This document shows positions 1-64,000 of a DNA stretch of 64,000 nt, one piece after another. Made by a program: the position numbers and the translations under genes. Origin of the DNA: Gammaproteobacteria bacterium (lineage in GTDB: Bacteria > Pseudomonadota > Gammaproteobacteria > Steroidobacterales > Steroidobacteraceae); the NCBI GenBank assembly GCA_025350055.1, contig JANXYK010000066.1:62001-126000 (forward strand), written 5' to 3'. Positions within the stretch are counted from its first letter, which is position 1; every line of letters starts with the position of its first letter. Below the pieces are notes generated by a model. The model did not search any database. It was given only the letters and a program-made list of their open reading frames with translations, and was not told the DNA's origin.

Positions 1-151
1 CCCACTCCAGCGGTTCGTGCTGTTCGGGATGCCAGAGGATGAAGCCCTTCTCCATGTTGCTCCAGAACCAGTCGATCATGCGCGCACTGACGCCCTCATG
101 CTTCCAGTCGAAGTGAGTGCCCATGGCGTCCTGCGAAATCGGGTAATCCAA
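1..151 (-). CDS. N-terminal part of a DAPG/phloretin-hydrolase-like protein (runs off the window)
   Basis: An open frame on the minus strand continues past base 1. It reads LDYPISQDAMGTHFDWKHEG and then MIDWFWSNMEKGFILWHPE; the M-I-D-W-F-W and L-W-H-P-E pattern recalls the 2,4-diacetylphloroglucinol/phloretin hydrolase (PhlG) family, metal-dependent C-C hydrolases acting on acylated phenols. The likely start is TTG at 151, because AGGA lies eight bases upstream (163-160); ATG at 124 is the alternative. An in-frame stop lies further upstream. It follows aceK by under 50 bases in the same direction and may be co-transcribed. Only about 50 residues are visible, so the family call is moderate. 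Confidence 0.5.
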   Translation of the reverse strand, partial: MDYPISQDAMGTHFDWKHEGVSARMIDWFWSNMEKGFILWHPEQHEPLEW

Positions 152-198
152 GGTGGCGATCCTGAGGTGAAGGGCAGTGCGCCCTGCGGATCATCTTA

Positions 199-1983
199 TC
201 ATCCGGTGGCGCAGACGGCGGCGCGCCTGACGACGCGCGAGAGCTCGAGGATCGCGCCGCTTTCGAGTTGTCGCTGGACGCTCTGCCAGTAGCGCGCTTG
301 CAGCAACTCGCCGTGTTCAGCCATGAAGGCCTGACGCTGTGCTCCATAAAAGGGCAGGAAGGCCCCGAAGGTTTCCGGAAACACGTCGGCATCATCAACG
401 GCAAACCAGGGCTCGGCGCTCATTTCCTCCTCGTGGTGCCGGGCCACGGGCAGCTCGCGAAACCTGCAATTTTGCAGCTCCGCGACCTCATCGTAGTCGT
501 AGAAGACCACACGGCCGTACTGCGTGACACCGAAGTTCTTGGCCAGCAGGTCGCCGGCAAAGATATTGGTGTGCGCGAGATCGCGCAGTGCGCTGCCGTA
601 GTCGAGCGCGGCCTCGGTGGCCTGCGGCAGGGGCGCGCTCTTCAGAAAGAGGTCGAGCGGCGTCACGCGACGCTCCATGTACAGATGTTCGAATACCAGG
701 TATTCGTCTTCGCAATGCACCGACTCGCCGGCGTCATGCTGCAGTTCGGCAAGCAGGGCCGATGAGAAGCGCGCGCGCGGAAAACGCGTGCGCCTGAATT
801 CCTGCGCGTCCACCAGCCGGCCGGCACGATCGTGCTTGAAGACGAAGTTGTAGCGCGCCTGCACTTCCGCGCGGCTGAGATTCTTCTGCACCGGGATGTG
901 ATCGCGGATCACCTTGAACACCACATCGAGCGAGGGCAGCGTGAAGCAGATCATCACCAGGCCGCGCTGGCCGGGCGCCACTTCAAACTCGTCGTCGGAG
1001 TGCTGCAGGTGATGCATGAGGCTGCGATGACGTTCGGTCTTGCCCTGCTTGGCGCGCCCGAGCACCGTGAACAATTCACCCACCGGGGCGCGCGGCAGCA
1101 ATTGGCGCAGGTACAGCACGGCGTCGGCCACATGCTCGAGATCCACGTGCAGGTAGGAACGCGCGTAGCCGAACAGGGTAGCGAGCTCCGCGGTACTGAG
1201 CATTACGCCCTCGAGCTCCACACCTTGTTCGTCGTGCTTCAATGCGAGTGCCAGCGGTAGCTCGAAGTTCTCGCCGATCACGCGTCCGACCACATAGGCG
1301 CGCGTGAAGTGATAGAAAATCTCGTCGATGACTTCCACGGCGACGATATCGCGGGCCGCCAGCTGTTGCTGCAGTTCGCTGGCGAGTTCGCGGGCACTGT
1401 CCGCCCGGTTGCGCCACGCCGCGGGCAGCGCGATCTGCTGCAACAGTTCGTCGGCCAGCGCTGGGAGGGAAGCGGTGTTGCGATACAACCTGAGCGGCAG
1501 TTGCGTGCCGGCGCGTGCCAGCGGATCCAGATCCGCGGCGACAAACTCGATCTCGGGCGCGACGCCCACGGTCTTGAAGATCCGCCGGGTCACGGAGCTG
1601 AAGTAGGTCTTGCAGAACTCGCTGTCGGGTAGACCCTCGATCAGATTGGCGAAGTGTCGCTTCGCATCGGGCCAGAACGCTGCCTCGTGCGTGACCGTGC
1701 CGATGCTGCGCTCCAGCTCGGCGATGGTCTGCTGCACGTAACGGTCATAAAGCTCGATGCGCTCGAGGGCATCGGCCTGGCTGCCGTGCCAGTCGCGATC
1801 GCGGAAACGCAGTGGCGCGCGTTGTGTCACGGCGCGGAAGGCCGCGTTGTAGGCCAGGAATCCCTCGACGATGCGCTGCGCGCACTGCCCGGCGCGCAGC
1901 GCCGAGCTGAAGGCCATGCTCACCGCGCCGACACCGGCGCGAGTGCCCGGCGCGGTGGACTGCGTGGCGGGCGCCGCGCTCAA
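199..1983 (-). CDS. aceK: Isocitrate dehydrogenase kinase/phosphatase AceK
   Basis: A bifunctional enzyme that phosphorylates isocitrate dehydrogenase (directing carbon into the glyoxylate shunt) and also reverses this. The 594-residue length matches the family. The C-terminal kinase-like domain shows [17 protein letters not shown] and [20 protein letters not shown] with the following D-Y-D-E, the conserved catalytic and metal-binding loop. The start is TTG at 1983, overlapping the aceA stop as TTGA, so translation is probably coupled to aceA. The first internal ATG ([10 protein letters not shown]) would drop about 22 residues. The order aceA-aceK lacks an adjacent aceB; malate synthase is supplied by glcB elsewhere in the window. 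Confidence 0.96.
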
Positions 1984-3284
1984 TGCGCCGCCTGCCGGAA
2001 CTGCTCCTCTTCCGTGCTGCCGGCGAGGGCCGCGAGGCGGGAGGGGCCCGCGGTAATCGTCTGGGTCACGGCATCGAAATAGCCGGCGCCGACTTCGCGC
2101 TGATGACGCGTGGCCGTGTAGCCGTGCTTTTCGGCAGCAAACTCCGCCTGCTGCAGGGCCACATAGGCAGACATCTGCGTCTGGCGATAGCCGCTGGCCA
2201 GCTCGAACATCGAGTAGTTCAGGGCATGGAAGCCGGCCAGGGTGATGAACTGGAATCGATAACCCATCGCCGCCAGCTCGCGCTGGAAGCTGGCGATGGC
2301 TGCATCGTCAAGTTTGCGCTTCCAGTTGAAGGAGGGTGAACAGTTGTAGGCCAGCATTTTGTCGGGGTACTGACGGTGCACCGCCTCGGCAAAACGCCTG
2401 GCATCGGCGATGTCCGGCTTGCCGGTCTCGCACCACAACAGGTCAGCGTAGGGAGCATAGGAGAGCGCGCGGTCAATGGCCTGGTCCAGGCCGCAACGCA
2501 CCTCGAAGAATCCTTCCGAAGTGCGCACGCCGGACTTGATGAACTGGCGATCGCGCTCGTCGATATCCGAGGTCAGGAGCGAGGCCGCCTCGGCATCGGT
2601 GCGCGCCACCAGCAGGGTAGTGGTGCCGCTGACATCGGCGGCCAACCGCGCTGCCACTAGTTTGTTGATGGCTTCCTGCGTGGGCACCAGCACCTTGCCG
2701 CCCATGTGGCCGCATTTCTTGGCGGAGGAGAGCTGGTCCTCGAAATGCACGCCGGCCGCGCCGGCCTCGATCATCTGCTTCATCAGTTCGAAGGCGTTGA
2801 GCACGCCACCGAAGCCCGCTTCGGCATCGGCGACGATAGGCTTGAGCCAGTCGATGCTGTCATCGCCCTCGGCGTGATGGATCTCGTCCGCACGTCGCAG
2901 GCAGTTGTTGATGCGTCGCACCGCTGCTGGCACAGAATCGGCGGGGTAGAGCGACTGGTCCGGGTACATCTGGCCGGCGAGGTTTGCATCGCCCGCCACC
3001 TGCCAGCCCGAAAGATAGATCGCATCCAATCCGGCCTTCACCTGCTGCATGGCCTGGTTGCCGGTCAGGGCGCCGAGCGCATTGACGAAGGGCTTGTCGT
3101 GCAGCGACTTCCACAGCTTGGCGGCCGTGAGGCGCGCGATCGTGTGGTCGACGCCGATGGTGCCGCGCAGGCGGATCACTTCCTCGGGCGTATACGCCCG
3201 GCTCACGCCGCGCCAGCGCGGATTGTGCTGCCAATCGTGGCGCAGGGCGGCGGCGGGGCTGTCGACGGCGGCGAGTATGTTCAT
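1980..3284 (-). CDS. aceA: Isocitrate lyase AceA
   Basis: Cleaves isocitrate to glyoxylate and succinate, the first committed step of the glyoxylate shunt. The signature KKCGH is present with the catalytic cysteine at about residue 191, and the N-terminal [21 protein letters not shown] matches proteobacterial AceA. I chose ATG 3284 ([10 protein letters not shown]), which gives 434 residues, the usual length. An upstream in-frame ATG at 3323 adds 13 residues without a clear ribosome site. It is the first gene of an aceA-aceK unit and is divergent from a regulator whose promoter region it shares. Confidence 0.97.
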
Positions 3285-3349
3285 GCGGGTGATCCGTGGC
3301 TGCTCATGGCCCGACCATAGCATCGGGATCTCGGCAAGTTGACTATAGA

Positions 3350-3373
3350 AACTTCACAATGTTAATTTCACAA
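3350..3373. promoter_or_regulatory. Tandem repeat in the aceA/regulator divergent promoter, candidate operator
   Basis: Two copies of a 10-base element, AACTTCACAA at 3350-3359 and AATTTCACAA at 3364-3373, lie 14 bases apart in the short gap between aceA and the XRE regulator. A TATAGT hexamer reading toward aceA lies next to them at 3348-3343. Regulators of this class bind such elements upstream of glyoxylate-shunt genes, so autoregulation plus control of aceA is a reasonable inference. It is not shown by the sequence alone. Confidence 0.45.
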
Positions 3374-3378
3374 CAGCC

Positions 3379-4971
3379 ATGAGAACCCTCGGCAACACCC
3401 TGGCACGCAAGAGCCACCTGCTCGGCGCCAAGCTGCGCACCGTGCGCAAGCGCAATGGGCTCACGCTCGAGGAACTCTCGGCGCGCTGTATCCAGCTCGA
3501 TGCCGACAGCGCGCCCTCGATGTCCTACCTCAGCATGATCGAGTGCGGCAAGCGCATTCCTTCGCCTGAAATGCTGGAGTTGCTGGCGCGGGTGTTCCAG
3601 CGACAACCCTCCTGGTTTCTAGATGACAGCCAGGAAGACGAGGCGCCGGAGCTGCGGGCCGCCGGCCGCCGTGGCTCGCGGCCAGCGCGTACGGCGGGCG
3701 CGACTGCGTTGCCGCTGGAGCCGGCCTTCCTGTTCTCACGCGCGCTGCTGCAGGCGGCGATTCCGGAGCTGTTGTCACAGACCGGCACCACGGGGCGGCA
3801 GTTCGCGCACCTGCTGATCCGCTCGCACCAGGAGCTGTCGCGCAATGACTTCCCTGACCTGGAGCGTGCTGCCGAGAGTGTCGGCGCCCGGCAATTCCCG
3901 CTGGGCGTGGAAGACCTGCAGCGACTGTGCCGCCGTCAGGGCCTGAAGCTGCGCTGGTTCGACCGCCCACCGGTACTGGCACGCGACAAGGACCGCGAAG
4001 TGCGCAGCGTGGTGCGCTCTTTCTACGAGGCGCCGCACACGGTGTATCTCAATCGCGAATTGCAGGGCGATGTCGCGCGCCTGAAATTCGATCTCGCCTC
4101 GCACCTCGGGCACAAGGTGCTCCATGGTGGCGACGGACTGAAGACCGTGCACGCCACCGGCGGTGAGATGGGCGGCAGCCCCGAGAGCGGCGCCAGCACG
4201 CCCGCGGGCCTGAACGACCGGGATGTGCTGCATGCCTGGCGCGATTTCGAATGCAGTTTCTTCGCCGGTGCGCTGCTGTGCCCGAAGATTCCGTTCCGGC
4301 GCTTTCTTTCCAGCGAACGCTACCGGGTCGAGGCGGGTCGCAAGATCGATCTGACCCCCGCGGTAGTCATGCGGCGTATGACCAAGGTATCGCCGTACCC
4401 GTACTGGCATTTCTTCGACGCCTATCCGCCGGGGTACCTGCGGGCCGTGTATCGCGGCAACGACATTCCACTGCCCTGGGGCAACATGGCACAAGTCACC
4501 GACCCTTGTCCGCACTGGGCGGTGTTCCGCATGCTCAATGAGCGCAAGGAGCGCAGCACGCAGATCTCGGTGCTGCGCGATGGCCAGCGCTCGATACTGT
4601 ATTGCTGTCATTCGATTCGCACTCACGACATGGCGCGCAATCCGCATGTGCTGTCGGTGGGTATCGACCTGATGCCGGCGATGATCGCCAATGGCATCGA
4701 CGCGACAGAGCAGGTGGAGGCGGTGAGCGCGGCCTGCCTTGCCAATCGCGGCCAGGCGGCGATACCGGCCGGCGCGGCGCGCGCCATCGCCACCATCGCC
4801 AAAGTACTCAACATCGCCTGGCTCGAGGATGCGCTGGAGAATCCCGCCAGCATCATCTGTCCGCGCAGTACCCACTGCCAGCGCGCCGAGGCCTGTACCG
4901 GCGGCGCCTCGCGGGCGCGTGAGATCGCCGATGTGCGCGCCGAAATCCTGAGCCGGCCAGCGAAACGATAA
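3379..4971 (+). CDS. XRE-family short-chain fatty acid/glyoxylate-shunt regulator (RamB/ScfR/DUF3612-like)
   Basis: A 530-residue cytoplasmic transcription factor. Residues 10-75 form an XRE helix-turn-helix (AKLRTVRKRNGLTLEELSAR, then MSYLSMIECGKRIPSPEMLE). The middle resembles the IrrE/DUF955 peptidase-like domain, and the C-terminal part is cysteine-rich (DPCPHW; CPRSTHC followed by EAC), as in the acyl-CoA-sensing regulators of acetate and propionate metabolism. It is divergent from aceA-aceK and followed by an acetate symporter pair, so it most likely controls acetate use. The exact ligand cannot be read from sequence. Confidence 0.85.
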   Translation: MRTLGNTLARKSHLLGAKLRTVRKRNGLTLEELSARCIQLDADSAPSMSYLSMIECGKRIPSPEMLELLARVFQRQPSWFLDDSQEDEAPELRAAGRRGSRPARTAGATALPLEPAFLFSRALLQAAIPELLSQTGTTGRQFAHLLIRSHQELSRNDFPDLERAAESVGARQFPLGVEDLQRLCRRQGLKLRWFDRPPVLARDKDREVRSVVRSFYEAPHTVYLNRELQGDVARLKFDLASHLGHKVLHGGDGLKTVHATGGEMGGSPESGASTPAGLNDRDVLHAWRDFECSFFAGALLCPKIPFRRFLSSERYRVEAGRKIDLTPAVVMRRMTKVSPYPYWHFFDAYPPGYLRAVYRGNDIPLPWGNMAQVTDPCPHWAVFRMLNERKERSTQISVLRDGQRSILYCCHSIRTHDMARNPHVLSVGIDLMPAMIANGIDATEQVEAVSAACLANRGQAAIPAGAARAIATIAKVLNIAWLEDALENPASIICPRSTHCQRAEACTGGASRAREIADVRAEILSRPAKR

Positions 4972-5005
4972 TTCGCGTTATAGTGGCGCCAGGGGAGGGG
5001 GAGCC

Positions 5006-5320
5006 ATGACCGAATCCGACGCTGTCGACTGGGACGCCATCGTGCGCGATCCACGCTTCGTGGATCTGCATCAGCGCAAGAGCCGGTTCCTGTGGGGCCT
5101 GATGGCGCTGTCGGTGGGTTACTACTTCCTGTTGCCCATCGGCGCAGCATGGTTCCAGCCCCTGTTCCGGCAACGCGTCTGGGGTGTGGTCAATGTCGGG
5201 CTGCTGTTCGCGCTCAGCGAGTTCGTGGTGGCCTGGCTGATTGCCTGGTATTACTCGCGCCGTGCCGGCCGTGATTTCGACCGGCTCGCGGCGCAGATCG
5301 CCGCCGATCACCGGAAGTAA
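5006..5320 (+). CDS. DUF485 family small inner-membrane protein
   Basis: 104 residues with two hydrophobic segments (about 29-50 and 63-82) separated by a short loop; the N-terminus DWDAIVRDPRFVDLHQRKSR is typical of DUF485 (YjcH type). These proteins are encoded directly upstream of ActP acetate permeases and are presumed accessory subunits. The spacing to actP is only 2 bases, so the two are surely one transcript. A GGGGAGGGGGAG ribosome site precedes the ATG. Confidence 0.92.
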   Translation: MTESDAVDWDAIVRDPRFVDLHQRKSRFLWGLMALSVGYYFLLPIGAAWFQPLFRQRVWGVVNVGLLFALSEFVVAWLIAWYYSRRAGRDFDRLAAQIAADHRK

Positions 5321-5322
5321 CC

Positions 5323-7119
5323 ATGGGCGGCCCATCCGCGCACCGCGCGCTCACCCTCAGCATCTTTGCGATCGTGATCGCCACGACGATGTTCGTCACT
5401 TTCATCGCAGCGCGTCGCGTACGCTCGGCCAGCGATTTCTACACTGCCGGCGGTGGTGTGAGCGGCTGGCAAAACGGCTGGGCGATTGCCGGTGATTATC
5501 TGTCGGCCGCCTCGTTCCTGGGTATTGCCGGCCTGATCTCGCTCTACGGCTACGATGGCTTCATGTATTCGGTCGGCTGGCTGGTGGCCTATGTGACCGT
5601 GCTGCTGCTGATCGCCGAGCCTTGCCGGAACATCGGCCGCTACACGCTCTCCGACATCCTCTGTTACCGCAATGACCCGCGCAAGACGCGTATTGTCGGG
5701 GCGCTCTCGACCATCACCGTCTCGACCTTCTATCTCACTGCGCAGATGGTCGGTGGCGGCGTGCTGGTGAAGAACCTGATCGGCATCGACTACGAAGTCT
5801 CGGTGATCGGTGTCGGCGTGCTGATGCTCAGCTACGTGCTGTTCGGTGGCATGGTGGCGACCACCTGGGTGCAGATCATCAAGGCCGTGCTACTGGTGTG
5901 TGCATCGCTGCTGATCGTGATGCTGGTGTGGACGCCCTATGGTTACTCACTTCCGGCGTTCCTGGCCGACGTGGTGGCCGACCCGAAGGTGCAGGCGCGC
6001 GTCGCCACAGTGCTGGGCGATCCGGCCAAGTCGATGTCGGCCGCAGAGCTGGGTCAGCGCTTCCTGGAGCCTGGGCTGTATTTCAAGGCACCGATCGACC
6101 AGATCAGCCTGGGGATGGCGTTGGTCTTCGGCACTGCCGGCCTGCCACATATCCTGATGCGCTTCTTCACGGTGCGCACGGCTCAACAGGCGCGTCGCTC
6201 GGTGGTGTGGGCCATGGCAATCATTGGCGGATTCTATGTGCTGACTTTGTTCCTCGGTTTCGGCGCAGCACTGCATGTAGGCCCCTCTGCCATTGTCGCG
6301 GTCGATGCCGGCGGCAATATGGCGGGCCCTTTGCTCGCGCAGTACATCGGCGGTGGCGCGGATTCCTTTTTCGGCAACTTCATGCTGGCCTTCGTATCGG
6401 CCGTGGCGTTCGCGACGATTGTCGCTGTCGTCGCAGGCCTGGTATTGGCTGCGGCTTCCGCGATGGCGCACGATCTGTATGTGGGCGTGGTGCGCGCAGG
6501 CAAGGAGACGAGCGCGCAAGGGCAGGTGCGCGCGGCGCGCATCGCCACACTGATCGTGGGCGCGCTCTCGATCGGCATCGGTATTGCCGCCAAAGGGCAG
6601 AACGTCGCTGTACTGGTGGGGCTCGCCTTCGCGGTCGCGGCGAGCGCCAACTTCCCCTGCGTACTGCTGACGTTGCACTGGAAGCGCTGCAATACCAGCG
6701 GCATCGTCGCCGGCATGGTGGTCGGTACCGTCGCCGCTGTCGGCCTGACGCTGGTATCGCCCACCTTGAGCTATCCATTGGCGATCAAAGCCGCCGCGCA
6801 CAAGCTGCTCGACGGCGAGGCCGCGAAACGCGCTGCCGCGCAGACGCCGCAGGAGCTGGCGGCGGTGGACAAGGCGGTGGCCAAGGCGCAGGCGGATCTG
6901 GCCAAGTGGGGCGATGAAACCACGTCCTTCATGGGTCTGACGAAACCGCTGATCGAGCTCAAGAACCCGGGGATCATCTCTATCCCGCTGGGTTTCCTGG
7001 CGGTATTCCTGGGTTCGCTGTGGCGGCGCGACCGGCGTGCCGAGGCCACCTGGAACGAGGTCTACGCGCGGCAAAACACCGGTTTGCTGGTCTCGAAGGG
7101 AACTGCCGGACACGGCTGA
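5323..7119 (+). CDS. actP: Cation/acetate symporter ActP (solute:sodium symporter family)
   Basis: A multi-spanning inner-membrane transporter importing acetate and similar monocarboxylates with a cation. ActP signatures include SASDFYTAGGGVSGWQNG and AGDYLSAASFLGIAGLISLY near the N-terminus. At 598 residues it is longer than the usual ~550. The extra length is a charged, alanine-rich stretch at about residues 487-550 (HKLLDGEAAKRAAAQTPQEL and onward) between the last membrane segments, seen in some relatives of this permease. It pairs with DUF485 upstream and sits downstream of the glyoxylate-shunt regulator. Confidence 0.93.
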   Translation: MGGPSAHRALTLSIFAIVIATTMFVTFIAARRVRSASDFYTAGGGVSGWQNGWAIAGDYLSAASFLGIAGLISLYGYDGFMYSVGWLVAYVTVLLLIAEPCRNIGRYTLSDILCYRNDPRKTRIVGALSTITVSTFYLTAQMVGGGVLVKNLIGIDYEVSVIGVGVLMLSYVLFGGMVATTWVQIIKAVLLVCASLLIVMLVWTPYGYSLPAFLADVVADPKVQARVATVLGDPAKSMSAAELGQRFLEPGLYFKAPIDQISLGMALVFGTAGLPHILMRFFTVRTAQQARRSVVWAMAIIGGFYVLTLFLGFGAALHVGPSAIVAVDAGGNMAGPLLAQYIGGGADSFFGNFMLAFVSAVAFATIVAVVAGLVLAAASAMAHDLYVGVVRAGKETSAQGQVRAARIATLIVGALSIGIGIAAKGQNVAVLVGLAFAVAASANFPCVLLTLHWKRCNTSGIVAGMVVGTVAAVGLTLVSPTLSYPLAIKAAAHKLLDGEAAKRAAAQTPQELAAVDKAVAKAQADLAKWGDETTSFMGLTKPLIELKNPGIISIPLGFLAVFLGSLWRRDRRAEATWNEVYARQNTGLLVSKGTAGHG

Positions 7120-7168
7120 ACGGGCGCGCAGCGGCGGGCCTCAAGTTTTCCCGCACCCGGCCGTTCAG
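7116..7168. terminator. Long-loop inverted repeat after actP
   Basis: CTGAACGG at 7116-7123 (overlapping the actP stop) is exactly complementary to CCGTTCAG at 7161-7168, with a 37-base GC-rich loop. There is no U-run afterwards. It could be a weak transcription barrier or an RNA-stability element; the call is tentative. Confidence 0.3.
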
Positions 7169-7200
7169 TGTCGATACGACACGTGGAACCGGGTGTGGCC

Positions 7201-8268
7201 ATGAACGCAATCTCACTGCTTGGCAGCATGCTGCCCTCTCAGGCTTGGCAACCAGCCGCAGGTGCTGCCGCGCCTGCCGCGAATAGCGCGGGCGATGCCT
7301 CGCAGGTGCCGGCCTCGCAGGTGCCCGACAATGGCACGATCGGCGGTCTCCAGGAACTGGCAGCCTCGCTCCAGGGATTGCGCGGTGTTGCCGACACGCT
7401 GCGCGCCCAGCTCGAGTCGATGCTGGGTGACACCAGCGGTGCCAGCTCGGTGGCGAGTTCCGTGTCGGCGAGTCTAAGTCAACGTGCCAGCTTCCAGTTC
7501 GTCACCCAGGAAGGCGATGTGGTGGACCTGACCGTGCGCAGTCGCGCCTCGATTTCCAGCAGTGCCGCGAGCGTTCAGGATGCCACTGGCAGTGCCAGCG
7601 CATCCCGGACCACGGTGATTGCCAGCGCGCGACTTTCCGTACAGGTGCACGGCAATCTCAACGACAAGGAGCTGGCCGCGATCAAGGACGTGCTGGGGCA
7701 GGTGGAGACCCTGGCGGACAAATTCTTTGGTGGCGACGTGCAGGCAGCCTTCGCCGCTTCTGCCTCGCTGCAGATTGACAGCACGCAGCTGGCCTCGATG
7801 TCGCTGGATCTCAGCTCGCGCCTGCGTGTGCGCGGCGCGGCCCAGAGCACGATAGCTGCCGCGCCTGATGTCGTCGGCAGCGGGGCGCCAGCCACGACGA
7901 CACCCGCTGTAACGACAGATCCAGCCGCGACCACCACATCCGCCGCAGCGATCCCTGCGCCGCAGACGGTCGCACTGCCAGCAGTGACTACGGCTGCGGC
8001 CAACACTGCAGCGCCAACTGCCAGTGTGCAGCCTGCGCTGGACTACCTGGCCAATGTCCTGCAGCAATTTCAGAACGTCGCTTCAATCGAGCTGTCGATG
8101 AAAGCCAAATTGCAGATGTTGCTGATCGCAGTGATGCCCGCCGCCAAGGCGCCAGAGGCGACAGCAGGTAGTGCAGCAGCTGCCGGCGCGCCTGCCACAT
8201 CCGTTGTCGCTACGCCAGGTGTCGCTGCACTGGGTCAGCTCTCGAACGCAACCACGCTCGCGGCCTGA
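7201..8268 (+). CDS. DUF5610-like Ala/Ser/Thr-rich protein of unknown function
   Basis: 355 residues from ATG 7201 (GTG at 7168 is also in frame). A folded segment around residues 90-225 shows FVTQEGDVVDLTVRSR and then LADKFFGGDVQAAFAASASL, the pattern I associate with DUF5610: a small beta-rich part followed by helices. It is followed by a low-complexity Ala/Thr/Pro stretch (about 235-285) and a helical C-terminus. There is no signal peptide or membrane segment. No function is known for the family. The gene stands alone between actP and a TonB receptor. Confidence 0.7.
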   Translation: MNAISLLGSMLPSQAWQPAAGAAAPAANSAGDASQVPASQVPDNGTIGGLQELAASLQGLRGVADTLRAQLESMLGDTSGASSVASSVSASLSQRASFQFVTQEGDVVDLTVRSRASISSSAASVQDATGSASASRTTVIASARLSVQVHGNLNDKELAAIKDVLGQVETLADKFFGGDVQAAFAASASLQIDSTQLASMSLDLSSRLRVRGAAQSTIAAAPDVVGSGAPATTTPAVTTDPAATTTSAAAIPAPQTVALPAVTTAAANTAAPTASVQPALDYLANVLQQFQNVASIELSMKAKLQMLLIAVMPAAKAPEATAGSAAAAGAPATSVVATPGVAALGQLSNATTLAA

Positions 8269-8366
8269 GACGCGCTCACGAAGCCCGATCCGGGGCGGCG
8301 CGGCTGCAAATCCTCTAGAATCCGGTTCCTGGCGCCCCTTGCGGCGTAGCAGGTGGCACGGGATTC

Positions 8367-10526
8367 ATGCCGATCAAATTCAAACTGGCGCGCTTCAGCT
8401 GCGCAGTCATCGTGTCACTGGCCTTGCTGGACCCGACTGCCTGGTGCGCGGAATCTGTCGCGAATGGCAGTGCCGCCAGTGCGGCTGCGGAGCCGGGCGA
8501 AGTGGTGGTGACGGTCACGCGTAGAGCGCAGTCCAGTCTCACTCTGCCGGTCGCGATCGACAGCGTGGATGCCACGCTCATCAGGCGTGGGCAATTGCAG
8601 GTCAATCTTTCCGAATCGCTGGGCGGCGTGCCTGGCGCCTCGGTGCAGAATCGCCAGAACTACGCGCAGGATCTGCAGGTGTCGCTGCGCGGCTTCGGTG
8701 CGCGCTCGAGCTTCGGCGTGCGCGGTGTGCGCCTCTATGCCGATGGCATACCGGGCACGATGCCCGATGGCCAGGGGCAGTTCTCGCAGTTCGACCTGGG
8801 TTCGGCCGGTCGCATCGAAGTATTGCGCGGGCCTTTCTCGGCTCTCTACGGCAATTCCTCGGGCGGTGTAATCGCGCTCTACAGCGAAGATCCGGCGCCG
8901 GGTCAGCAGCTGCAGGCGCAGCTGGCCGCGGGCAGTTATGGCCTGCAACGCGAGTCGTTGAAGCTCAGCGGCAGCTCAGCGGCCGCGAGCTACCTCATCG
9001 ATGTGGCGCACTTCGCCACCGATGGCTACCGCGATCACAGTGCAGCCCAGCGCAACAATCTCAACTCACGCTGGCGTATCGAGCTTTCCCTCGCCTCGAC
9101 GTTGACGCTGGTGGCTAATGCCGTGCAGACGCCTTTTGTGCAGGATCCGCTGGGCCTCACCCAGGCGCAGCTGGCAAATCCCCGGCAGGCCGGTAGCAAT
9201 GCGCTCAGTTTCAACACGCGCAAGTCACTGCAGCAGGGCCAGCTCGGTGTGCTCTACGAGCACCATCCGCTCGTAGGCGTGGAGTTTGCCGCGCAGTTCT
9301 ATGGTGGCCATCGCGCGACCACGCAGTACCAGGCCATTCCTGTGGCGAGCCAGAATCCGGCCACGCACCCTGGCGGTGTCATCGACCTGGCACGCAGTTT
9401 CTGGGGCACGGACATGCGCGTCAGCAGTGCGCCCGGCCTGGCGGGCGGCAAGTTGCAGCTCACGGCAGGCATCGCCTACGACCAGCTCGATGAGGATCGT
9501 CGCGGCTACCTCAACTATGTGGGTACCAGCCTGGGCGTGCTGGGCGCGCTGCGTCGCTCGCTGAGCAATCGCGTCTACGACTTTGATCAGTACGTGCAGG
9601 CCCAGTGGGATCCCGCGCCGAAGTGGCACCTGCTCGCAGGTGTACGCCATAGCGTGGTCGATGTGCGCTCGTTCGATCTGCTCGCGGCGCCGGGCACCAA
9701 CCCGGTGAGTGCGGTGCGCTACCAGGCGACCAACCCTGTGGCCGGACTGAGCTTTCAGGCGACGCCGGCATTGTCGATCTACAGCGCCCTCGGGCGTGGT
9801 TTCGAGACGCCGACGCTGAATGACATCGCCTATGCCTCGGTGAACGGCAGCGTGCCTGGCCTCAATCTGCAGCTGCAACCGGCACGCAGCAACACCTACG
9901 AGCTGGGCCTCAAGCAGCTTGCGGGCGGCGGCAGTCTCAACCTCAGTGCCTTTCGCATCGACACACGCCACGAGTTGGCGGTGCTGCAGAACAGTGGCGG
10001 CCGTTCGGTATTCCAGAACATCGACGCCACGACGCGCACGGGCCTGGAACTCGGCGCCCGAGAGCCTCTGGGCGAAGTACTGAGTGCGCGCGTCGCCTAC
10101 ACCTGGATGCGCGCCGTGGTCGCCGAACCCTATCTCACCTGTACAGCGGTGCCGTGCGCGCAACCCACAACCACTGTGGCCAGTGGCAGTCGATTGCCGG
10201 CAGTGCCGCAACATTTCTTCTATTCGGCCTTGAGCTGGCAGCCGGCGCCCGCCGGGCTGACGCTGACCGCCGAGCTCATCGGCCGCGCGCAAATCTACGC
10301 CAACGACACCAACACGGCTGCCGCCGGCGGCTACTGGCTCGGCAACCTGAGCCTGGCGCTCGAACAGCAACGCGGTGGCTGGCACTTCAGCGAGTTCGCG
10401 CGTATCGACAATGTGGCCGACCGGCGCTACGTGGGTTCAGTGATCGTCAACGAGAGCAACAGCCGCTTTTTCGAGCCTGAGCCGGGGCGGGCGTTCTATC
10501 TCTCCGTCAGCCTTGCCCATCGCTGA
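8367..10526 (+). CDS. TonB-dependent outer-membrane receptor
   Basis: 719 residues: a signal peptide (about 1-28, ending AWCAE), a TonB-box-like EVVVTVTRR, a plug domain with GRIEVLRGPFSALYGNSSGG, and a long beta-barrel ending in a terminal aromatic-type strand (FYLSVSLAHR). Such receptors take up scarce substrates (iron chelates, sugars, aromatic compounds) using TonB energy. The substrate cannot be assigned; the plug resembles siderophore-type receptors. A Gfo/Idh/MocA dehydrogenase follows after 16 bases and may be co-transcribed. Confidence 0.93.
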   Translation: MPIKFKLARFSCAVIVSLALLDPTAWCAESVANGSAASAAAEPGEVVVTVTRRAQSSLTLPVAIDSVDATLIRRGQLQVNLSESLGGVPGASVQNRQNYAQDLQVSLRGFGARSSFGVRGVRLYADGIPGTMPDGQGQFSQFDLGSAGRIEVLRGPFSALYGNSSGGVIALYSEDPAPGQQLQAQLAAGSYGLQRESLKLSGSSAAASYLIDVAHFATDGYRDHSAAQRNNLNSRWRIELSLASTLTLVANAVQTPFVQDPLGLTQAQLANPRQAGSNALSFNTRKSLQQGQLGVLYEHHPLVGVEFAAQFYGGHRATTQYQAIPVASQNPATHPGGVIDLARSFWGTDMRVSSAPGLAGGKLQLTAGIAYDQLDEDRRGYLNYVGTSLGVLGALRRSLSNRVYDFDQYVQAQWDPAPKWHLLAGVRHSVVDVRSFDLLAAPGTNPVSAVRYQATNPVAGLSFQATPALSIYSALGRGFETPTLNDIAYASVNGSVPGLNLQLQPARSNTYELGLKQLAGGGSLNLSAFRIDTRHELAVLQNSGGRSVFQNIDATTRTGLELGAREPLGEVLSARVAYTWMRAVVAEPYLTCTAVPCAQPTTTVASGSRLPAVPQHFFYSALSWQPAPAGLTLTAELIGRAQIYANDTNTAAAGGYWLGNLSLALEQQRGGWHFSEFARIDNVADRRYVGSVIVNESNSRFFEPEPGRAFYLSVSLAHR

Positions 10527-10542
10527 TTTGCGGCTCACATAG

Positions 10543-11574
10543 GTGTCACAACTGAACGTAGGTCTGGTGGGTTTCGGTCTGGCAGGGCGCACGCTGCACG
10601 CGCCGCTGATCGTCGCAAGCGGCATGCGCATTGCTGCCGTGGTCACGCGCCAGAACGAGGCGGTGCTCGAGAGTTTTCCGGAGGCACAGGTCAAGAGCAG
10701 CATCGAAGCACTGCTCGAGGTCCAGCCGCTGGACCTGGTGGTCATCGTCAGTCCCAACCGCTGGCACTACGGGCAGGCGTTGCTGGCGCTGCAGGCGGGC
10801 AAGCATGTCGTGGTCGACAAGCCACTGGCGACCACTGCCGCGGAAGGTGCTGCGCTGTCGCAGGCAGCCGAGCGCGCCGGCCGCAAACTTGCTGTGTTCC
10901 ACAACCGACGCTGGGACAGCGATTTCCTGACGATGCAGGCCCTGCTGGCTGCCGGCACGCTGGGCGAGCCGCAGTTGTATCGCGCACGCTGGGATCGTTA
11001 CCGGCCCGAGGTGGCAGTGCGCTGGCGCGAACGGCCCGAGGCGGGCGCCGGCATACTCTACGACCTGGGCTCGCATCTGATCGATCAGGCGCTGTGCCTG
11101 TTCGGTGCGCCCGAGTGGGTGCAGGCGGATATCTACACGCAGCGCGCTGGCGCGAGTGTTGATGATGGCTTCGAGCTGCAGATGGGGCGAGGCCCGCTGC
11201 GCATGTCACTGGCTGCGAGCTCGGTGGCGGCCGATCATGGCTTCCGTTATCAGCTGAACGGCACGCTAGCGTCGTTTCGCAAGTCCGGGATCGATACGCA
11301 GGAGGCGCAACTCAAGGCGGGGTTGCCGCCGACCGACAGGCGCTTTGGCCTGGAGCCGCAGACGCAGTGGGGCCGGCTGACCGTGGGCGCGACTGCGCAC
11401 ACCGAACGCGTCGAACCCAAACGCGGCGTGTGGCTCGAGTTCTACCGGCAGATGCGCCTGGCCATCGAGAGCGACGCGCCCGTGCCCGTAACAGCAATCG
11501 AGGCCTGTGGAGTGCTGCACATCATCGAGGTGGCACGCCAGAGTGCCGCGCAGCGACGCGTGGTCGAACTTTGA
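10543..11574 (+). CDS. Gfo/Idh/MocA family NAD(P)-dependent oxidoreductase
   Basis: 343 residues from a GTG start. An N-terminal Rossmann fold (VGLVGFGLAGRTLHAPLI), the VVDKPLATT motif (DKP in place of the more usual EKP, carrying the conserved lysine) and a C-terminal alpha/beta domain with AGILYDLGSHLIDQALCLFG define the family, which oxidises sugars, cyclitols or related alcohols. It lies directly behind a TonB receptor, which would suit uptake followed by oxidation. The precise substrate is unknown. Confidence 0.9.
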   Translation: MSQLNVGLVGFGLAGRTLHAPLIVASGMRIAAVVTRQNEAVLESFPEAQVKSSIEALLEVQPLDLVVIVSPNRWHYGQALLALQAGKHVVVDKPLATTAAEGAALSQAAERAGRKLAVFHNRRWDSDFLTMQALLAAGTLGEPQLYRARWDRYRPEVAVRWRERPEAGAGILYDLGSHLIDQALCLFGAPEWVQADIYTQRAGASVDDGFELQMGRGPLRMSLAASSVAADHGFRYQLNGTLASFRKSGIDTQEAQLKAGLPPTDRRFGLEPQTQWGRLTVGATAHTERVEPKRGVWLEFYRQMRLAIESDAPVPVTAIEACGVLHIIEVARQSAAQRRVVEL

Positions 11575-11872
11575 TTACATCGGCGGCGTTGCGCCGTGCT
11601 CGCCGGGCGTGATCTCGACGATAGGCGTGCCGCGCGGAACCACGAGCCGCCGTTCGCCATCGGGAAAAGCGACCTGCAACTGCAGGCCTCTGGGCTTTGC
11701 AGTCACCTTGCCCACGGTGCCGTTGGCCATCATGGAGCCAGGTTTGAGATCCCAGGCGTAATGACCTTCACCGGCTTACACTCCCGGCGGAAACACATGC
11801 ACCTCGAGTGAGCGCCCGCTGCGCCGTGCACAGCAGTGCGAGGGTCAACAACAGTGCGTGTCTGGCGTTCAT
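11575..11872 (-). pseudogene. Remnant of a small secreted OB-fold-like protein
   Basis: Reading the minus strand, ATG 11872 opens a signal peptide (MNARHALLLTLALLCTAQRA) but the frame soon closes. A second frame then gives GHYAWDLKPGSMMANGTVGK and VAFPDGERRLVVPRGTPIV, ending at TAA 11577-11575. That second part resembles the core of small secreted beta-barrel proteins (a beta strand, then a V-V-P-x-G-x-P-I-V strand) but lacks its own start. The simplest reading is one gene with an internal deletion and frame change. It lies 6 bases behind the FAD oxidase gene, probably formerly in the same operon. Confidence 0.55.
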
Positions 11873-11878
11873 GCGGCT

Positions 11879-13363
11879 TCACCCTGGTTTGATGTTGGCG
11901 TTCAAGCGGAACAGGTTGTCCGGATCGTACTTGCGCTTCAGTGCGGCGAGGCGCGGATAGTTGCTGCCATAGGTACCACGGATACGGCGCTCGACATCAT
12001 CCTGCGCCACATCGTTCACGTAGAAGCCGTCGGTATGGGGTTCGATGGCCTGCCAGCCGGTACGCAGCCACTGGGTGTTGCGCTCCGTGTCGGCGGCATT
12101 TTCCCAGGCGGCGACTAGCATCACGCTGTGCGGGGCTTCGCGGTGGAAGAAGGCCGTGGCATCGCGTTTCACGCGTGCGATGGCGCCGCCCTGGTGCACG
12201 ATAGCCAGGATGCCGCCGGGGAGAGGCGCGCCTTCCAGATAGCCGACTGTGGTGTCGATCAGTGGCGTCGAAATGCCGCTGACGAATCCCGACTTCACGT
12301 AGTAGCGGCGACCATGCGGGTAGTTATCGTCACCAGCGCGCTGCAAGTCCACGTAGGTTGCGGGGCGCAGTGCGTCGACCACGGGCTTGCCGATCTTGCG
12401 CAATCCAGCCAGTTCCTTCTCGGCCTCGGCCTGCGTGCCGCTGTGGCACACATCGAATACCACGACGCGCTGGTTGTCCGGCGTCTGCACGATCGCGCAA
12501 TCGACATAGAGGTGATCCGAGGCGCCGGCGATGAAGTGGCTGAAGGAGCCCAGCAGATCGCGACCCTGCACGAACGGGAACACCAGCGAGCCGCCGTACA
12601 TCTGCGGATTCACTTCGTGGAGCTTGTATTCGAGCGATGTCACCACGCCGAAGTTGCCGCCGCCGCCGCGCAGGCCCCAGAGCAGGTCGGGGTTGTCCTG
12701 TGCGCTGACGCGCACAAACTTGCCATCGGCGGTGACCAGGTCCGCGCCGGTAAAGTTGTCGCAGGCGAGGCCGAAGCGGCGGGCGATGCGACCGAAGCCG
12801 CCACCCAGCGTGAGGCCCGCGGCGCCAGTGTGTGAAACCGTGCCGGCCGTCGTTGCCAGGCCAAACACCTGCGCCTCACGATCGAACTGGCCCAGCAGCA
12901 CGCCGGGCTCCAGGCGCGCCGATTTTGCGAGCGGATCGACGCGGATGCTCTTCATCGGCGACAGGTCGATCATCAATCCGCCTTCGCAGACCGACTGCCC
13001 CGACAGGCTGTGGCCGCCACCACGCACTGCCAGGAGCAGTCTGTGTTCGCTCGCAAATCGCACGGCCTGCGTGACGTCCGCGGCGCCAGCGCAGCGTGCA
13101 ATCAGCGCCGGCTTGCGATCGAAGGCGCCATTCCACACCTTGCGTGCCGCCTCATAGCCCTCTTGTCCCGGTGTCAGCAGCTGGCCGCGCAGGCTCTTGC
13201 GCAGCTCATCAACCTCGGCCGCCGTGAGCACGATCTGCTTGCCGGAGTAGCCCATCGCGGGCACTTCGCTGCCGCCCTCGGCGGCCGCGAGTGCGCGGTG
13301 CAGCGGCACGGCGCTCAACGCCAGTGCGGAAGCTGCGGTCAGGCAGAAGGCTCTTCGCTTCAT
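11879..13363 (-). CDS. Secreted FAD-linked oxidase, berberine-bridge-enzyme type
   Basis: 494 residues. The N-terminus (MKRRAFCLTAASALAL) looks like a Tat or Sec export signal. The FAD_binding_4 domain has the R-G-G-G-H-S-L-S-G motif whose histidine carries FAD covalently; the second, cysteinyl attachment seen in bicovalent enzymes is replaced (TTAGTVSHTGAAG). The C-terminal BBE motif NYPRLAALKRKYDPDNLFRL is intact. Such enzymes oxidise sugars, alcohols or phenolics with O2. A GGGGGA ribosome site precedes ATG 13363. It faces a degraded quinoprotein dehydrogenase gene upstream. Confidence 0.92.
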   Translation of the reverse strand: MKRRAFCLTAASALALSAVPLHRALAAAEGGSEVPAMGYSGKQIVLTAAEVDELRKSLRGQLLTPGQEGYEAARKVWNGAFDRKPALIARCAGAADVTQAVRFASEHRLLLAVRGGGHSLSGQSVCEGGLMIDLSPMKSIRVDPLAKSARLEPGVLLGQFDREAQVFGLATTAGTVSHTGAAGLTLGGGFGRIARRFGLACDNFTGADLVTADGKFVRVSAQDNPDLLWGLRGGGGNFGVVTSLEYKLHEVNPQMYGGSLVFPFVQGRDLLGSFSHFIAGASDHLYVDCAIVQTPDNQRVVVFDVCHSGTQAEAEKELAGLRKIGKPVVDALRPATYVDLQRAGDDNYPHGRRYYVKSGFVSGISTPLIDTTVGYLEGAPLPGGILAIVHQGGAIARVKRDATAFFHREAPHSVMLVAAWENAADTERNTQWLRTGWQAIEPHTDGFYVNDVAQDDVERRIRGTYGSNYPRLAALKRKYDPDNLFRLNANIKPG

Positions 13364-13384
13364 CGCGGCAATCCCCCATTGTAG

Positions 13385-14125
13385 TCAGTGGCGGGCGGCT
13401 GCAGTCTGCGCCCGCTGGATCAGGTAGGCACGAATGTCCCGGATGTCCTCGCTGCCGACAATGGCTTTGAAGCCGATCATGCCTTCACTGCTGAGGGCAA
13501 CGTCGTCGACTACTGTACACCAGAATTCGTCGTTGGCGAGTGCGGCGCTGAAGCGCAGGTCGGGCACGACGCCACGGGCAATCGCGGCATCGCTGTGGCA
13601 ACTGTTGCAATCGCGCGCATAGAGCCTGACGCCGCGGGCTGCCTGTTGTGCATCCACCGGGGTCGTGGGCGCTGGTGCGGGCAGCGCGTCATGGGCGTCG
13701 AGTGCAAACACGAGCAGCCGGCTGCGATTGACCGGGTGCCCGGATTTGAACGACAGCTCGCCGGCCACCAGTGGGTACACGCCGCCCCAGCCCACCATCA
13801 CCGCCACATACTGGCGGCCGTCGATGCTGTAAGTCATCGGCGCGGCCAGCACGCCGCTCTGCACCGCGTAACTCCACAGCTTGCGGCCATCACGCGCATG
13901 GAAGGCCTGCAGTTCGCCGGTCGCGGTACCCTGGAATACGAGGTCGCCTGCCGTAGCCAACAGACCACCATTCCACGGGCCCTTGTGCTGCACACGCCAG
14001 CGCTCGCGCCGCGTTGCCGGATCTCAGGCGCTGAGATAGCGCTTGAGCGTGGCCATGTCCAGCTCGTTGTTCATGCCGACCGGTTGACGCTTGAACGCGG
14101 GATCGTGCAGGTAGGGCTGGCCGTG
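13385..14125 (-). pseudogene. 3' remnant of a PQQ-dependent alcohol dehydrogenase with an in-frame stop
   Basis: The reading frame gives GQPYLHDPAF and MNNELDMATLKRYLSA, then TGA (14026-14024), then DPATRRERWRV, GPWNGGLLATAGDLVFQG and a C-terminal heme site CNSCH. In the complete paralogue at 17432-19576 the matching stretch is HLAAWDPVARKEVWRAELG, so TGA replaces the tryptophan codon TGG. Everything 5' of about codon 480 is missing; near 14110 the sequence changes into a plus-strand transporter fragment. A 202-residue product starting at 13993 could still be made but would lack most of the propeller. Confidence 0.85.
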
Positions 14126-14299
14126 GCGATCAATACCACGCTCTCGGCCATCGCGCCCAAGGTGGCGGGGCGCCTGTACGATCACGGCGTCGGTTACGGT
14201 GGCACCTTCTATTTCCTGGCGGGCTGGTGCTTCCTGGGCGCCGTGGTGCTGTTCCTGTTGCGCCCGCCGCCGCCGCGTCAAAAATTGGCGCTGCGCTAG
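14112..14299 (+). pseudogene. C-terminal fragment of an MFS-like transporter
   Basis: The plus strand reads VGLAVAINTTLSAIAPKVAG, then GGTFYFLAGWCFLGAVVLFL and RPPPPRQKLALR before TAG at 14297-14299. This looks like the last two membrane helices and cytoplasmic tail of a major-facilitator protein. No 5' part exists: upstream the sequence belongs to the opposite-strand quinoprotein remnant. The 3' end overlaps the stop of the aldehyde dehydrogenase gene by 4 bases, the kind of tight convergent packing expected of the original gene. Confidence 0.55.
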
Positions 14300-15747
14300 A
14301 ACGGATACTTCCTCGGAGTCAGCTGAGCCGTGATCCAGCGCAGTTCCGTGAAGGCCTCGATGCCGGCCCGGCCGCCGAAACGCCCGTAGCCTGAAGCCTT
14401 CACGCCGCCGAAGGGCATCGGCGCCTCATCCTGCACGGTGGGGCTGTTGATGTGGCAGATGCCCGACTCGATGCGCCGCGCGACTTCGAAGCCGCGCGCG
14501 ATATCACGCGTGAACACCGCGGCCGCGAGGCCGTACTCGGTATCGTTCGCGAGCTTCACGGCTTCATCCACCGAATCGACGCGCGTGATCGAGACCTGCG
14601 GGCCAAAGGATTCCTCGCGGAACAGTGTCATCGCCGGCGTCACGTAATCGACCACGATGCCCTGCATGATCGTGCCCTGGGCACCGCCGCCCACCAGCAC
14701 TTTCGCGCCCTGTTTTTCGGCGTCAGCCACCAGGCGGAGCACGCGCTCGACCGTGGCGGGGCCGACGACCGAGGCGATCACGAACTCGCCTTCATTCGGA
14801 TTGCCGACCGGGAGCGCTGCCACGCGCTTGGCGAGCTTGGCGGCGAACTCGTCGGCCACGCTGCGCTCGATGATCACGCGCTCGGTGGACATGCAGATCT
14901 GTCCGGCATTCGCGTAGGCGCCGAACACCGTGGCATTCACGGCCGCGTCGATGTCGGCATCGGCCAGCACCAGCAGCGGTGCCTTGCCGCCGAGTTCCAG
15001 CACGATCGGCTTCAGATATTTCGCTGCCAGTAGTGCCAGCAGCCGGCCGACGCGCGTCGAGCCCGTGAAATTGATGCGCTTCACCGCCGGATGCGCGATC
15101 AATGCTTCGGTGACGGCTTCGGCGTCCTTGAGGTCGGCGCTCACCACGTTCACCACGCCGGCGCCCACGCCCGCTTCCTCGAGCACGGTGCCGATCAGCG
15201 CATGGGTGGCGGGGCAGACCTCCGAGCTCTTGAGCACCACGGTGTTGCCGCAGGCCAGCGGCGTCGCGATCGCGCGCACGCCGAGGATGATCGGTGCATT
15301 CCAGGGCGCGATGCCCAGCACCACGCCGGCCGGTTGTCGATAGGCCATCGCCATCATGCCAGGCACGTCGGAGGGTATGACTTCGCCGCCGATCTGTGAG
15401 GTCTGCGCCGCGGCCTCGCGCAGCAGCAACGCGGCAAAATGCACGTTGAAATGCCCCCAGCCGGCGGTGGCGCCGGTTTCATCGCGCACCGCGGCTGCGA
15501 TCTCGGCACTTTTCGCCTCGAGCAGTTCGGCGGCCTTGTTCAGTCGGCTGCGCCGCGCGCTCGGGCCCAGGGCCGACCAGGCCGGAAAAGCTGCCGCGGC
15601 CGCGTCAGCCGCTGCTTTGGCATCCGCGGGTGTGGCGGCCGCCGCGCGACTGACCACCTGGTTGCTGACGGGGTTGCGACGCTCGAAGGTGGCGCCGCCG
15701 CTGGCGGGGCACTGCTGGCCGGCGATCAGGAGCTTGACGTCATTCAT
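14296..15747 (-). CDS. Aromatic aldehyde dehydrogenase (vanillin/benzaldehyde/salicylaldehyde type)
   Basis: 483 residues from ATG 15747, chosen for GGAG seven bases upstream. It carries the aldehyde dehydrogenase signatures LELGGKAPLLVL (catalytic Glu) and ANAGQICMSTERV (catalytic Cys). The C-terminal HINSPTVQDEAPMPFGGVKA and SGYGRFGGRAGIEAFTELRW are characteristic of the branch oxidising vanillin, benzaldehyde and salicylaldehyde to the acids with NAD(P). It would feed vanillate or protocatechuate into the LigAB pathway at 27 kb. The substrate assignment is by family resemblance. Confidence 0.88.
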   Translation of the reverse strand: MNDVKLLIAGQQCPASGGATFERRNPVSNQVVSRAAAATPADAKAAADAAAAAFPAWSALGPSARRSRLNKAAELLEAKSAEIAAAVRDETGATAGWGHFNVHFAALLLREAAAQTSQIGGEVIPSDVPGMMAMAYRQPAGVVLGIAPWNAPIILGVRAIATPLACGNTVVLKSSEVCPATHALIGTVLEEAGVGAGVVNVVSADLKDAEAVTEALIAHPAVKRINFTGSTRVGRLLALLAAKYLKPIVLELGGKAPLLVLADADIDAAVNATVFGAYANAGQICMSTERVIIERSVADEFAAKLAKRVAALPVGNPNEGEFVIASVVGPATVERVLRLVADAEKQGAKVLVGGGAQGTIMQGIVVDYVTPAMTLFREESFGPQVSITRVDSVDEAVKLANDTEYGLAAAVFTRDIARGFEVARRIESGICHINSPTVQDEAPMPFGGVKASGYGRFGGRAGIEAFTELRWITAQLTPRKYPF

Positions 15748-15902
15748 GGGGGTACTCCGCAAGAGCCTCAAATAGTAGCGCCAACCGCCGGTCCCCGGGG
15801 TTCGCTGGTGATGGCTTCGGATATCATCCTCAGTCGAGCCTGTGGCCTCCCGACGGGGCCAGATGTACGCTGCCGTTACCCCATTGTCCCGGAGATTTCG
15901 CC

Positions 15903-17420
15903 GTGAATGCCAATCCCAATGTGATCCCCATGCAGCCCGCGCCCTCCAGCCTGGTGCGCGACTTCCTGGCGCGCAAGCCCCGCCTGCTGATCAACAACGA
16001 GTGGGTGGAGTCGCGTTCGGGCAAGACCCTCCCGGTCTACGACCCGGCCAGCGGCCGCGAAATCGCGCGCGTGCCCGACGCCGGGAGTGAGGATGTGAAC
16101 CGTGCGGTGGCCGCCGCGCGCGCGGCCTTCGATTCCGGCCCCTGGTCCGAGATGTTGCCCAAGGCGCGCGAGGCGCTGCTGTGGAAACTCGCCGATCTGA
16201 TCGACCGCAATGCCGAGGAGCTGGCGGAACTGGAGAGCGTAGACAACGGCAAGACGCGCTTCATGGCGAGTATTATCGACGTGCCCGGTACGCGCGATTA
16301 CTTCCGCTACATGGCTGGTTACGCCACCAAGATCGAAGGCGTGACGATGCAGACCTCGATCGGCGGCATGCCGGGCGCGAAGTTCCACACCTACGTGGCG
16401 CGCGAGCCAGTGGGTGTAGTGGCGCAGATCGTGCCCTGGAATTTCCCGCTGGCGATGGCGGCCTGGAAACTGGCGCCGGCACTGGCGGCGGGTTGTACCT
16501 GCATCCTCAAGCCCGCGGAGCAGACGCCGCTCTCGGCGCTGCGTTTGGGCGAGCTGATCATCGAGGCCGGCTTTCCGCCGGGCGTGGTGAATATCCTCAC
16601 GGGCCTGGGTGAGAGCACCGGCGCGGCGCTGGTCGCGCACCCGGGTGTCGACAAGGTAGCCTTCACCGGTTCCACCGAAGTCGGCAAGATCATCAACAAG
16701 GCCGCGACCGATACGCTCAAACGCGTCTCGCTGGAACTGGGCGGCAAGTCCCCAATGATAGTGCTGCCCGATGCCGATGTGGGCCAGGCGGTCGGCGGTG
16801 CGGCGATGGCGATCTTCTTCAACGCGGGGCAGGTGTGCACCGCAGGCTCGCGGCTCTACGTGCACGCGAAGATCTTCGACAAGGTGATCGAAGGTCTGAG
16901 CGGCGCCGCAAGTGCGATCCGCCTCGGGCCCGGCCTCGAGCAGAGCACCGAGATGGGTCCGCTGGTATCAAAGGAGCAGCAGGAGCGGGTGCTGAGCTAC
17001 ATCGAATCCGGCAAGCAGGAAGGCGCTTCCGTGGCCGCTGGCGGTGAAGCACTCTCGCACCCGGGTTACTTCGTGAAGCCCACCGTGCTCGTGAACGTGA
17101 AACCGCAGATGCGCGTGGTGAAGGAGGAAATCTTCGGACCCGTGGTTGTGGCGCAGCGCTTCGATGATCTCGACGATGTGGTCAAGGCTGCCAACGATTC
17201 GCCCTACGGACTCGGTGCCAGCATCTGGACCAACAATCTCTCGGCTGCACACCGGCTCGTGCCGCGCATCAAGGCGGGCACGGTCTGGGTGAATTGCCAC
17301 AACATGGTGGATGCGGCGATGCCTTTCGGTGGGTTCAAGTCTTCAGGTATTGGGCGCGAGCACGGTCGCGCGGCGATCGAGCTTTATACCGAATCCAAGT
17401 CGGTCTGCATGCTGGTCTGA
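15903..17420 (+). CDS. NAD-dependent aldehyde dehydrogenase (phenylacetaldehyde/betaine-aldehyde-like)
   Basis: 505 residues from GTG 15903, preceded by GGAG. The order of motifs is standard: VAQIVPWNFPLAMAAWKLAP (cofactor), FTGSTEVGK, LELGGKSPMIVL (Glu) and FFNAGQVCTAGSRLYV (nucleophilic Cys), ending MPFGGFKSSGIGREHG. It resembles the FeaB/class I branch, which oxidises phenylacetaldehyde or other hydrophobic aldehydes. It is divergent from the aromatic aldehyde dehydrogenase and 11 bases upstream of the quinoprotein dehydrogenase, so an alcohol-to-aldehyde-to-acid sequence is plausible. Confidence 0.9.
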   Translation: MNANPNVIPMQPAPSSLVRDFLARKPRLLINNEWVESRSGKTLPVYDPASGREIARVPDAGSEDVNRAVAAARAAFDSGPWSEMLPKAREALLWKLADLIDRNAEELAELESVDNGKTRFMASIIDVPGTRDYFRYMAGYATKIEGVTMQTSIGGMPGAKFHTYVAREPVGVVAQIVPWNFPLAMAAWKLAPALAAGCTCILKPAEQTPLSALRLGELIIEAGFPPGVVNILTGLGESTGAALVAHPGVDKVAFTGSTEVGKIINKAATDTLKRVSLELGGKSPMIVLPDADVGQAVGGAAMAIFFNAGQVCTAGSRLYVHAKIFDKVIEGLSGAASAIRLGPGLEQSTEMGPLVSKEQQERVLSYIESGKQEGASVAAGGEALSHPGYFVKPTVLVNVKPQMRVVKEEIFGPVVVAQRFDDLDDVVKAANDSPYGLGASIWTNNLSAAHRLVPRIKAGTVWVNCHNMVDAAMPFGGFKSSGIGREHGRAAIELYTESKSVCMLV

Positions 17421-17431
17421 GGGGGGGCACC

Positions 17432-19576
17432 GTGAGTCACAGAAGCCGCGCCTGCACCGCACTGCTTGCCGCTGCGCTGACGCTTGCCGCTTGCGGCAAC
17501 AAATCCGCGACCACGGGAGTACTCAAGGCCGCCGCGGTCGATGGAGCGCGCATCGAGGCGGCGGATCGCGAGCCGGGCAACTGGCTGAGCTATGGGCGCA
17601 CCTACGATGAGCAGCGCTTCAGTCCGCTGAAAGTCGTGGATGCCGACAATGTGAAGGACCTGGGGCTGGCGTGGTCCTACGATCTGCCCACGGCGCATCG
17701 CGGCCAGGAATCGACGCCGCTGGTGATCGATGGCGTGATGTACGTGACTGGCGCGTGGAGCAAGCTGTTTGCGCTCGATGCGAAAACCGGCGCGCTCAAG
17801 TGGCAGTTAGATCCCAAGGTGCCGGGCCGTGCCGCGGTGAATGCCTGCTGCGATGTGGTCAATCGCGGTGTCGCCGCGTGGCAGGGCAAGTTGTACCTGG
17901 GCACGCTCGATGGCCGCCTGATCGCGGTCGACGCCGACAGCGGCAAACCAGCATGGGAAGTGAACACACTACAGCCCGGCAGTCGCGCCACGATCACCGG
18001 TGCGCCGCGTGTCGTGAAAGGTCACGTGCTGATCGGCAATGCCGGTGCAGAGTTGGGTATCCGCGGCTACCTCAGTGCCTATGACGCCGACACGGGCAAG
18101 CTCAACTGGCGCTTCTATACGGTGCCGGGCGACCCCTCAAAGCCCTTTGAGACACCCGCACTGGAGAAGGCCGCGAAGAGCTGGAGCGGCGAATGGTGGC
18201 AGCCAGGGGGTGGCGGACCTGTTTGGGATTCAATCATTTACGACTCAAAGCTCGACCTGGTCTACTTTGGTGTAGGCAACAGCACGCCCTGGGCGCGCGG
18301 CAAGGATCAACCCGCGAACAGCGATCAGTTGTTTACCTCCTCGATCATCGCGGTGAAGGCCGACACCGGTGAATACGTGTGGCACTACCAGACTACGCCG
18401 CGCGATCAGTGGGACTACGACGCCGACTCGCCCTTGATGCTGGCCGATCTGAACATCGACGGCGCGATGCGCGCGGTGATCATGCAGGCGCCGAAGAACG
18501 GTTTCTTCTACGTGCTCGATCGCGCCACGGGCGAACTGCTCAGCGCCGATCCCTACACGGCGACCAACTGGGCGAAGAGCGTCGACATGAAGACCGGTCG
18601 CCCCGTGATCGAGCCCGCTGCGAATTACAGCGCCAACGGCGGTGTGTTCATGGCGATGCCGGGTCCCGGCGGCGGCCACAGCTGGCAGCCGATGGCCTTC
18701 AGCCCGGTGACCAAGCTGGTCTACGTGCCGGTGATGGAAGCCGCGTTTCCCTTCATCGCCGAGGCCGCGCCGAAGCATCGCGAGCTCGGCTGGAATACCG
18801 GCGTCGATTTCAACGCCGGCAGCCTGCCGCAGGATCCGAAGGTCAAGGCCGCGATCAAAGCGGGTCTGAAAGGGCACCTCGCCGCCTGGGATCCGGTGGC
18901 GCGCAAGGAAGTCTGGCGCGCCGAGCTCGGCCGGCCGTGGAATGGTGGCGTGGTCGCGACCGCGGGCAACCTGGTGTTCCAGGGCAATTCGAATGGCGAG
19001 CTGGTGGCCTACCGCGCGGACACCGGTGAGCGCTTGTGGTCTTCGCCGACGCAGGCAGCCGTACTCGCGGCGCCGATCAGCTATCAGGTGGATGGTGAGC
19101 AATACGTGGCGATCGAGGTGGGCTGGGGTGGCGCCTTCGGCCTGGCTGCCGGTGAGCTCGCGCGCGATACGCACATCGCCTCCAACCTGCCGCGCGTGCT
19201 GGCCTTCAAGCTGAAAGGCACGGCCAGCCTGCCGCCGCTCCCCGCTGTCGAGCCGATGGTGCTGAACCCGCCGCCAGACGAGGCGACGGTCGTGGTGGTG
19301 ACGCACGGCAAGTGGCTGTACCACAGCTATTGCAGCACCTGCCATGGCGATTCCGCAACCGGTACCGGCGTGCTGCCGGACCTGCGCTACTCAGCGGCGC
19401 TGGGCGGCGCGGGCCTGTGGAGCCAGACCGTGATCGAAGGACTGCGCGAGATGAACGGCATGGTCAGCTTCAAGCTGGAGCTGAGTCCTGCCGACAGCGA
19501 TCAGATCCGTGCCTACGTGATCCATCGCGCGAGCGAAGACAAGAAGGCGGAGGCCGCGGCGCCGAAGTCGCACTGA
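17432..19576 (+). CDS. PQQ-dependent quinohemoprotein alcohol dehydrogenase (lipoprotein)
   Basis: 714 residues from GTG 17432, placed 5 bases after a run of seven G. A lipobox LTLAAC gives a lipid-anchored cysteine at residue 21. The eight-bladed PQQ propeller has the vicinal disulfide pair NACC (139-140), the Asp-containing WDYDADSPLML, and a C-terminal cytochrome c domain with CSTCH at 634-638. Such periplasmic enzymes oxidise alcohols or aldehydes and pass electrons to the respiratory chain. It is cotranscribed with the aldehyde dehydrogenase. No PQQ synthesis genes are in the window. A decayed paralogue lies at 13385-14125. Confidence 0.95.
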   Translation: MSHRSRACTALLAAALTLAACGNKSATTGVLKAAAVDGARIEAADREPGNWLSYGRTYDEQRFSPLKVVDADNVKDLGLAWSYDLPTAHRGQESTPLVIDGVMYVTGAWSKLFALDAKTGALKWQLDPKVPGRAAVNACCDVVNRGVAAWQGKLYLGTLDGRLIAVDADSGKPAWEVNTLQPGSRATITGAPRVVKGHVLIGNAGAELGIRGYLSAYDADTGKLNWRFYTVPGDPSKPFETPALEKAAKSWSGEWWQPGGGGPVWDSIIYDSKLDLVYFGVGNSTPWARGKDQPANSDQLFTSSIIAVKADTGEYVWHYQTTPRDQWDYDADSPLMLADLNIDGAMRAVIMQAPKNGFFYVLDRATGELLSADPYTATNWAKSVDMKTGRPVIEPAANYSANGGVFMAMPGPGGGHSWQPMAFSPVTKLVYVPVMEAAFPFIAEAAPKHRELGWNTGVDFNAGSLPQDPKVKAAIKAGLKGHLAAWDPVARKEVWRAELGRPWNGGVVATAGNLVFQGNSNGELVAYRADTGERLWSSPTQAAVLAAPISYQVDGEQYVAIEVGWGGAFGLAAGELARDTHIASNLPRVLAFKLKGTASLPPLPAVEPMVLNPPPDEATVVVVTHGKWLYHSYCSTCHGDSATGTGVLPDLRYSAALGGAGLWSQTVIEGLREMNGMVSFKLELSPADSDQIRAYVIHRASEDKKAEAAAPKSH

Positions 19577-19593
19577 GCGTCGCTGCTCGCGCC

Positions 19594-20265
19594 TTACACC
19601 AGGATTTTGCGGCCCGAGTCGACGGTGGTCTTGTCCTTGTTGCCGATGTCGCCGGCCTCGGGCACGGCGCGGCCGCGCTGCACGGCGGAGCGCGCACCCA
19701 CCAGCGCGAGCCAGCGCGCCAGCTGCGGCAGGCCATCGATGTCCACGCCCGACCAGGCGTGGCCGTGGATCCATGACCAGTGCGCAATGTCGGCAATCGA
19801 GTACTCGCTGCCCGCGACGTACTCATTCGCGCCCAGTTGCCGCTCGAGCACTTCGAACAGCCGTCGCACTTCGCGCTGGTAGCGGTCGATCGCGTAGGGA
19901 ATCTTTTCCGGCGCGTAGCGGAAGAACACGTTTGCCTGCCCCATCATCGGGCCGACGCCCGCCATCTGGAACATCAGCCACTGGATCACGCGCGAGCGGC
20001 CCTTGACGTCGCTGGGCATCAGTTGGCCGCTGCGCTCGGCCAGATAGATCAGGATTGCGCCCGACTCGAAGATCGCAAAATCGCCGTTGTCGCGATCGAC
20101 AATAGTCGGAATGCGCCCGTTCGGATTGATCTTCAAGTACCCCTCGGCCTTTTGTTCCTGTTTCGAGAGCGCGATCGGGTGCACGGTGTAGGGCAGGCCC
20201 ATTTCCTCGAGCGCAATCGAGATCTTCCAGCCGTTGGGTGTGGCGGAGGTGTACAGGTCGATCAT
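19594..20265 (-). CDS. Nu-class glutathione S-transferase / disulfide-bond oxidoreductase (YfcG-like)
   Basis: 223 residues. The thioredoxin-like domain begins [20 protein letters not shown] and includes [11 protein letters not shown] and [12 protein letters not shown], the glutathione-binding residues of the YfcG/YghU group; the helical domain shows [20 protein letters not shown]. These enzymes reduce disulfides or peroxides, or conjugate glutathione, in the cytoplasm. GAGGA precedes ATG 20265. The gene is divergent from an SDR. The last ~25 residues (after GRAVPE) are more polar than usual. Confidence 0.92.
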
Positions 20266-20419
20266 GGGATCCTCGCGGCGTTGGGGTCGGGCGCGAATAG
20301 TTTAGCGCGGCGTCGCGACCGATCCCTGCGCTCAAGTGCGATTTTTGATTCCGGCAAGGTCGAGTCCGGTGCCGGCCGGATCGCGACAGTGCCGCTACCG
20401 CACAGCGGGGGGGCAGAGC

Positions 20420-21349
20420 ATGGACAAGGTAGCAGGCAAGGTGGCATTCATCAACGGTGCCGCCAGCGGCATGGGCCTGGGCATGGCGCAGGTGTTCTCC
20501 AGCCACGGCATGAAAGTGGAGATCGCCGACCTGAGGCGCGAAGCCATCGAGCGCGCAATCGCCAGTTTTCCGGCAGCCAATCCCGGCGTGCTGGGCGTGG
20601 AGCTGGATGTCGCCGACCGCGCCGCCTATGCGCGCGCCGCCGCCGAGGCGGTGCGCGCCTTCGGCGCCATCCATGTGCTGGTGAACAACGCCGGCATTGG
20701 CATCATCGGCCCATTGCTCGAGGCCACCTATGCCGACTGGGACTGGGGTCTGTCGGTGAACCTGGGTGGCGTGATCAATGGCATCCAGACCGTGGTGCCA
20801 CTGATCCGCTCGCACGGCGAGGGCGGGCACGTGGTGCCCACCTCCTCGATGAGCGGCATTTTCTGCGCGAGTACCGCTGGCATTTACACCACCGCCAAGT
20901 ACGCGGTAGTCGGCCTGATGGAATCGCTCCACAGTGAGCTCCAGCCGCACAACATTGGTGTCTCCGCTTTCTGCCCGGGCTTGGTGAGCACCAACATCGG
21001 CGAGACCGAGAGCATGCGCCCCGCCGAGTTCCGCAACTCGAGCTACGGCAACGCCGCGCCCGAGCGCGCGAATTTCTTGCGCGAGCACATCTTCCCGCAT
21101 GGCATGTCGCCGCTGGAAGTGGGTGAGCGCGTGCTCAAGGGAATCGTGAACAACGACCTGTGGATCCTGACGCATCCTGAATACAAGGCCGGTGCGCAGG
21201 AGCGCTTCGAGGCAATACTGGAAGCATTCCCGATCGAGGGCCCGCCGCCCCCTAAGCGCGTGGCGGCCGAGGCCATGGTGACGCGCAATCCGCTGTTCGC
21301 GCTCGAACGCGATCGGCTGCGCGCACGCCGCGCGCAGCAACAACGCTAG
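20420..21349 (+). CDS. SDR family dehydrogenase, LigD/LigN-like branch
   Basis: 309 residues from ATG 20420 (MDKVAGKVAF). The cofactor motif is FINGAASGMGLGMA, the structural motif NNAG, and the catalytic set is Ser in PTSSMSG with Y-T-T-A-K. The length and the long C-terminal region (HIFPHGMSPLEVGERVLKGI) fit the group that includes the C-alpha dehydrogenases of lignin dimers, and it shares architecture with the LigD homologue at 56327. An alcohol-to-ketone oxidation is likely; the substrate is unproven. The 3' end overlaps the methyltransferase gene by 4 bases. Confidence 0.88.
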   Translation: MDKVAGKVAFINGAASGMGLGMAQVFSSHGMKVEIADLRREAIERAIASFPAANPGVLGVELDVADRAAYARAAAEAVRAFGAIHVLVNNAGIGIIGPLLEATYADWDWGLSVNLGGVINGIQTVVPLIRSHGEGGHVVPTSSMSGIFCASTAGIYTTAKYAVVGLMESLHSELQPHNIGVSAFCPGLVSTNIGETESMRPAEFRNSSYGNAAPERANFLREHIFPHGMSPLEVGERVLKGIVNNDLWILTHPEYKAGAQERFEAILEAFPIEGPPPPKRVAAEAMVTRNPLFALERDRLRARRAQQQR

Positions 21350-22404
21350 CGGATTGCGATCACCATTGATTCGCTGGCCGTCAGCTCCACTGCCGAAGTG
21401 CTGCGAAAGCCAGTGGCGCGCATCCAGCCGCGGCAATCCGCCGGCGTGTAATCGAAACCGCCGGGGGTTTCGATCAGCATGTTGAGGCTCATCAACAAGC
21501 CGGTCACGTTGCGGCTGCGTGCGTTGTCGATCATCGCATCGTAGACGATCAGTGCGCCGCCCTTGGGCAACGCAGCGTAGGCCTTCTGCAACAGCAGGTG
21601 CTTCTCCTGCAGGTTCCAGTCGTGCAGGATGTGGCCCATCACGATCACATCGGCCTGCGGCAGCGGATCGCGGAAGAAATCACCGGCGATGAACTTGAGG
21701 CGGTTCTCGAGGTGGAAGGAGCGTACGTAGTCCTCATTGATCGGCTGCACCGGTGGCAGATCGAAGGTGCTGCCCTTGAGGTGCTTGTGTGCCAGCGCCA
21801 CCTGCACCGGCAGGCAGCCCTGTGCACCGCCCGCATCGACGAAGCTGGCGTACTTCTTCCAGGGGAACTTCGCGGCGATCGCGCGCGCTGAGGCCATGCT
21901 GACGCCGGTCATCGCGCCCAGGAAACTGCGCAATGCCCCGGGACTCCCGTAAAGCGCCGCAAACATGTCGCCGCCGTGCTTGGCTTCGTTCTGCGGTGCG
22001 CCGGTGCGCAGCGCCTCGGTGAGTGAACCCCAGTAGGGGTACAGGCGCGCAGCGGCCATCTCGAACAGGCCGCCGATATAACCGGGTTTGGCCTTGTCGA
22101 GGAAGGCCGCGGCTTCGGGCCCGTTGCGATACTTGCCCGCGCTGCGCACCAGCACGCCCAGTGCCACCAGCGCATCGAGGAAATCGAGCGCCGAGCGCGG
22201 ATGCAGATTCAGGTGCTCCTGCAGCTGCGATGCATTGAGTGGCGCTTTCGCCAGCAGCGAAAACAGGTCGAATTCCACCGCGCTCAGGAAGGCGCGCGGA
22301 CCGAAGAAGCCCATGCCCAGCTGCAGCAGCCGGGCCGGCGAGGGGGCGGGGCGCGCCGCCTTGCGCGGGCTGCGGGTGGCCTTGCGGGTCTTCTTTTTGG
22401 CCAT
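21346..22404 (-). CDS. SAM-dependent O-methyltransferase (COMT-like, dimerising)
   Basis: 352 residues. After a basic N-terminal tail (MAKKKTRKATRSPRKAARP) comes a winged-helix dimerisation domain, then a Rossmann SAM domain with FVDAGGAQGCLPVQVAL and VIVMGHILHDWNLQEKH, where the His in H-I-L-H-D-W is the usual catalytic base. Such enzymes methylate phenolic hydroxyls of small molecules. AGAGG precedes the ATG. The Lys/Arg-rich start is unusual for the family. The neighbourhood deals with methoxylated aromatics, but the direction (making or removing methyl groups) is not clear. Confidence 0.88.
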   Translation of the reverse strand: MAKKKTRKATRSPRKAARPAPSPARLLQLGMGFFGPRAFLSAVEFDLFSLLAKAPLNASQLQEHLNLHPRSALDFLDALVALGVLVRSAGKYRNGPEAAAFLDKAKPGYIGGLFEMAAARLYPYWGSLTEALRTGAPQNEAKHGGDMFAALYGSPGALRSFLGAMTGVSMASARAIAAKFPWKKYASFVDAGGAQGCLPVQVALAHKHLKGSTFDLPPVQPINEDYVRSFHLENRLKFIAGDFFRDPLPQADVIVMGHILHDWNLQEKHLLLQKAYAALPKGGALIVYDAMIDNARSRNVTGLLMSLNMLIETPGGFDYTPADCRGWMRATGFRSTSAVELTASESMVIAIR

Positions 22405-22431
22405 GTTCGCCTCTGGTTTTGCCAGCGGCGA

Positions 22432-22848
22432 TTATGCGCTGAAATTGACTACCCGTTCGGCGTTGAGCTGAAAATATTTGCGCTTGTCCAGCGCTGTCAT
22501 CAGCAGGGCATCGCTGATTGCGACCACTTCGGGCACGAACTGGTAGGGGTAGTCCATGGCGTACATCACGCGATCAGCGCCCATCACCTGGTGGCACAGC
22601 ATGATCGGTGGTTCCGAGGCCATGCCCGCGCGGTGCATGTAGTTGATGCGAAATACCCAGAAGGGAAGCGCTTGGCCGCAATGGCCGAGCACGAACTGCA
22701 GCTTCGGAAAGCGATCGAACACGCCTTTGATGATGATGCGCAGCATGTGCATGCCGGTCTCGACCGCGAAGCCGTAGATCGAGGTAGTGGCTTTCGTAGG
22801 CCACGCCTTTCTCCGCCAGCGCCGGCATCGGCTTGCCGGAGTTGGCAT
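22432..22848 (-). pseudogene. LigW-like 5-carboxyvanillate decarboxylase remnant
   Basis: An amidohydrolase-fold fragment with SIYGFAVETGMHMLRIIIKG, VFDRFPKLQFVLGHCGQALP and VMGADRVMYAMDYPYQF, very close to the LigW/gamma-resorcylate decarboxylase family that removes the carboxyl group of 5-carboxyvanillate in biphenyl-lignin breakdown. The first ~200 residues, including the first metal ligands, are absent. The frame before SIYGF is nonsense, and about 35 residues are missing between NYMHRAGMAS and EPPIMLCHQ. It cannot be functional. It abuts the 3' end of a decayed AraC gene. Confidence 0.8.
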
Positions 22849-22891
22849 TGGGCTCCCATGCCGTTGTGTGTCGCGAGGCGTGTTCTGGCGA

Positions 22892-23687
22892 CTATCGGGG
22901 ATTGCTGAGCGTTTCGCGCCGGTATTCGCGCGGCGTCATGCCGTATTTCGAGCGGAACACCCGGCCGAACTGCGTCGGGCTGTTGAAGCCGTAGTCGAAG
23001 GCGATGGCAGTAACCGTGCGACCGCGCTGCGTCTCGGATACCAGTGCACGCGCGCAGGCATCGAGTCGCCGGCGTAATATGTAGCGCGCCACGGTTTCGT
23101 CCTGGTTGGAGAAGAGATGATGCAGGTAACGTGGCGTCATCTTACCAGCATCGGCAATGCGGGTTGGCGTCAGCTCCGGGTTGTGCAGGTGCGCCTCGAT
23201 GTAATTGATGATGCGCAGGCGGTGCGCGACGGCAGGCCACGCACACCGTGCCAGGCTTCCATCGGAATCGCGACCAGGCTCTCCGGGCAGGCGATGTGCC
23301 GATGCAGGTCAGCCTCGGGAATGCCGAGCACCAGCATGCGATTGGCCGCCGGGAACACCATCTCGTAGTGACGCGCGCTGTGACAGAGCGTGAAGTCGCC
23401 GGGCTTGAGCAGCGCTTCGCGCCCATCCTGGCGGTTGATGCTCTCGCCCTCGAGCTGCGGGTGCGCGCCACGTGGGCGCGCGAGTGGCGCACGATCTGCG
23501 CATCCGAGTACACCTCGGCGAGTGTCATGTCGCCGACATGCGTGGGCGCGATCGAACCATTGAAACTGCGGAGGTCAGCCGGATCAGACACCAGCGGCGA
23601 GAAACTCTCGGTCGCGCGCTCATTCCAGTAAGTGAGCTGGCGACGCGGGTCCAGACCCATGGTTGAAAAGGACTCTATGTGAGCCAT
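22892..23687 (-). pseudogene. Frameshifted AraC-family regulator
   Basis: One regulator read in three frames. The N-terminal AraC-binding-like part starts MAHIESFSTMGLDPRRQLTY and runs to about 23470. Another frame continues with REALLKPGDFTLCHSARHYE and MVFPAANRMLVLGIPEADLH. The C-terminal frame gives the HTH domain (MTPRYLHHLFSNQDETVARY; YGFNSPTQFGRVFRSKYGMT). At least two frame changes are needed, and the total is ~265 codons against ~310 expected. It is divergent from the aromatic-acid transporter, which it presumably once controlled. Confidence 0.85.
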
Positions 23688-23736
23688 TGTTGCATTGCCC
23701 CCGCTTGCGGGCCTAATCTCGCCCCGTCAATTGGTA

Positions 23737-23775
23737 GTTATAAGTGACAATCAATTCCCAGTGCAAAGTTTTTGC
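23737..23775. promoter_or_regulatory. Promoter-like elements between the AraC remnant and the MFS gene
   Basis: On the minus strand TTGCAC (23766-23761) and TATAAC (23742-23737) are 18 bases apart and would drive the AraC gene. They are flanked by an inverted repeat GCAAA-GTT-TTTGC at 23763-23775, a possible operator. The region is clearly AT-richer than the genes around it. Confidence 0.35.
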
Positions 23776-23859
23776 GCTGCAAGGGAAGGCTGCCGCTGCC
23801 ATGCGCGGGGTATGATGGGCCTCGAAGCAGGGGCGGCCGACCGGCCGCGATGGGGGAAA

Positions 23860-25194
23860 ATGAATACGATTATAGACCCGCGTCAGCTGCTGGCTGCCAA
23901 TCCGATGAGGCCCCTGCAGTTCGTCATCGTGGCCATCACCGTGGCGCTGACGGCGCTGGATGGTTTCGATGTGCTGTCGATCAGTTTTGCCTCCCCCGGC
24001 ATCGCGCACGAGTGGGGCATCGATCGCGCCGCGCTGGGATTTGTGCTGTCGATGGAACTCGTGGGCATGGGCATCGGTTCGATCCTGCTGGGTGGCGTGG
24101 CCGACAGCTTGGGGCGCCGGCGCACCATCCTCGGCTGCCTTTTGGTGATGACCCTGGGGATGTACATGGTCAGCCGCGTGCACAACCTGACGGAGCTGTC
24201 GCTGTGGCGCGTGTTCACGGGTCTGGGCATCGGCGGCATGCTCGCGGCCACCAACGCCGTGGCCGCGGAGTTCGCCAATGTGCGGCGTCGCGACCTGTGC
24301 GTGGCGCTGATGGCCATCGGCTACCCGCTGGGTGCCGTGGCCGGCGGCCTGATCGCCGCGCAGTTGCTCAAGTCCAGCGATTGGCGTTCGGTGTTCGAGT
24401 TCGGTGCCGTGGTCACGGCGCTCTTCTTCCCCCTGGTCTTGTGGACGATGCCGGAGTCGATCGGCTGGCTGGCGCAGCGCCAACCTGCCAATGCGCTCGC
24501 GATGATGAACCGCACGCTGCAGCGCCTGGGATATGAGCCTGCGCAGCAGTTGCCACCGCTGGCGATGCGCAGCGGGCGGGCGCCGCTGGTCGACATCTTC
24601 ACACCTGGTATCGCGAAGTCTACGGTGCTGGTGACGGCAACCTATTTCCTGCATATCACCACCTTCTATTTCATCCTCAAGTGGGTACCCAAGATCGTGG
24701 TCGACATGGGTTTTCCGCCAGCAGCGGCCGCGGGTGTGCTGATCTGGGCCAATGTGGGCGGCGCCACCGGTGGTGCCATGCTTGGCTTGCTCTCGCTCCG
24801 CTACAGCGTCAAGGCCCTGACCATCCTGTTGCTCGTGGCCTCGACGGTGATGGTCACGTTGTTCGGTCGTGGCCAGCCGGATCTGCATGGCTTGTCGATG
24901 GTCAGCGCGTTCGCCGGTTTCTGCACCAATGGCGGTGTAGTCGGTATCTATGCGGTGCTGGCGCGTACCTTTCCGACCGCGCTGCGCGCCACCGGCACGG
25001 GTTTTGCGATCGGCTGCGGTCGCGGCGGCGCGATGATTGCGCCGATCATCGCGGGCCTGCTGTTCACGACCGGCTTCGGCCTGCAGTACGTCGCCATCGT
25101 GATGGGCATCGGTTCGCTGGTGGCGGCGGTGTGCCTGGCGTTGTTGCCGCTGCGCGCGAACAGTGCGCACCTCGACGCGGCGGCGCACCTGTGA
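23860..25194 (+). CDS. MFS transporter, aromatic acid:H+ symporter (AAHS) family
   Basis: 444 residues from ATG 23860, chosen for GGGGGAAAA just upstream. Twelve membrane segments are evident. The family motif DGFDVLSISFASPGIAHEWG lies in TM1, and GGVADSLGRRRTILGC after TM2 is the MFS loop signature. Relatives (PcaK, VanK, MhpT) import protocatechuate, vanillate, hydroxyphenylpropionate and similar acids. It neighbours LigAB, so import of a protocatechuate precursor is the natural guess. It appears intact although its neighbours on both sides are decayed. Confidence 0.92.
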   Translation: MNTIIDPRQLLAANPMRPLQFVIVAITVALTALDGFDVLSISFASPGIAHEWGIDRAALGFVLSMELVGMGIGSILLGGVADSLGRRRTILGCLLVMTLGMYMVSRVHNLTELSLWRVFTGLGIGGMLAATNAVAAEFANVRRRDLCVALMAIGYPLGAVAGGLIAAQLLKSSDWRSVFEFGAVVTALFFPLVLWTMPESIGWLAQRQPANALAMMNRTLQRLGYEPAQQLPPLAMRSGRAPLVDIFTPGIAKSTVLVTATYFLHITTFYFILKWVPKIVVDMGFPPAAAAGVLIWANVGGATGGAMLGLLSLRYSVKALTILLLVASTVMVTLFGRGQPDLHGLSMVSAFAGFCTNGGVVGIYAVLARTFPTALRATGTGFAIGCGRGGAMIAPIIAGLLFTTGFGLQYVAIVMGIGSLVAAVCLALLPLRANSAHLDAAAHL

Positions 25195-25196
25195 GG

Positions 25197-26304
25197 CTGC
25201 TGATACAGACTTCGAGCAGCATCGGCACGCCGGCGCCGAAGACCTGCTGCAGCGCCGGGTCGAGGTCTGCCGCGCGTTCCACTCGCAGCGCACGCACGCC
25301 TTGGGCGCTGGCCCGTGCGCAGAAATCCAGGCCACCCAGCTGCACGCAGGGCAGGGAGGCAATGCCGAAGTGCTGGCCGAATTTCTGCAGCCCCTGGATG
25401 GCATACATCGCCGGACCATCACCGAGCAGTGCGATCACTTTGCGTTGCGGCTGCGCAAGCGCGACGCCTATGGCTGCCGGCAAGCCATGACCGAGACCGC
25501 CGCTGGCGCAGGTGTGGAAGCTGTCGCGCTCGATGATCGGCAGGTAGTCGTGCGGCTCCGCGCGACTGCTGGGCGCTTCCTCGACCAGGATACTGTGCGC
25601 AGGACGAACGGCCGCGATCTGTTGCATCAGATAGCGACCGTCCAGTACCTCTGCGGGGCGTTGCGGTGGCCGCGCCGCAATCGTGGGCGCAGTGCGCAGG
25701 GGAGTTGAAGAATTCGCGGCGGCCGTGGTCAGCGCCAGCAACTGTGCGACGCCGAGCTTCAGGTCAGTGACGATCGAAGTGCCCATCGGACACCAAGCTG
25801 CCACCGCAGCGTCATCCGTGAGTTGCAGCAGCTGCGCTCCCCGTGGAACGTGCGGTCCATCGCCTTCAACGTGATAGGTAAAGGCAGGCGCACCCAGTAC
25901 TAGCACCAGATCATTTCCAGTGAGCGCTTTGACAATGCCGCTGCGGTCCGCGGGCAGGAACCCGGCAAACAGTCGGTGATTCTCGGGAAAACTGTTGCGG
26001 GCCGACATCGGCGCGACCCACACCGCGGCATTGTGGCGCTCGGCCAGTGCGAGGGTCTCGTCCCAGGCCCGGTTGCGCGCCACCGATGCGCCGCCGCACC
26101 CAGCAACTGCGGATCGGCACCCACCCGATTGCTGACCACTCCTGGTCCCAGTCATCGACCGGAATCGACACGAAGGTCGGCCCACGCGGCGCCTGCATCG
26201 CCACGTAGTACGCGCGCGCGATCGCGGCGGGCACATCGGCCGCACGCTCGGGCTCGACGCTCCACTTGACGTAGGGCTTGGGCAGTTGCGCGGCCTGCTC
26301 GGAA
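25197..26304 (-). pseudogene. Benzoylformate decarboxylase-like (MdlC) remnant
   Basis: A ThDP enzyme fragment. One frame gives LPKPYVKWSVEPERAADVPA and PTFVSIPVDDWDQEW. After a frame change near 26120 another gives WDETLALAERHNAAVWVAPM, then FHTCASGGLGHGLPAAIGVA and VIALLGDGPAMYAIQGLQKF. The first ~115 residues are missing. About 25-30 residues are deleted after FGQHFGIA, removing the rest of the G-D-G...N-N diphosphate/metal motif, and no natural stop remains. The family decarboxylates benzoylformate to benzaldehyde, which would have fed the aromatic aldehyde dehydrogenase. Confidence 0.82.
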
Positions 26305-26590
26305 TACCGCGCAGGAACAGTGCCAGCAATGTGCCGACTACAGCGCACAGCGCCATGATCAACCCCGGGATGCCGGCCAGGAAGAAGGCCCAGCGCCAGC
26401 TCAAGGCCGTGGCGATCATGACCAGCACCAGCGGTGCGACAAAGGAGCCGCGCCGTGCAGCCGTGGATTCCACGGCCACCAGGGATTGTGCCACCGGCAG
26501 GAAAGGTCCCTCGGCCGCGCCCATCAGCAGGCGGGTAAGAAACAGGCTCGCGCACGAGCCAGTGGCGTACTCGCCAGGCATGAACGCATC
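26305..26590 (-). pseudogene. MFS transporter fragment
   Basis: The minus strand reads LFLTRLLMGAAEGPFLPVAQ, then RRGSFVAPLVLVMIATALSW and RWAFFLAGIPGLIMALCAVV, i.e. membrane helices 4-6 of a major-facilitator protein. About 15 residues usually found between the A-A-R-R-G and S-F-V-A-P blocks are missing. Both ends are cut: downstream it runs into the MdlC remnant, upstream into the plus-strand MetF remnant near 26600. The single long frame that joins it to MdlC is a product of deletion, not a real fusion protein. Confidence 0.7.
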
Positions 26591-26612
26591 GCTGCAGGGC
26601 GAGTCGTTGTAG

Positions 26613-27047
26613 CGGCCCGAAGAGCTGTTGCGCGCACAACTCGCGCGGCTCGCGCGCACGACTTCGCTCGATATCAACGTGCACGACACCGGACTGCTTG
26701 GCGCCAGCCGGGCATTCCTGTCGCCCGGACAATCGGTGTACGTGAGTCATCTGCCGCAGCAGACCTGGCAGTCCACGGTGGCGGCCTGCCAGCAGGTGCG
26801 CGCGGCCGGATTCAATCCAGTACCGCATCTGCCAGTGCGCCTGTTGCCCGATGCGCGCACGCTGGAAGCGGCGCTGGCGGATTTTACCGGCACTGCAGGA
26901 GTCAGCGAACTGCTGCTGATCTCGGGGGACTACCCGACAGCGGTGGGTCCCTTCACTGAGGTGGCGCAGGTGATGTGCACCGGTCTCCTGCAGGCCATTG
27001 CGAAGGGTCGCTTCGAGCTCGACGACAACGACGGATTCAAGGTGTAA
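26613..27047 (+). pseudogene. Methylenetetrahydrofolate reductase-like N-terminal fragment
   Basis: Starting behind a TAG (26610-26612), the frame reads RPEELLRAQLARLARTTSLD, then VAACQQVRAAGFNPVPHLPV and VSELLLISGDYPTAVGPFTE, matching the first half of the MetF-like TIM barrel. After V-M-C-T-G-L-L-Q it switches to AIAKGRFELDDNDGFKV and stops, so the C-terminal half (about 160 residues) is gone and the end may belong to another gene. MetF homologues accompany tetrahydrofolate-dependent O-demethylases of vanillate and syringate, which suits its position 10 bases before ligA. Confidence 0.7.
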
Positions 27048-27057
27048 TCTCAAGATC

Positions 27058-28312
<1,255 letters not shown>

Positions 28313-28334
28313 CAGCGGGCTTTCCTCTTGCGCG

Positions 28335-28721
28335 CAGCTGTGTGTGGTGCGAAGTGGGCCAGTATCCGCACTGCCCGCAGGTAGCCCTGCACGGCTACAA
28401 CCGCAGCAGCGGGGCCTCGGTGAATACACGGTGGTGCGCCGCTCGATGGCGCATCGATTGCCGCCGGGCATGAGTGCGCAACAGGGCGCGCTGATTGAAC
28501 CGCTGGCCGTGGCCTGGAATGCCGCCAATCGCTGCGGGCTGGAGTCCGGGCAGATTGTGGCCATCCATCATGCGCCGCTGGTGATCCCACCTTTCGAGAT
28601 GCTGATGCCGGAGGTGTATGTCACAGGTGTGGCCATGTCGGCGCATGCCTTTCCAAGCGTCATCGAGCGCCTGAAGCGCCAGGAGGGCTTGAAGATCCTG
28701 GTCGAGGTCGCTGCCCGCTAG
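28335..28721 (+). pseudogene. Zinc-type alcohol dehydrogenase remnant
   Basis: Pieces of a medium-chain dehydrogenase follow ligB. C-V-W-C-E-V-G-Q-Y-P-H-C resembles the structural-zinc loop, then after a frame change come EYTVVRRSMAHRLPPGMSAQ and GALIEPLAVAWNAANRCGLE. The text then jumps from S-G-Q to IVAIHHAPLVIPPFEMLMPE. The catalytic-domain start, about 70-100 residues of the NAD-binding domain and the C-terminus are lacking. It resembles the 2,3-butanediol/threonine dehydrogenase branch. Confidence 0.75.
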
Positions 28722-28737
28722 CGCAGCCAATACCCGT

Positions 28738-29442
28738 TCAGAGGAACTCGCGCATTACAGCGCTGACATCGTCAGGGCGTTCCATGGTGGTCATGTGCCC
28801 CGCGTGTTCGATCGCGCGTACGCTGGCACCTGGAATCAGTCGCGCCATTTCCTCGTGCCGCGCCAGCGGGCTCCAGTGATCCTCGCGCCCACACAGCAGC
28901 AGCGTGGGGCAGGCGATCTGCGGCAACACCTCGCTGGCATCCGCTCGCTCGAGCAGCGCGCGGATCTGCGCCGCATGGATCGCCGGTGTCTTGCGCTCCA
29001 CCATCGCGAGCACGGACTCGATCAACACGCTATCCTGCCACCGTTCTTCCGGCACCATGCCGCGCAGCCACTCGCGCCCCATGCTGCGCATGCCCTGGCT
29101 GTAGCCCAACTCAACCAGATGCTGGCGTTGCTGCGCCTCACGCTCGCCGTGTTCGCCGCTGCCACGTGGCAAGTAGCCGGTATCCAGCAATACCAGTTTG
29201 CTCACACGCGCCGGGGCGCGTCGTAGCATCTCAAAGGCCACGCGGCCACCCATCGAGTGGCCCGCCAGCATGAAGTTGCCGCTCGTGCCTGCAAGTGTCA
29301 GCTCGGCCATGGCCGTGAGTGAATCGAGTGACTGGTAGTCGATCACGCAGCACTCGAAGCGATCGGCGAGCGCATCGATTTGCGGCTGCCAGACGGCGGC
29401 ATCGCACAACAGGCCTGGCAGCAACAGCAGCTTCGGTTTCAA
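28738..29442 (-). CDS. Alpha/beta hydrolase
   Basis: 234 residues. The nucleophile elbow is LAGHSMGGRVAFEML (Ser), the acid lies in LLLCGREDHWSPLARHEEMA, and the base in EHAGHMTTMERPDDV, giving a complete triad. Cytoplasmic, with no signal peptide. The oxyanion strand is KLLLLPGLLCDAAVWQPQ. The start is TTG 29442, overlapping the stop of the aldo/keto reductase gene as TTGA, so the two are co-translated. Ester or C-C bond hydrolysis; the substrate is unknown. Confidence 0.9.
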   Translation of the reverse strand: MKPKLLLLPGLLCDAAVWQPQIDALADRFECCVIDYQSLDSLTAMAELTLAGTSGNFMLAGHSMGGRVAFEMLRRAPARVSKLVLLDTGYLPRGSGEHGEREAQQRQHLVELGYSQGMRSMGREWLRGMVPEERWQDSVLIESVLAMVERKTPAIHAAQIRALLERADASEVLPQIACPTLLLCGREDHWSPLARHEEMARLIPGASVRAIEHAGHMTTMERPDDVSAVMREFL

Positions 29443-30431
29443 GCGCCGAACTCCTCGGTATCGATCTCTGCCTGCACAGATTCGTTGTAGCGTGCACCGG
29501 CAACGCTGTGCCGCTTAATCAACTGCTCGAGCTTCGAGAACAACCCGCCGTCGAGTCGCACGGCGGCGGCGCCAAGGTTCTCTTCGAGATGCGCGATGGA
29601 AGTGGTGCCCGGAATCGGCAGCAGATCGTGCGACTTGTGCAGCAACCACGCCAACGCGAGTTGCGCGCTGCTGCAGTGGGCTTCGTGCGCCAGCGCTTCG
29701 AAAGCCTGATACAGGCGCTGGTTGGCGGTGTAGTGCGGCGCCTTGAAACGCGGCATGTCGCGACGGATATCCTTAGCGGCCAGCTCCGTGCCCTCGGGCA
29801 GGCCACCAGCCAGGAATCCGCGTGCCAGCGGCGAGAAGGCCACCAGGGCGACACCGAGTCGCCGGCACTCCCCCAGCAAGGCGATTTCCGGATTTCGCGT
29901 CCACAGGGAGTACTCGCTCTGCACGGCGGCGATCGGGTGCACGGCATGGGCGCGGCGCAAGGTCGCGGCCGAAACCTCGGAGATGCCAATCGCGCGGATG
30001 TGTCCCGCGCGGCGCAGTTCTGCCAGCGCCCCGATACTTTCCTCGATGGGCACCTTCTTGTCCCAGCGATGCAGGTAGTAGAGATCGATCACCTCGGTAC
30101 GCAGGCGCGCGAGTGACTCGTGGCACGTACGCCGCAAGGTCTCGGGCCGGCCGTCGATCACGCGTTTGCCATCGACACCGCTCATGCCACATTTGCTGGC
30201 CAGGAAGATCTCGTGCCGGTGGGGCGCGAGTGCCGCGCCCACCAGCAACTCATTGGCGCCGAAGCCATAGAGGGCAGCGGTGTCGAAGTGGCGCACGCCC
30301 AGCTCGAAGGCACGTTGCAGCAGCGCCGTCGCCGCGGCAGCGGGCGGCGGCGTGCCGTAGGCATGCGAGAGATTCATGCAGCCCAGGCCGATTTCCGGGA
30401 CTGCCTGACCGGCAAGTTGGCGCAATTGCAT
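29439..30431 (-). CDS. Aldo/keto reductase
   Basis: 330 residues from ATG 30431 (MQLRQLAGQAVPEIGLGCMN). The (beta/alpha)8 barrel shows the catalytic tetrad residues: Asp in FDTAALYGFGANE, Tyr55-type in the same segment, Lys in IFLASKCGMSGV and His in YYLHRWDKKVPIEES. The length and the LARGFLAGGLP segment fit the IolS/YakC-like NADP-dependent group. It reduces aldehydes or ketones in the cytoplasm. First gene of a two-gene unit with the alpha/beta hydrolase. Confidence 0.92.
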   Translation of the reverse strand: MQLRQLAGQAVPEIGLGCMNLSHAYGTPPPAAAATALLQRAFELGVRHFDTAALYGFGANELLVGAALAPHRHEIFLASKCGMSGVDGKRVIDGRPETLRRTCHESLARLRTEVIDLYYLHRWDKKVPIEESIGALAELRRAGHIRAIGISEVSAATLRRAHAVHPIAAVQSEYSLWTRNPEIALLGECRRLGVALVAFSPLARGFLAGGLPEGTELAAKDIRRDMPRFKAPHYTANQRLYQAFEALAHEAHCSSAQLALAWLLHKSHDLLPIPGTTSIAHLEENLGAAAVRLDGGLFSKLEQLIKRHSVAGARYNESVQAEIDTEEFGA

Positions 30432-30531
30432 CTGCAGATTGTACCGGCAATAGCGGCGGCACGCGGCAGGCTGTGCATGAGGCCCGCATGGCGTAGAGTG
30501 TAGGTACACCAACTAGTGCGTACTCCCAAGC

Positions 30532-31512
30532 ATGTTACAGATTGCCGTCGGCAGTGATCGCAGCGCCGCCACACTGCACACCATCGAAGCGCCACAACCC
30601 ACCGCCAGGGCTGGCGAGTTGTTGATCAAGGCCGCGTACGCCGGGGTCAATCGGCCTGACATCCTGCAGCGCCAGGGTGCGTATCCGCCGCCGCCCGAGG
30701 CTTCACCAGTGCTGGGGCTTGAAGTCTCGGGTCAGGTCGCGGCGCTCGGCGCCGATGTCAGCGGATGGCAGGTGGGCGACAATGTCTGTGCGCTCACTCC
30801 AGGTGGCGGCTATGCCGAGTGGTGCACGACGCCAGCGGGCCAGGCACTTGCGCTGCCGCGAGGTTTGTCACTGGAGCAGGCGGCTTCATTGCCGGAAAAC
30901 TGGTTTACCGTCTGGGCCAATCTCGTGATTCACGGTCGGCTGCGTGCGGGCGAATGCGTGCTGGTGCACGGCGGGTCGAGCGGCATCGGCGTCGCAGCAA
31001 CACAGCTTGCCAGGCTGATCGGTGCGCGCTGCATCGTGACTGTAGGGAGCGAAGCGAAAGCGCGCTTCTGTCGCGAGTTCTCCAGTGTGGAAGCGATCGA
31101 TTACCGTAGCGAGGATTTCGTGGCGCGCACCCGTGAGCTCACGCAGGGCGAGGGCGTCGACCTGGTGTTGGACATGGTGGGCGGCGACTACATTCCGCGC
31201 AATCTCGGCGTGTTGCGTCGGGATGGGCGACTGGTGCTGATCGCCCTGCAGCGTGGCGCCAAAGCCGAAGTGGATTTCGGCACCGTGATGCGCAATCGCC
31301 TGGTGATCACCGGCTCGACCATGCGACCGCGCAGCATTGCGGAGAAAACCGCCATCCGCGATGCACTGCTGCATGAAGTGTGGCCCGCGCTGGGTGAGGG
31401 TCGTGTGCGTACCCATGTGCATGCGGTCTTCCCGCTGAACGATGCGGCGCGCGCCCACCAGGTGATGGAAAGCGGCGAGTTCTTCGGCAAGCTACTGCTG
31501 CAGATGCCTTGA
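30532..31512 (+). CDS. NAD(P)H quinone oxidoreductase, PIG3/zeta-crystallin family
   Basis: 326 residues, a zinc-free medium-chain dehydrogenase/reductase. Characteristic parts: [20 protein letters not shown], the quinone oxidoreductase signature around [20 protein letters not shown], and a C-terminal [20 protein letters not shown]. It lacks the cysteine-rich zinc loop. It is divergent from the aldo/keto reductase. The gap upstream contains GGTACACCAACTAGTGCGTA, two GTAC half-sites that could bind a regulator. The 3' end overlaps glcB by about 20 bases, tail to tail. Confidence 0.92.
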
Positions 31513-33633
31513 GGTCTTGGCGCGCTGTCGGAAGCGGTGCAATGCCGGTTCGGTGTAGCCGTTGGGCTGGACTACGCCATCGAACACCAGCGCGCGTGCC
31601 GCCTGGTAGGCCAGGCTCGCGCCTTCAGCGCCCGACATGGGTCGATACAGCGGATCGCGCGCATTCTGCGCATCCACCTTGAGCGCCATGCGCTTGAATG
31701 CTGCATCGACATCGCCAGGCGTCACCACGCCGTGCAGCAACCAGTTCGCCATATGCTGCGAGGAGATGCGCAGCGTCGCACGATCTTCCATCAGTCCGAC
31801 CTCGTGGATGTCGGGCACCTTCGAACAGCCGACGCCCTGATCGACCCAGCGCACGACGTATCCGAGGATGCCCTGGGCATTGTTGTCGAGTTCAGCTTGC
31901 AGTTCTGCAGCGCTCCAGCTGCTCGCGGTGGCCAGTGGCAGCGTGAGCAGCAGATCCATACCCGGGACTGCTTCCTGCTGCAGTTCGTGCTGGCGGGCGA
32001 AGACATCGACAGCATGATAGTGCAGCGCATGCAGCGTGGCCGCCGTGGGCGAGGGCACCCAAGCGGTGTTGGCGCCAGCGCGCGGGTGAGCAATCTTCTG
32101 CTCGAGCATTTCCGCCATGCGATCGGGCGCGGCCCACATGCCCTTGCCAATCTGGGCCTTGCCCGCGAGGCCGCACTTGAGGCCGATGCGTACATTGCGA
32201 TCTTCGTAGGCCTTGATCCAGGCCGAGGTCTTCATCTCGCCCTTGCGCACCATCGCGCCGGCCTGCATCGAGGTGTGCATCTCATCGCCCGTGCGATCGA
32301 GGAACCCGGTGTTGATGAAGAAGATACGGTTGCGAACCGCGTGGATGCAGGCAGCGAGATTGGCCGAAGTGCGCCGCTCTTCATCCATCACACCCACCTT
32401 GAGCGTGTGACGCGTCAGGCCCAGCAGGTCTTCCACCGCATCGAACAGGCGATCGGTGAAGGCTGCTTCCGCCGGCCCATGCATCTTGGGCTTGACGATG
32501 TAGACCGAGCCGCTGCGGCTGTTGCGCAGCGGACTCAGGCCCTTGAGGTCATGCATCGCGATGAGACTGGTGACGATGGCATCGAGTATGCCCTCGGGCG
32601 CCTCCGAGCCATCGGGCAGCAGCACCGCCGGAGTGGTCATCAGGTGCCCGACATTGCGTACCAGCAGCAAGCTGCGACCGGGCACCGTGAGCTCGCCGCC
32701 AGCGGGAGTGACATAGCGCCGATCGGCTTGCAGTGTGCGTGTGAGCGCGCGACCATTCTTGTCGAACTGCGCGCTCAATGTGCCGCGCATCAGGCCCAGC
32801 CAGTTGCCATAGGCGGCCACCTTGTCTTCGGCATCGACCGCGGCGATCGAGTCTTCAAGGTCGACGATCGTCGAGAGCGCGGACTCGAGCAGCACATCGG
32901 CAACGCCGGCCGGGTGCTGGCGGCCGATGGAATAAGTACGATCGATCCTGAGTTCGATATGCAGCCCGTGATGGCGCAGCAGGATCGCGCTGGGTGCGGC
33001 AGCATTGCCGGTATAGCCCACGAAGGCAGCGGGAACCCTCAGCGCCGGCTCCAGCGCTCCTTTTAATACTTGGTAGTTGCTGACTTCGGCATGCGAGCCG
33101 CTGGCCAGCGGCACTGCCTCATCGAGGAACCGGCGCGCCCGATCGACCACGGCAGCGCCGCGTGCGCCATCGTAGCCGCTGGCAGCGACCGCGCCAGGCA
33201 GTGCATCGGTGCCGTAGAGCGCATCGTAGAGACTGCCCCAGCGTGCGTTGGCGGCGTTCAGTACGAAGCGTGCATTGAGCGCCGGCACCACGAGCTGCGG
33301 GCCCGCGAGCGCTGCGATTTCCTCATCGATGCGCGTGGGCGCAACGCAGAACGCCGGTGGCTCCGAATCCAGGTAACCGATCTCGCGCAGCATGGTCTGG
33401 TAGGCCGCCTGATCGCTGATCGCACCCGGATGCTGGTGATGCCAGGTATCGAGCTGCGATTGCAGCGCATCACGCGTGGCCAGCACAGCGCGGTTTTCGG
33501 GGGCGAAGCGCGCGTACAGCGCGGCAGTGCCACGCCAGAAATGCTGCAGCTCCACGCCGGTGCCAGGCAGCGCCTGCTGTTCGACGAAGCGATCCAGCTC
33601 CGGGGCGATTTTCAGTCCGGCACGTTCGATCAT
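31492..33633 (-). CDS. glcB: Malate synthase G
   Basis: 713 residues, the monomeric G-type malate synthase that condenses glyoxylate with acetyl-CoA. Diagnostic stretches are [60 protein letters not shown] and [20 protein letters not shown]-like text near residue 480. GAGGAAGG precedes ATG 33633. It completes the glyoxylate shunt begun by AceA at the left end, explaining the absence of aceB in the aceA-aceK operon. No glycolate oxidase genes accompany it. Confidence 0.96.
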
Positions 33634-33717
33634 GGCCTTCCTCTACGGTGATTACTGAGTGTGCCAGAGTGCGACCCGGGCTACTATGCGAAGCATTGCC
33701 TGCCAGACGATGGCGCG

Positions 33718-34592
33718 ATGGAATCAGCCAGCTACAGCAATCGACCCCTGGTCGTGCGCGCGATGCGGCTCGAGCACTATGGCGAGCCGCTGGTAGCGCG
33801 CGAACTGGAATTGCCAGCGCCGGCAGCCTCGAAGCTGCGCATCGCGGTCAGCGCCTGCGCAGTGTGCCGCACCGATCTGCATGTGGTGGATGGCGAATTG
33901 CCTGATGCGGGCCTGCCGATGACTCCGGGCCACGAGATCGTAGGCCAGGTGATAGCACTGGGTGTACAGGTAACGCAGTTCCAGCTGGGCGATCGTGTGG
34001 GTGTGCCATGGCTGGGCTGGTCCTGCGGTCATTGCGAGAGCTGCCTGGCCGGAGCCGAGAATCTCTGCCCGCAGGCGCGCTTTACCGGTTACCAGCTCGA
34101 CGGAGGTTACGCGAGCGCAGTGAGTGCCGATGCGCGCTTCATGTTCAGGATTACGCCCGCTTATACCGATGAACAGGCGGCACCACTGATGTGCGCAGGT
34201 TTGATTGGCTTGAGGGCCTTGAAGGCCACCGGGCCGGCACGCAATCTGGGCCTGTACGGTTTTGGCGCAGCAGCGCATATCGTGGCGCAGATTGCCTAGT
34301 CGCGCGGCCAGCAGGTCTACGCCTTCGTGCGACCGGGAGACAGCAAGGGTGAGGCGGTTGCAATGTCCATGGGTGCCTGCTGGGCAGGGCCTTCCGATCA
34401 ATCCACGCCCTGGCCACTCGACGCCGCGATCATTTTTGCTCCCGCGGGCGCGCTGCCGAGGAATTTCTGGCCTTTGCGGCGCAGACGCCGCTGCGCACGA
34501 GCACCGTGCGCTACCCGCTGGCTGAGGCTAATCGCGCGCTGGCCGACCTGCGCAGTGGCGCGCTGTCGGGTGCGGCGGTACTGTTTCCCTGA
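33718..34592 (+). pseudogene. Zinc-dependent alcohol dehydrogenase broken by a stop and an internal deletion
   Basis: The first part is a good zinc ADH (SACAVCRTDLHVVDGELPDA; GWSCGHCESCLAGAENLCPQ; GLYGFGAAAHIVAQIA) but it ends at TAG 34297-34299. The same frame resumes with RGQQVYAFVRPGDSKGEAVA and PLDAAIIFAPAGAL. A different frame then gives AEEFLAFAAQTPLRTSTVRY and ANRALADLRSGALSGAAVLF before TGA 34590-34592. Thus one nonsense codon plus a deletion of about 45 residues with a frameshift. A 190-residue N-terminal product could be translated but lacks the cofactor domain. The family is the AdhA/AdhT-like alcohol dehydrogenases. Confidence 0.87.
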
Positions 34593-34611
34593 AATCATTG
34601 GAGCCCTGTTC

Positions 34612-35250
34612 ATGCCTATCGAAGTCCTGAGGAATCCATTGGCTGTCTCCCTGCTTGTGACGCTGTCACTGGTGGGAAGTGCCGTTGCAGCGGATGCCAG
34701 TCGTGGCCGCGAGCTGTTTGCGACCTGCGCCGCCTGCCACAACATCGATGGCTCGGGGGTGGAAGACGGCTCGGTTCCGGCGATTGCCGGCCAATACTGC
34801 GCCGTGATCCAGAAGCAGCTGACCGACTTCCGTGACGATCAGCGCTGGAACCTGCGCATGGAAAAGGCGCTCTACCAGCGCCATCTCACCGAGCCCAGGG
34901 ATTTTGCAGACATCGCAGCCTATGCCTGTCAGCTGCCCCGACACGCCACCCGCAGCGTGGGTAATGGCAGTTCGCTCGACGCTGGAACGCGAGTCTACTT
35001 TCGCAGTTGTGCGAGCTGTCATGGCGCCGTGGGCGAGGGCAGTGCTGCACGCCTGACGCCGCGCCTCGGTGGACAGCACTACACCTACCTGCTGCGCCAG
35101 ATCCGCTTCGCCGGTGACCAGCGGCGGCCGAACATGGCGGCGGTGCACGAGAAGACCATTCGCGCCTTGTCGCTGGAGGAGATCAAGGGCATCGCCGATT
35201 ACCTCTCGCGCCTCGATCCGAAGCCCGGTATCGTGGCGCCATTGCCATGA
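34612..35250 (+). CDS. Periplasmic di-heme cytochrome c (c4-like)
   Basis: 212 residues from ATG 34612. A signal peptide (MPIEVLRNPLAVSLLVTLSL through SAVAA) leads two cytochrome c domains with heme sites CAACH (39-43) and CASCH (133-137). Methionine ligands are plausible in the M-E-K-A-L-Y and P-N-M-A-A-V segments. It shuttles electrons in the periplasm and could serve the PQQ dehydrogenase at 17-19 kb. The stop overlaps the start of the next gene as ATGA. Confidence 0.9.
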   Translation: MPIEVLRNPLAVSLLVTLSLVGSAVAADASRGRELFATCAACHNIDGSGVEDGSVPAIAGQYCAVIQKQLTDFRDDQRWNLRMEKALYQRHLTEPRDFADIAAYACQLPRHATRSVGNGSSLDAGTRVYFRSCASCHGAVGEGSAARLTPRLGGQHYTYLLRQIRFAGDQRRPNMAAVHEKTIRALSLEEIKGIADYLSRLDPKPGIVAPLP

Positions 35251-35801
35251 CGAAGCTGCTTGGCATTTCCGGAAGCCTGCGCCGCGGCTCCTTCAATACG
35301 CTGTTGCTGCGGGCAGCCGCGCAGCTGTTGCCCGCCGAGGTAAGCCTGGACATCCAGACGCTGCACGGCATTCCTCTCTATGACGCCGATCTCGAGACTG
35401 CCGAGGGTATTCCTGCGGCCGTCACGCAGCTGAAAGAGTTGATCGCTGCGGCCGATGGCGTGCTGCTTGCAACGCCCGAATACAACAATGGCATTCCAGG
35501 CGTATTCAAGAATGCGATCGACTGGGCCTCGCGGCCGCCAGCGGATACGCGTCGCGTTTTCGCCGGCAAGGCCTTTGCACTGATGGGTGCTTCGCCCGGC
35601 GGCTTTGGCACGATACTGAGCCAGAATGCCTGGCTGCCGGTCTTGCGTACCCTGGGCACACGCACCTGGTTCGGTGGCAAGCTGCTGCTGTCGCGGGCGA
35701 ACACCGTGTTCGATCCGGCCGGGAACATGACCGACACCGCGAGTCAGCAGCAGTTGCGCCAGTACCTGCAGGGTTTCTGCGATTTCCTGCGCAGCCGCTA
35801 G
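35247..35801 (+). CDS. NADPH-dependent FMN reductase (ChrR/azoreductase-like)
   Basis: 184 residues with the flavodoxin-like FMN-binding loop GISGSLRRGSFNTLLLRAAA, the signature LLATPEYNNGIPGVFKNAID and GASPGGFGTILSQNAWLPVL. Such soluble enzymes reduce quinones, chromate or azo compounds by two-electron transfer. Translationally coupled to the cytochrome c gene (ATGA overlap). The 3' end overlaps the convergent small gene by 4 bases. Confidence 0.92.
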   Translation: MTKLLGISGSLRRGSFNTLLLRAAAQLLPAEVSLDIQTLHGIPLYDADLETAEGIPAAVTQLKELIAAADGVLLATPEYNNGIPGVFKNAIDWASRPPADTRRVFAGKAFALMGASPGGFGTILSQNAWLPVLRTLGTRTWFGGKLLLSRANTVFDPAGNMTDTASQQQLRQYLQGFCDFLRSR

Positions 35802-35983
35802 GCACCGGCGTCGCGGGCTGCCTGCACCCGGGCTACCAGCCTTGCCAACAGCGAGCCTGCGGCGAACATCGCGCCGGCGAGCTTGAGCCGTTCGGCGGCG
35901 CGCGCTAACTTCGGTTCGTAGGCCTTCGCGAGCCAGGCGGCGGCGGATCCCGGGGTATCCAGATGCAACTGTTCGGTGTTCAT
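35798..35983 (-). CDS. Small protein of unknown function (61 aa)
   Basis: MNTEQLHLDTPGSAAAWLAK begins a 61-residue protein with an amphipathic helix and an Ala/Leu-rich C-terminal helix (LKLAGAMFAAGSLLARLVAR). GGGAG lies six bases before ATG 35983, supporting translation. It follows another tiny gene after 16 bases, and the pair is divergent from a LysR regulator. I do not recognise a family with certainty. Confidence 0.55.
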   Translation of the reverse strand: MNTEQLHLDTPGSAAAWLAKAYEPKLARAAERLKLAGAMFAAGSLLARLVARVQAARDAGA

Positions 35984-35999
35984 GGTGACTCCCTGGGGC

Positions 36000-36098
36000 C
36001 TATGCGGCCCCGATCTTGAAGATCAGCCCTTCTGCCAGCACGATGCCTGCCGAGAGCGTCAGATAGGCAAATCGTGCGATGAACTGCGTGAGGGTCAT
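36000..36098 (-). CDS. 32-residue single-span membrane miniprotein
   Basis: ATG 36098, preceded by AGGAG ten bases upstream, encodes MTLTQFIARFAYLTLSAGIV and LAEGLIFKIGAA, a single hydrophobic segment with a short charged end. It is the first gene of a two-miniprotein unit divergent from the LysR gene. The tight spacing and the ribosome site make it credible despite its size. Function unknown. Confidence 0.5.
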   Translation of the reverse strand: MTLTQFIARFAYLTLSAGIVLAEGLIFKIGAA

Positions 36099-36150
36099 GA
36101 TGCGTTTACTCCTGTGGTTTGCTTCGATGGGTGAGACGATGCGCTCAGGG

Positions 36151-36171
36151 TGCAAACTCAACAAATGCAAA
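36151..36171. promoter_or_regulatory. Repeated TGCAAA elements in the LysR divergent region
   Basis: TGCAAA occurs at 36151-36156 and again at 36166-36171, a 15-base period, between the miniprotein genes and the LysR start. LysR proteins commonly bind paired half-sites in such divergent gaps. AAGGAAA precedes the LysR GTG. Confidence 0.3.
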
Positions 36172-36200
36172 AAATGACCCATGGTTAAGGAAAACTAATC

Positions 36201-37190
36201 GTGGCCAGAGCCTATGACCGCCTGCCGTTGGGAGCGCTGCGCGTGTTCGAAGCAGTGGCTTCCAAGCTGAGTTTCAGCGAGGCCGCCGAGGCGCTGAACG
36301 TGACGCCGGCGGCGGTAAGCCAGCAGATCAAGTCACTCGAAGATTACCTGCAGCTGCCGCTGTTCCGCCGCAGCGGCCGGACGGTGGCTATCACGGATGA
36401 AGGCCTGGAATTGCTGCCGGCCGTGCGTTCGGGCCTCGATGTGATCGAGGCGGCCATGCAGCACCTGAAGCAGCATCGGCGCACCGGGCCGCTGCAGATT
36501 ACGATGATCGCCTCGTTCCTGCAGACCTGGCTGTTGCCGCGGATCCGCGCCTTTCGCCGCCAGAATCCCGAGATCACGCTGCGTTTCCACACTTCGCGCG
36601 AGCCGGTGGATTTCTCGCGCGCCGCCGTGCATGTGGCGCTGCGGCTCGGACGCGGCAACTATCCGAACCTGCATGTGGAAAAGCTCCTGGATGAATGGCT
36701 GGTGCCGGTCGCGCATCCGGAAGTCATCAAGCAATTTGGCTTGCTGACTCGCGATAGCGACCTGGACAAGATGCCGTTACTCGACAGCGATGACGAACCG
36801 TGGAAGGTCTGGCAACAGATGGATGCGCAGCGCGCCTGGCAGACGCGGGCGCCAAACATCGATGATTCGGCTGGGCTCCTGGCGGCCGCCGAGGAAGGCA
36901 TGGGCTTTGCGCTGGCGCGCTGGAGCATCGTGGCGCGCTCGCTCCAGCGTGGCACGCTGAAGCTGGCGGGCACCGAGGCGCTACCCTACGGGCTCTCTTA
37001 TTATTTCGTATGTCCGGTGCCTTATCTTGCGATGCCCAAGGTGGCTCGCTTCCGCGAGTGGGTATTCGCGGCAGCGCGTGAGTTTCCACCGCCGCCCGTG
37101 GCGGTCCTGTCCGGCAAGGTGGATAGCATCGCAGCCGCAGCGGCAAAACAGCCAGCGCGCAACCGAAAACGCAAAACGTCAAAGCAATGA
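36201..37190 (+). CDS. LysR-family regulator, likely of choline-O-sulfate use
   Basis: 329 residues from GTG 36201. The N-terminal HTH is GALRVFEAVASKLSFSEAAE and LNVTPAAVSQQIKSLEDYLQ; the co-inducer domain includes APNIDDSAGLLAAAEEGMGF. A Lys/Arg tail (KQPARNRKRKTSKQ) is unusual. The fold is GcvA-like, and the gene is 12 bases upstream of choline sulfatase. In other Proteobacteria a dedicated LysR protein neighbours betC, so that role is the best inference. Confidence 0.85.
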   Translation: MARAYDRLPLGALRVFEAVASKLSFSEAAEALNVTPAAVSQQIKSLEDYLQLPLFRRSGRTVAITDEGLELLPAVRSGLDVIEAAMQHLKQHRRTGPLQITMIASFLQTWLLPRIRAFRRQNPEITLRFHTSREPVDFSRAAVHVALRLGRGNYPNLHVEKLLDEWLVPVAHPEVIKQFGLLTRDSDLDKMPLLDSDDEPWKVWQQMDAQRAWQTRAPNIDDSAGLLAAAEEGMGFALARWSIVARSLQRGTLKLAGTEALPYGLSYYFVCPVPYLAMPKVARFREWVFAAAREFPPPPVAVLSGKVDSIAAAAAKQPARNRKRKTSKQ

Positions 37191-37202
37191 CAGTGAGGGT
37201 GT

Positions 37203-38726
37203 ATGGCTGAGCCGGCAAATTTCCTGATCCTGATGGCTGACCAGCTGACCGCCGGCATACTGCCGGCCTACGGTGGTCGGGCCAAAACGCCGCGGCTCGA
37301 TGCGCTGGCCAGCCAGGGTGTGGTGTTCGAGTCCTTTTATTGCAACAGCCCACTGTGCGCGCCCTCGCGATTTTCATTCCTGGCAGGGCAGTTGCCCTCG
37401 CGCATTGGCGCCTACGACAACGCGGCGGAATTTCCCGCCGCCACTCCGACGCTGGCTCACTACCTGCGCGCTGCGGGTTACCAGACCGCGCTCAGCGGCA
37501 AGATGCATTTCTGTGGGCCCGACCAGCTGCATGGCTTCGAGGAGCGGCTCACCACCGATATCTATCCGGCCGATTTCGGCTGGACGCCCGACTGGCGCGA
37601 TTTCGACACGCGACCGGGCTGGTACCACACGATGGATTCTGTGACTCAGGCCGGGCCCTGCGTGCGTACCAACCAGATCGATTTCGATGATGAAGTGGTT
37701 TACGCCGCACGGCAGAAGCTGTTCGATATCGCGCGCGGGCGCGATCGGCGACCGTTCTGCCTGGTGGTGTCGATGACGCACCCGCATGATCCCTACGCGG
37801 TACCGCACAACTACTGGGATCGCTACCGCGACAGCGAGATCGCGTCCCCGCGAGTAGCACAAAGCGAAGTGCCCGACGATCCGCATTCAAAGCGTGTACG
37901 CCACGTCATCGGTCTAGGACAGCAGACACCCACTGCAACGCAGGTACAGGCCGCGCGCCGCGCCTATTGTGGCGCAGTGTCCTATGTGGATGATCAGGTG
38001 GGCGTGATGCTCGATGCGCTGCGCGATGCGCAGCTCGAGCGCAACACCATCGTCATGGTGCTGGCCGATCACGGCGACATGCTGGGCGAGCGCGGCCTCT
38101 GGTACAAGATGAATTTTTTCGAGGGCGCCTGCCGCATTCCGCTGATCGTGTCGGGTCCGGGGCACTTCGCCGCCCGGCGTGTGAGCGCGCCGGCTTCGCT
38201 GCTGGACATCCTGCCTACCCTGAGTGAGTTGGGCAATGGCGGGCGCGCGCCAGTCTATGGCGCGCCGATCGACGGCCGCAGCCTGGTGGGTGAATTGCAG
38301 GGGCGCGAGGCGCAAGGTACGGTGATCGGGGAGTATCTGGGCGAGGGCGCCATCGCACCGGTGGTGATGATCCGGCGCGAACACTACAAATTCATCCATT
38401 CACCTGTTGATCCGGACCAGCTCTATGACCTGGGCGCCGATCCGGATGAGCGTCGCAATCTCGCCTGCGATCCCGCGCAGGCCACATTGCTGGCACAGCT
38501 GCGCGCCGAAGTGGCGCAGCGCTGGAATCTCAAGCAGATACACGATGAGGTGCTGGCCAGTCAGCAGCGTCGGCACATGGTGTACGGCGCGTTGCGCAAG
38601 GGTCGCTACACGCCTTGGGATTTCCAACCGCTGCGCGATGCCACGCGGCAGTACGTGCGCAACGATCAGGAACTCAACGACCTGGAGGCGATGGCGCGCT
38701 TTCCGCCGATAGGCCGGTCAAGCTGA
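37203..38726 (+). CDS. betC: Choline sulfatase
   Basis: 507 residues. Hydrolyses choline-O-sulfate to choline and sulfate. The sulfatase signature SPLCAPSRFSFLAGQ puts the cysteine that matures to formylglycine at residue 52 (C-A-P-S-R). Metal-binding DQ is at 13-14 and LADHGDMLGERGLWYKM is present. The choline-sulfatase-specific C-terminal domain is intact (DEVLASQQRRHMVYGALRKG, then YTPWDFQPLRDATRQYVRND). No choline transporter or BetA/BetB genes are in the window, so use as a sulfur source is as likely as osmoprotection. Confidence 0.93.
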   Translation: MAEPANFLILMADQLTAGILPAYGGRAKTPRLDALASQGVVFESFYCNSPLCAPSRFSFLAGQLPSRIGAYDNAAEFPAATPTLAHYLRAAGYQTALSGKMHFCGPDQLHGFEERLTTDIYPADFGWTPDWRDFDTRPGWYHTMDSVTQAGPCVRTNQIDFDDEVVYAARQKLFDIARGRDRRPFCLVVSMTHPHDPYAVPHNYWDRYRDSEIASPRVAQSEVPDDPHSKRVRHVIGLGQQTPTATQVQAARRAYCGAVSYVDDQVGVMLDALRDAQLERNTIVMVLADHGDMLGERGLWYKMNFFEGACRIPLIVSGPGHFAARRVSAPASLLDILPTLSELGNGGRAPVYGAPIDGRSLVGELQGREAQGTVIGEYLGEGAIAPVVMIRREHYKFIHSPVDPDQLYDLGADPDERRNLACDPAQATLLAQLRAEVAQRWNLKQIHDEVLASQQRRHMVYGALRKGRYTPWDFQPLRDATRQYVRNDQELNDLEAMARFPPIGRSS

Positions 38727-38844
38727 GTTTGCGGCCGTTGGTGGCGCCGCATTTGCGCTGCGGCCACTGAACCTGCCACTATCCCGCCACTCTGCTGTAC
38801 GCCCGGTTCACGGGCGCGCCTCACGACATACAAGGATCACAAGC

Positions 38845-40620
38845 ATGAAGACCGGAATCCGTGCGCTGGGGCTGTGTCTGTTGTCGGGTCTGTTCGCCAC
38901 GGTGGCGCTGCAGGCGGCCGAGGCACCGTGGGTGACACGCAGCAACGAGAACGCCAAGGTGCTGCTGCAGGTGCTGGCCAAGTACAGTCCCGAGACGGCG
39001 AGCCAGATTGGCGTAGACGGGTTCGACGAAACCATCGTCGACCTGTCGCGCGACACCTTCGACGCACAGCAGGCCGACCTCAATGCGGCGATCAGCGATT
39101 ATCGCCAGCGTGCAACCGGCGAGACGGATGCCAAGGTGCGCCAGGATCTGCAGATCCTCAGCGGCGCGGCCGCCGACAATGTTTCCAGCAATGCGGTCAA
39201 TCGCAAATACCTGATCCCGTTCATCGATGTCACGGGCCTGGTGTTCGGCGTCGTGCAGCAGATGCTGGATCCGCGCGTGCCGGCGGCACGGCAGCAGACC
39301 ATTGCCGTGCGTCTTGCCAAGTACGCCGGGTTGAGCAAGGGTTTCCAGCCGATCAGCGAACTCGCCAAGGCACGCACGCTCGAGCGCGCGCAGGCCGATG
39401 CCTCGCTCATTGGGCCGTATAAAGGTGAGGTCGAACAGGCGATCGGCGATCTACCGACTTACCTCGCGGGCATCAAGGACCTGCTGGGCAAGAGCAAGGT
39501 GAAGGGCTGGCAGCGCAGCTATGCCGCGCTCGAGAAGCAGCTCACCGACTATACCGCGTGGCTCAAGTCTGACCTGTTGCCCAGATCGCGCACCGATCAT
39601 CGCCTGCCGCCAGAGGTCTATGCCGACAACCTGCATCAATATGGTGTCGATGTGCCGCCCGAGGAGCTGGTTTCCAAGGCGCTGACCTCGTTCGCCGAGA
39701 TCCGCAACCAGATGACGATCACGGCTGGGCTGATCGCGAAAGAGCGCGGTTTTGCCGATGCGGATTATCACGCCGTGATCCGCAAACTCAAGGAGCAGCA
39801 GATTCCTGCCGATCAGGTGCTGACGCTGTACAAGGCGCGCCTGGGAGAGATCGAGAATGCGATTCGCACTCAGCACATCGTCTCGCTGCCCGATCGCGCG
39901 GCCTCGATCCGCGTGGCCACGCCGGCCGAGAACGCGCAGCAACCTGCGCCGCACATGAGTCCGCCGCGGCTGATCGGCAACACCGGCGAATACGGTGAAT
40001 TCGTGCTGGCGACCGGGGTTGCCCCGAGCGATGGCAGCAAGGGTCTCGCCTACGATGACTTTACGCACCAGGCCTCCGTGTGGACGCTGACCGCACACGA
40101 GGCGCGCCCCGGACACGAGTTGCAGTACGCGAAGATGGTGGAGTCTGGCGTTTCCACGGCGCGCGCGATATTTGCCTTCAACAGTGTGAATGTCGAGGGC
40201 TGGGCGTTGTACGCCGAGGCCGAGATGCAGCCTTACGAACCACTGGATGGCCAGCTGTTTGCGCTGCAGGCACGCGCCCAGCGTGCAGCCCGCGCCTTCC
40301 TCGATCCCATGGTCAACATGGGGCAGGTGACTCCCGAACAGGTGAAGAGCTTCCTGATGGAAGAGGTGTGCCTGTCCGAGGGGATGGCGACGCAGGAAAT
40401 GCAGCGCTACGTTTTTCGCGCCCCGGGCCAGGCGACTTCCTATTTCTACGGCTACCAGCGCCTGATGGAAACCCGCCAGGCGACGCAGCTCGCGCTGCGC
40501 GCAGCTTTCAATCGCCAGGCTTTCAATGACTTCGTGCTGGCGCAGGGCCTGTTGCCGCCGAAGCTGCTGCGCGCCGCGGTGATGGAAGACTTCATTCCTT
40601 CGCAGCTGCGTGCGCACTGA
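38845..40620 (+). CDS. DUF885 family secreted metallopeptidase-like protein
   Basis: 591 residues: a signal peptide (MKTGIRALGLCLLSGLFATV, cleaved near ALQAAEA), a long helical body and the DUF885 zinc motif HEARPGHELQ beginning at residue 418, with a downstream GWALYAEAEMQPYEP glutamate. This architecture resembles M3/M32-type peptidases, and the family is thought to be periplasmic carboxypeptidase-like. The last helical part (EEVCLSEGMATQEMQRYVFR) is typical. Substrate unknown. An SDR follows after 18 bases. Confidence 0.9.
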   Translation: MKTGIRALGLCLLSGLFATVALQAAEAPWVTRSNENAKVLLQVLAKYSPETASQIGVDGFDETIVDLSRDTFDAQQADLNAAISDYRQRATGETDAKVRQDLQILSGAAADNVSSNAVNRKYLIPFIDVTGLVFGVVQQMLDPRVPAARQQTIAVRLAKYAGLSKGFQPISELAKARTLERAQADASLIGPYKGEVEQAIGDLPTYLAGIKDLLGKSKVKGWQRSYAALEKQLTDYTAWLKSDLLPRSRTDHRLPPEVYADNLHQYGVDVPPEELVSKALTSFAEIRNQMTITAGLIAKERGFADADYHAVIRKLKEQQIPADQVLTLYKARLGEIENAIRTQHIVSLPDRAASIRVATPAENAQQPAPHMSPPRLIGNTGEYGEFVLATGVAPSDGSKGLAYDDFTHQASVWTLTAHEARPGHELQYAKMVESGVSTARAIFAFNSVNVEGWALYAEAEMQPYEPLDGQLFALQARAQRAARAFLDPMVNMGQVTPEQVKSFLMEEVCLSEGMATQEMQRYVFRAPGQATSYFYGYQRLMETRQATQLALRAAFNRQAFNDFVLAQGLLPPKLLRAAVMEDFIPSQLRAH

Positions 40621-40638
40621 ACTGAAGCAAGGCTGACT

Positions 40639-41412
40639 GTGCCGGTCGCTGTCGTCACCGGAGCTGCCCAGGGGCTGGGCTATGCCACCGCTGCGCTGCT
40701 GGCGCAGCGTCAGCACGCGCTGATCCTGGTCGACCTGCAGCCCGCAGACGCTGCCGCCGAGCGCCTGCGCGCTGCTGGCGCCAGCGTGCAGGCCCTGCAG
40801 GGCGACGTGGTCGATGAGGCATTCGCTGTCGACCTGGCGGCGCGCGTCGCTCGCGACCATGGCGCTGCCGACGTACTGGTCAACAACGCCGGTGTCAGTC
40901 TGATCGTGCCGGCCGAAGACACTACACTCGCGCAATGGCAGCGGGTGATGAGCGTCAATCTGCAAGGTCCGTTCCTGCTCTGCAAGCACCTGGGCCAGCA
41001 GATGCTGGCACGCCGTCGCGGCGCCATCGTTAATGTCGCCTCCATCGCCGGGCTCGCCGGTATCAGCCATCGCAGTGCCTACAACGCCTCCAAGCACGGG
41101 CTCATTGGGCTGACGCGCACGCTGGCAGCGGAGTGGGGTGGACGCGGCGTGCGCGTGAATGCCGTCTGCCCCGGCTGGATCAAGACCGAGATGGACGATG
41201 CAGATCGCGGATCCGGTCGCTATGCGGATTCAGACATCATCAACCGCGTGCCCATGGCGCGCTTCGCGCGTGCCGAAGATGTAGCGGCTGCGATCGCCTT
41301 CCTTGCCGATGAGGCACAGAGCGGCTTCGTGAATGGCGTCACGCTGCCAGTGGATGGCGGCTGGAGCAGCGATGCCAGTTGGGAATCGTTGCGCCTGCGC
41401 ACGCGCGCATGA
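40639..41412 (+). CDS. SDR family oxidoreductase
   Basis: 257 residues from GTG 40639. A classical short-chain dehydrogenase: cofactor motif VVTGAAQGLGYATA, N-N-A-G-V, catalytic Ser in NVASIAGLAG, Y-N-A-S-K, and the C-terminal FVNGVTLPVDGGWSS typical of 3-oxoacyl/sugar dehydrogenases. It lies upstream of a sugar-acid dehydratase, so oxidation of a sugar such as L-arabinose or D-xylose is possible, though a promoter-bearing gap separates them. Confidence 0.92.
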   Translation: MPVAVVTGAAQGLGYATAALLAQRQHALILVDLQPADAAAERLRAAGASVQALQGDVVDEAFAVDLAARVARDHGAADVLVNNAGVSLIVPAEDTTLAQWQRVMSVNLQGPFLLCKHLGQQMLARRRGAIVNVASIAGLAGISHRSAYNASKHGLIGLTRTLAAEWGGRGVRVNAVCPGWIKTEMDDADRGSGRYADSDIINRVPMARFARAEDVAAAIAFLADEAQSGFVNGVTLPVDGGWSSDASWESLRLRTRA

Positions 41413-41448
41413 TCATGGCTAACTTGTTGCCTGAATTGAAATTGTCAA

Positions 41449-41476
41449 TTAACTGATAAATCTGTACGGCTATACT
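41449..41476 (+). promoter_or_regulatory. Candidate promoter for the sugar-acid dehydratase
   Basis: TTAACT (41449-41454) and TATACT (41471-41476) are separated by 16 bases, within an AT-rich stretch unlike the surrounding DNA. An inverted repeat AATTG...CAATT (41434-41450) overlaps the -35 side and could be an operator. Confidence 0.4.
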
Positions 41477-41490
41477 GGTGCTTCGGCACC
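41477..41490 (+). other. UUCG-capped hairpin in the dehydratase leader
   Basis: GGTGC TTCG GCACC is a perfect 5-base-pair stem with a C(UUCG)G tetraloop, an exceptionally stable RNA cap, immediately after the -10 element. It may stabilise the 5' end of the mRNA; with no U-run it is an unlikely terminator of the SDR. Confidence 0.4.
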
Positions 41491-41588
41491 GGGTGTTCAG
41501 CTGCCCGTGGGCCGCCGCGCCGGCCGCCCGCGCGCTCTACCGGGGCGTCGTGTAGTTTATACAATGAGTTGCCACTGCAGAAACAGAT

Positions 41589-43430
41589 ATGAGCTCACCT
41601 CCAAAAAAAATACCTGATCAGCCCGGTACAGCAGCCCACATAACGCATGGCGCCCGGCTACGCTCGCGCGCCTGGTTCGACAATCCTGCCAATCCGGACA
41701 TGACCGCGCTCTACCTGGGCTGGTACCTGAACTACGGCCTGACGCGCGAAGAGCTGCAATCGGGAAAACCGATCATCGGCATCGCACAGACTGGCAGCGA
41801 TCTCACGCCTTGCAACCGCCACCATGTGCAGCTCGCGCAACGCGTGCGCGAAGGCATCCGGGAAGCCGGCGGCATTGCGATCGAATTTCCGGTGCATCCG
41901 ATCCAGGAGACCGGCAAGCGTCCGACGGCCGCGCTCGATCGCAACCTGGCCTATCTCAGCCTGGTGGAATCGCTGTACGGTTACCCGCTCGATGGCGTGG
42001 TGCTTACCATCGGTTGCGACAAGACTACTCCTGCCTGCCTGATGGCCGCGGCCACGGTGGATATTCCGGCAATCGCGTTGTCAGTGGGTCCGATGCTCAA
42101 CGGCTGGCACAAGGGCGAACGCATCGGATCGGGCACCATCGTCTGGAAGGCACGGCAGATGATGGCGGCCGGCGAAATCGACTACCCGGGTTTCGTCGAG
42201 CTGGTGTCCTCGTCAGCGCCGTCGGTCGGCTTCTGCAACACCATGGGCACGGCCACTACGATGAACTCACTGGCCGAAGCGATGGGCATGCAGTTGCCGG
42301 GTTCCGCTGCGATTCCGGCGGCTTATCGAGAGCGCCCGCAGATGGCTTACGCGACCGGCAAGCGCATCGTCGAGATGGTGCGCGAAGACCTGCGGCCTTC
42401 GGCGATCATGACGCGCGATGCCTTCCTGAATGCAATCGTGGTGAACTCCGCGATCGGTGGTTCGACCAATGCGCCGGTGCATCTGGCCGCCATCGCCCGT
42501 CACATGGGGGTGGAACTCGAGCTCGATGACTGGCAGAAATACGGGCACGACGTGCCGCTGCTGGTCAACCTGCAACCGGCGGGAAAATATCTGGGCGAAG
42601 ACTATTTCCAGGCCGGTGGCGTGCCTGCGGTAGTGGCCGAACTGATGGGGCAGGGGTTGATTCGCGAGCACGCGTTGACCGCGAATGGTCGCACGCTCGG
42701 CGAGAACTGCGCCGGTCGCAAGATCGTGCTCCCGGAAGTGATCCGCAGTTTCAAACAGCCGCTCAAGAGCCGGGCTGGTTTCATCGTGATGCGCGGCAAC
42801 CTCTTTGATGCCGCGATCATGAAGACCAGCGTGATCTCGGAGGAATTCCGCCAGCGCTACCTCAGCAACCCCGCGGACCCGGAAGCTTTCGAAGGCCGCG
42901 CGGTCGTGTTCGATGGCCCCGAGGATTACCACGCGCGCATCGATGATCCGACAATGGCCATCACCGAGCGCGACATCCTGTTCATGCGCGGCGTGGGGCC
43001 AGTCGGCTACCCCGGCGCGCCGGAAGTGGTCAACATGCGACCACCCGCTTACCTGATCAAGGTTGGTGTCAGCGATCTGCCCTGCGTGGGTGACGGGCGC
43101 CAGTCGGGCACGTCCGCTTCGCCCTCGATACTCAATGCCTCACCGGAAGCGGCTGCTGGCGGCGGCCTGGCCCTGCTGCGCACTGGCGATCGCGTGCGCG
43201 TCGACCTGCGCAAAGGCAGCGCCAACGTGCTGGTGAGCGACGAGGAGCTGACGCAGCGCCGCGCCGCACTGGAGCAGGCAGGCGGCTATCCGGTGCCAGC
43301 TTCACAGACGCCGTGGCAGGCAATGCAACGCGGGGTCGTCGGACCCTTGGCGACCGGCGCGATCCTGGAAGGCGCCGAGCACTTCCAGCAGATCGACCGC
43401 ACCTTTGGCGTCCCGCGCGACAATCACTGA
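41589..43430 (+). CDS. IlvD/Edd family sugar-acid dehydratase (L-arabinonate/D-xylonate type)
   Basis: 613 residues. Dehydrates aldonic acids to 2-keto-3-deoxy acids with a [2Fe-2S] cluster. The three cluster cysteines are at 75 ([11 protein letters not shown]), 143 ([12 protein letters not shown]) and 216 ([15 protein letters not shown]), with the spacing of arabinonate dehydratases. [20 protein letters not shown] and [20 protein letters not shown] separate it from housekeeping IlvD and Edd. It fits with the GH51 arabinofuranosidase at 51.4 kb for arabinose use by the non-phosphorylating route. Confidence 0.9.
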
Positions 43431-43431
43431 T

Positions 43432-43740
43432 TCACTCGCGCGCACGTTGATCCACCGGCTCAGCCGGAATCGGCATGTTGGATTCGGCGGCATGATCGGA
43501 ATAGTTCAGGCCAATCGCGATGAACTTGCCAATTCCCTTGACCGGTACGCCAATGCGCGGATTGCCGCTCACCGCAGGCAACTGGCACGGATCAAGCGCT
43601 GCGAGTCGCGCCAGTGCCTTCGGTGCGAGGGACTCAGGCGTCAGATCGGCAACATGAGTACTGAGATCGCGCAAGGTGCCGTTGCTATCCAGCAGCCCGG
43701 GTTTTTCCATATGCGGCGGGCCATAGCGCAGCAATTTCAT
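43432..43740 (-). pseudogene. N-terminal stump of a fumarylacetoacetate hydrolase family protein
   Basis: ATG 43740 begins MKLLRYGPPHMEKPGLLDSN, and the frame continues to GIGKFIAIGLNYSDHAAESN and PIPAEPVDQRARE, then stops. This is the first third of an FAH-family enzyme of ~280 residues; the metal-binding and catalytic core is missing and the last residues after P-A-E-P-V are foreign. The cut lies 1 base from the dehydratase stop. In sugar-acid pathways FAH proteins act as 2-keto-3-deoxy-acid dehydratases or hydrolases, so this step appears lost here. Confidence 0.8.
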
Positions 43741-43807
43741 CAGGCGGGTTTCCGAGCGACTTAAGAGTGCCTTAGTATGCCGGCTTCGCTACCAAGGAGC
43801 TATCGCG

Positions 43808-45946
43808 ATGCGTTCACGAGTCATGGCCGTACTGCTGGGAGTGGGGGTTTATGCTGGCGCAACGCAGGCCGCGGATGAATACGCAAAACTGCCCGATTCG
43901 ATTGAGGTTACAGCCACGCGCATCCCCGAAGCCATCGACAATATTCCCGCCTCGATCACGGTAGTGAGCGGCGAACAGTTGCGGCGAGTGGGAGCCAATG
44001 ACTTGCGTACTGCGCTCACGTTGGTGGGCGGTGTCGAAGGCACGCCGGGCGGCGATGCCGGTCCGGCGGGTTCGGTGCCGGCGATCTGGGGGCTGCGCGA
44101 AGCCGATGCCTTTTTGCTGGTGGTGGACAATGTGCCCTGGGGTGGCGCCTTCAATCCAGCCACGCCCTCGGTGGATCTGACCGGCGTGGCGCGCATCGAA
44201 ATCCTGCGTGGCGCGGCGCCCGTGATGTTCGGGGCCACATCCTTCGTGGGTGTGATCCACGTGATCCATGAAGCGGCCGGTGATGCGCACGCGGGTATTG
44301 AGCTCAGTGGAAGTTCGCCTGGTGGTGGCGGCCTGACGTTCCAGGCCAATCTGCCGACGGTAGGCGGATACCGGCAATCGCTCAGCGCGAATCTCGAACG
44401 ACGTGGTTACAAGGACGACCGCAGTTCCTTCGAGCGTTACCACGCGCTCTATCGCGGAGCGCTGGACTTCTCCGGCATGCGCTTCCATGTGGATGGCGAT
44501 GTCAGCATCCTGCCGCAAAAGCCTTCGGGTGATTTGCTGCTGCGCGATGGCCCGGAACTGCATACCGAGCTGCCGATCAACGCCAACTTCAATCCAGCCG
44601 GGGCCAAGCTTGATCAGGATCGCTACCACCTGGCGATGGGCCTCGACGGCGGCAGCAAGGACAACAGCTGGGCGATTACACTGGCCGTGACGCGCACCAC
44701 CGATGACATCCTGCGCGGCTTCCTGCGTGGCGACGCCTTCAATGCGCCGCCCGATGCCGGGGTGGGTGATGGCCTGCAGGCCGATGGCTACTCGCAGTCG
44801 CGCGGCATCACCGATGTCTATTTTGATGCACACATCAGCCGCAGTTTCGGCCCGCAACTGAACCTGACCTACGGCATCGATCATATGCATGGTGACGGCA
44901 GCGAGAACGCCATCAACTTTGGCTATTGCATCGATCAGTCGGGCCACGAATACAGCTGCGATGGTGCGCGTCACGCGGATGAGATCGTGCAGTCGAGCGA
45001 CCAGCGCGAGTTCTCGGGTCTGTATGTGCAGATGGACTACAAGCCCAACGACCGCTTCGATGTATTGGGCGGCCTGCGCCTGAACAGCACCCACGAGAGC
45101 GCCAGCGGTCTGGCGATCAACAACACCGGGCCCGCTCCGGTGGTGGCCTTCGTGGGTTCTGAATCACAGCAGAACACCAAGCTCAGCGGTTTGCTGGGTG
45201 CCAGCTGGCACGCCTGGTCTTCCGGCAAGGATGCTCTGACGTTCTATGGCGACTACCGCAACAGCTTCAAGCCGCTGGCGATCGATTTTGGCCCTGAGGC
45301 CGAAGTGCAGATACTCAAGCCCGAGACGGCGGACAGCTATGAGCTGGGTGCGAAGCTGCGCCTGCTCGATGGCGCGCTGGATCTGGATTCCAGCGTGTTC
45401 CGCATGGATTTCCGCAACGGACTCACCTTCGCCGACAACGGCGCGGGCGCGTTCGTGCGCGCCAATGGCGGTGAGACGCGCTTCCAGGGCTTCGAGATCG
45501 AGGCCAAATACGCGCTCAACGCTTCCTTGCAGCTGCTGGCGCAGTTCGCCGATCACGATGCGAAGTTCCGAAGCTACATCAATAACAATGGCGCCAACGT
45601 GGCGGGTAATCGCGTTGAGATGTCACCGCGCACGGTGGCCGGGCTGGGTCTGATCTACAGCAGCCCTGCGGGTGCGGCCACTGCCGCAGTGATCGCCAAT
45701 GCGATCGGCAGCCGGATGCTCAACAAGAGCAACAGCATTGAGGCCGGTGGTTACACCACGGTCGATGCCAACCTGAGTTACCAGCTTGGTCGCTGCAGGC
45801 TGCGCCTCAGTGGCTACAACCTCACCGACCGGCGCGATCCGGTGGCCGAGAGTGAATTGCAGGGAGGCGTGACGGTCACTGGCACGGCCGGTTACTACCG
45901 CTTGCCCGGCCGCAGCCTGTCGCTCGGCATCCACGTGCCGCTGTAA
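43808..45946 (+). CDS. TonB-dependent outer-membrane receptor
   Basis: 712 residues: a signal peptide (MRSRVMAVLLGVGVYAGATQ, cleaved before ADEYA), a TonB-box-like DSIEVTATR, a plug with GVARIEILRGAAPVMFGATS, and a barrel ending SLSLGIHVPL with the N-L-T-D-R-R-D-P segment before it. AAGGAG stands eight bases upstream of ATG 43808. Its position between sugar-acid and sugar-hydrolase genes suggests a carbohydrate- or plant-derived substrate, but nothing in the sequence fixes it. Confidence 0.93.
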   Translation: MRSRVMAVLLGVGVYAGATQAADEYAKLPDSIEVTATRIPEAIDNIPASITVVSGEQLRRVGANDLRTALTLVGGVEGTPGGDAGPAGSVPAIWGLREADAFLLVVDNVPWGGAFNPATPSVDLTGVARIEILRGAAPVMFGATSFVGVIHVIHEAAGDAHAGIELSGSSPGGGGLTFQANLPTVGGYRQSLSANLERRGYKDDRSSFERYHALYRGALDFSGMRFHVDGDVSILPQKPSGDLLLRDGPELHTELPINANFNPAGAKLDQDRYHLAMGLDGGSKDNSWAITLAVTRTTDDILRGFLRGDAFNAPPDAGVGDGLQADGYSQSRGITDVYFDAHISRSFGPQLNLTYGIDHMHGDGSENAINFGYCIDQSGHEYSCDGARHADEIVQSSDQREFSGLYVQMDYKPNDRFDVLGGLRLNSTHESASGLAINNTGPAPVVAFVGSESQQNTKLSGLLGASWHAWSSGKDALTFYGDYRNSFKPLAIDFGPEAEVQILKPETADSYELGAKLRLLDGALDLDSSVFRMDFRNGLTFADNGAGAFVRANGGETRFQGFEIEAKYALNASLQLLAQFADHDAKFRSYINNNGANVAGNRVEMSPRTVAGLGLIYSSPAGAATAAVIANAIGSRMLNKSNSIEAGGYTTVDANLSYQLGRCRLRLSGYNLTDRRDPVAESELQGGVTVTGTAGYYRLPGRSLSLGIHVPL

Positions 45947-45950
45947 TGAT

Positions 45951-46193
45951 GTGCCCGTAAAGCATCCCGAGCGCCTCCAGCTCTATTCCCTTGCCATGCC
46001 CAACGGTGTCAAGGTCTCGATCATGCTCGAGGAGACGGGCCTGGCGGCCCGATACCAGACGCTGCAGTGGCTGATATTCCAGGTGGCTGGAGTCGGGCCG
46101 ATGTTCGGCCAGGTGGGTTTCTTCCACAAGTTTGCCGGCCGCGAATTCCTGTGGGAACAGCATGAAGGCCCACATGAAGATCGCAATGCATAG
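45951..46193 (+). pseudogene. Glutathione S-transferase remnant with an internal deletion
   Basis: From GTG 45951 the frame reads ERLQLYSLAMPNGVKVSIML and EETGLAARYQTLQWLIFQVA, then GVGPMFGQVGFFHKFAGREF. The first part is the opening of a YghU/YfcG-like GST; the second belongs to its helical domain, so about 65 residues (strands 2-4 of the thioredoxin fold) are missing in frame. After FAGREF the sequence changes and stops. It lacks the glutathione site and the C-terminus, so it is not functional. Confidence 0.78.
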
Positions 46194-46240
46194 CAGGATA
46201 TGCGTCAGCGACAGGCCGAACATGATGCCCAGGTCGTGCT
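46140..46240 (-). pseudogene. Possible membrane-protein fragment
   Basis: Reading the minus strand just upstream of the GST remnant, the stop of the M24 gene is followed in the same frame by HDLGIMFGLSLTHILLCIAI and FMWAFMLFPQ, a convincing hydrophobic helix that dissolves into the GST remnant near 46145. It could be the stub of an inner-membrane protein truncated by the same event that cut the GST. No family can be named. Confidence 0.3.
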
Positions 46241-47450
46241 AGGCGATTTCGAAAATCTCCCGCGGCGTCTGGTGCAGGCAAGCCGATGGGCCCTGCGCCT
46301 CGATCAGATAGACCTCGGTGTTGTGCACGAACATCTGCTCGTTGAGCAAGCCCGGATGGCAGACGATGCACATGTGTTCCTCGATGCTCATGTTCTCGTC
46401 GTGACGGATCAGCGGCCGCTCCACCATGTCGTAGCCCATGCCGTGCACACTCAGGCGCCGCTCCTCGGGCAGGTTGCGGCTGCGCAGGTACAGGTTGTGC
46501 TTCTCGAAGATCTCGTTGCAGGCAGCGCCTGGTTTCAGCAGCGAGAGCGCGTAGCGCTGCGCATCGAGCACCGCGGCATGCGCCGCGCGCAGCTCCGGCG
46601 CGGCGCGCCCCAGCACGAACATGCGCGACAACTCGGTGTAGTAACCGCCCGCGCCATTGTTCTCGATCAACAGTGAATACACATCCCCTGGCTGCAAGCT
46701 GCGCCCCTGCATCGAGCGGGGCCTGAAGGTAGCGGCGACACCGGGTGGCGCCGAGGAGCACAGGAAGATGCCCTGCTCACTGCCTAGCTGCTGCCCCACG
46801 TATTGCGCGTAGGCCGCGATCTCGAAATCCTTGACACCGGGGCGGATGAAGGCACGCACCTTGGCCATGATCTCATCCTGCATCGCCGCGACTTTGCGGA
46901 TGCAGTCGCGCTCCTCCGCGCTCTTGATGGCCTTGACCCGATCGACCACATCGGTGAAGTCGACGATTTCCACCGGATGCAGGTGATCGCGCAGATGCTG
47001 CCCGAAGCTGTGATACATGGCCGCGGGCGCCACGAACCCGATGCGCCTGACCTCGAGCGCACGCAGCTCGTTCAATACCAGCTCGGCATCGTAGCTGCCC
47101 GAATAGCCCACGGATGGGTAGCTCGGCGTGGTCAGGCGGCGCGCAATGCCGGTTTGCCGCGCATCCTCGGCGCTGGCAACCCGCACTCCGCCAAAGGGAC
47201 CCTGTTCGATGAGGGACATGCCGGCCTGCAGCGGAAACACCAGGCTGCTCGGGTACCCATTGGTCGCCGGCTGGTTGCTGAACCAGCGCAGGTACCCGCC
47301 CACCCAGTCGCTGGAGTTCTGCACCACCAGCGCATCGATGCCCGCAGCACTCATGCGCGTGCGGATCGCGGACCAGCGGCGGCGCAGCTCCGGTGCCGAG
47401 ACGGCGTTGAGCACGCGGCGCGGCGCGGTGTTGTCAGTGGGCGACGACAT
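46239..47450 (-). CDS. M24 (creatinase/aminopeptidase P) family protein with non-canonical metal site
   Basis: 403 residues with an N-terminal creatinase_N domain and the C-terminal pita-bread fold. The usual Asp/Asp metal pair (D-x-G...S-D-x-T-R) is replaced by LIENNGAGGYYTELSRMF, and the late Glu ligand region reads MCIVCHPGL instead of the T-I-E-P-G type. The His of LSVHGMGYDMVERPLI is present. This pattern resembles non-peptidase members (creatinase, DddP-like lyases), so hydrolysis or lyase action on a small molecule is as likely as peptidase action. It overlaps the dehydrogenase gene upstream by 17 bases. Confidence 0.85.
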   Translation of the reverse strand: MSSPTDNTAPRRVLNAVSAPELRRRWSAIRTRMSAAGIDALVVQNSSDWVGGYLRWFSNQPATNGYPSSLVFPLQAGMSLIEQGPFGGVRVASAEDARQTGIARRLTTPSYPSVGYSGSYDAELVLNELRALEVRRIGFVAPAAMYHSFGQHLRDHLHPVEIVDFTDVVDRVKAIKSAEERDCIRKVAAMQDEIMAKVRAFIRPGVKDFEIAAYAQYVGQQLGSEQGIFLCSSAPPGVAATFRPRSMQGRSLQPGDVYSLLIENNGAGGYYTELSRMFVLGRAAPELRAAHAAVLDAQRYALSLLKPGAACNEIFEKHNLYLRSRNLPEERRLSVHGMGYDMVERPLIRHDENMSIEEHMCIVCHPGLLNEQMFVHNTEVYLIEAQGPSACLHQTPREIFEIA

Positions 47451-48387
47451 TGATCAGGGCCTCCGGGCGGCCACCCAGGTACAGGCGCAGATTATCGCGC
47501 ACCAGGGGATAGGCCTGCTCGAAATAGATGTCGCTCATGCCACCGATGTGCGGCGTGAGCACGACCCGCGGCTCGCGCCACAAGGGGTGCTCCGCGGGTA
47601 GCGGAGTGGTGCGATACACATCGAGTGCAGCACCGGCAATTCGCCGCTCGCGCAGCGCCTGCAGCAGCGCATCCTCATCGAGTACGCCGCCGCGCGCCAC
47701 GTTGATCAGAAAGGCACCCGGCTTCATCGCAGCGATCACCCGCGTATCCGCCAACTGGTCGGTGGCGGGCGTAAGTGGCACCAGCAGCACCAGGAAATCG
47801 GCCAGCGTTGCTGCGTAGGCCAGTCTGCTGTAGTCGTGCAGTCCATCGAAATTCTCAAGCCGCCCGGAGCGGCCCGAGACCCCGTGGACCGCCATGCCAA
47901 ACGCCTTGCAGCGCAGCGCCAAAGCCTCGGCAATGGCGCCGACCCCGACGATCACCACGGTCTTGCCCTGGAGCAGGGGTTGCGGCCAGCGCTCCCAGCG
48001 CGCTGCGGCCTGATTGCGCTGCATGCGCGGAAAATCGCGCTGCAGCGCCAGCATCTGCAGGAACACCAGCTCGGATACCTGCGGCCCATGCATGCCGCGG
48101 GTATTGGTGACAATGAGTTCGCGAGGCAGGTTCGGGAGCTTGAGGATCGCATCGGTGCCCGAGGTCAGTGACTGGATCCAGCGCAGCTTCGGGGCGCTGG
48201 CCAGCACGGCCGAGTCGAAGTGGAAATGATGGCCAATGACGACCTCGGTGGTGGCGAGATCGCGCACCGCTGCATGGCGATCGTCGCTGGCCAGCAGGTC
48301 GAGGTCCTTGAAGTCGGCTTGTGCGCAGCGCTGGAACAATGCCGCGGGTACTTCCGGGGCGCCGATGTAGACTATCCGGGCACTCAT
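47434..48387 (-). CDS. D-2-hydroxyacid dehydrogenase family protein
   Basis: 317 residues from ATG 48387 (MSARIVYIGAPE). The NAD motif is VVIVGVGAIAEALALRCKAF, the substrate arginine lies in INVARGGVLDEDALL and the catalytic histidine in LTPHIGGMSD. The position usually holding the catalytic glutamate (D-V-F-x-x-E-P) reads DVYRTTPLP, so the His-Glu pair may be altered. It reduces 2-keto acids or oxidises D-2-hydroxy acids in the cytoplasm. First gene of a two-gene unit with the M24 protein and divergent from an MBL protein. Confidence 0.9.
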   Translation of the reverse strand: MSARIVYIGAPEVPAALFQRCAQADFKDLDLLASDDRHAAVRDLATTEVVIGHHFHFDSAVLASAPKLRWIQSLTSGTDAILKLPNLPRELIVTNTRGMHGPQVSELVFLQMLALQRDFPRMQRNQAAARWERWPQPLLQGKTVVIVGVGAIAEALALRCKAFGMAVHGVSGRSGRLENFDGLHDYSRLAYAATLADFLVLLVPLTPATDQLADTRVIAAMKPGAFLINVARGGVLDEDALLQALRERRIAGAALDVYRTTPLPAEHPLWREPRVVLTPHIGGMSDIYFEQAYPLVRDNLRLYLGGRPEALINVVAH

Positions 48388-48446
48388 GTGGTGACTAGGG
48401 TCGCCGCGGTCTGCAATAGAGTCAATGGCTTTTGCAGGGGAACAGG

Positions 48447-49427
48447 ATGACATCCATACAGGCATTTCGTAGGGCGTTGATCGCGGGTTGCTGCGCGCTG
48501 CTGGCGGGCGGGGTGACATCGGCCGCGGCGCCGCAGCTCAAGGTTCAGGCGCCTGGCTACTACCGCATGATGCTCGGCGAGTTCGAGATCACCGCGCTGT
48601 CGGATGGCACCAATGCCTTGCCGGTGTCGGCGCTGCTGCAGGGTGTTGCCGCCCCCGACATCGGCAAGCTGCTGGCGAAGTCGTACCTGGCCGAACCCGT
48701 GGAAACTTCGTTCAATGGCTTCCTGGTCAATACCGGTTCGAAACTGGTGCTGATTGATACGGGTGCTGGCACGAGCATGGGGCCGGGCACCGGTCATCTG
48801 CTCGCCAATCTGCAGGCCGCAGGTTACCGGCCGGAGCAGGTCGATGAGGTGTACATCACCCATTTCCACGGTGACCACATCGGCGGTCTGCTGAGCGGCG
48901 AGCAGCGCAGCTTTCCCAATGCCCTGATCCGGGCCGACAGCCACGAAGCCGGATACTGGCTGGACGCCAAGGCGATGGCCACGGCGCCGAAGGATGTGCG
49001 CGAGCGCTCCGAGGCGGCGATAGCGCAGTTCAAGCCCTACATCGCTGCCGGTCAATTCAAGACTTTCGACAGCGCAACCGGTGGTGCACAAGGTCTTGCG
49101 TTGGTGCCGGGCATTCGTGCGCTCGACACCCGCGGCCATACGCCCGGACACACCAGCTACCTGATCGAGAGCGCTGGTGCGAAGCTGCTGGTGCTGGGCG
49201 ACCTGGTGCATGTAGGCGCCGTGCAGTTTCCGAGACCTGCCGTGGGCATTCGCTTCGACACGGATTCCAAGGCAGCCATAGCCCAGCGCGCGAAAGTGTT
49301 TGCCGATGCGGCCGCGCAGGGCTACTGGATTGCCGCGGCGCATCTTTCCTTCCCCGGTATCGGCCACGTGCGGCGCTCGGGTGCCGGCTACAACTGGCTG
49401 CCTGCCAACTACGGATCGCGATTTTGA
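48447..49427 (+). CDS. Secreted MBL-fold metallo-hydrolase
   Basis: 326 residues from ATG 48447. A signal peptide (ALIAGCCALLAGGVTSAAA) is followed by a metallo-beta-lactamase fold with T-H-F-H-G-D-H (histidines 139, 141 and 144, Asp143), a later histidine in TRGHTPGHTSYL and Asp in LVLGDLVH. Relatives include lactonases and other periplasmic hydrolases. Its TGA overlaps the TTG of the MFS gene, so hydrolysis of an imported or exported compound by the pair is plausible. Confidence 0.9.
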   Translation: MTSIQAFRRALIAGCCALLAGGVTSAAAPQLKVQAPGYYRMMLGEFEITALSDGTNALPVSALLQGVAAPDIGKLLAKSYLAEPVETSFNGFLVNTGSKLVLIDTGAGTSMGPGTGHLLANLQAAGYRPEQVDEVYITHFHGDHIGGLLSGEQRSFPNALIRADSHEAGYWLDAKAMATAPKDVRERSEAAIAQFKPYIAAGQFKTFDSATGGAQGLALVPGIRALDTRGHTPGHTSYLIESAGAKLLVLGDLVHVGAVQFPRPAVGIRFDTDSKAAIAQRAKVFADAAAQGYWIAAAHLSFPGIGHVRRSGAGYNWLPANYGSRF

Positions 49428-50635
49428 ATCCGGAGGCGCGGCGCGGCTATCTCACGCTGGCGCTGTGTGCGGCAGCGGCTTTGTTCGAGGGCTTTGATAC
49501 CCAATCGATGGGCGTAGCCGCGCCGCGCATGCTGGCTGAACTGGGGCTGTCGTCGGTCGTGTCGGGCGTGATCTTCAGCGCCGCAGCGATTGGGCTGGTG
49601 ATCGGCGCGGTGACGGGCGGGCGTATAGCCGATGTATTTGGTCGGCGTCGCACGCTGGTGGTGTCGCTGACGCTGTTCGGCCTGAGTTCACTGCTGACGG
49701 CGCAGGTGGGCAACGCCACCGAGCTGTTCCTCGCGCGCCTGGCCACAGGTCTGGGATTGGGCGGCGCGATGCCCAATTTCATTGCGCTGTCCTCCGAGTC
49801 GGCTGCAGCGGGGCGGCGCTTACGCACTGTCACGCTGGTGACAGCAATGATGCCACTGGGCGGTGCGGTCGCTGGTCTGATGGCATTGGGTGAACGCCTG
49901 GGCTGGAGCTGGCGATCGATTTTCCTGGTAGGCGGAGCTGGGCCGTTGCTGGTCGCGCTAGTCATGGCCTTTTGGATGCCGCAACCCCAGGCCGATGCCA
50001 CGCGCGAGACGGCAGCGCGCGTCGAGCCTGCGGCTGTGGCTGGCGTAACAACAGTGCTGTTCGGCTCGGGACAGCTCTCGACCACACTGTTGCTGTGGGG
50101 AGGCTTTTTCTTCACGCAGCTGGTGTTGCAGCTGATGCTCAACTGGTTGCCGAGCCTGATCGTGGGCATGGGTTATGCGCATTCACAGGCCAGCTGGGCT
50201 TCCATCTGCTTCAATGTCAGCGGCAGCATTGGCGCCGGCATACTCGGCATCCTGCATGCCGGGCGCCATCGGCGAGGTTGGGTAGTGGCGACTTACGCCG
50301 GCATGGCTCTCGCGCTGGCGGTAGTGGCCCGCGTCAGCGGCAGCTTTACGAATCTCGCTGGCGCCTGCGCCTTTGCCGGCCTCTTCATTGTCGGTGCGCA
50401 GCTGGTGCTGTTTGCGCTCGCGCCCCTGTACTACACCACAGCGACGCACGGCACTGGCGTCGGTGCGGCCGTAGCCGCAGGCCGTGTCGGTTCCATCATG
50501 GGCCCGCTGATTGCAGGCACGCTGCTGACGGCCGGCAGCGGCAGCGCGGCGGTGCTGATCGCCATCGTCCCCTTTGTGGTGCTGGGCGGTGCCTCGGCGT
50601 TCGCGCTTACCTGGCGGCCTTCTCAGCAGGCTTGA
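49424..50635 (+). CDS. MFS transporter, AAHS-like
   Basis: 403 residues from TTG 49424, coupled to the MBL gene through a TTGA overlap. Twelve predicted membrane segments; EGFDTQSMGVAAPRMLAELG in TM1 and GGRIADVFGRRRTLVVSL after TM2 match the aromatic acid:H+ symporter group. Probably imports an aromatic or other organic acid. The 3' end overlaps the convergent heme-binding-like gene by 29 bases. Confidence 0.9.
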   Translation: MNPEARRGYLTLALCAAAALFEGFDTQSMGVAAPRMLAELGLSSVVSGVIFSAAAIGLVIGAVTGGRIADVFGRRRTLVVSLTLFGLSSLLTAQVGNATELFLARLATGLGLGGAMPNFIALSSESAAAGRRLRTVTLVTAMMPLGGAVAGLMALGERLGWSWRSIFLVGGAGPLLVALVMAFWMPQPQADATRETAARVEPAAVAGVTTVLFGSGQLSTTLLLWGGFFFTQLVLQLMLNWLPSLIVGMGYAHSQASWASICFNVSGSIGAGILGILHAGRHRRGWVVATYAGMALALAVVARVSGSFTNLAGACAFAGLFIVGAQLVLFALAPLYYTTATHGTGVGAAVAAGRVGSIMGPLIAGTLLTAGSGSAAVLIAIVPFVVLGGASAFALTWRPSQQA

Positions 50636-51287
50636 GCGGCTTGATCTTGTCGAGACCAGCCGCGGCGCAGACTTCATCCTGGTGACCGATCGGCGTGCCT
50701 GCCGCACCGCTGACACCGATCGCGCCGATGACCTCGCCATTCACGTCAATGGGCAGTGCACCGGGCTCGACAAACATATTGGGCGTGACGCGCTTGAGCA
50801 ATGCCGGGTCCTTCGGCACCCGCTCGCTGGCGGCGCCGCTCGACATCTTGAATACCACCGCCGCCAGCGCCTTGCGCATCGCGACGAACACGTGGCTGCC
50901 ATCCGAACCATCCGCCGTCAGCAGCGCGCGCGCCTCGCCTGCGGAATCGATCACTGCCACGCCGACCCGGTAGCCCGCCGCCTTGCAGGTGTTCACCGCG
51001 GCGGTTGCGGCGGCCGTGGCCTGGACCAGTGTGGGGCCAGGTGCCGTGGACTCCGGCGGTGAGCCAGGCCCCCGATGCAGCAAAGCCGGCGGAATCGGCG
51101 GCGCAGGCACCAGGTGACCCGCGTCGTCGAGCATGCCAAACGGTGGCAGGTTATCGGCAGGCAGACTGCGCGGCGAGGCCGGTTTGTCGTGGAAGGGGCT
51201 CTCGGCCGCCGCGGACGCATGCTCCATCCTGCCTGCTGACAACAGCAGCGCGACACCGCAGATCATGATGGGGTTCAGTACTTTCAC
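50607..51287 (-). CDS. GlcG/HbpS-like (DUF336) exported heme-binding-type protein
   Basis: 226 residues from GTG 51287 (GAGG upstream); an upstream in-frame ATG at 51341 would add 18. A signal peptide (PIMICGVALLLSAGRMEHAS) precedes a Pro-rich linker and the HbpS/GlcG domain (AAVNTCKAAGYRVGVAVIDS; MRKALAAVVFKMSSGAASER; VNGEVIGAIGVSGAAG). HbpS proteins bind heme or sense redox state outside the membrane, and GlcG-type proteins occur with organic-acid catabolic genes. Role here unknown. Confidence 0.85.
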   Translation of the reverse strand: MKVLNPIMICGVALLLSAGRMEHASAAAESPFHDKPASPRSLPADNLPPFGMLDDAGHLVPAPPIPPALLHRGPGSPPESTAPGPTLVQATAAATAAVNTCKAAGYRVGVAVIDSAGEARALLTADGSDGSHVFVAMRKALAAVVFKMSSGAASERVPKDPALLKRVTPNMFVEPGALPIDVNGEVIGAIGVSGAAGTPIGHQDEVCAAAGLDKIKPLKPAEKAAR

Positions 51288-51405
51288 GAGGGCCCTCGCA
51301 TTCAAGCCGCGCAGATGCAGCCGCGTGAAGGACGATACCACAGCACTTGAACGGCACTACACTATAGGGGTATGTGATAGCAGCAATCCGTACGAGGAAT
51401 GACTG

Positions 51406-53028
51406 ATGCGCGGATCGACAATGTACAGAGGGATTACCACGGTTGCCGGTGCGCTCGCGATGTTCCTGTGGATCGCGCCCGCCGTCGCCGCTGCTGCTGC
51501 CGGCGCTGCCTCCGCTGAGCCTGCGCTTCTGCATGCGACCCTGCATGCCGACCAACCGGGTCCGAAGATCGATCGCAATATCTACGGTCAGTTCGCCGAG
51601 CACCTGGGCCGCGGCATCTACGAAGGCCTCTGGGTAGGCGAGGACTCGAAGATCGCCAATACCCGCGGCTATCGCAACGACGTGCTGGCGGCGCTCAGGC
51701 ATATCCACGTGCCAGTGATCCGCTGGCCGGGCGGCTGCTTTGCCGATGACTACAACTGGCGTGATGGTATCGGTCCGCGCGCGCAGCGTCCGGTGCGTGT
51801 CAACTCGATCTGGGGTGGCGTGACGGAGTCCAATGCCTTTGGTACGCACGAGTTCCTGGAGTTCGCGGAGCTCGTCGGCGCGCGCAGCTACCTGAGTATT
51901 CCCGTGGGCGCTGGCACTCCGTTGGCGATGGAGCAGTGGCTGGAGTACATCCTCTCCGATTCGCAGTCGACGCTCGCGCAGGAGCGCCGGCGCAACGGGC
52001 GCGATGCACCGTTCAAGGTCGACTACCTCGGCGTCGGCAACGAAAGCTGGGGTTGCGGCGGCCAGATGCGGCCCGAACACTACGTGGATGAGTTTCGCGA
52101 CTACACCGCTTTCGTGCGGGCGCCAGCCGGGCAGATGCCGAAAATCGTCGCCTCGGGTGCTGCCGATGACAACTATCGATGGACCGAAGTGCTGATGGCT
52201 GATCCCGTGGTGACGCAGATGCCCCTGTGGGGTCACAGCACCGAGGCGATCAGCCTGCACTACTACAGCACGCCCAGTGATGACTGGAATCACAAGGGGT
52301 CAGCTACGGGGTTCACCGCGGAGGAGTGGGCGCGCACGCTCTCCAAGGCGCTGCACATGGACGAGCTGATCGCCAAACACAGCGCCATCATGGACAAGTA
52401 CGATCCGGAGCGGCGCATCGCGTTATTCGTGGACGAGTGGGGCGCCTGGTACGACCAGGAGCTCGGTTCCACGCCGGGTTTCCTGTACCAGCAGAACAGC
52501 CTGCGCGATGCGCTGGTGGCGGCAGTTACGCTGAACATCTTTCATGCCCACGCCGAGCGCGTACGCATGGCCAATATTGCGCAGATGATCAACGTGCTGC
52601 AGGCGATGATTCTCACCGACAAGGAAAAGATGGTCCTCACGCCGACCTATCATGTATTCGACATGTACCAGGTGTTCCAGGACGCGACGCGCCTGCCGCT
52701 GGAGATCGAGGCAGGCAGTTACGTCCTTGGCAAGCTGCAACTGCCGCAGCTCAGCGCGACCGCCGCGCGCGGCAGCGATGGCGTCGTGCATATCGCGCTC
52801 GCCAATCTCGATCCGCAGCACAGTGCCAGCCTGTCAATTGCAGTAGCAGGCCTGGCAGTGCATTCGGTGAATGGACGTGTGCTGACCAGCGCGGCGATGG
52901 ATGCGCACAATACTTTCGATGAGCCGCACGTACTCGAACCGGGCGCGTTCAACGGTGCCAGCTTGCATGGCTCGCAGCTCGTGGTCGGACTGCCGGCGAA
53001 GTCAGTGGTCGTGCTCGACTTGCACTAG
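51406..53028 (+). CDS. Secreted GH51 alpha-L-arabinofuranosidase
   Basis: 540 residues from ATG 51406, with GAGGA six bases upstream. After a signal peptide (about 1-37) comes the GH51 barrel: NIYGQFAEHLGRGIYEGLWV, the acid/base Glu213 in LGVGNESWGCGG and the nucleophile Glu344 in LFVDEWGAWYD, then the C-terminal beta-sandwich. It removes arabinose side chains from arabinoxylan or arabinan. With the sugar-acid dehydratase at 41.6 kb it suggests use of plant-wall arabinose. Export is notable, since many bacterial GH51 enzymes are cytoplasmic. Confidence 0.93.
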   Translation: MRGSTMYRGITTVAGALAMFLWIAPAVAAAAAGAASAEPALLHATLHADQPGPKIDRNIYGQFAEHLGRGIYEGLWVGEDSKIANTRGYRNDVLAALRHIHVPVIRWPGGCFADDYNWRDGIGPRAQRPVRVNSIWGGVTESNAFGTHEFLEFAELVGARSYLSIPVGAGTPLAMEQWLEYILSDSQSTLAQERRRNGRDAPFKVDYLGVGNESWGCGGQMRPEHYVDEFRDYTAFVRAPAGQMPKIVASGAADDNYRWTEVLMADPVVTQMPLWGHSTEAISLHYYSTPSDDWNHKGSATGFTAEEWARTLSKALHMDELIAKHSAIMDKYDPERRIALFVDEWGAWYDQELGSTPGFLYQQNSLRDALVAAVTLNIFHAHAERVRMANIAQMINVLQAMILTDKEKMVLTPTYHVFDMYQVFQDATRLPLEIEAGSYVLGKLQLPQLSATAARGSDGVVHIALANLDPQHSASLSIAVAGLAVHSVNGRVLTSAAMDAHNTFDEPHVLEPGAFNGASLHGSQLVVGLPAKSVVVLDLH

Positions 53029-53828
53029 AGCGGCAGTTCGATAATGGCCTTCACGGTCCAGCGGTCGGCGGCCGACGTCAGGCCGTAGCCGACCGCCAAA
53101 TTCAATTCGACCTTCGAGCGATCGACGTCCACCGCCGCAAACAGGCGATGGTCCTGCGGCGATGAGCGGAGCCTGTTGTTGAGGCGACCCAGTTCACCGT
53201 AGTACTCGGCCCCGAGCATGATGCCGCGCGCCACTTCGTGACCGGCTTTGAGACCGAAGCTGGCATCGGGCGTGCCCGAGCGGTCCGGCCCGCCGAAACC
53301 CCATTCGAACACGGGATTCAGCGCCAGTACCCAGTTCTTGCCACGTTGCCCCAGCATGATGCGCAGCTCGGCACCCGACTGGGCCTTATCGAATTTCTGC
53401 TGTACCCGCGAGAGCTCCAGGTTGGCGCCTGCAAAGGTGCCACCTTCAAGGCCGTCGGCATGCAGGCCCATCCACTTCAGGCGCAGCTTGGCACCGGCCG
53501 CATAGGGGTGGCCGTCGGCATCGGTGGCGAACGGGAGGTAGAGCCCGGCCTCCCAATCGCGGGACAGTCCCCAGGAAAACTCCGGAGTCACCCGCAGGCC
53601 ATGGTAAGGCGTGATTTCGCCCGGGTAGTCTGGCGTCGAGCGGCCGCTGGGCGTGGTGTTGATGTGCAGCTCGAGCCCGAAATCCCCGGGGCGATCGATG
53701 TCGTCCAGGTAGACCTGGATTTCATCCTGCAGTGATGCCCGCGCTGGTGAGGAGGCCAGCAGGCTGCAGACCGCTACGGTGGCGGCAGTGATGCTGCCTG
53801 TCAAAGCTACGTGCGATGGTGTTGCCAT
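53025..53828 (-). CDS. Predicted outer-membrane beta-barrel protein
   Basis: 267 residues with a signal peptide (VCSLLASSPARAS) and repeated amphipathic strands (GLRVTPEFSWGLSRDWEAGL; AGAKLRLKWMGLHADGLEGG; WVLALNPVFEWGFGG) ending in the C-terminal strand VKAIIELPL. No enzyme motif is visible. It looks like a small porin-like or MetA/transporter-like barrel. Its stop overlaps the GH51 stop by 4 bases (convergent), and it is divergent from the glycosidase at 53.8 kb. Confidence 0.7.
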   Translation of the reverse strand: MATPSHVALTGSITAATVAVCSLLASSPARASLQDEIQVYLDDIDRPGDFGLELHINTTPSGRSTPDYPGEITPYHGLRVTPEFSWGLSRDWEAGLYLPFATDADGHPYAAGAKLRLKWMGLHADGLEGGTFAGANLELSRVQQKFDKAQSGAELRIMLGQRGKNWVLALNPVFEWGFGGPDRSGTPDASFGLKAGHEVARGIMLGAEYYGELGRLNNRLRSSPQDHRLFAAVDVDRSKVELNLAVGYGLTSAADRWTVKAIIELPL

Positions 53829-53845
53829 GCCTTATTCTAACGGAA

Positions 53846-55540
53846 ATGCCGCGCCCCATGACCCCGCCATTGCTGCTGTCTGTACTCGTTCTGGCTCTGG
53901 CGGCAGCACCGCTACGCGCAGCGGAGACCGAGCTCGGACAGTGCGCGGACTCCACGACGCCTGCGGACAGCTATTTCTACAAGAAGCACCACGAGCCAGC
54001 GCCACTGCCGCAGTACGAGCAGCTGCGCGCTCAATTGCCGGCGCCGATCCTCGATGAGCATCCGCCGTGGGTGGAAACCTACTGGAAGGCCTGGCAACTC
54101 GCGTTCACGAATTTCAATGAACCGGCGCCGGGCAGCGGCTTCGTATCGCAATTCATCGATGCCTCCTTCAACCAGAACATCTTCCTGTGGGACAGCAGCT
54201 TCATGAGCATGTTTGCCAACGTGGCGGCACCGCTGGTTCCGGGAATCTCCTCGCTCGACAACTTCTATGCCAGGCAGCACAGCGATGGCGAGATTGCGCG
54301 CGAGATTGTCCGCAAGAGTGGCGATGACTATGGGTATTGGGTCAACGGCGCCTGCCGACCCCTGTTCAGTCGCCTGGGTTGGCGTGATTTCTCGTGGAAC
54401 GGCCTGAGCAACCGTTTGCCTGTCACTTACCAGGGGCGCAGCGCGCCACTGCCGAACCCCGTGCTGACGCTGGATGCACTCAACAACCCGGTACTCGCCT
54501 GGGCGGAGCTGGAGAGCTACCGCTACACGGGCGACAAGGAGCGACTGCGGCAGGTGTGGGAACCCTTGCGTCACTACTACCTGGCGCTGCAGAAGTACCT
54601 GCAAAAGGGCAATGGCCTGTATCTCACCGACTGGGCCAGCATGGACAACTCGCAGCGCAATCCTTATCTGCAGGATGGCGGTACCGCGATCGATACTTCG
54701 GTGCAGATGGCACTGTTCGCAAGGCAGTTAGGCGAGCTGGCGCAAATCCTCGGCATACCAGACGCACAACGCTATCGTGATGAGGCCGACGCACTCGCGC
54801 GCACCATCAACCGGCAGATGTGGGATTCCGCGCGACACTTCTATTTCGATCTGACGCTGCACGGCGAGCGTGCACCGGTCAAGACCATTGCGGCCTACTG
54901 GAGCCTGATTGCGCGCGTCGCGTCGGCAGAGCAGGCGCGGGAACTCGTGGCCCAGCTGCGCGATCCGCGCACCTTTGGCAGACACAATGCCGTGCCCACG
55001 TTGGCCGCCGACGAATCGCAGTACGACCGCAACGGCGGCTACTGGAATGGATCGGTGTGGGCGCCCACCACGACGATGGTGATCCGCGGGCTTGAGAACT
55101 ATGGCTACGACGCGCTGGCACGTGAGCTGGCGCTGAATCATGTCGATCTCATCGCCCGCGTGTACCACAACACCGGCACCATCTGGGAAAACTACGCCCC
55201 CGAAGCAGCCGCTCCGGGCAAGCCCGCGCAAGCGGATTTCGTCGGCTGGAGTGGTATCGGGCCAATCCTGTACCTGCTCGAATATGGGGTAGGGCTCAAG
55301 CCGAACGCAGCAGCCAACGAGTTGTCATGGACGCTTGAGTCCGAAGGTCGTGTGGGCTGCGAGCATTACCGTTTCAACGGCCATGTGCTCTCCCTGGTGG
55401 CCCAACCTGCCAGCGGCGTGCTGCACCTGCGCCAATTGACAATCGACTCGGACGGTTCATTGAAATTGCTGGTGCATCACCGGGGGCGCACCAGGAATTT
55501 GCAGATCAACAAGGGCCGTCAGCAGTTCACGATCTGGTAA
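53846..55540 (+). CDS. Secreted MGH1/GH63-like glycoside hydrolase
   Basis: 564 residues from ATG 53846, signal peptide LLLSVLVLALAAAPLRAAE. An (alpha/alpha)6 barrel with FLWDSSFMSMFANVAAPLVP, YLTDWASMDNSQRNPY, YWNGSVWAPTTTMVIRGLEN and TGTIWENYAPEAAAPG, as in mannosylglycerate hydrolase and trehalase-like inverting enzymes; acidic residues in W-D-S-S, T-D-W-A-S-M-D-N and W-E-N-Y are candidates for catalysis. Substrate not certain: mannosylglycerate, trehalose-like or alpha-glucoside. Confidence 0.85.
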   Translation: MPRPMTPPLLLSVLVLALAAAPLRAAETELGQCADSTTPADSYFYKKHHEPAPLPQYEQLRAQLPAPILDEHPPWVETYWKAWQLAFTNFNEPAPGSGFVSQFIDASFNQNIFLWDSSFMSMFANVAAPLVPGISSLDNFYARQHSDGEIAREIVRKSGDDYGYWVNGACRPLFSRLGWRDFSWNGLSNRLPVTYQGRSAPLPNPVLTLDALNNPVLAWAELESYRYTGDKERLRQVWEPLRHYYLALQKYLQKGNGLYLTDWASMDNSQRNPYLQDGGTAIDTSVQMALFARQLGELAQILGIPDAQRYRDEADALARTINRQMWDSARHFYFDLTLHGERAPVKTIAAYWSLIARVASAEQARELVAQLRDPRTFGRHNAVPTLAADESQYDRNGGYWNGSVWAPTTTMVIRGLENYGYDALARELALNHVDLIARVYHNTGTIWENYAPEAAAPGKPAQADFVGWSGIGPILYLLEYGVGLKPNAAANELSWTLESEGRVGCEHYRFNGHVLSLVAQPASGVLHLRQLTIDSDGSLKLLVHHRGRTRNLQINKGRQQFTIW

Positions 55541-55608
55541 GCCTTTTACGGTGGCATTGCGCCGTCGCATTTCCCTGTAGTGTTAGTTGGCGGCCGCGCG
55601 CCAATTCC

Positions 55609-56316
55609 ATGAAGCCCTTGCTGGCGTTGTATGAGAAAGACCAGCCCTTCAAGTGGCAGCAGCTCAACCCGGCCAGGTTCGAGCATCACGAAGACTGGTT
55701 CAAAGCCATCAATCCTAACGGCCAGGTGCCGGCGCTGGTCGATGCGGGCAAGGTGATCACCGAGTCGACGGTGATCTGCGAATACCTGGAAGACCAGTAT
55801 CCCACTGCGGTTTCATTGCGCCCCGCCGATGCCTTTGACCGCGCGCAGATGCGCGTCTGGACCAAGTGGGTGGATGAATACTTCTGCTGGTGCCTGTCGA
55901 CGATCGGCTGGGAGCGCGTGATCAAGCCAATGGCCCGCGCGCTCTCGGACGCGGATTTCGAGGAACACGTCAGGAAGATCCCGATCCCGGAGCAGCAGAC
56001 CAAGTGGCGCAATGCGCGCAATGGTTTTCCGCAGGCCGTGCTCGATGAGGAGATGCGCAAGATCGGCGTGTCTTTCCGCAAGCTCGAGGCGCGGCTCGCG
56101 CAATGCACCTGGTTGGCCGGCGAGCAGTACACGCTCGCGGATATCTGCAACTACGCGATCGCGATCGATGCGCCCATGATCTTTCCTGAACTTGCCAATA
56201 CCCGCTATACGCCGCACCTGGTGGCCTGGCTCGAGCGCATGGATGCGCGGCCGGCAGTCAAGCGCATGATGGCCGATTGCAAACTGGAATTCACACCGCA
56301 GAAGGCTGCGGGCTGA
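55609..56316 (+). CDS. LigF-like beta-etherase (GST), N-terminally shortened
   Basis: 235 residues. NPNGQVPALVDAGKVITEST, VICEYLEDQYP, RVWTKWVDEYFCWCLSTIGW and PIPEQQTKWRNARNGFPQAV match the glutathione-dependent LigF beta-aryl-etherase of lignin catabolism. LigF begins with a beta strand and G-P-G-A-N-S before the S-x-K-P-L of helix 1; here the frame shows R-A-N-S-M-K-P-L but the preceding strand is absent, there is no upstream start, and ATG 55609 has no Shine-Dalgarno sequence. It may therefore be non-functional. The LigD homologue follows after 10 bases. It would cleave the beta-O-4 ether of a ketone lignin dimer. Confidence 0.8.
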   Translation: MKPLLALYEKDQPFKWQQLNPARFEHHEDWFKAINPNGQVPALVDAGKVITESTVICEYLEDQYPTAVSLRPADAFDRAQMRVWTKWVDEYFCWCLSTIGWERVIKPMARALSDADFEEHVRKIPIPEQQTKWRNARNGFPQAVLDEEMRKIGVSFRKLEARLAQCTWLAGEQYTLADICNYAIAIDAPMIFPELANTRYTPHLVAWLERMDARPAVKRMMADCKLEFTPQKAAG

Positions 56317-56326
56317 GGAAAATGCC

Positions 56327-57218
56327 ATGAAGAACTTCAGGGATCAGATTGCCTTCATCACTGGCGGCGCATCGGGTGCAGGCTTTGGCCAGGCTCAGGT
56401 CTTCGGTCGCGCAGGCGCTGGCGAAGCTAAAGGCCGAAGGGATTGTCGCGCACGGCATCCGGCTCGATATCACCGATCGCACCGCCTACGCCGCTGCCGC
56501 CGATGAAGTCGAGCGCGTGCATGGCGGTCCACCGACACTGCTGTTCAATACGGCTGGCGTCAACAGCTTCGGTCCGCTCGAGAATGCCACCTATGGCGAT
56601 TTCGATTGGCTGCTGGGCGTGAACCTCGGCGGCGTGGTCAATGGCATGGTGACCTTCGTGCCGCGCATGATTGCGGCCAAGCGCCCGGCCCATGTCGTGA
56701 CCACGGCGTCGGTGGGTGCATTCCTGCCAAGCAACATTGCTGCGCCGTACTCCGCCGCCAAGGCGGCAGTGGTCAGCCTGATGGAAGCCTACCGGCTGGC
56801 GCTCGCCAAGTACGATATCGGTGTGTCGGTGCGGTGTCCGGCGAATATCAAGTCGAACATCGCCGAAGCGACGCGCACGCGCACGCGCGATGCGCGCTTT
56901 GGCGCCACCGGCTTCATCGACAACGAGCAGTCGATCGCCTCGCTCCACAGCATCTACCGGCATGGCATGGAGCCGATGGAGCTCGCGGGCCACGTGAAGC
57001 GCGCGATCGAGGAGAACCAGCTCTACATCATTCCCTATCCCGAAACGCAGGCGCAGTTGCGCCAGCACTTCGATGCCATCGTTGCGGCCGTGCTGCCGAT
57101 GGAGGCCGACGCTGAAGTCGCCGCCAAGCGCGTGAAGGCGCTGCAGGACTGGATCGCCGGCGACGCCAAAGTGTTCATGCCGCCGCCACCTGCGGGCGCG
57201 ACGACCGACAAGCGCTGA
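56327..57218 (+). pseudogene. LigD-like C-alpha dehydrogenase with an N-terminal frameshift/deletion
   Basis: From ATG 56327: MKNFRDQIAFITGGASGAGF and GQAQVFGRAGA; after a frame change near 56410 the protein continues AQALAKLKAEGIVAHGIRLD and ends at 57218. NTAGVNSFGPLENATYGDFD, Y-S-A-A-K and NEQSIASLHSIYRHGMEP are those of LigD, which oxidises the benzylic alcohol of beta-aryl-ether lignin dimers before LigF acts. About 20 residues around the second strand (NAD specificity) are missing. A 289-residue product from ATG 56349 would lack the cofactor loop. Confidence 0.85.
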
Positions 57219-57221
57219 AGC

Positions 57222-58634
57222 TTACTGGTCGCCGTAGATCTTCATCAGCCGGTACAGGTAGTCGCGACACTGGTAGACCACGCTGACGCGCAGGTACTCG
57301 TTGAGCCCGTGCACGCCGTTGCCATCCGGATCGCCGTAGTCGCCGGAAATGCCATAAGTCGGAATGCCCACCGGCGTCAGGAACGCACCGTCCGTCGCAC
57401 CGGCTGACATCAGGCGCAATTGCGGTGTGCCAGGCCACATCTCGCTGGCCAGTTTTTCCGCCGGGCCGAGTACCTTGGGATCCAGCGGCGGCGGCGGGGC
57501 AGGGGCATTGCGCACCTCGCGCAGGCTCACATGCACACTGGCATCGGCGATCACCTGTTCCAGCGTCTGGCGCACCGTCTCGGCGCTCGTGCCGGGGAAG
57601 ATGCGGCAGTTCACGTTGGCATTCGCACGCTGCGGCAGCGCATTGGTGGCGTGACCGGCATTCAGCATGGTCGCCACGCAGTTGGTGTGCAGGATGGAGT
57701 TGACGTCCGGATCGTGCTCGAGCAGTGCGCGCGCGGGCTCGTTGCTCGGGTCCTTCAGCAGTTCGGTCAGTGCCTTCTGCTCCTCGGGCGTGCGGGTCGG
57801 GATCAGCCGCGTGAAATAGTCGCGCGTGGTTTCGTTGAAGGTGACCGCGAACTGGTGCGCCTGGATCTTCGCCAGCGCATTCGCCAGGTGATAGATCGCA
57901 TTGTCCGGGAGCGGACGCGAGCTGTGGCCGCCGCGATTGGTGACCTCGAGCGTGTAGTTCTGCGAGAGCTTCTCACCCACCTGGATACCCTGGAAGACGG
58001 GCTTGCCGTGTTCATCCAGCAAGCCACCGCCCCCTTCATTCAGCGCGAAGGCCGCGTCGATCAGCGCGTGCTCGTGGGTGGCCAGGTACTCCGCGCCGTT
58101 GAATGCACCGCTGGTCTCCTCGCCGCAGGTCAGTGCGAGCTTCAGCGCGTGCTTCGGCTGGTAGCCTTCCTGCTTAAAGCGCACCAGCGTGTCGACCCAG
58201 ATCGCCGCCATTTCCTTGTCATCGGCGACGCCGCGCGCATAGAAATTGCCGTTCTCCTCGACCAGCACGAAGGGATCGCGGGTCCAGTCCTCGCGCTTGG
58301 CCTCGACCACATCGAGGTGCGCCAGCATCAACACGGACCTCGCCTTGGGATCACGCCCTGCCAGTATCGCCACCACCCCGCCTTCCTTGGGGTGCTCGGG
58401 TACGCTGAAGAAATGCAGATCGCTGTCGCTGAAGCCCGCCGCCTTCAGATGCGCGCCCATCCGCTGCGCTGCCAGGGTGCAGCTACCCGAAGAGAGCGTG
58501 GTATTGGTCTCCACCAGCTCTTTATATAGAGCCCGGAAGGCCACCAGATCAGGAGTCATGGCCGGCGTGTCGGCCCACACGGGAAGCGAGAGCACGAGCG
58601 CAGCAGTGGCCGCGAGAACTTTGCCTGGTTTCAT
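57222..58634 (-). CDS. Secreted M20/M28-type metallopeptidase
   Basis: 470 residues with a signal peptide (VLAATAALVLSLPVWA). M20 zinc ligands are recognisable: His in VLMLAHLDVVEAKREDW, Asp in YARGVADDKEMAA, Glu pair in LTCGEETSGAFNG, and a C-terminal His in YGDPDGNGVHGLNEY. A dimerisation domain (RGGHSSRPLPDNAIYHLANA) lies between. It likely trims peptides or acylated amino acids in the periplasm. The gene faces an APC permease divergently, fitting peptide breakdown and amino-acid uptake. Confidence 0.92.
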   Translation of the reverse strand: MKPGKVLAATAALVLSLPVWADTPAMTPDLVAFRALYKELVETNTTLSSGSCTLAAQRMGAHLKAAGFSDSDLHFFSVPEHPKEGGVVAILAGRDPKARSVLMLAHLDVVEAKREDWTRDPFVLVEENGNFYARGVADDKEMAAIWVDTLVRFKQEGYQPKHALKLALTCGEETSGAFNGAEYLATHEHALIDAAFALNEGGGGLLDEHGKPVFQGIQVGEKLSQNYTLEVTNRGGHSSRPLPDNAIYHLANALAKIQAHQFAVTFNETTRDYFTRLIPTRTPEEQKALTELLKDPSNEPARALLEHDPDVNSILHTNCVATMLNAGHATNALPQRANANVNCRIFPGTSAETVRQTLEQVIADASVHVSLREVRNAPAPPPPLDPKVLGPAEKLASEMWPGTPQLRLMSAGATDGAFLTPVGIPTYGISGDYGDPDGNGVHGLNEYLRVSVVYQCRDYLYRLMKIYGDQ

Positions 58635-58666
58635 GTCGATCCCTGGTGATGGCCTGTAGTGGCTCG

Positions 58667-58672
58667 ATTATA
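58667..58672 (-). promoter_or_regulatory. Consensus -10 box for the M20 peptidase
   Basis: TATAAT on the minus strand lies 33 bases before the peptidase ATG. The matching -35 region (about 58690-58695) is poor, so the full promoter is tentative. Confidence 0.35.
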
Positions 58673-58773
58673 GGGGTATCGCGGCCGTGCTAGCATAGTG
58701 CGATCATCTGCGCGGCACTGCGCACGTATCGTTTTAGCAAGGACTTGCAGGAAGTCACCCAGGGAGCTACGGC

Positions 58774-60312
58774 ATGATGAAACACAAGGCTGCTGCTTCG
58801 GCCGACAGCGGCATGGAGCACTTCGGTTACCGCGAATCGCTCGATCGCAGCATCGGCGCGTTTGGCAGCTTTGCTGCCGGGGTCAGTTATATCTCGATCC
58901 TCACGGGTACCTTCCAGCTGTTCTACTTCGGCTTTGGTATGGCCGGACCTGCTTACCTGTGGTCGTGGCCGCTGGTGCTGGTTGGCCAGCTGGCAGTAGG
59001 CCTGTGCTTCATGGAGCTGGCGGCGAAATATCCCATCGCGGGTTCGGTGTACAACTGGTCCAAGCTTTTAGGTAGCCGCGTCGTGGGCTGGTCTTCGGGT
59101 TGGCTGATGCTCACGGCATCGACCGTGACGCTCTCGGCGGTGGTGCTGGCCTTGCAGCTCAACTTGCCGCGCCTGTGGAGCGGCTTCCAGATCTGGGGCG
59201 ATGGCAACGGCACCTATGACTTCGCCACCAACGCAGTGATCCTGGGTACGGTGCTGATCATCTTCACCACTGTCGTCAACGCGCTCGGTGTGCGCCTGAT
59301 GGCGATGATCAACAGCGCGGGTGTGTTCATCGAACTGATCGCCGCCTGTCTGATCGCGATCATCCTCGCGCTCAACATCAAGCGCGGTCCGGAAGTATTT
59401 TTCTCCACCAACGGGTATGGCGCCGGGCATGGTGGAGGTTTCCTCGGCGCATTCCTCGTGGCTTCGCTGGCTTCCGGCTACGTGATGTATGGCTTCGACA
59501 CCGCGAGTTCGCTGGGCGAGGAGACACACGAGCCACGACGTACCGCGCCGCGCGCCATCCTGCGCGCCATCCTGGCCTCGTTCGTGATCGGCGGTGCCAT
59601 CCTGGTGTTCGCGGTGATGTCGGCACCCAACCTGCACGATCCAAAGATCGGCGAGAGCAGCGGCGGCCTGCAGTATATCGTCGAGCAGGTGATGTGGGGT
59701 CCGCTGGGCAAGATCTTCCTGGTGTGCATCGTGGTCGCGGTGACCGTGTGCTCGCTGGCGGTGCATACGGCCGCCATCCGCCTGACCTTTGCGATGGCGC
59801 GCGACAATGCGTTGCCTTTCGGCGAACGCCTGGCGCGCGTGAATCCAGCGACGCAGACGCCGATCGTGCCGGCGGTGCTGATCGGCGTGATCGCCGAACT
59901 GATCCTGGTGGTGAACATCGGCCAACCGCAAATCTTTACGGTGTTGACCTCGATCGCGATCATCATGATCTACCTCGCATATCTCATGGTGACCGCGCCG
60001 CTCCTGAAGAAGCGGCTGCAGGGGCAGTGGCCGCCCGCTGACCTGCAGTCCGGCAGCTACTTCTGCATGGGTAAGTGGGGGATGCTGGTCAACATCATCG
60101 CCGTCGTCTGGGGCGCAGGCATGGCGCTCAACCTGGCCTGGCCGCGCGTCGCGGTGTACGGCTCGCCCTGGTACAACACCTGGGGCGCCTTCGTATATAT
60201 CGGCCTGATCCTGGGGTCGGGGCTGGCCTGGTATGGGCTCAAGGGCCGCCATCATATCGGCACGCTGGCTTCTCATGCGGCGGCCGAAGCAACGCCAGAC
60301 AAGTCGCGCTGA
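58774..60312 (+). CDS. APC-family amino acid/polyamine permease
   Basis: 512 residues, about twelve membrane spans. GSFAAGVSYISILTGTFQLF (TM1 loop), ELAAKYPIAGSVYNWSKLLG and GYVMYGFDTASSLGEETHEP are standard for the amino-acid transporter (AAT/ACT) subfamily that handles amino acids, GABA or ethanolamine. GGGAG precedes ATG 58774 by seven bases. Divergent from the M20 peptidase. Confidence 0.92.
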   Translation: MMKHKAAASADSGMEHFGYRESLDRSIGAFGSFAAGVSYISILTGTFQLFYFGFGMAGPAYLWSWPLVLVGQLAVGLCFMELAAKYPIAGSVYNWSKLLGSRVVGWSSGWLMLTASTVTLSAVVLALQLNLPRLWSGFQIWGDGNGTYDFATNAVILGTVLIIFTTVVNALGVRLMAMINSAGVFIELIAACLIAIILALNIKRGPEVFFSTNGYGAGHGGGFLGAFLVASLASGYVMYGFDTASSLGEETHEPRRTAPRAILRAILASFVIGGAILVFAVMSAPNLHDPKIGESSGGLQYIVEQVMWGPLGKIFLVCIVVAVTVCSLAVHTAAIRLTFAMARDNALPFGERLARVNPATQTPIVPAVLIGVIAELILVVNIGQPQIFTVLTSIAIIMIYLAYLMVTAPLLKKRLQGQWPPADLQSGSYFCMGKWGMLVNIIAVVWGAGMALNLAWPRVAVYGSPWYNTWGAFVYIGLILGSGLAWYGLKGRHHIGTLASHAAAEATPDKSR

Positions 60313-60332
60313 CTCAAATCCATCTGCGGAGT

Positions 60333-60364
60333 CTCCTCCGTACACGTCATCGTGTACGGAGGAG
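60333..60364. terminator. Perfect 14-bp hairpin after the permease gene
   Basis: CTCCTCCGTACACG (60333-60346), loop TCAT, and CGTGTACGGAGGAG (60351-60364) are exactly complementary. It lies 20 bases past the permease stop and 11 bases before the opposite-strand stump ends, so it could terminate both. No U-run follows on the plus strand. Confidence 0.6.
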
Positions 60365-60375
60365 TGGGTCTGGCG

Positions 60376-60655
60376 TTATTCGTCCGGGGTTACCTGAATC
60401 GCCGTTATCGTGCCGCTGAAGGAACCCTGGCCAACAGGCACCGCAGTGCTTTCATCAAACTCTGTCCACAGTGTGCCCGAGGGTGTGCCCAGATACTGCG
60501 TCAAGGCTAACCGGCCCGTGAAGCTGTTGCCGGAAGGGTCCACATTCACGATCTCGCGGATGGCCACGGGGCCGACATACTTGCCGGCATCGGGGCCGCC
60601 GAGCGCCAGGCACAGCGCAACGTGGTTGAGCTTGAAGCGATTGCGACCAGCCTGC
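60376..60655 (-). pseudogene. 3' stump of an unidentified protein
   Basis: The minus strand reads NRFKLNHVALCLALGGPDAG, VAIREIVNVDPSGNSFTGRL and GTLWTEFDESTAVPVGQGSF, then stops at 60376. It looks like the C-terminal part of a secreted or regulatory beta-rich protein; I do not recognise it. No start or 5' part remains, since at about 60655 it meets a plus-strand fragment. Confidence 0.45.
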
Positions 60656-61017
60656 CGCCGGCCACATCTACTATCGGCAGCTCGGCGAGCAGGTCAACAC
60701 GCTGCACCGGATGAATCTCGACGGCAGCGCCGATCTGCCGGGGGTATACCTGGCGCCCACCGACGGAGCAGCGCCGCAGCAGACATTCCCAGGCTGGCGC
60801 AGTTCGCGTTGGGCCAGGGACGGCAAGTCGCTGCTCGTCGAAGTGGGTGTAGACCCCAACTCGGAGCGCGAAGACCGCACGATCATGCTGCCTCTGGGCG
60901 CCGATAGCCTGCCGTTCAAGGGCGGAGCAGCTGCTGTCGGTCAGCGCGAATCCGGCCGTTTACGCTTACGTGAAGGAAACCAGCGAGCGGAATATCTTCC
61001 GCGTTCCTGTCCGCTGA
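60655..61017 (+). pseudogene. C-terminal fragment of a PD40/TolB-type beta-propeller protein
   Basis: The plus strand reads GHIYYRQLGEQVNTLHRMNL, FPGWRSSRWARDGKSLLVEV and EDRTIMLPLGADSLPF. After a frame change near 60920 it continues AEQLLSVSANPAVYAYVKET and SERNIFRVPVR, stopping at 61017. The W-x-x-D-G-K and Y-x-V-P-V-R blades are typical of PD40/WD40-like propellers found at the end of membrane-anchored transcription factors. The 5' part is absent and the frame is broken. Confidence 0.6.
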
Positions 61018-61241
61018 ATCTGTAGCGGCGCGAGCCCCGGCGGGGCGTTGTCTGGCAGCAACGAGCCGCAACTCGGCGCGCATAACCCGCCTGCGGGTGC
61101 GTGCCAACCGTAGCACCTTCGATACCGCTAACTCATTGGTAAAACGCTTTTTCCAGCTCCGTCGAGTTGCGTGCCGTGCAATAAAATGGTAACAAGCATC
61201 ACCGGGAAAATACCAATTACCCGAACATTGGGAGATGTAGC

Positions 61242-63962
61242 TTGATTACCACAAAAACAATCCATTTGAAGAGCCTGCTGGCCGCCACATTGCTCGGCCT
61301 GGCAGCGATGAGCGCCGGATTGGCTCAAGCGCAGACCGCGCCAGTCGCTGGAGCCAAAGACTCCAGCGATACTTCAAATCTCGAACAGATCATAGTCACA
61401 GGCACGCGCCGCATCGATCGCACGGTCACTGACTCAGCCTCACCGATTGACGTCATCTCGGCTACCGAATTTGCCGAGCAACCGACGGCAAACATGCTCG
61501 AGACGGTTCGCAACATCGTGCCTTCGTTCTTCGTCGGCCAGAACTCGATCTCAGACGCGTCGACCTTTGTGCGCGCACCATCGCTGCGTGGCCTGCCGGG
61601 TGACGAGACCCTGGTCATGATCAACGGCAAGCGCTTTAACCGCTCGGCCCTGGTACAGGTATACACGGGCGGTGATACTGGCTTGTCCTTTGGTTCACAC
61701 GGATCCGATATCTCCTCGATTCCTTCGCTGGCACTTTCCAGGCTCGAGGTGCTGCGCGATGGCGCCACGGCACAGTACGGGTCAGACGCCATCGCAGGTG
61801 TGCTGAACTACGGACTGCGTGAGAATTCCGGGTTCGAGGCACAGGCGCGTTATGGCCAGTACCAGGATCATGGCGACGGCAAGAGCTACCAGATCGCTGC
61901 AAATTGGGGCGTGAAGCTCGGCAGGGGTTTCATCAACCTGACCGGTGAATACGACGACGATGGGCAGACCAGCCGCGGCACTACGCGCCCGATCGCCTAC
62001 CAGTTCGCCCTGGAAAACCCGGCACTCGCCAACACACTGCCGCACTATCCGCTACCCGCACAGATCTGGGGCAACTCGCCGAGCCACGGCTACAAGTTCG
62101 TGCTGAATTCGGGGATCGACGTTACCGATTCGAGCAAGCTCTACTTCTTCGGCAATTTCGCCTTTAACCACGCGGACGAGAGTTTCAACTTCCGCTCCTC
62201 GTACGGGGGCCAGGCCAAACCGAATGCCTGCTTCACCTTCACCGATACCAATGGCGGCACGGAATGCGCGGGCGGCCGCTCGTTCTTTCAGTCGCCGTAC
62301 TACCTGACACCGTGCCCGACGGGCAACGCAACCTGCCTGCCTGGCGGCTACGTGAAGGATGCCAACGTCTTCTGGCTGGGTTCGCTTTATCCGGGCGGCT
62401 TCACGCCGCGCTTCGTCGGCGAGACGAAGCAGAGCTACGGCGTCCTCGGCTACAAGGGCAATTTCGCTTCGGGTCTGCGCTATGACCTCTCGGCCACGCT
62501 GAGCCGTAACTCGCTTGGCCTTTCCATGTACCGCTCGTTCAGCCCGTCCTTTGGCAAGGATTCGAACACCAGCTTCAACTTTGGTGACCTGATCCAGAAA
62601 GAGACGGATGCAAACCTCGACCTGTCGTACGACATCAATGCCGGGCTTGCGAGCCCGCTGACGCTGGCAGGCGGCCTCGAGTCGCGGCGTGAGACCTATG
62701 AAGCGACCTCGTCCGACCTGCAGTCCTACGGCGGCGGCGCCTACTCGGTTGCCCATGAACTGTTCGCCGAGACCGCGCCGGGGTCGGGGGTGTTCACCGA
62801 CACCAATTCCCGTACGGCAGTTAATGGCCCAGGGGCCAGCGGATACGCGGGAACGCTGCCCATCTTCGTAGGTTCGCACAGCCAGAGCAGCTATGCCGGG
62901 TACTTGGATCTCGAGGGCGACCTCACTTCGCGCTTTACCGCAGGTGCAGCTGCGCGCTACGAACACTACGACAGGATCGGCGGCTCCTCGGTGTACAAGC
63001 TCAACGGTATCTTCAAGATTGCTGACGGCGTGAAGATCCGCGCCACACTCGGCAGTGGGTTCCATGCCGCCTCGCCCGGCCAGGACAACACGCAGGTCGT
63101 GACGACGAGCTTCGTGGGGGTCAGATCGATCCAACAGGGTACCTTCCCGGTAACCAGCGCCGTCTCGCAGTTTTTTGGTGCCGTGCCGCTCAAGCCCGAA
63201 TACTCGAACAACTACGGCCTCGGTCTGGTGTTGAACCCTTCGTCCGACTACACGCTGACGCTGGACTGGTACAGCATCAAGGTGCGTGACCGCATCATCC
63301 TTTCGGAGTCTTTCCTCGTTACACAGGCCAAGATCGACGCAGCGACGGATCCTGTCCTGCACCAGCAGCTGGCCACCGTCGGCGACCAGGGCACGGTTCA
63401 GTATTTCACCAATTCGATGAGCACGCGCACGCAGGGCCTCGACCTCGTGTCGACCTGGCGCACGCGTCTCGCGGGCGGCGGTCTCAACGTCACACTGGCT
63501 TACAACTACAACGAGACCAAAGTCACCAAGTTCAATCCTGCACAAACCACGTATGACCAAGTCATCACGGCCGAAAGGCTGGCGCCCAGTCACCGCGCCA
63601 ACCTGCAAGCCAACTGGAGCAGGGGGCAGTGGTCGGTGGGAGCCGCCGAGCACTTCTATGGCTCGTGGCGTGACGAAACCGATTTTCCTTCAGGGGACAC
63701 ACCGTTCCGGCTCGGGCAGTTGTTCGGTGCGAAGTTCACGACTGATGTTAGTGCGAGCTATGAATTCGCAAACCACTTCACCGCTACGCTGGGTGGCTCG
63801 AACATCCTCAATGCCTATCCGGACAAGCTCCGGGGTGATAAGGCCACGCCGATCTATCCGATCACGGGCGGAGCCGACAACGGCATGGTCTATCCGCGCA
63901 ATGGCGGCCCATTTGGCTTCAATGGGGCGTTCTGGTATGCCCGCCTGCACGTGAAATTCTGA
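61242..63962 (+). CDS. Large TonB-dependent outer-membrane receptor
   Basis: 906 residues from TTG 61242, with GGGAG seven bases upstream. Signal peptide (LAATLLGLAAMSAGLAQAQ), TonB-box region LEQIIVTGTRRIDRT, plug with LEVLRDGATAQYGSDAIAGV, then a barrel ending NGAFWYARLHVKF. The length and the plug text TLVMINGKRFNRSALVQVY fit the group of receptors for larger organic substrates in Xanthomonas/Caulobacter-type bacteria. Substrate unassigned. The 224 bases upstream hold no recognisable gene. Confidence 0.93.
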   Translation: MITTKTIHLKSLLAATLLGLAAMSAGLAQAQTAPVAGAKDSSDTSNLEQIIVTGTRRIDRTVTDSASPIDVISATEFAEQPTANMLETVRNIVPSFFVGQNSISDASTFVRAPSLRGLPGDETLVMINGKRFNRSALVQVYTGGDTGLSFGSHGSDISSIPSLALSRLEVLRDGATAQYGSDAIAGVLNYGLRENSGFEAQARYGQYQDHGDGKSYQIAANWGVKLGRGFINLTGEYDDDGQTSRGTTRPIAYQFALENPALANTLPHYPLPAQIWGNSPSHGYKFVLNSGIDVTDSSKLYFFGNFAFNHADESFNFRSSYGGQAKPNACFTFTDTNGGTECAGGRSFFQSPYYLTPCPTGNATCLPGGYVKDANVFWLGSLYPGGFTPRFVGETKQSYGVLGYKGNFASGLRYDLSATLSRNSLGLSMYRSFSPSFGKDSNTSFNFGDLIQKETDANLDLSYDINAGLASPLTLAGGLESRRETYEATSSDLQSYGGGAYSVAHELFAETAPGSGVFTDTNSRTAVNGPGASGYAGTLPIFVGSHSQSSYAGYLDLEGDLTSRFTAGAAARYEHYDRIGGSSVYKLNGIFKIADGVKIRATLGSGFHAASPGQDNTQVVTTSFVGVRSIQQGTFPVTSAVSQFFGAVPLKPEYSNNYGLGLVLNPSSDYTLTLDWYSIKVRDRIILSESFLVTQAKIDAATDPVLHQQLATVGDQGTVQYFTNSMSTRTQGLDLVSTWRTRLAGGGLNVTLAYNYNETKVTKFNPAQTTYDQVITAERLAPSHRANLQANWSRGQWSVGAAEHFYGSWRDETDFPSGDTPFRLGQLFGAKFTTDVSASYEFANHFTATLGGSNILNAYPDKLRGDKATPIYPITGGADNGMVYPRNGGPFGFNGAFWYARLHVKF

Positions 63963-64000
63963 TACGGAGCGCTTGGAGTCTCAGACGGGCGGGAAGGCTG

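Follow-up and report, generated by a model that had tools for sequence, protein, structure and literature searches.

A sphingomonad-type pair of lignin-dimer genes, ligF and ligD, was probably transferred into an unrelated gammaproteobacterium and then broken there by small deletions. The pair lies in the window, the 64,000-nucleotide stretch of DNA that was analysed, on contig 13 of a draft genome (76 contigs, 3.29 Mb, 96.34% complete). In the proposed course of events, ligF would have lost its start, ribosome site, and first strand in one lesion, by removal or replacement, and ligD would have lost 47 nt internally in another, leaving its nucleotide-binding loop and its body in different frames; the same type of damage would run through a larger aromatic-catabolism region, with a LigE-type etherase remaining intact at another place in the genome. 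The gene families are known ones, the host and the state being unusual, and the case is one of natural pathway decay, not a new system. Coordinates are collected in Table 1.

Table 1. Intact and damaged features of the window and of contig 63 of the same genome
Feature	Position	Strand	State	Basis
ligF1-type beta-etherase gene	55609..56316	+	5′ truncated	235-codon open body; 4xt0; start missing relative to relatives
Ala-Asn-Ser codons directly before ATG	55600..55608	+		In no frame that has a usual start codon
ligD 5′ piece, frame A	56327..56416	+		Holds glycine-rich loop TGGASGAGFG; frame stops at 56504
ligD body, frame B	56397..57218	+		4y98, E 1.7e-101; overlaps 5′ piece at deletion junction
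GST of YghU/YfcG kind	19594..20265	-	Intact	4eci, E 6.1e-96; 5uun, E 3.3e-40; NF008731, 183 bits, below cut-off of 325
C-alpha-dehydrogenase-like SDR	20420..21349	+	Intact	4ya6, E 7.3e-69; 4y98, E 1.9e-62
Amidohydrolase	22450..22782	-	C-terminal third	Abuts etherase remnant; 54% to residues 332-472 of 475, L153; Amidohydro_2
BaeA-like etherase	22775..22858	-	Remnant, 28 codons	92% to L144 (G015), 85% to L150 (G003)
AraC-family regulator	22916..23723	-	Three frames	Three pieces versus L153_16002_17081; HTH_18 in last piece
Benzoylformate-decarboxylase-like gene	25199..26339	-	Two frames, first 108 residues gone	NF005485, 327 bits versus cut-off of 493
ligA (27049-27456) and ligB (27398-28312), protocatechuate 4,5-dioxygenase	27049..28312	+	Intact	TIGR02792, 184.6 versus 108.6 bits; NF009903, 489.7 versus 317
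Zinc dehydrogenase	28339..28709	+	Fragments in two frames, internal gap	42% coverage of 374-residue G003 protein
GST	45942..46187	+	Remnant, two blocks; middle and end gone	4nax, residues 14-46 and 108-144
LigE-type beta-etherase	L134:14512-15327 (contig 63)		Intact	NF042997, 481.6 bits versus cut-off of 440; no internal stops

Identity and lesions of the ligF- and ligD-type genes

The identities that an earlier note on this DNA had assigned to the two genes were confirmed against solved structures. The GST is nearest to 4xt0, "Protein LigF" (E 5.7e-87, with the runner-up at 4.8e-23), and the SDR, searched as its long frame (56349-57218), is nearest to 4y98, "C alpha-dehydrogenase" (E 1.7e-101), followed by 4ya6 (1.8e-52), 3ioy (4.4e-49), and 4yae (2.3e-39). 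These three C-alpha-dehydrogenases, 4y98, 4ya6, and 4yae, are presumably LigD, LigO, and LigL, respectively, and the SDR is thus nearest to LigD, also falling into the LigD-type clade of the tree described below. Neither gene reaches a curated NCBIfam equivalog in a profile search. A LigE identity was ruled out for the GST (NF042997, 33 bits against a cut-off of 440), as was its fusion with the GH63-like gene upstream, which is in a different frame. The order F-D is as previously described, both genes being on the same strand and 10 nt apart, with GAGGAAA (a 4-nt core match to a ribosome site) preceding ATG 56327; from this strand, spacing, and motif, the pair looks like one unit.

The GST had been described as lacking its first beta strand and a ribosome site, and comparison with relatives bears this out. 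LigF1-type relatives open with MLxLYSFGPxANS, 13-14 residues ahead of the window ATG, and match the window thereafter, leaving ligF without a start, a ribosome site, and its first 13-14 codons. Position 55609 is the sole ATG, GTG, or TTG of the frame, none being present upstream back to the preceding stop, and the Asn-Ser codons precede this only usual start, with strand 1 and the active-site Ser13 falling outside the product. The core match to a ribosome site ahead of the ATG is 0 nt, compared to 4-7 nt in 84/84 relatives scored (the loci, among 91, that passed E 1e-60, with L008 and L075 representing one genome). No decayed ligF 5′ end was detected upstream, a free-end score of 13 being equalled by 261 of 500 shuffles and the anchored score by 56 of 150; unrelated sequence occupies its place. 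The body of the gene has two private changes at otherwise invariant columns (81 rows, one of which has four), as few as would be expected if the break were recent, and its end branch is long (0.43 in a 27-row tree), so that selection on it may have been relaxed for some time.

For the SDR, the reported frame change holds and the reported loss of about 20 residues does not: the gap measures 47 nt, or about 16 codons, which are present in 7/7 aligned relatives and absent from the window. The missing stretch includes the second-strand codons, read IVIADIR in most relatives, and its absence shifts the frame between loop and body. Thus, the frame opened by ATG 56327, which carries TGGASGAGFGQAQVFGRAG, closes at 56504 after 59 codons, and the conserved body runs from about 56397 in another frame, so that the TGxxxGxG loop is in frame A and the YxxxK motif (YSAAK) is in frame B. 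TTG 56349, which opens the long SDR frame, has a 3-nt ribosome-site match. The direct repeat GCAGGC at the junction occurs in the window only; since aligned relatives do not have it on both sides, no deletion mechanism is claimed.

The lesions are known as they stand in a single draft assembly of 76 contigs, and an assembly or sequencing error, with whole genes behind a contig that is wrong in these places, is the best-placed of the rival explanations, albeit an unlikely one. In ligD, 47 nt are cleanly missing, unlike in a one-base slip, the 5′ end of ligF is replaced by unrelated sequence, several neighboring genes also lack long pieces, and no second LigF- or LigD-type copy was found in this genome at the thresholds used, all of which argues for a correct assembly.

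Descent of the pair

In trees of the LigF and LigD families, both genes fall among sphingomonad copies, in line with the suggestion of the earlier note that pathway genes had been transferred into a different lineage, the host being gammaproteobacterial and not a sphingomonad. In the LigF tree (27 rows hand-picked from 92, namely the window and 91 loci), the sister of the window copy is a group of 13 rows, of which 12 bear Sphingomonadales-type titles and the other is titled Pseudomonadota only; together they form a starred set of 14 (99/97) that was named after an earlier quick tree (support 92, not starred). Two copies from a sister genus of the same family (g2), L008 and L088, stand apart from the window and join a Caulobacteraceae row (96/96), and a single clade of the window with the sister genus is rejected (AU p 0.001). 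In the LigD tree (17 rows, duplicate genomes L112 and L113 left out), the window groups with G100, G101, G102, and G104, to which the sphingomonad loci L021, L022, L024, and L026 belong (starred five-row set, 100/99), and grouping with the sister genus is again rejected (AU p 0.007).

G100 and G101 are near the window in both trees. The rows closest in LigF, L019 and L085, come from genomes (G098 and G113) with a LigD just 52-54% identical to that of the window, and G102 and G104, near in LigD, are in another LigF group or outside the LigF tree. Both trees thus point to a sphingomonad-like source, but they do not single out a donor. In the DNA covered at 80 named LigF loci, no SDR at least 50% identical to that of the window was found, the highest reaching 48%. 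Given the position of both genes among sphingomonad copies and the rejection of the sister-genus groupings, it is likely, on phylogenetic grounds, that ligF and ligD were acquired by transfer, with the present lineage presumably on the receiving side.

Next in standing, and unlikely as well, is old inheritance within the family, whereby ligF and ligD, already present in an ancestor, were retained in the sister genus and disappeared from the present genus. Two g2 genomes, G015 (JOPF151, the genome of both L008 and L075) and G062 (JOPF132, locus L088), do carry open LigF1- and LigD-type genes 63-65% identical to those of the window, and only the present genome and three g2 genomes have a LigE-type gene that passes the cut-off (4/98 genomes, own included). 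However, the g2 copies, which are on separate contigs in G015, are not sister to those of the window, as the AU tests indicate, and in 14 genomes of the same genus as the host, several of them incomplete, a LigF query at E 1e-40 matched only two genes of one relative, G003 (45% and 35%), and a LigD query had no match at E 1e-50.

Upstream of ligF, a GH51-type arabinofuranosidase and a GH63/MGH1-like hydrolase occupy 51406-55540. In a search of 40 genomes (own included), the GH63-like neighbor had no match at E 1e-60 outside its own genome, an M20 neighbor was matched in five genomes (own included), and no empty site for the ligF-ligD pair was found via these two neighbors.

Predicted products and the damaged aromatic-catabolism region

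In intact form, LigD would oxidise a lignin dimer at its C-alpha alcohol and LigF would use glutathione to cleave the beta(S) ether; neither window product should work. The further proposal of altered short enzymes, i.e., shortened yet working proteins with new N-termini, is very improbable: both bodies are open, the SDR keeps YSAAK, and the GST keeps seven of the eight glutathione-contact residues named in PMC4777856 (Gln39 being His, as hand-mapped on the 4xt0 alignment), but the predicted GST would lack strand 1 and the Asn-Ser common to relatives, its gene has no ribosome site, replacement of Ser13 by Ala leaves <5% of LigF activity according to the same paper, and the predicted SDR would lack the glycine-rich nucleotide-binding loop.

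Transfer followed by breakage being preferred, the view that the pathway is now being lost applies to the ligF-ligD pair and to a BaeA-like etherase, and it does not extend to every step, because a LigE-type gene, a second C-alpha-dehydrogenase-like SDR, ligA, and ligB are intact. The LigE-type gene matches 4yam, "Beta-etherase" (E 3.3e-130), on which basis NF042997 was taken to represent the LigE type; by eye, it adjoins a cytochrome/PQQ-type dehydrogenase-like gene (L134:12338-14491).

Around the intact ligAB genes, the segment 22430-28720 is a dense cluster of broken aromatic-catabolism genes. Its etherase remnant corresponds to the beginning of the first member of a tandem GST pair in G015; the two members show 35% and 28% identity to the LigF of the window and, compared with figures in PMC6369299, suggest the BaeA label. 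Relative to the heterodimeric BaeAB beta-etherase of Novosphingobium, as presented in PMC6369299, the window retains only these 28 codons instead of a whole BaeA GST beside BaeB, and a LigF query gave no further BaeA- or BaeB-level match in the genome. DNA comparison on the amidohydrolase side of the junction at 22.8 kb found nothing. Contig 14 of G003 shares with the window two ALDHs (81%), a GST (63%), an MFS protein (61%), an aldo-keto reductase (71%), and LigA (66%); in contrast to the window, its BaeA-like and LigF-like genes are open frames, the latter (45% to that of the window) probably being nearer to the LigF2 type of PMC6369299.

Other incomplete genes were observed across the window. 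The two-block GST remnant directly follows a TonB-receptor-like gene. Positions 14114-14293 match the last 60 residues of a G003 protein of 431 residues (63%), and, on the opposite strand, 13406-14116 match a C-terminal part of a protein of 723 residues (43%). At 43453-43740, a G003 protein of 284 residues (63%) is represented by residues 1-96 only, and a zinc alcohol dehydrogenase at 33652-34600 seemingly has its tail in another frame. Outside the window, on contig 12, L204:5480-7270 matches an 888-residue G003 protein (77-79%) from which about 280 middle residues are gone with the frame kept, a deletion elsewhere in the same genome.

The frequency of broken genes was compared with that in 40 other stretches using 1307 reference proteins from 133 loci. 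The window gave 22 scored places (12 whole, 7 truncated, and 3 split), ligF itself being among the whole ones, since it has lost only a short piece. The controls gave 100, of which 10 at stretch ends were set aside and the other 90 comprised 81 whole, 8 truncated, and 1 split. Split or truncated genes are therefore in excess in the window (10/22 versus 9/90, Fisher p 0.0004), in a comparison whose references are rich in proteins around lig genes and whose window was picked for its damaged look; without two window rows judged to be reference artefacts (19597 and 27449), and with the control rows unpruned, the count is 8/22 (p 0.005). A first count with 256 G003 proteins gave 8 window and 14 control matches, which were too few. 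A codon-usage scan found 15 frame switches in the 64-kb window versus 57 in 352 kb of control, a slight excess in a measure that mixes breaks with normal overlaps, most switches probably being gene overlaps.

Relation to known systems and meaning of the decay

According to PMC7691349, Sphingobium sp. SYK-6 has the operon ligD-ligF-ligE-ligG, whereas ligDFE are scattered in Novosphingobium aromaticivorans DSM 12444. The window resembles the SYK-6 operon in having adjacent LigF- and LigD-type genes on one strand and differs from it in the order F-D, the lack of an adjoining ligE or ligG, the broken state of both genes, and the gammaproteobacterial host. No report of this gene pair was found in the open-licence literature.

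Tentatively, and as a rather doubtful extension of transfer and breakage, the lineage may have undergone a stereochemical pruning: having gathered enzymes for beta-O-4 dimers from sphingomonads, it may have lost the beta(S) arm (LigF and LigD) and the BaeA-like etherase while keeping the LigE-type beta(R) etherase and one C-alpha-dehydrogenase. If this were true, the lineage would now use only some of the lignin-dimer stereoisomers.

In the literature cited here, descriptions of the beta-O-4 route come mainly from sphingomonads. With its broken transferred pair and its intact LigE-type gene, the present genome forms, alongside the open copies of a sister genus, a natural series on how the pathway moves and which steps are lost first. 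The case also counsels caution, in that matches to ligF and ligD in metagenomes need not be working pathways.
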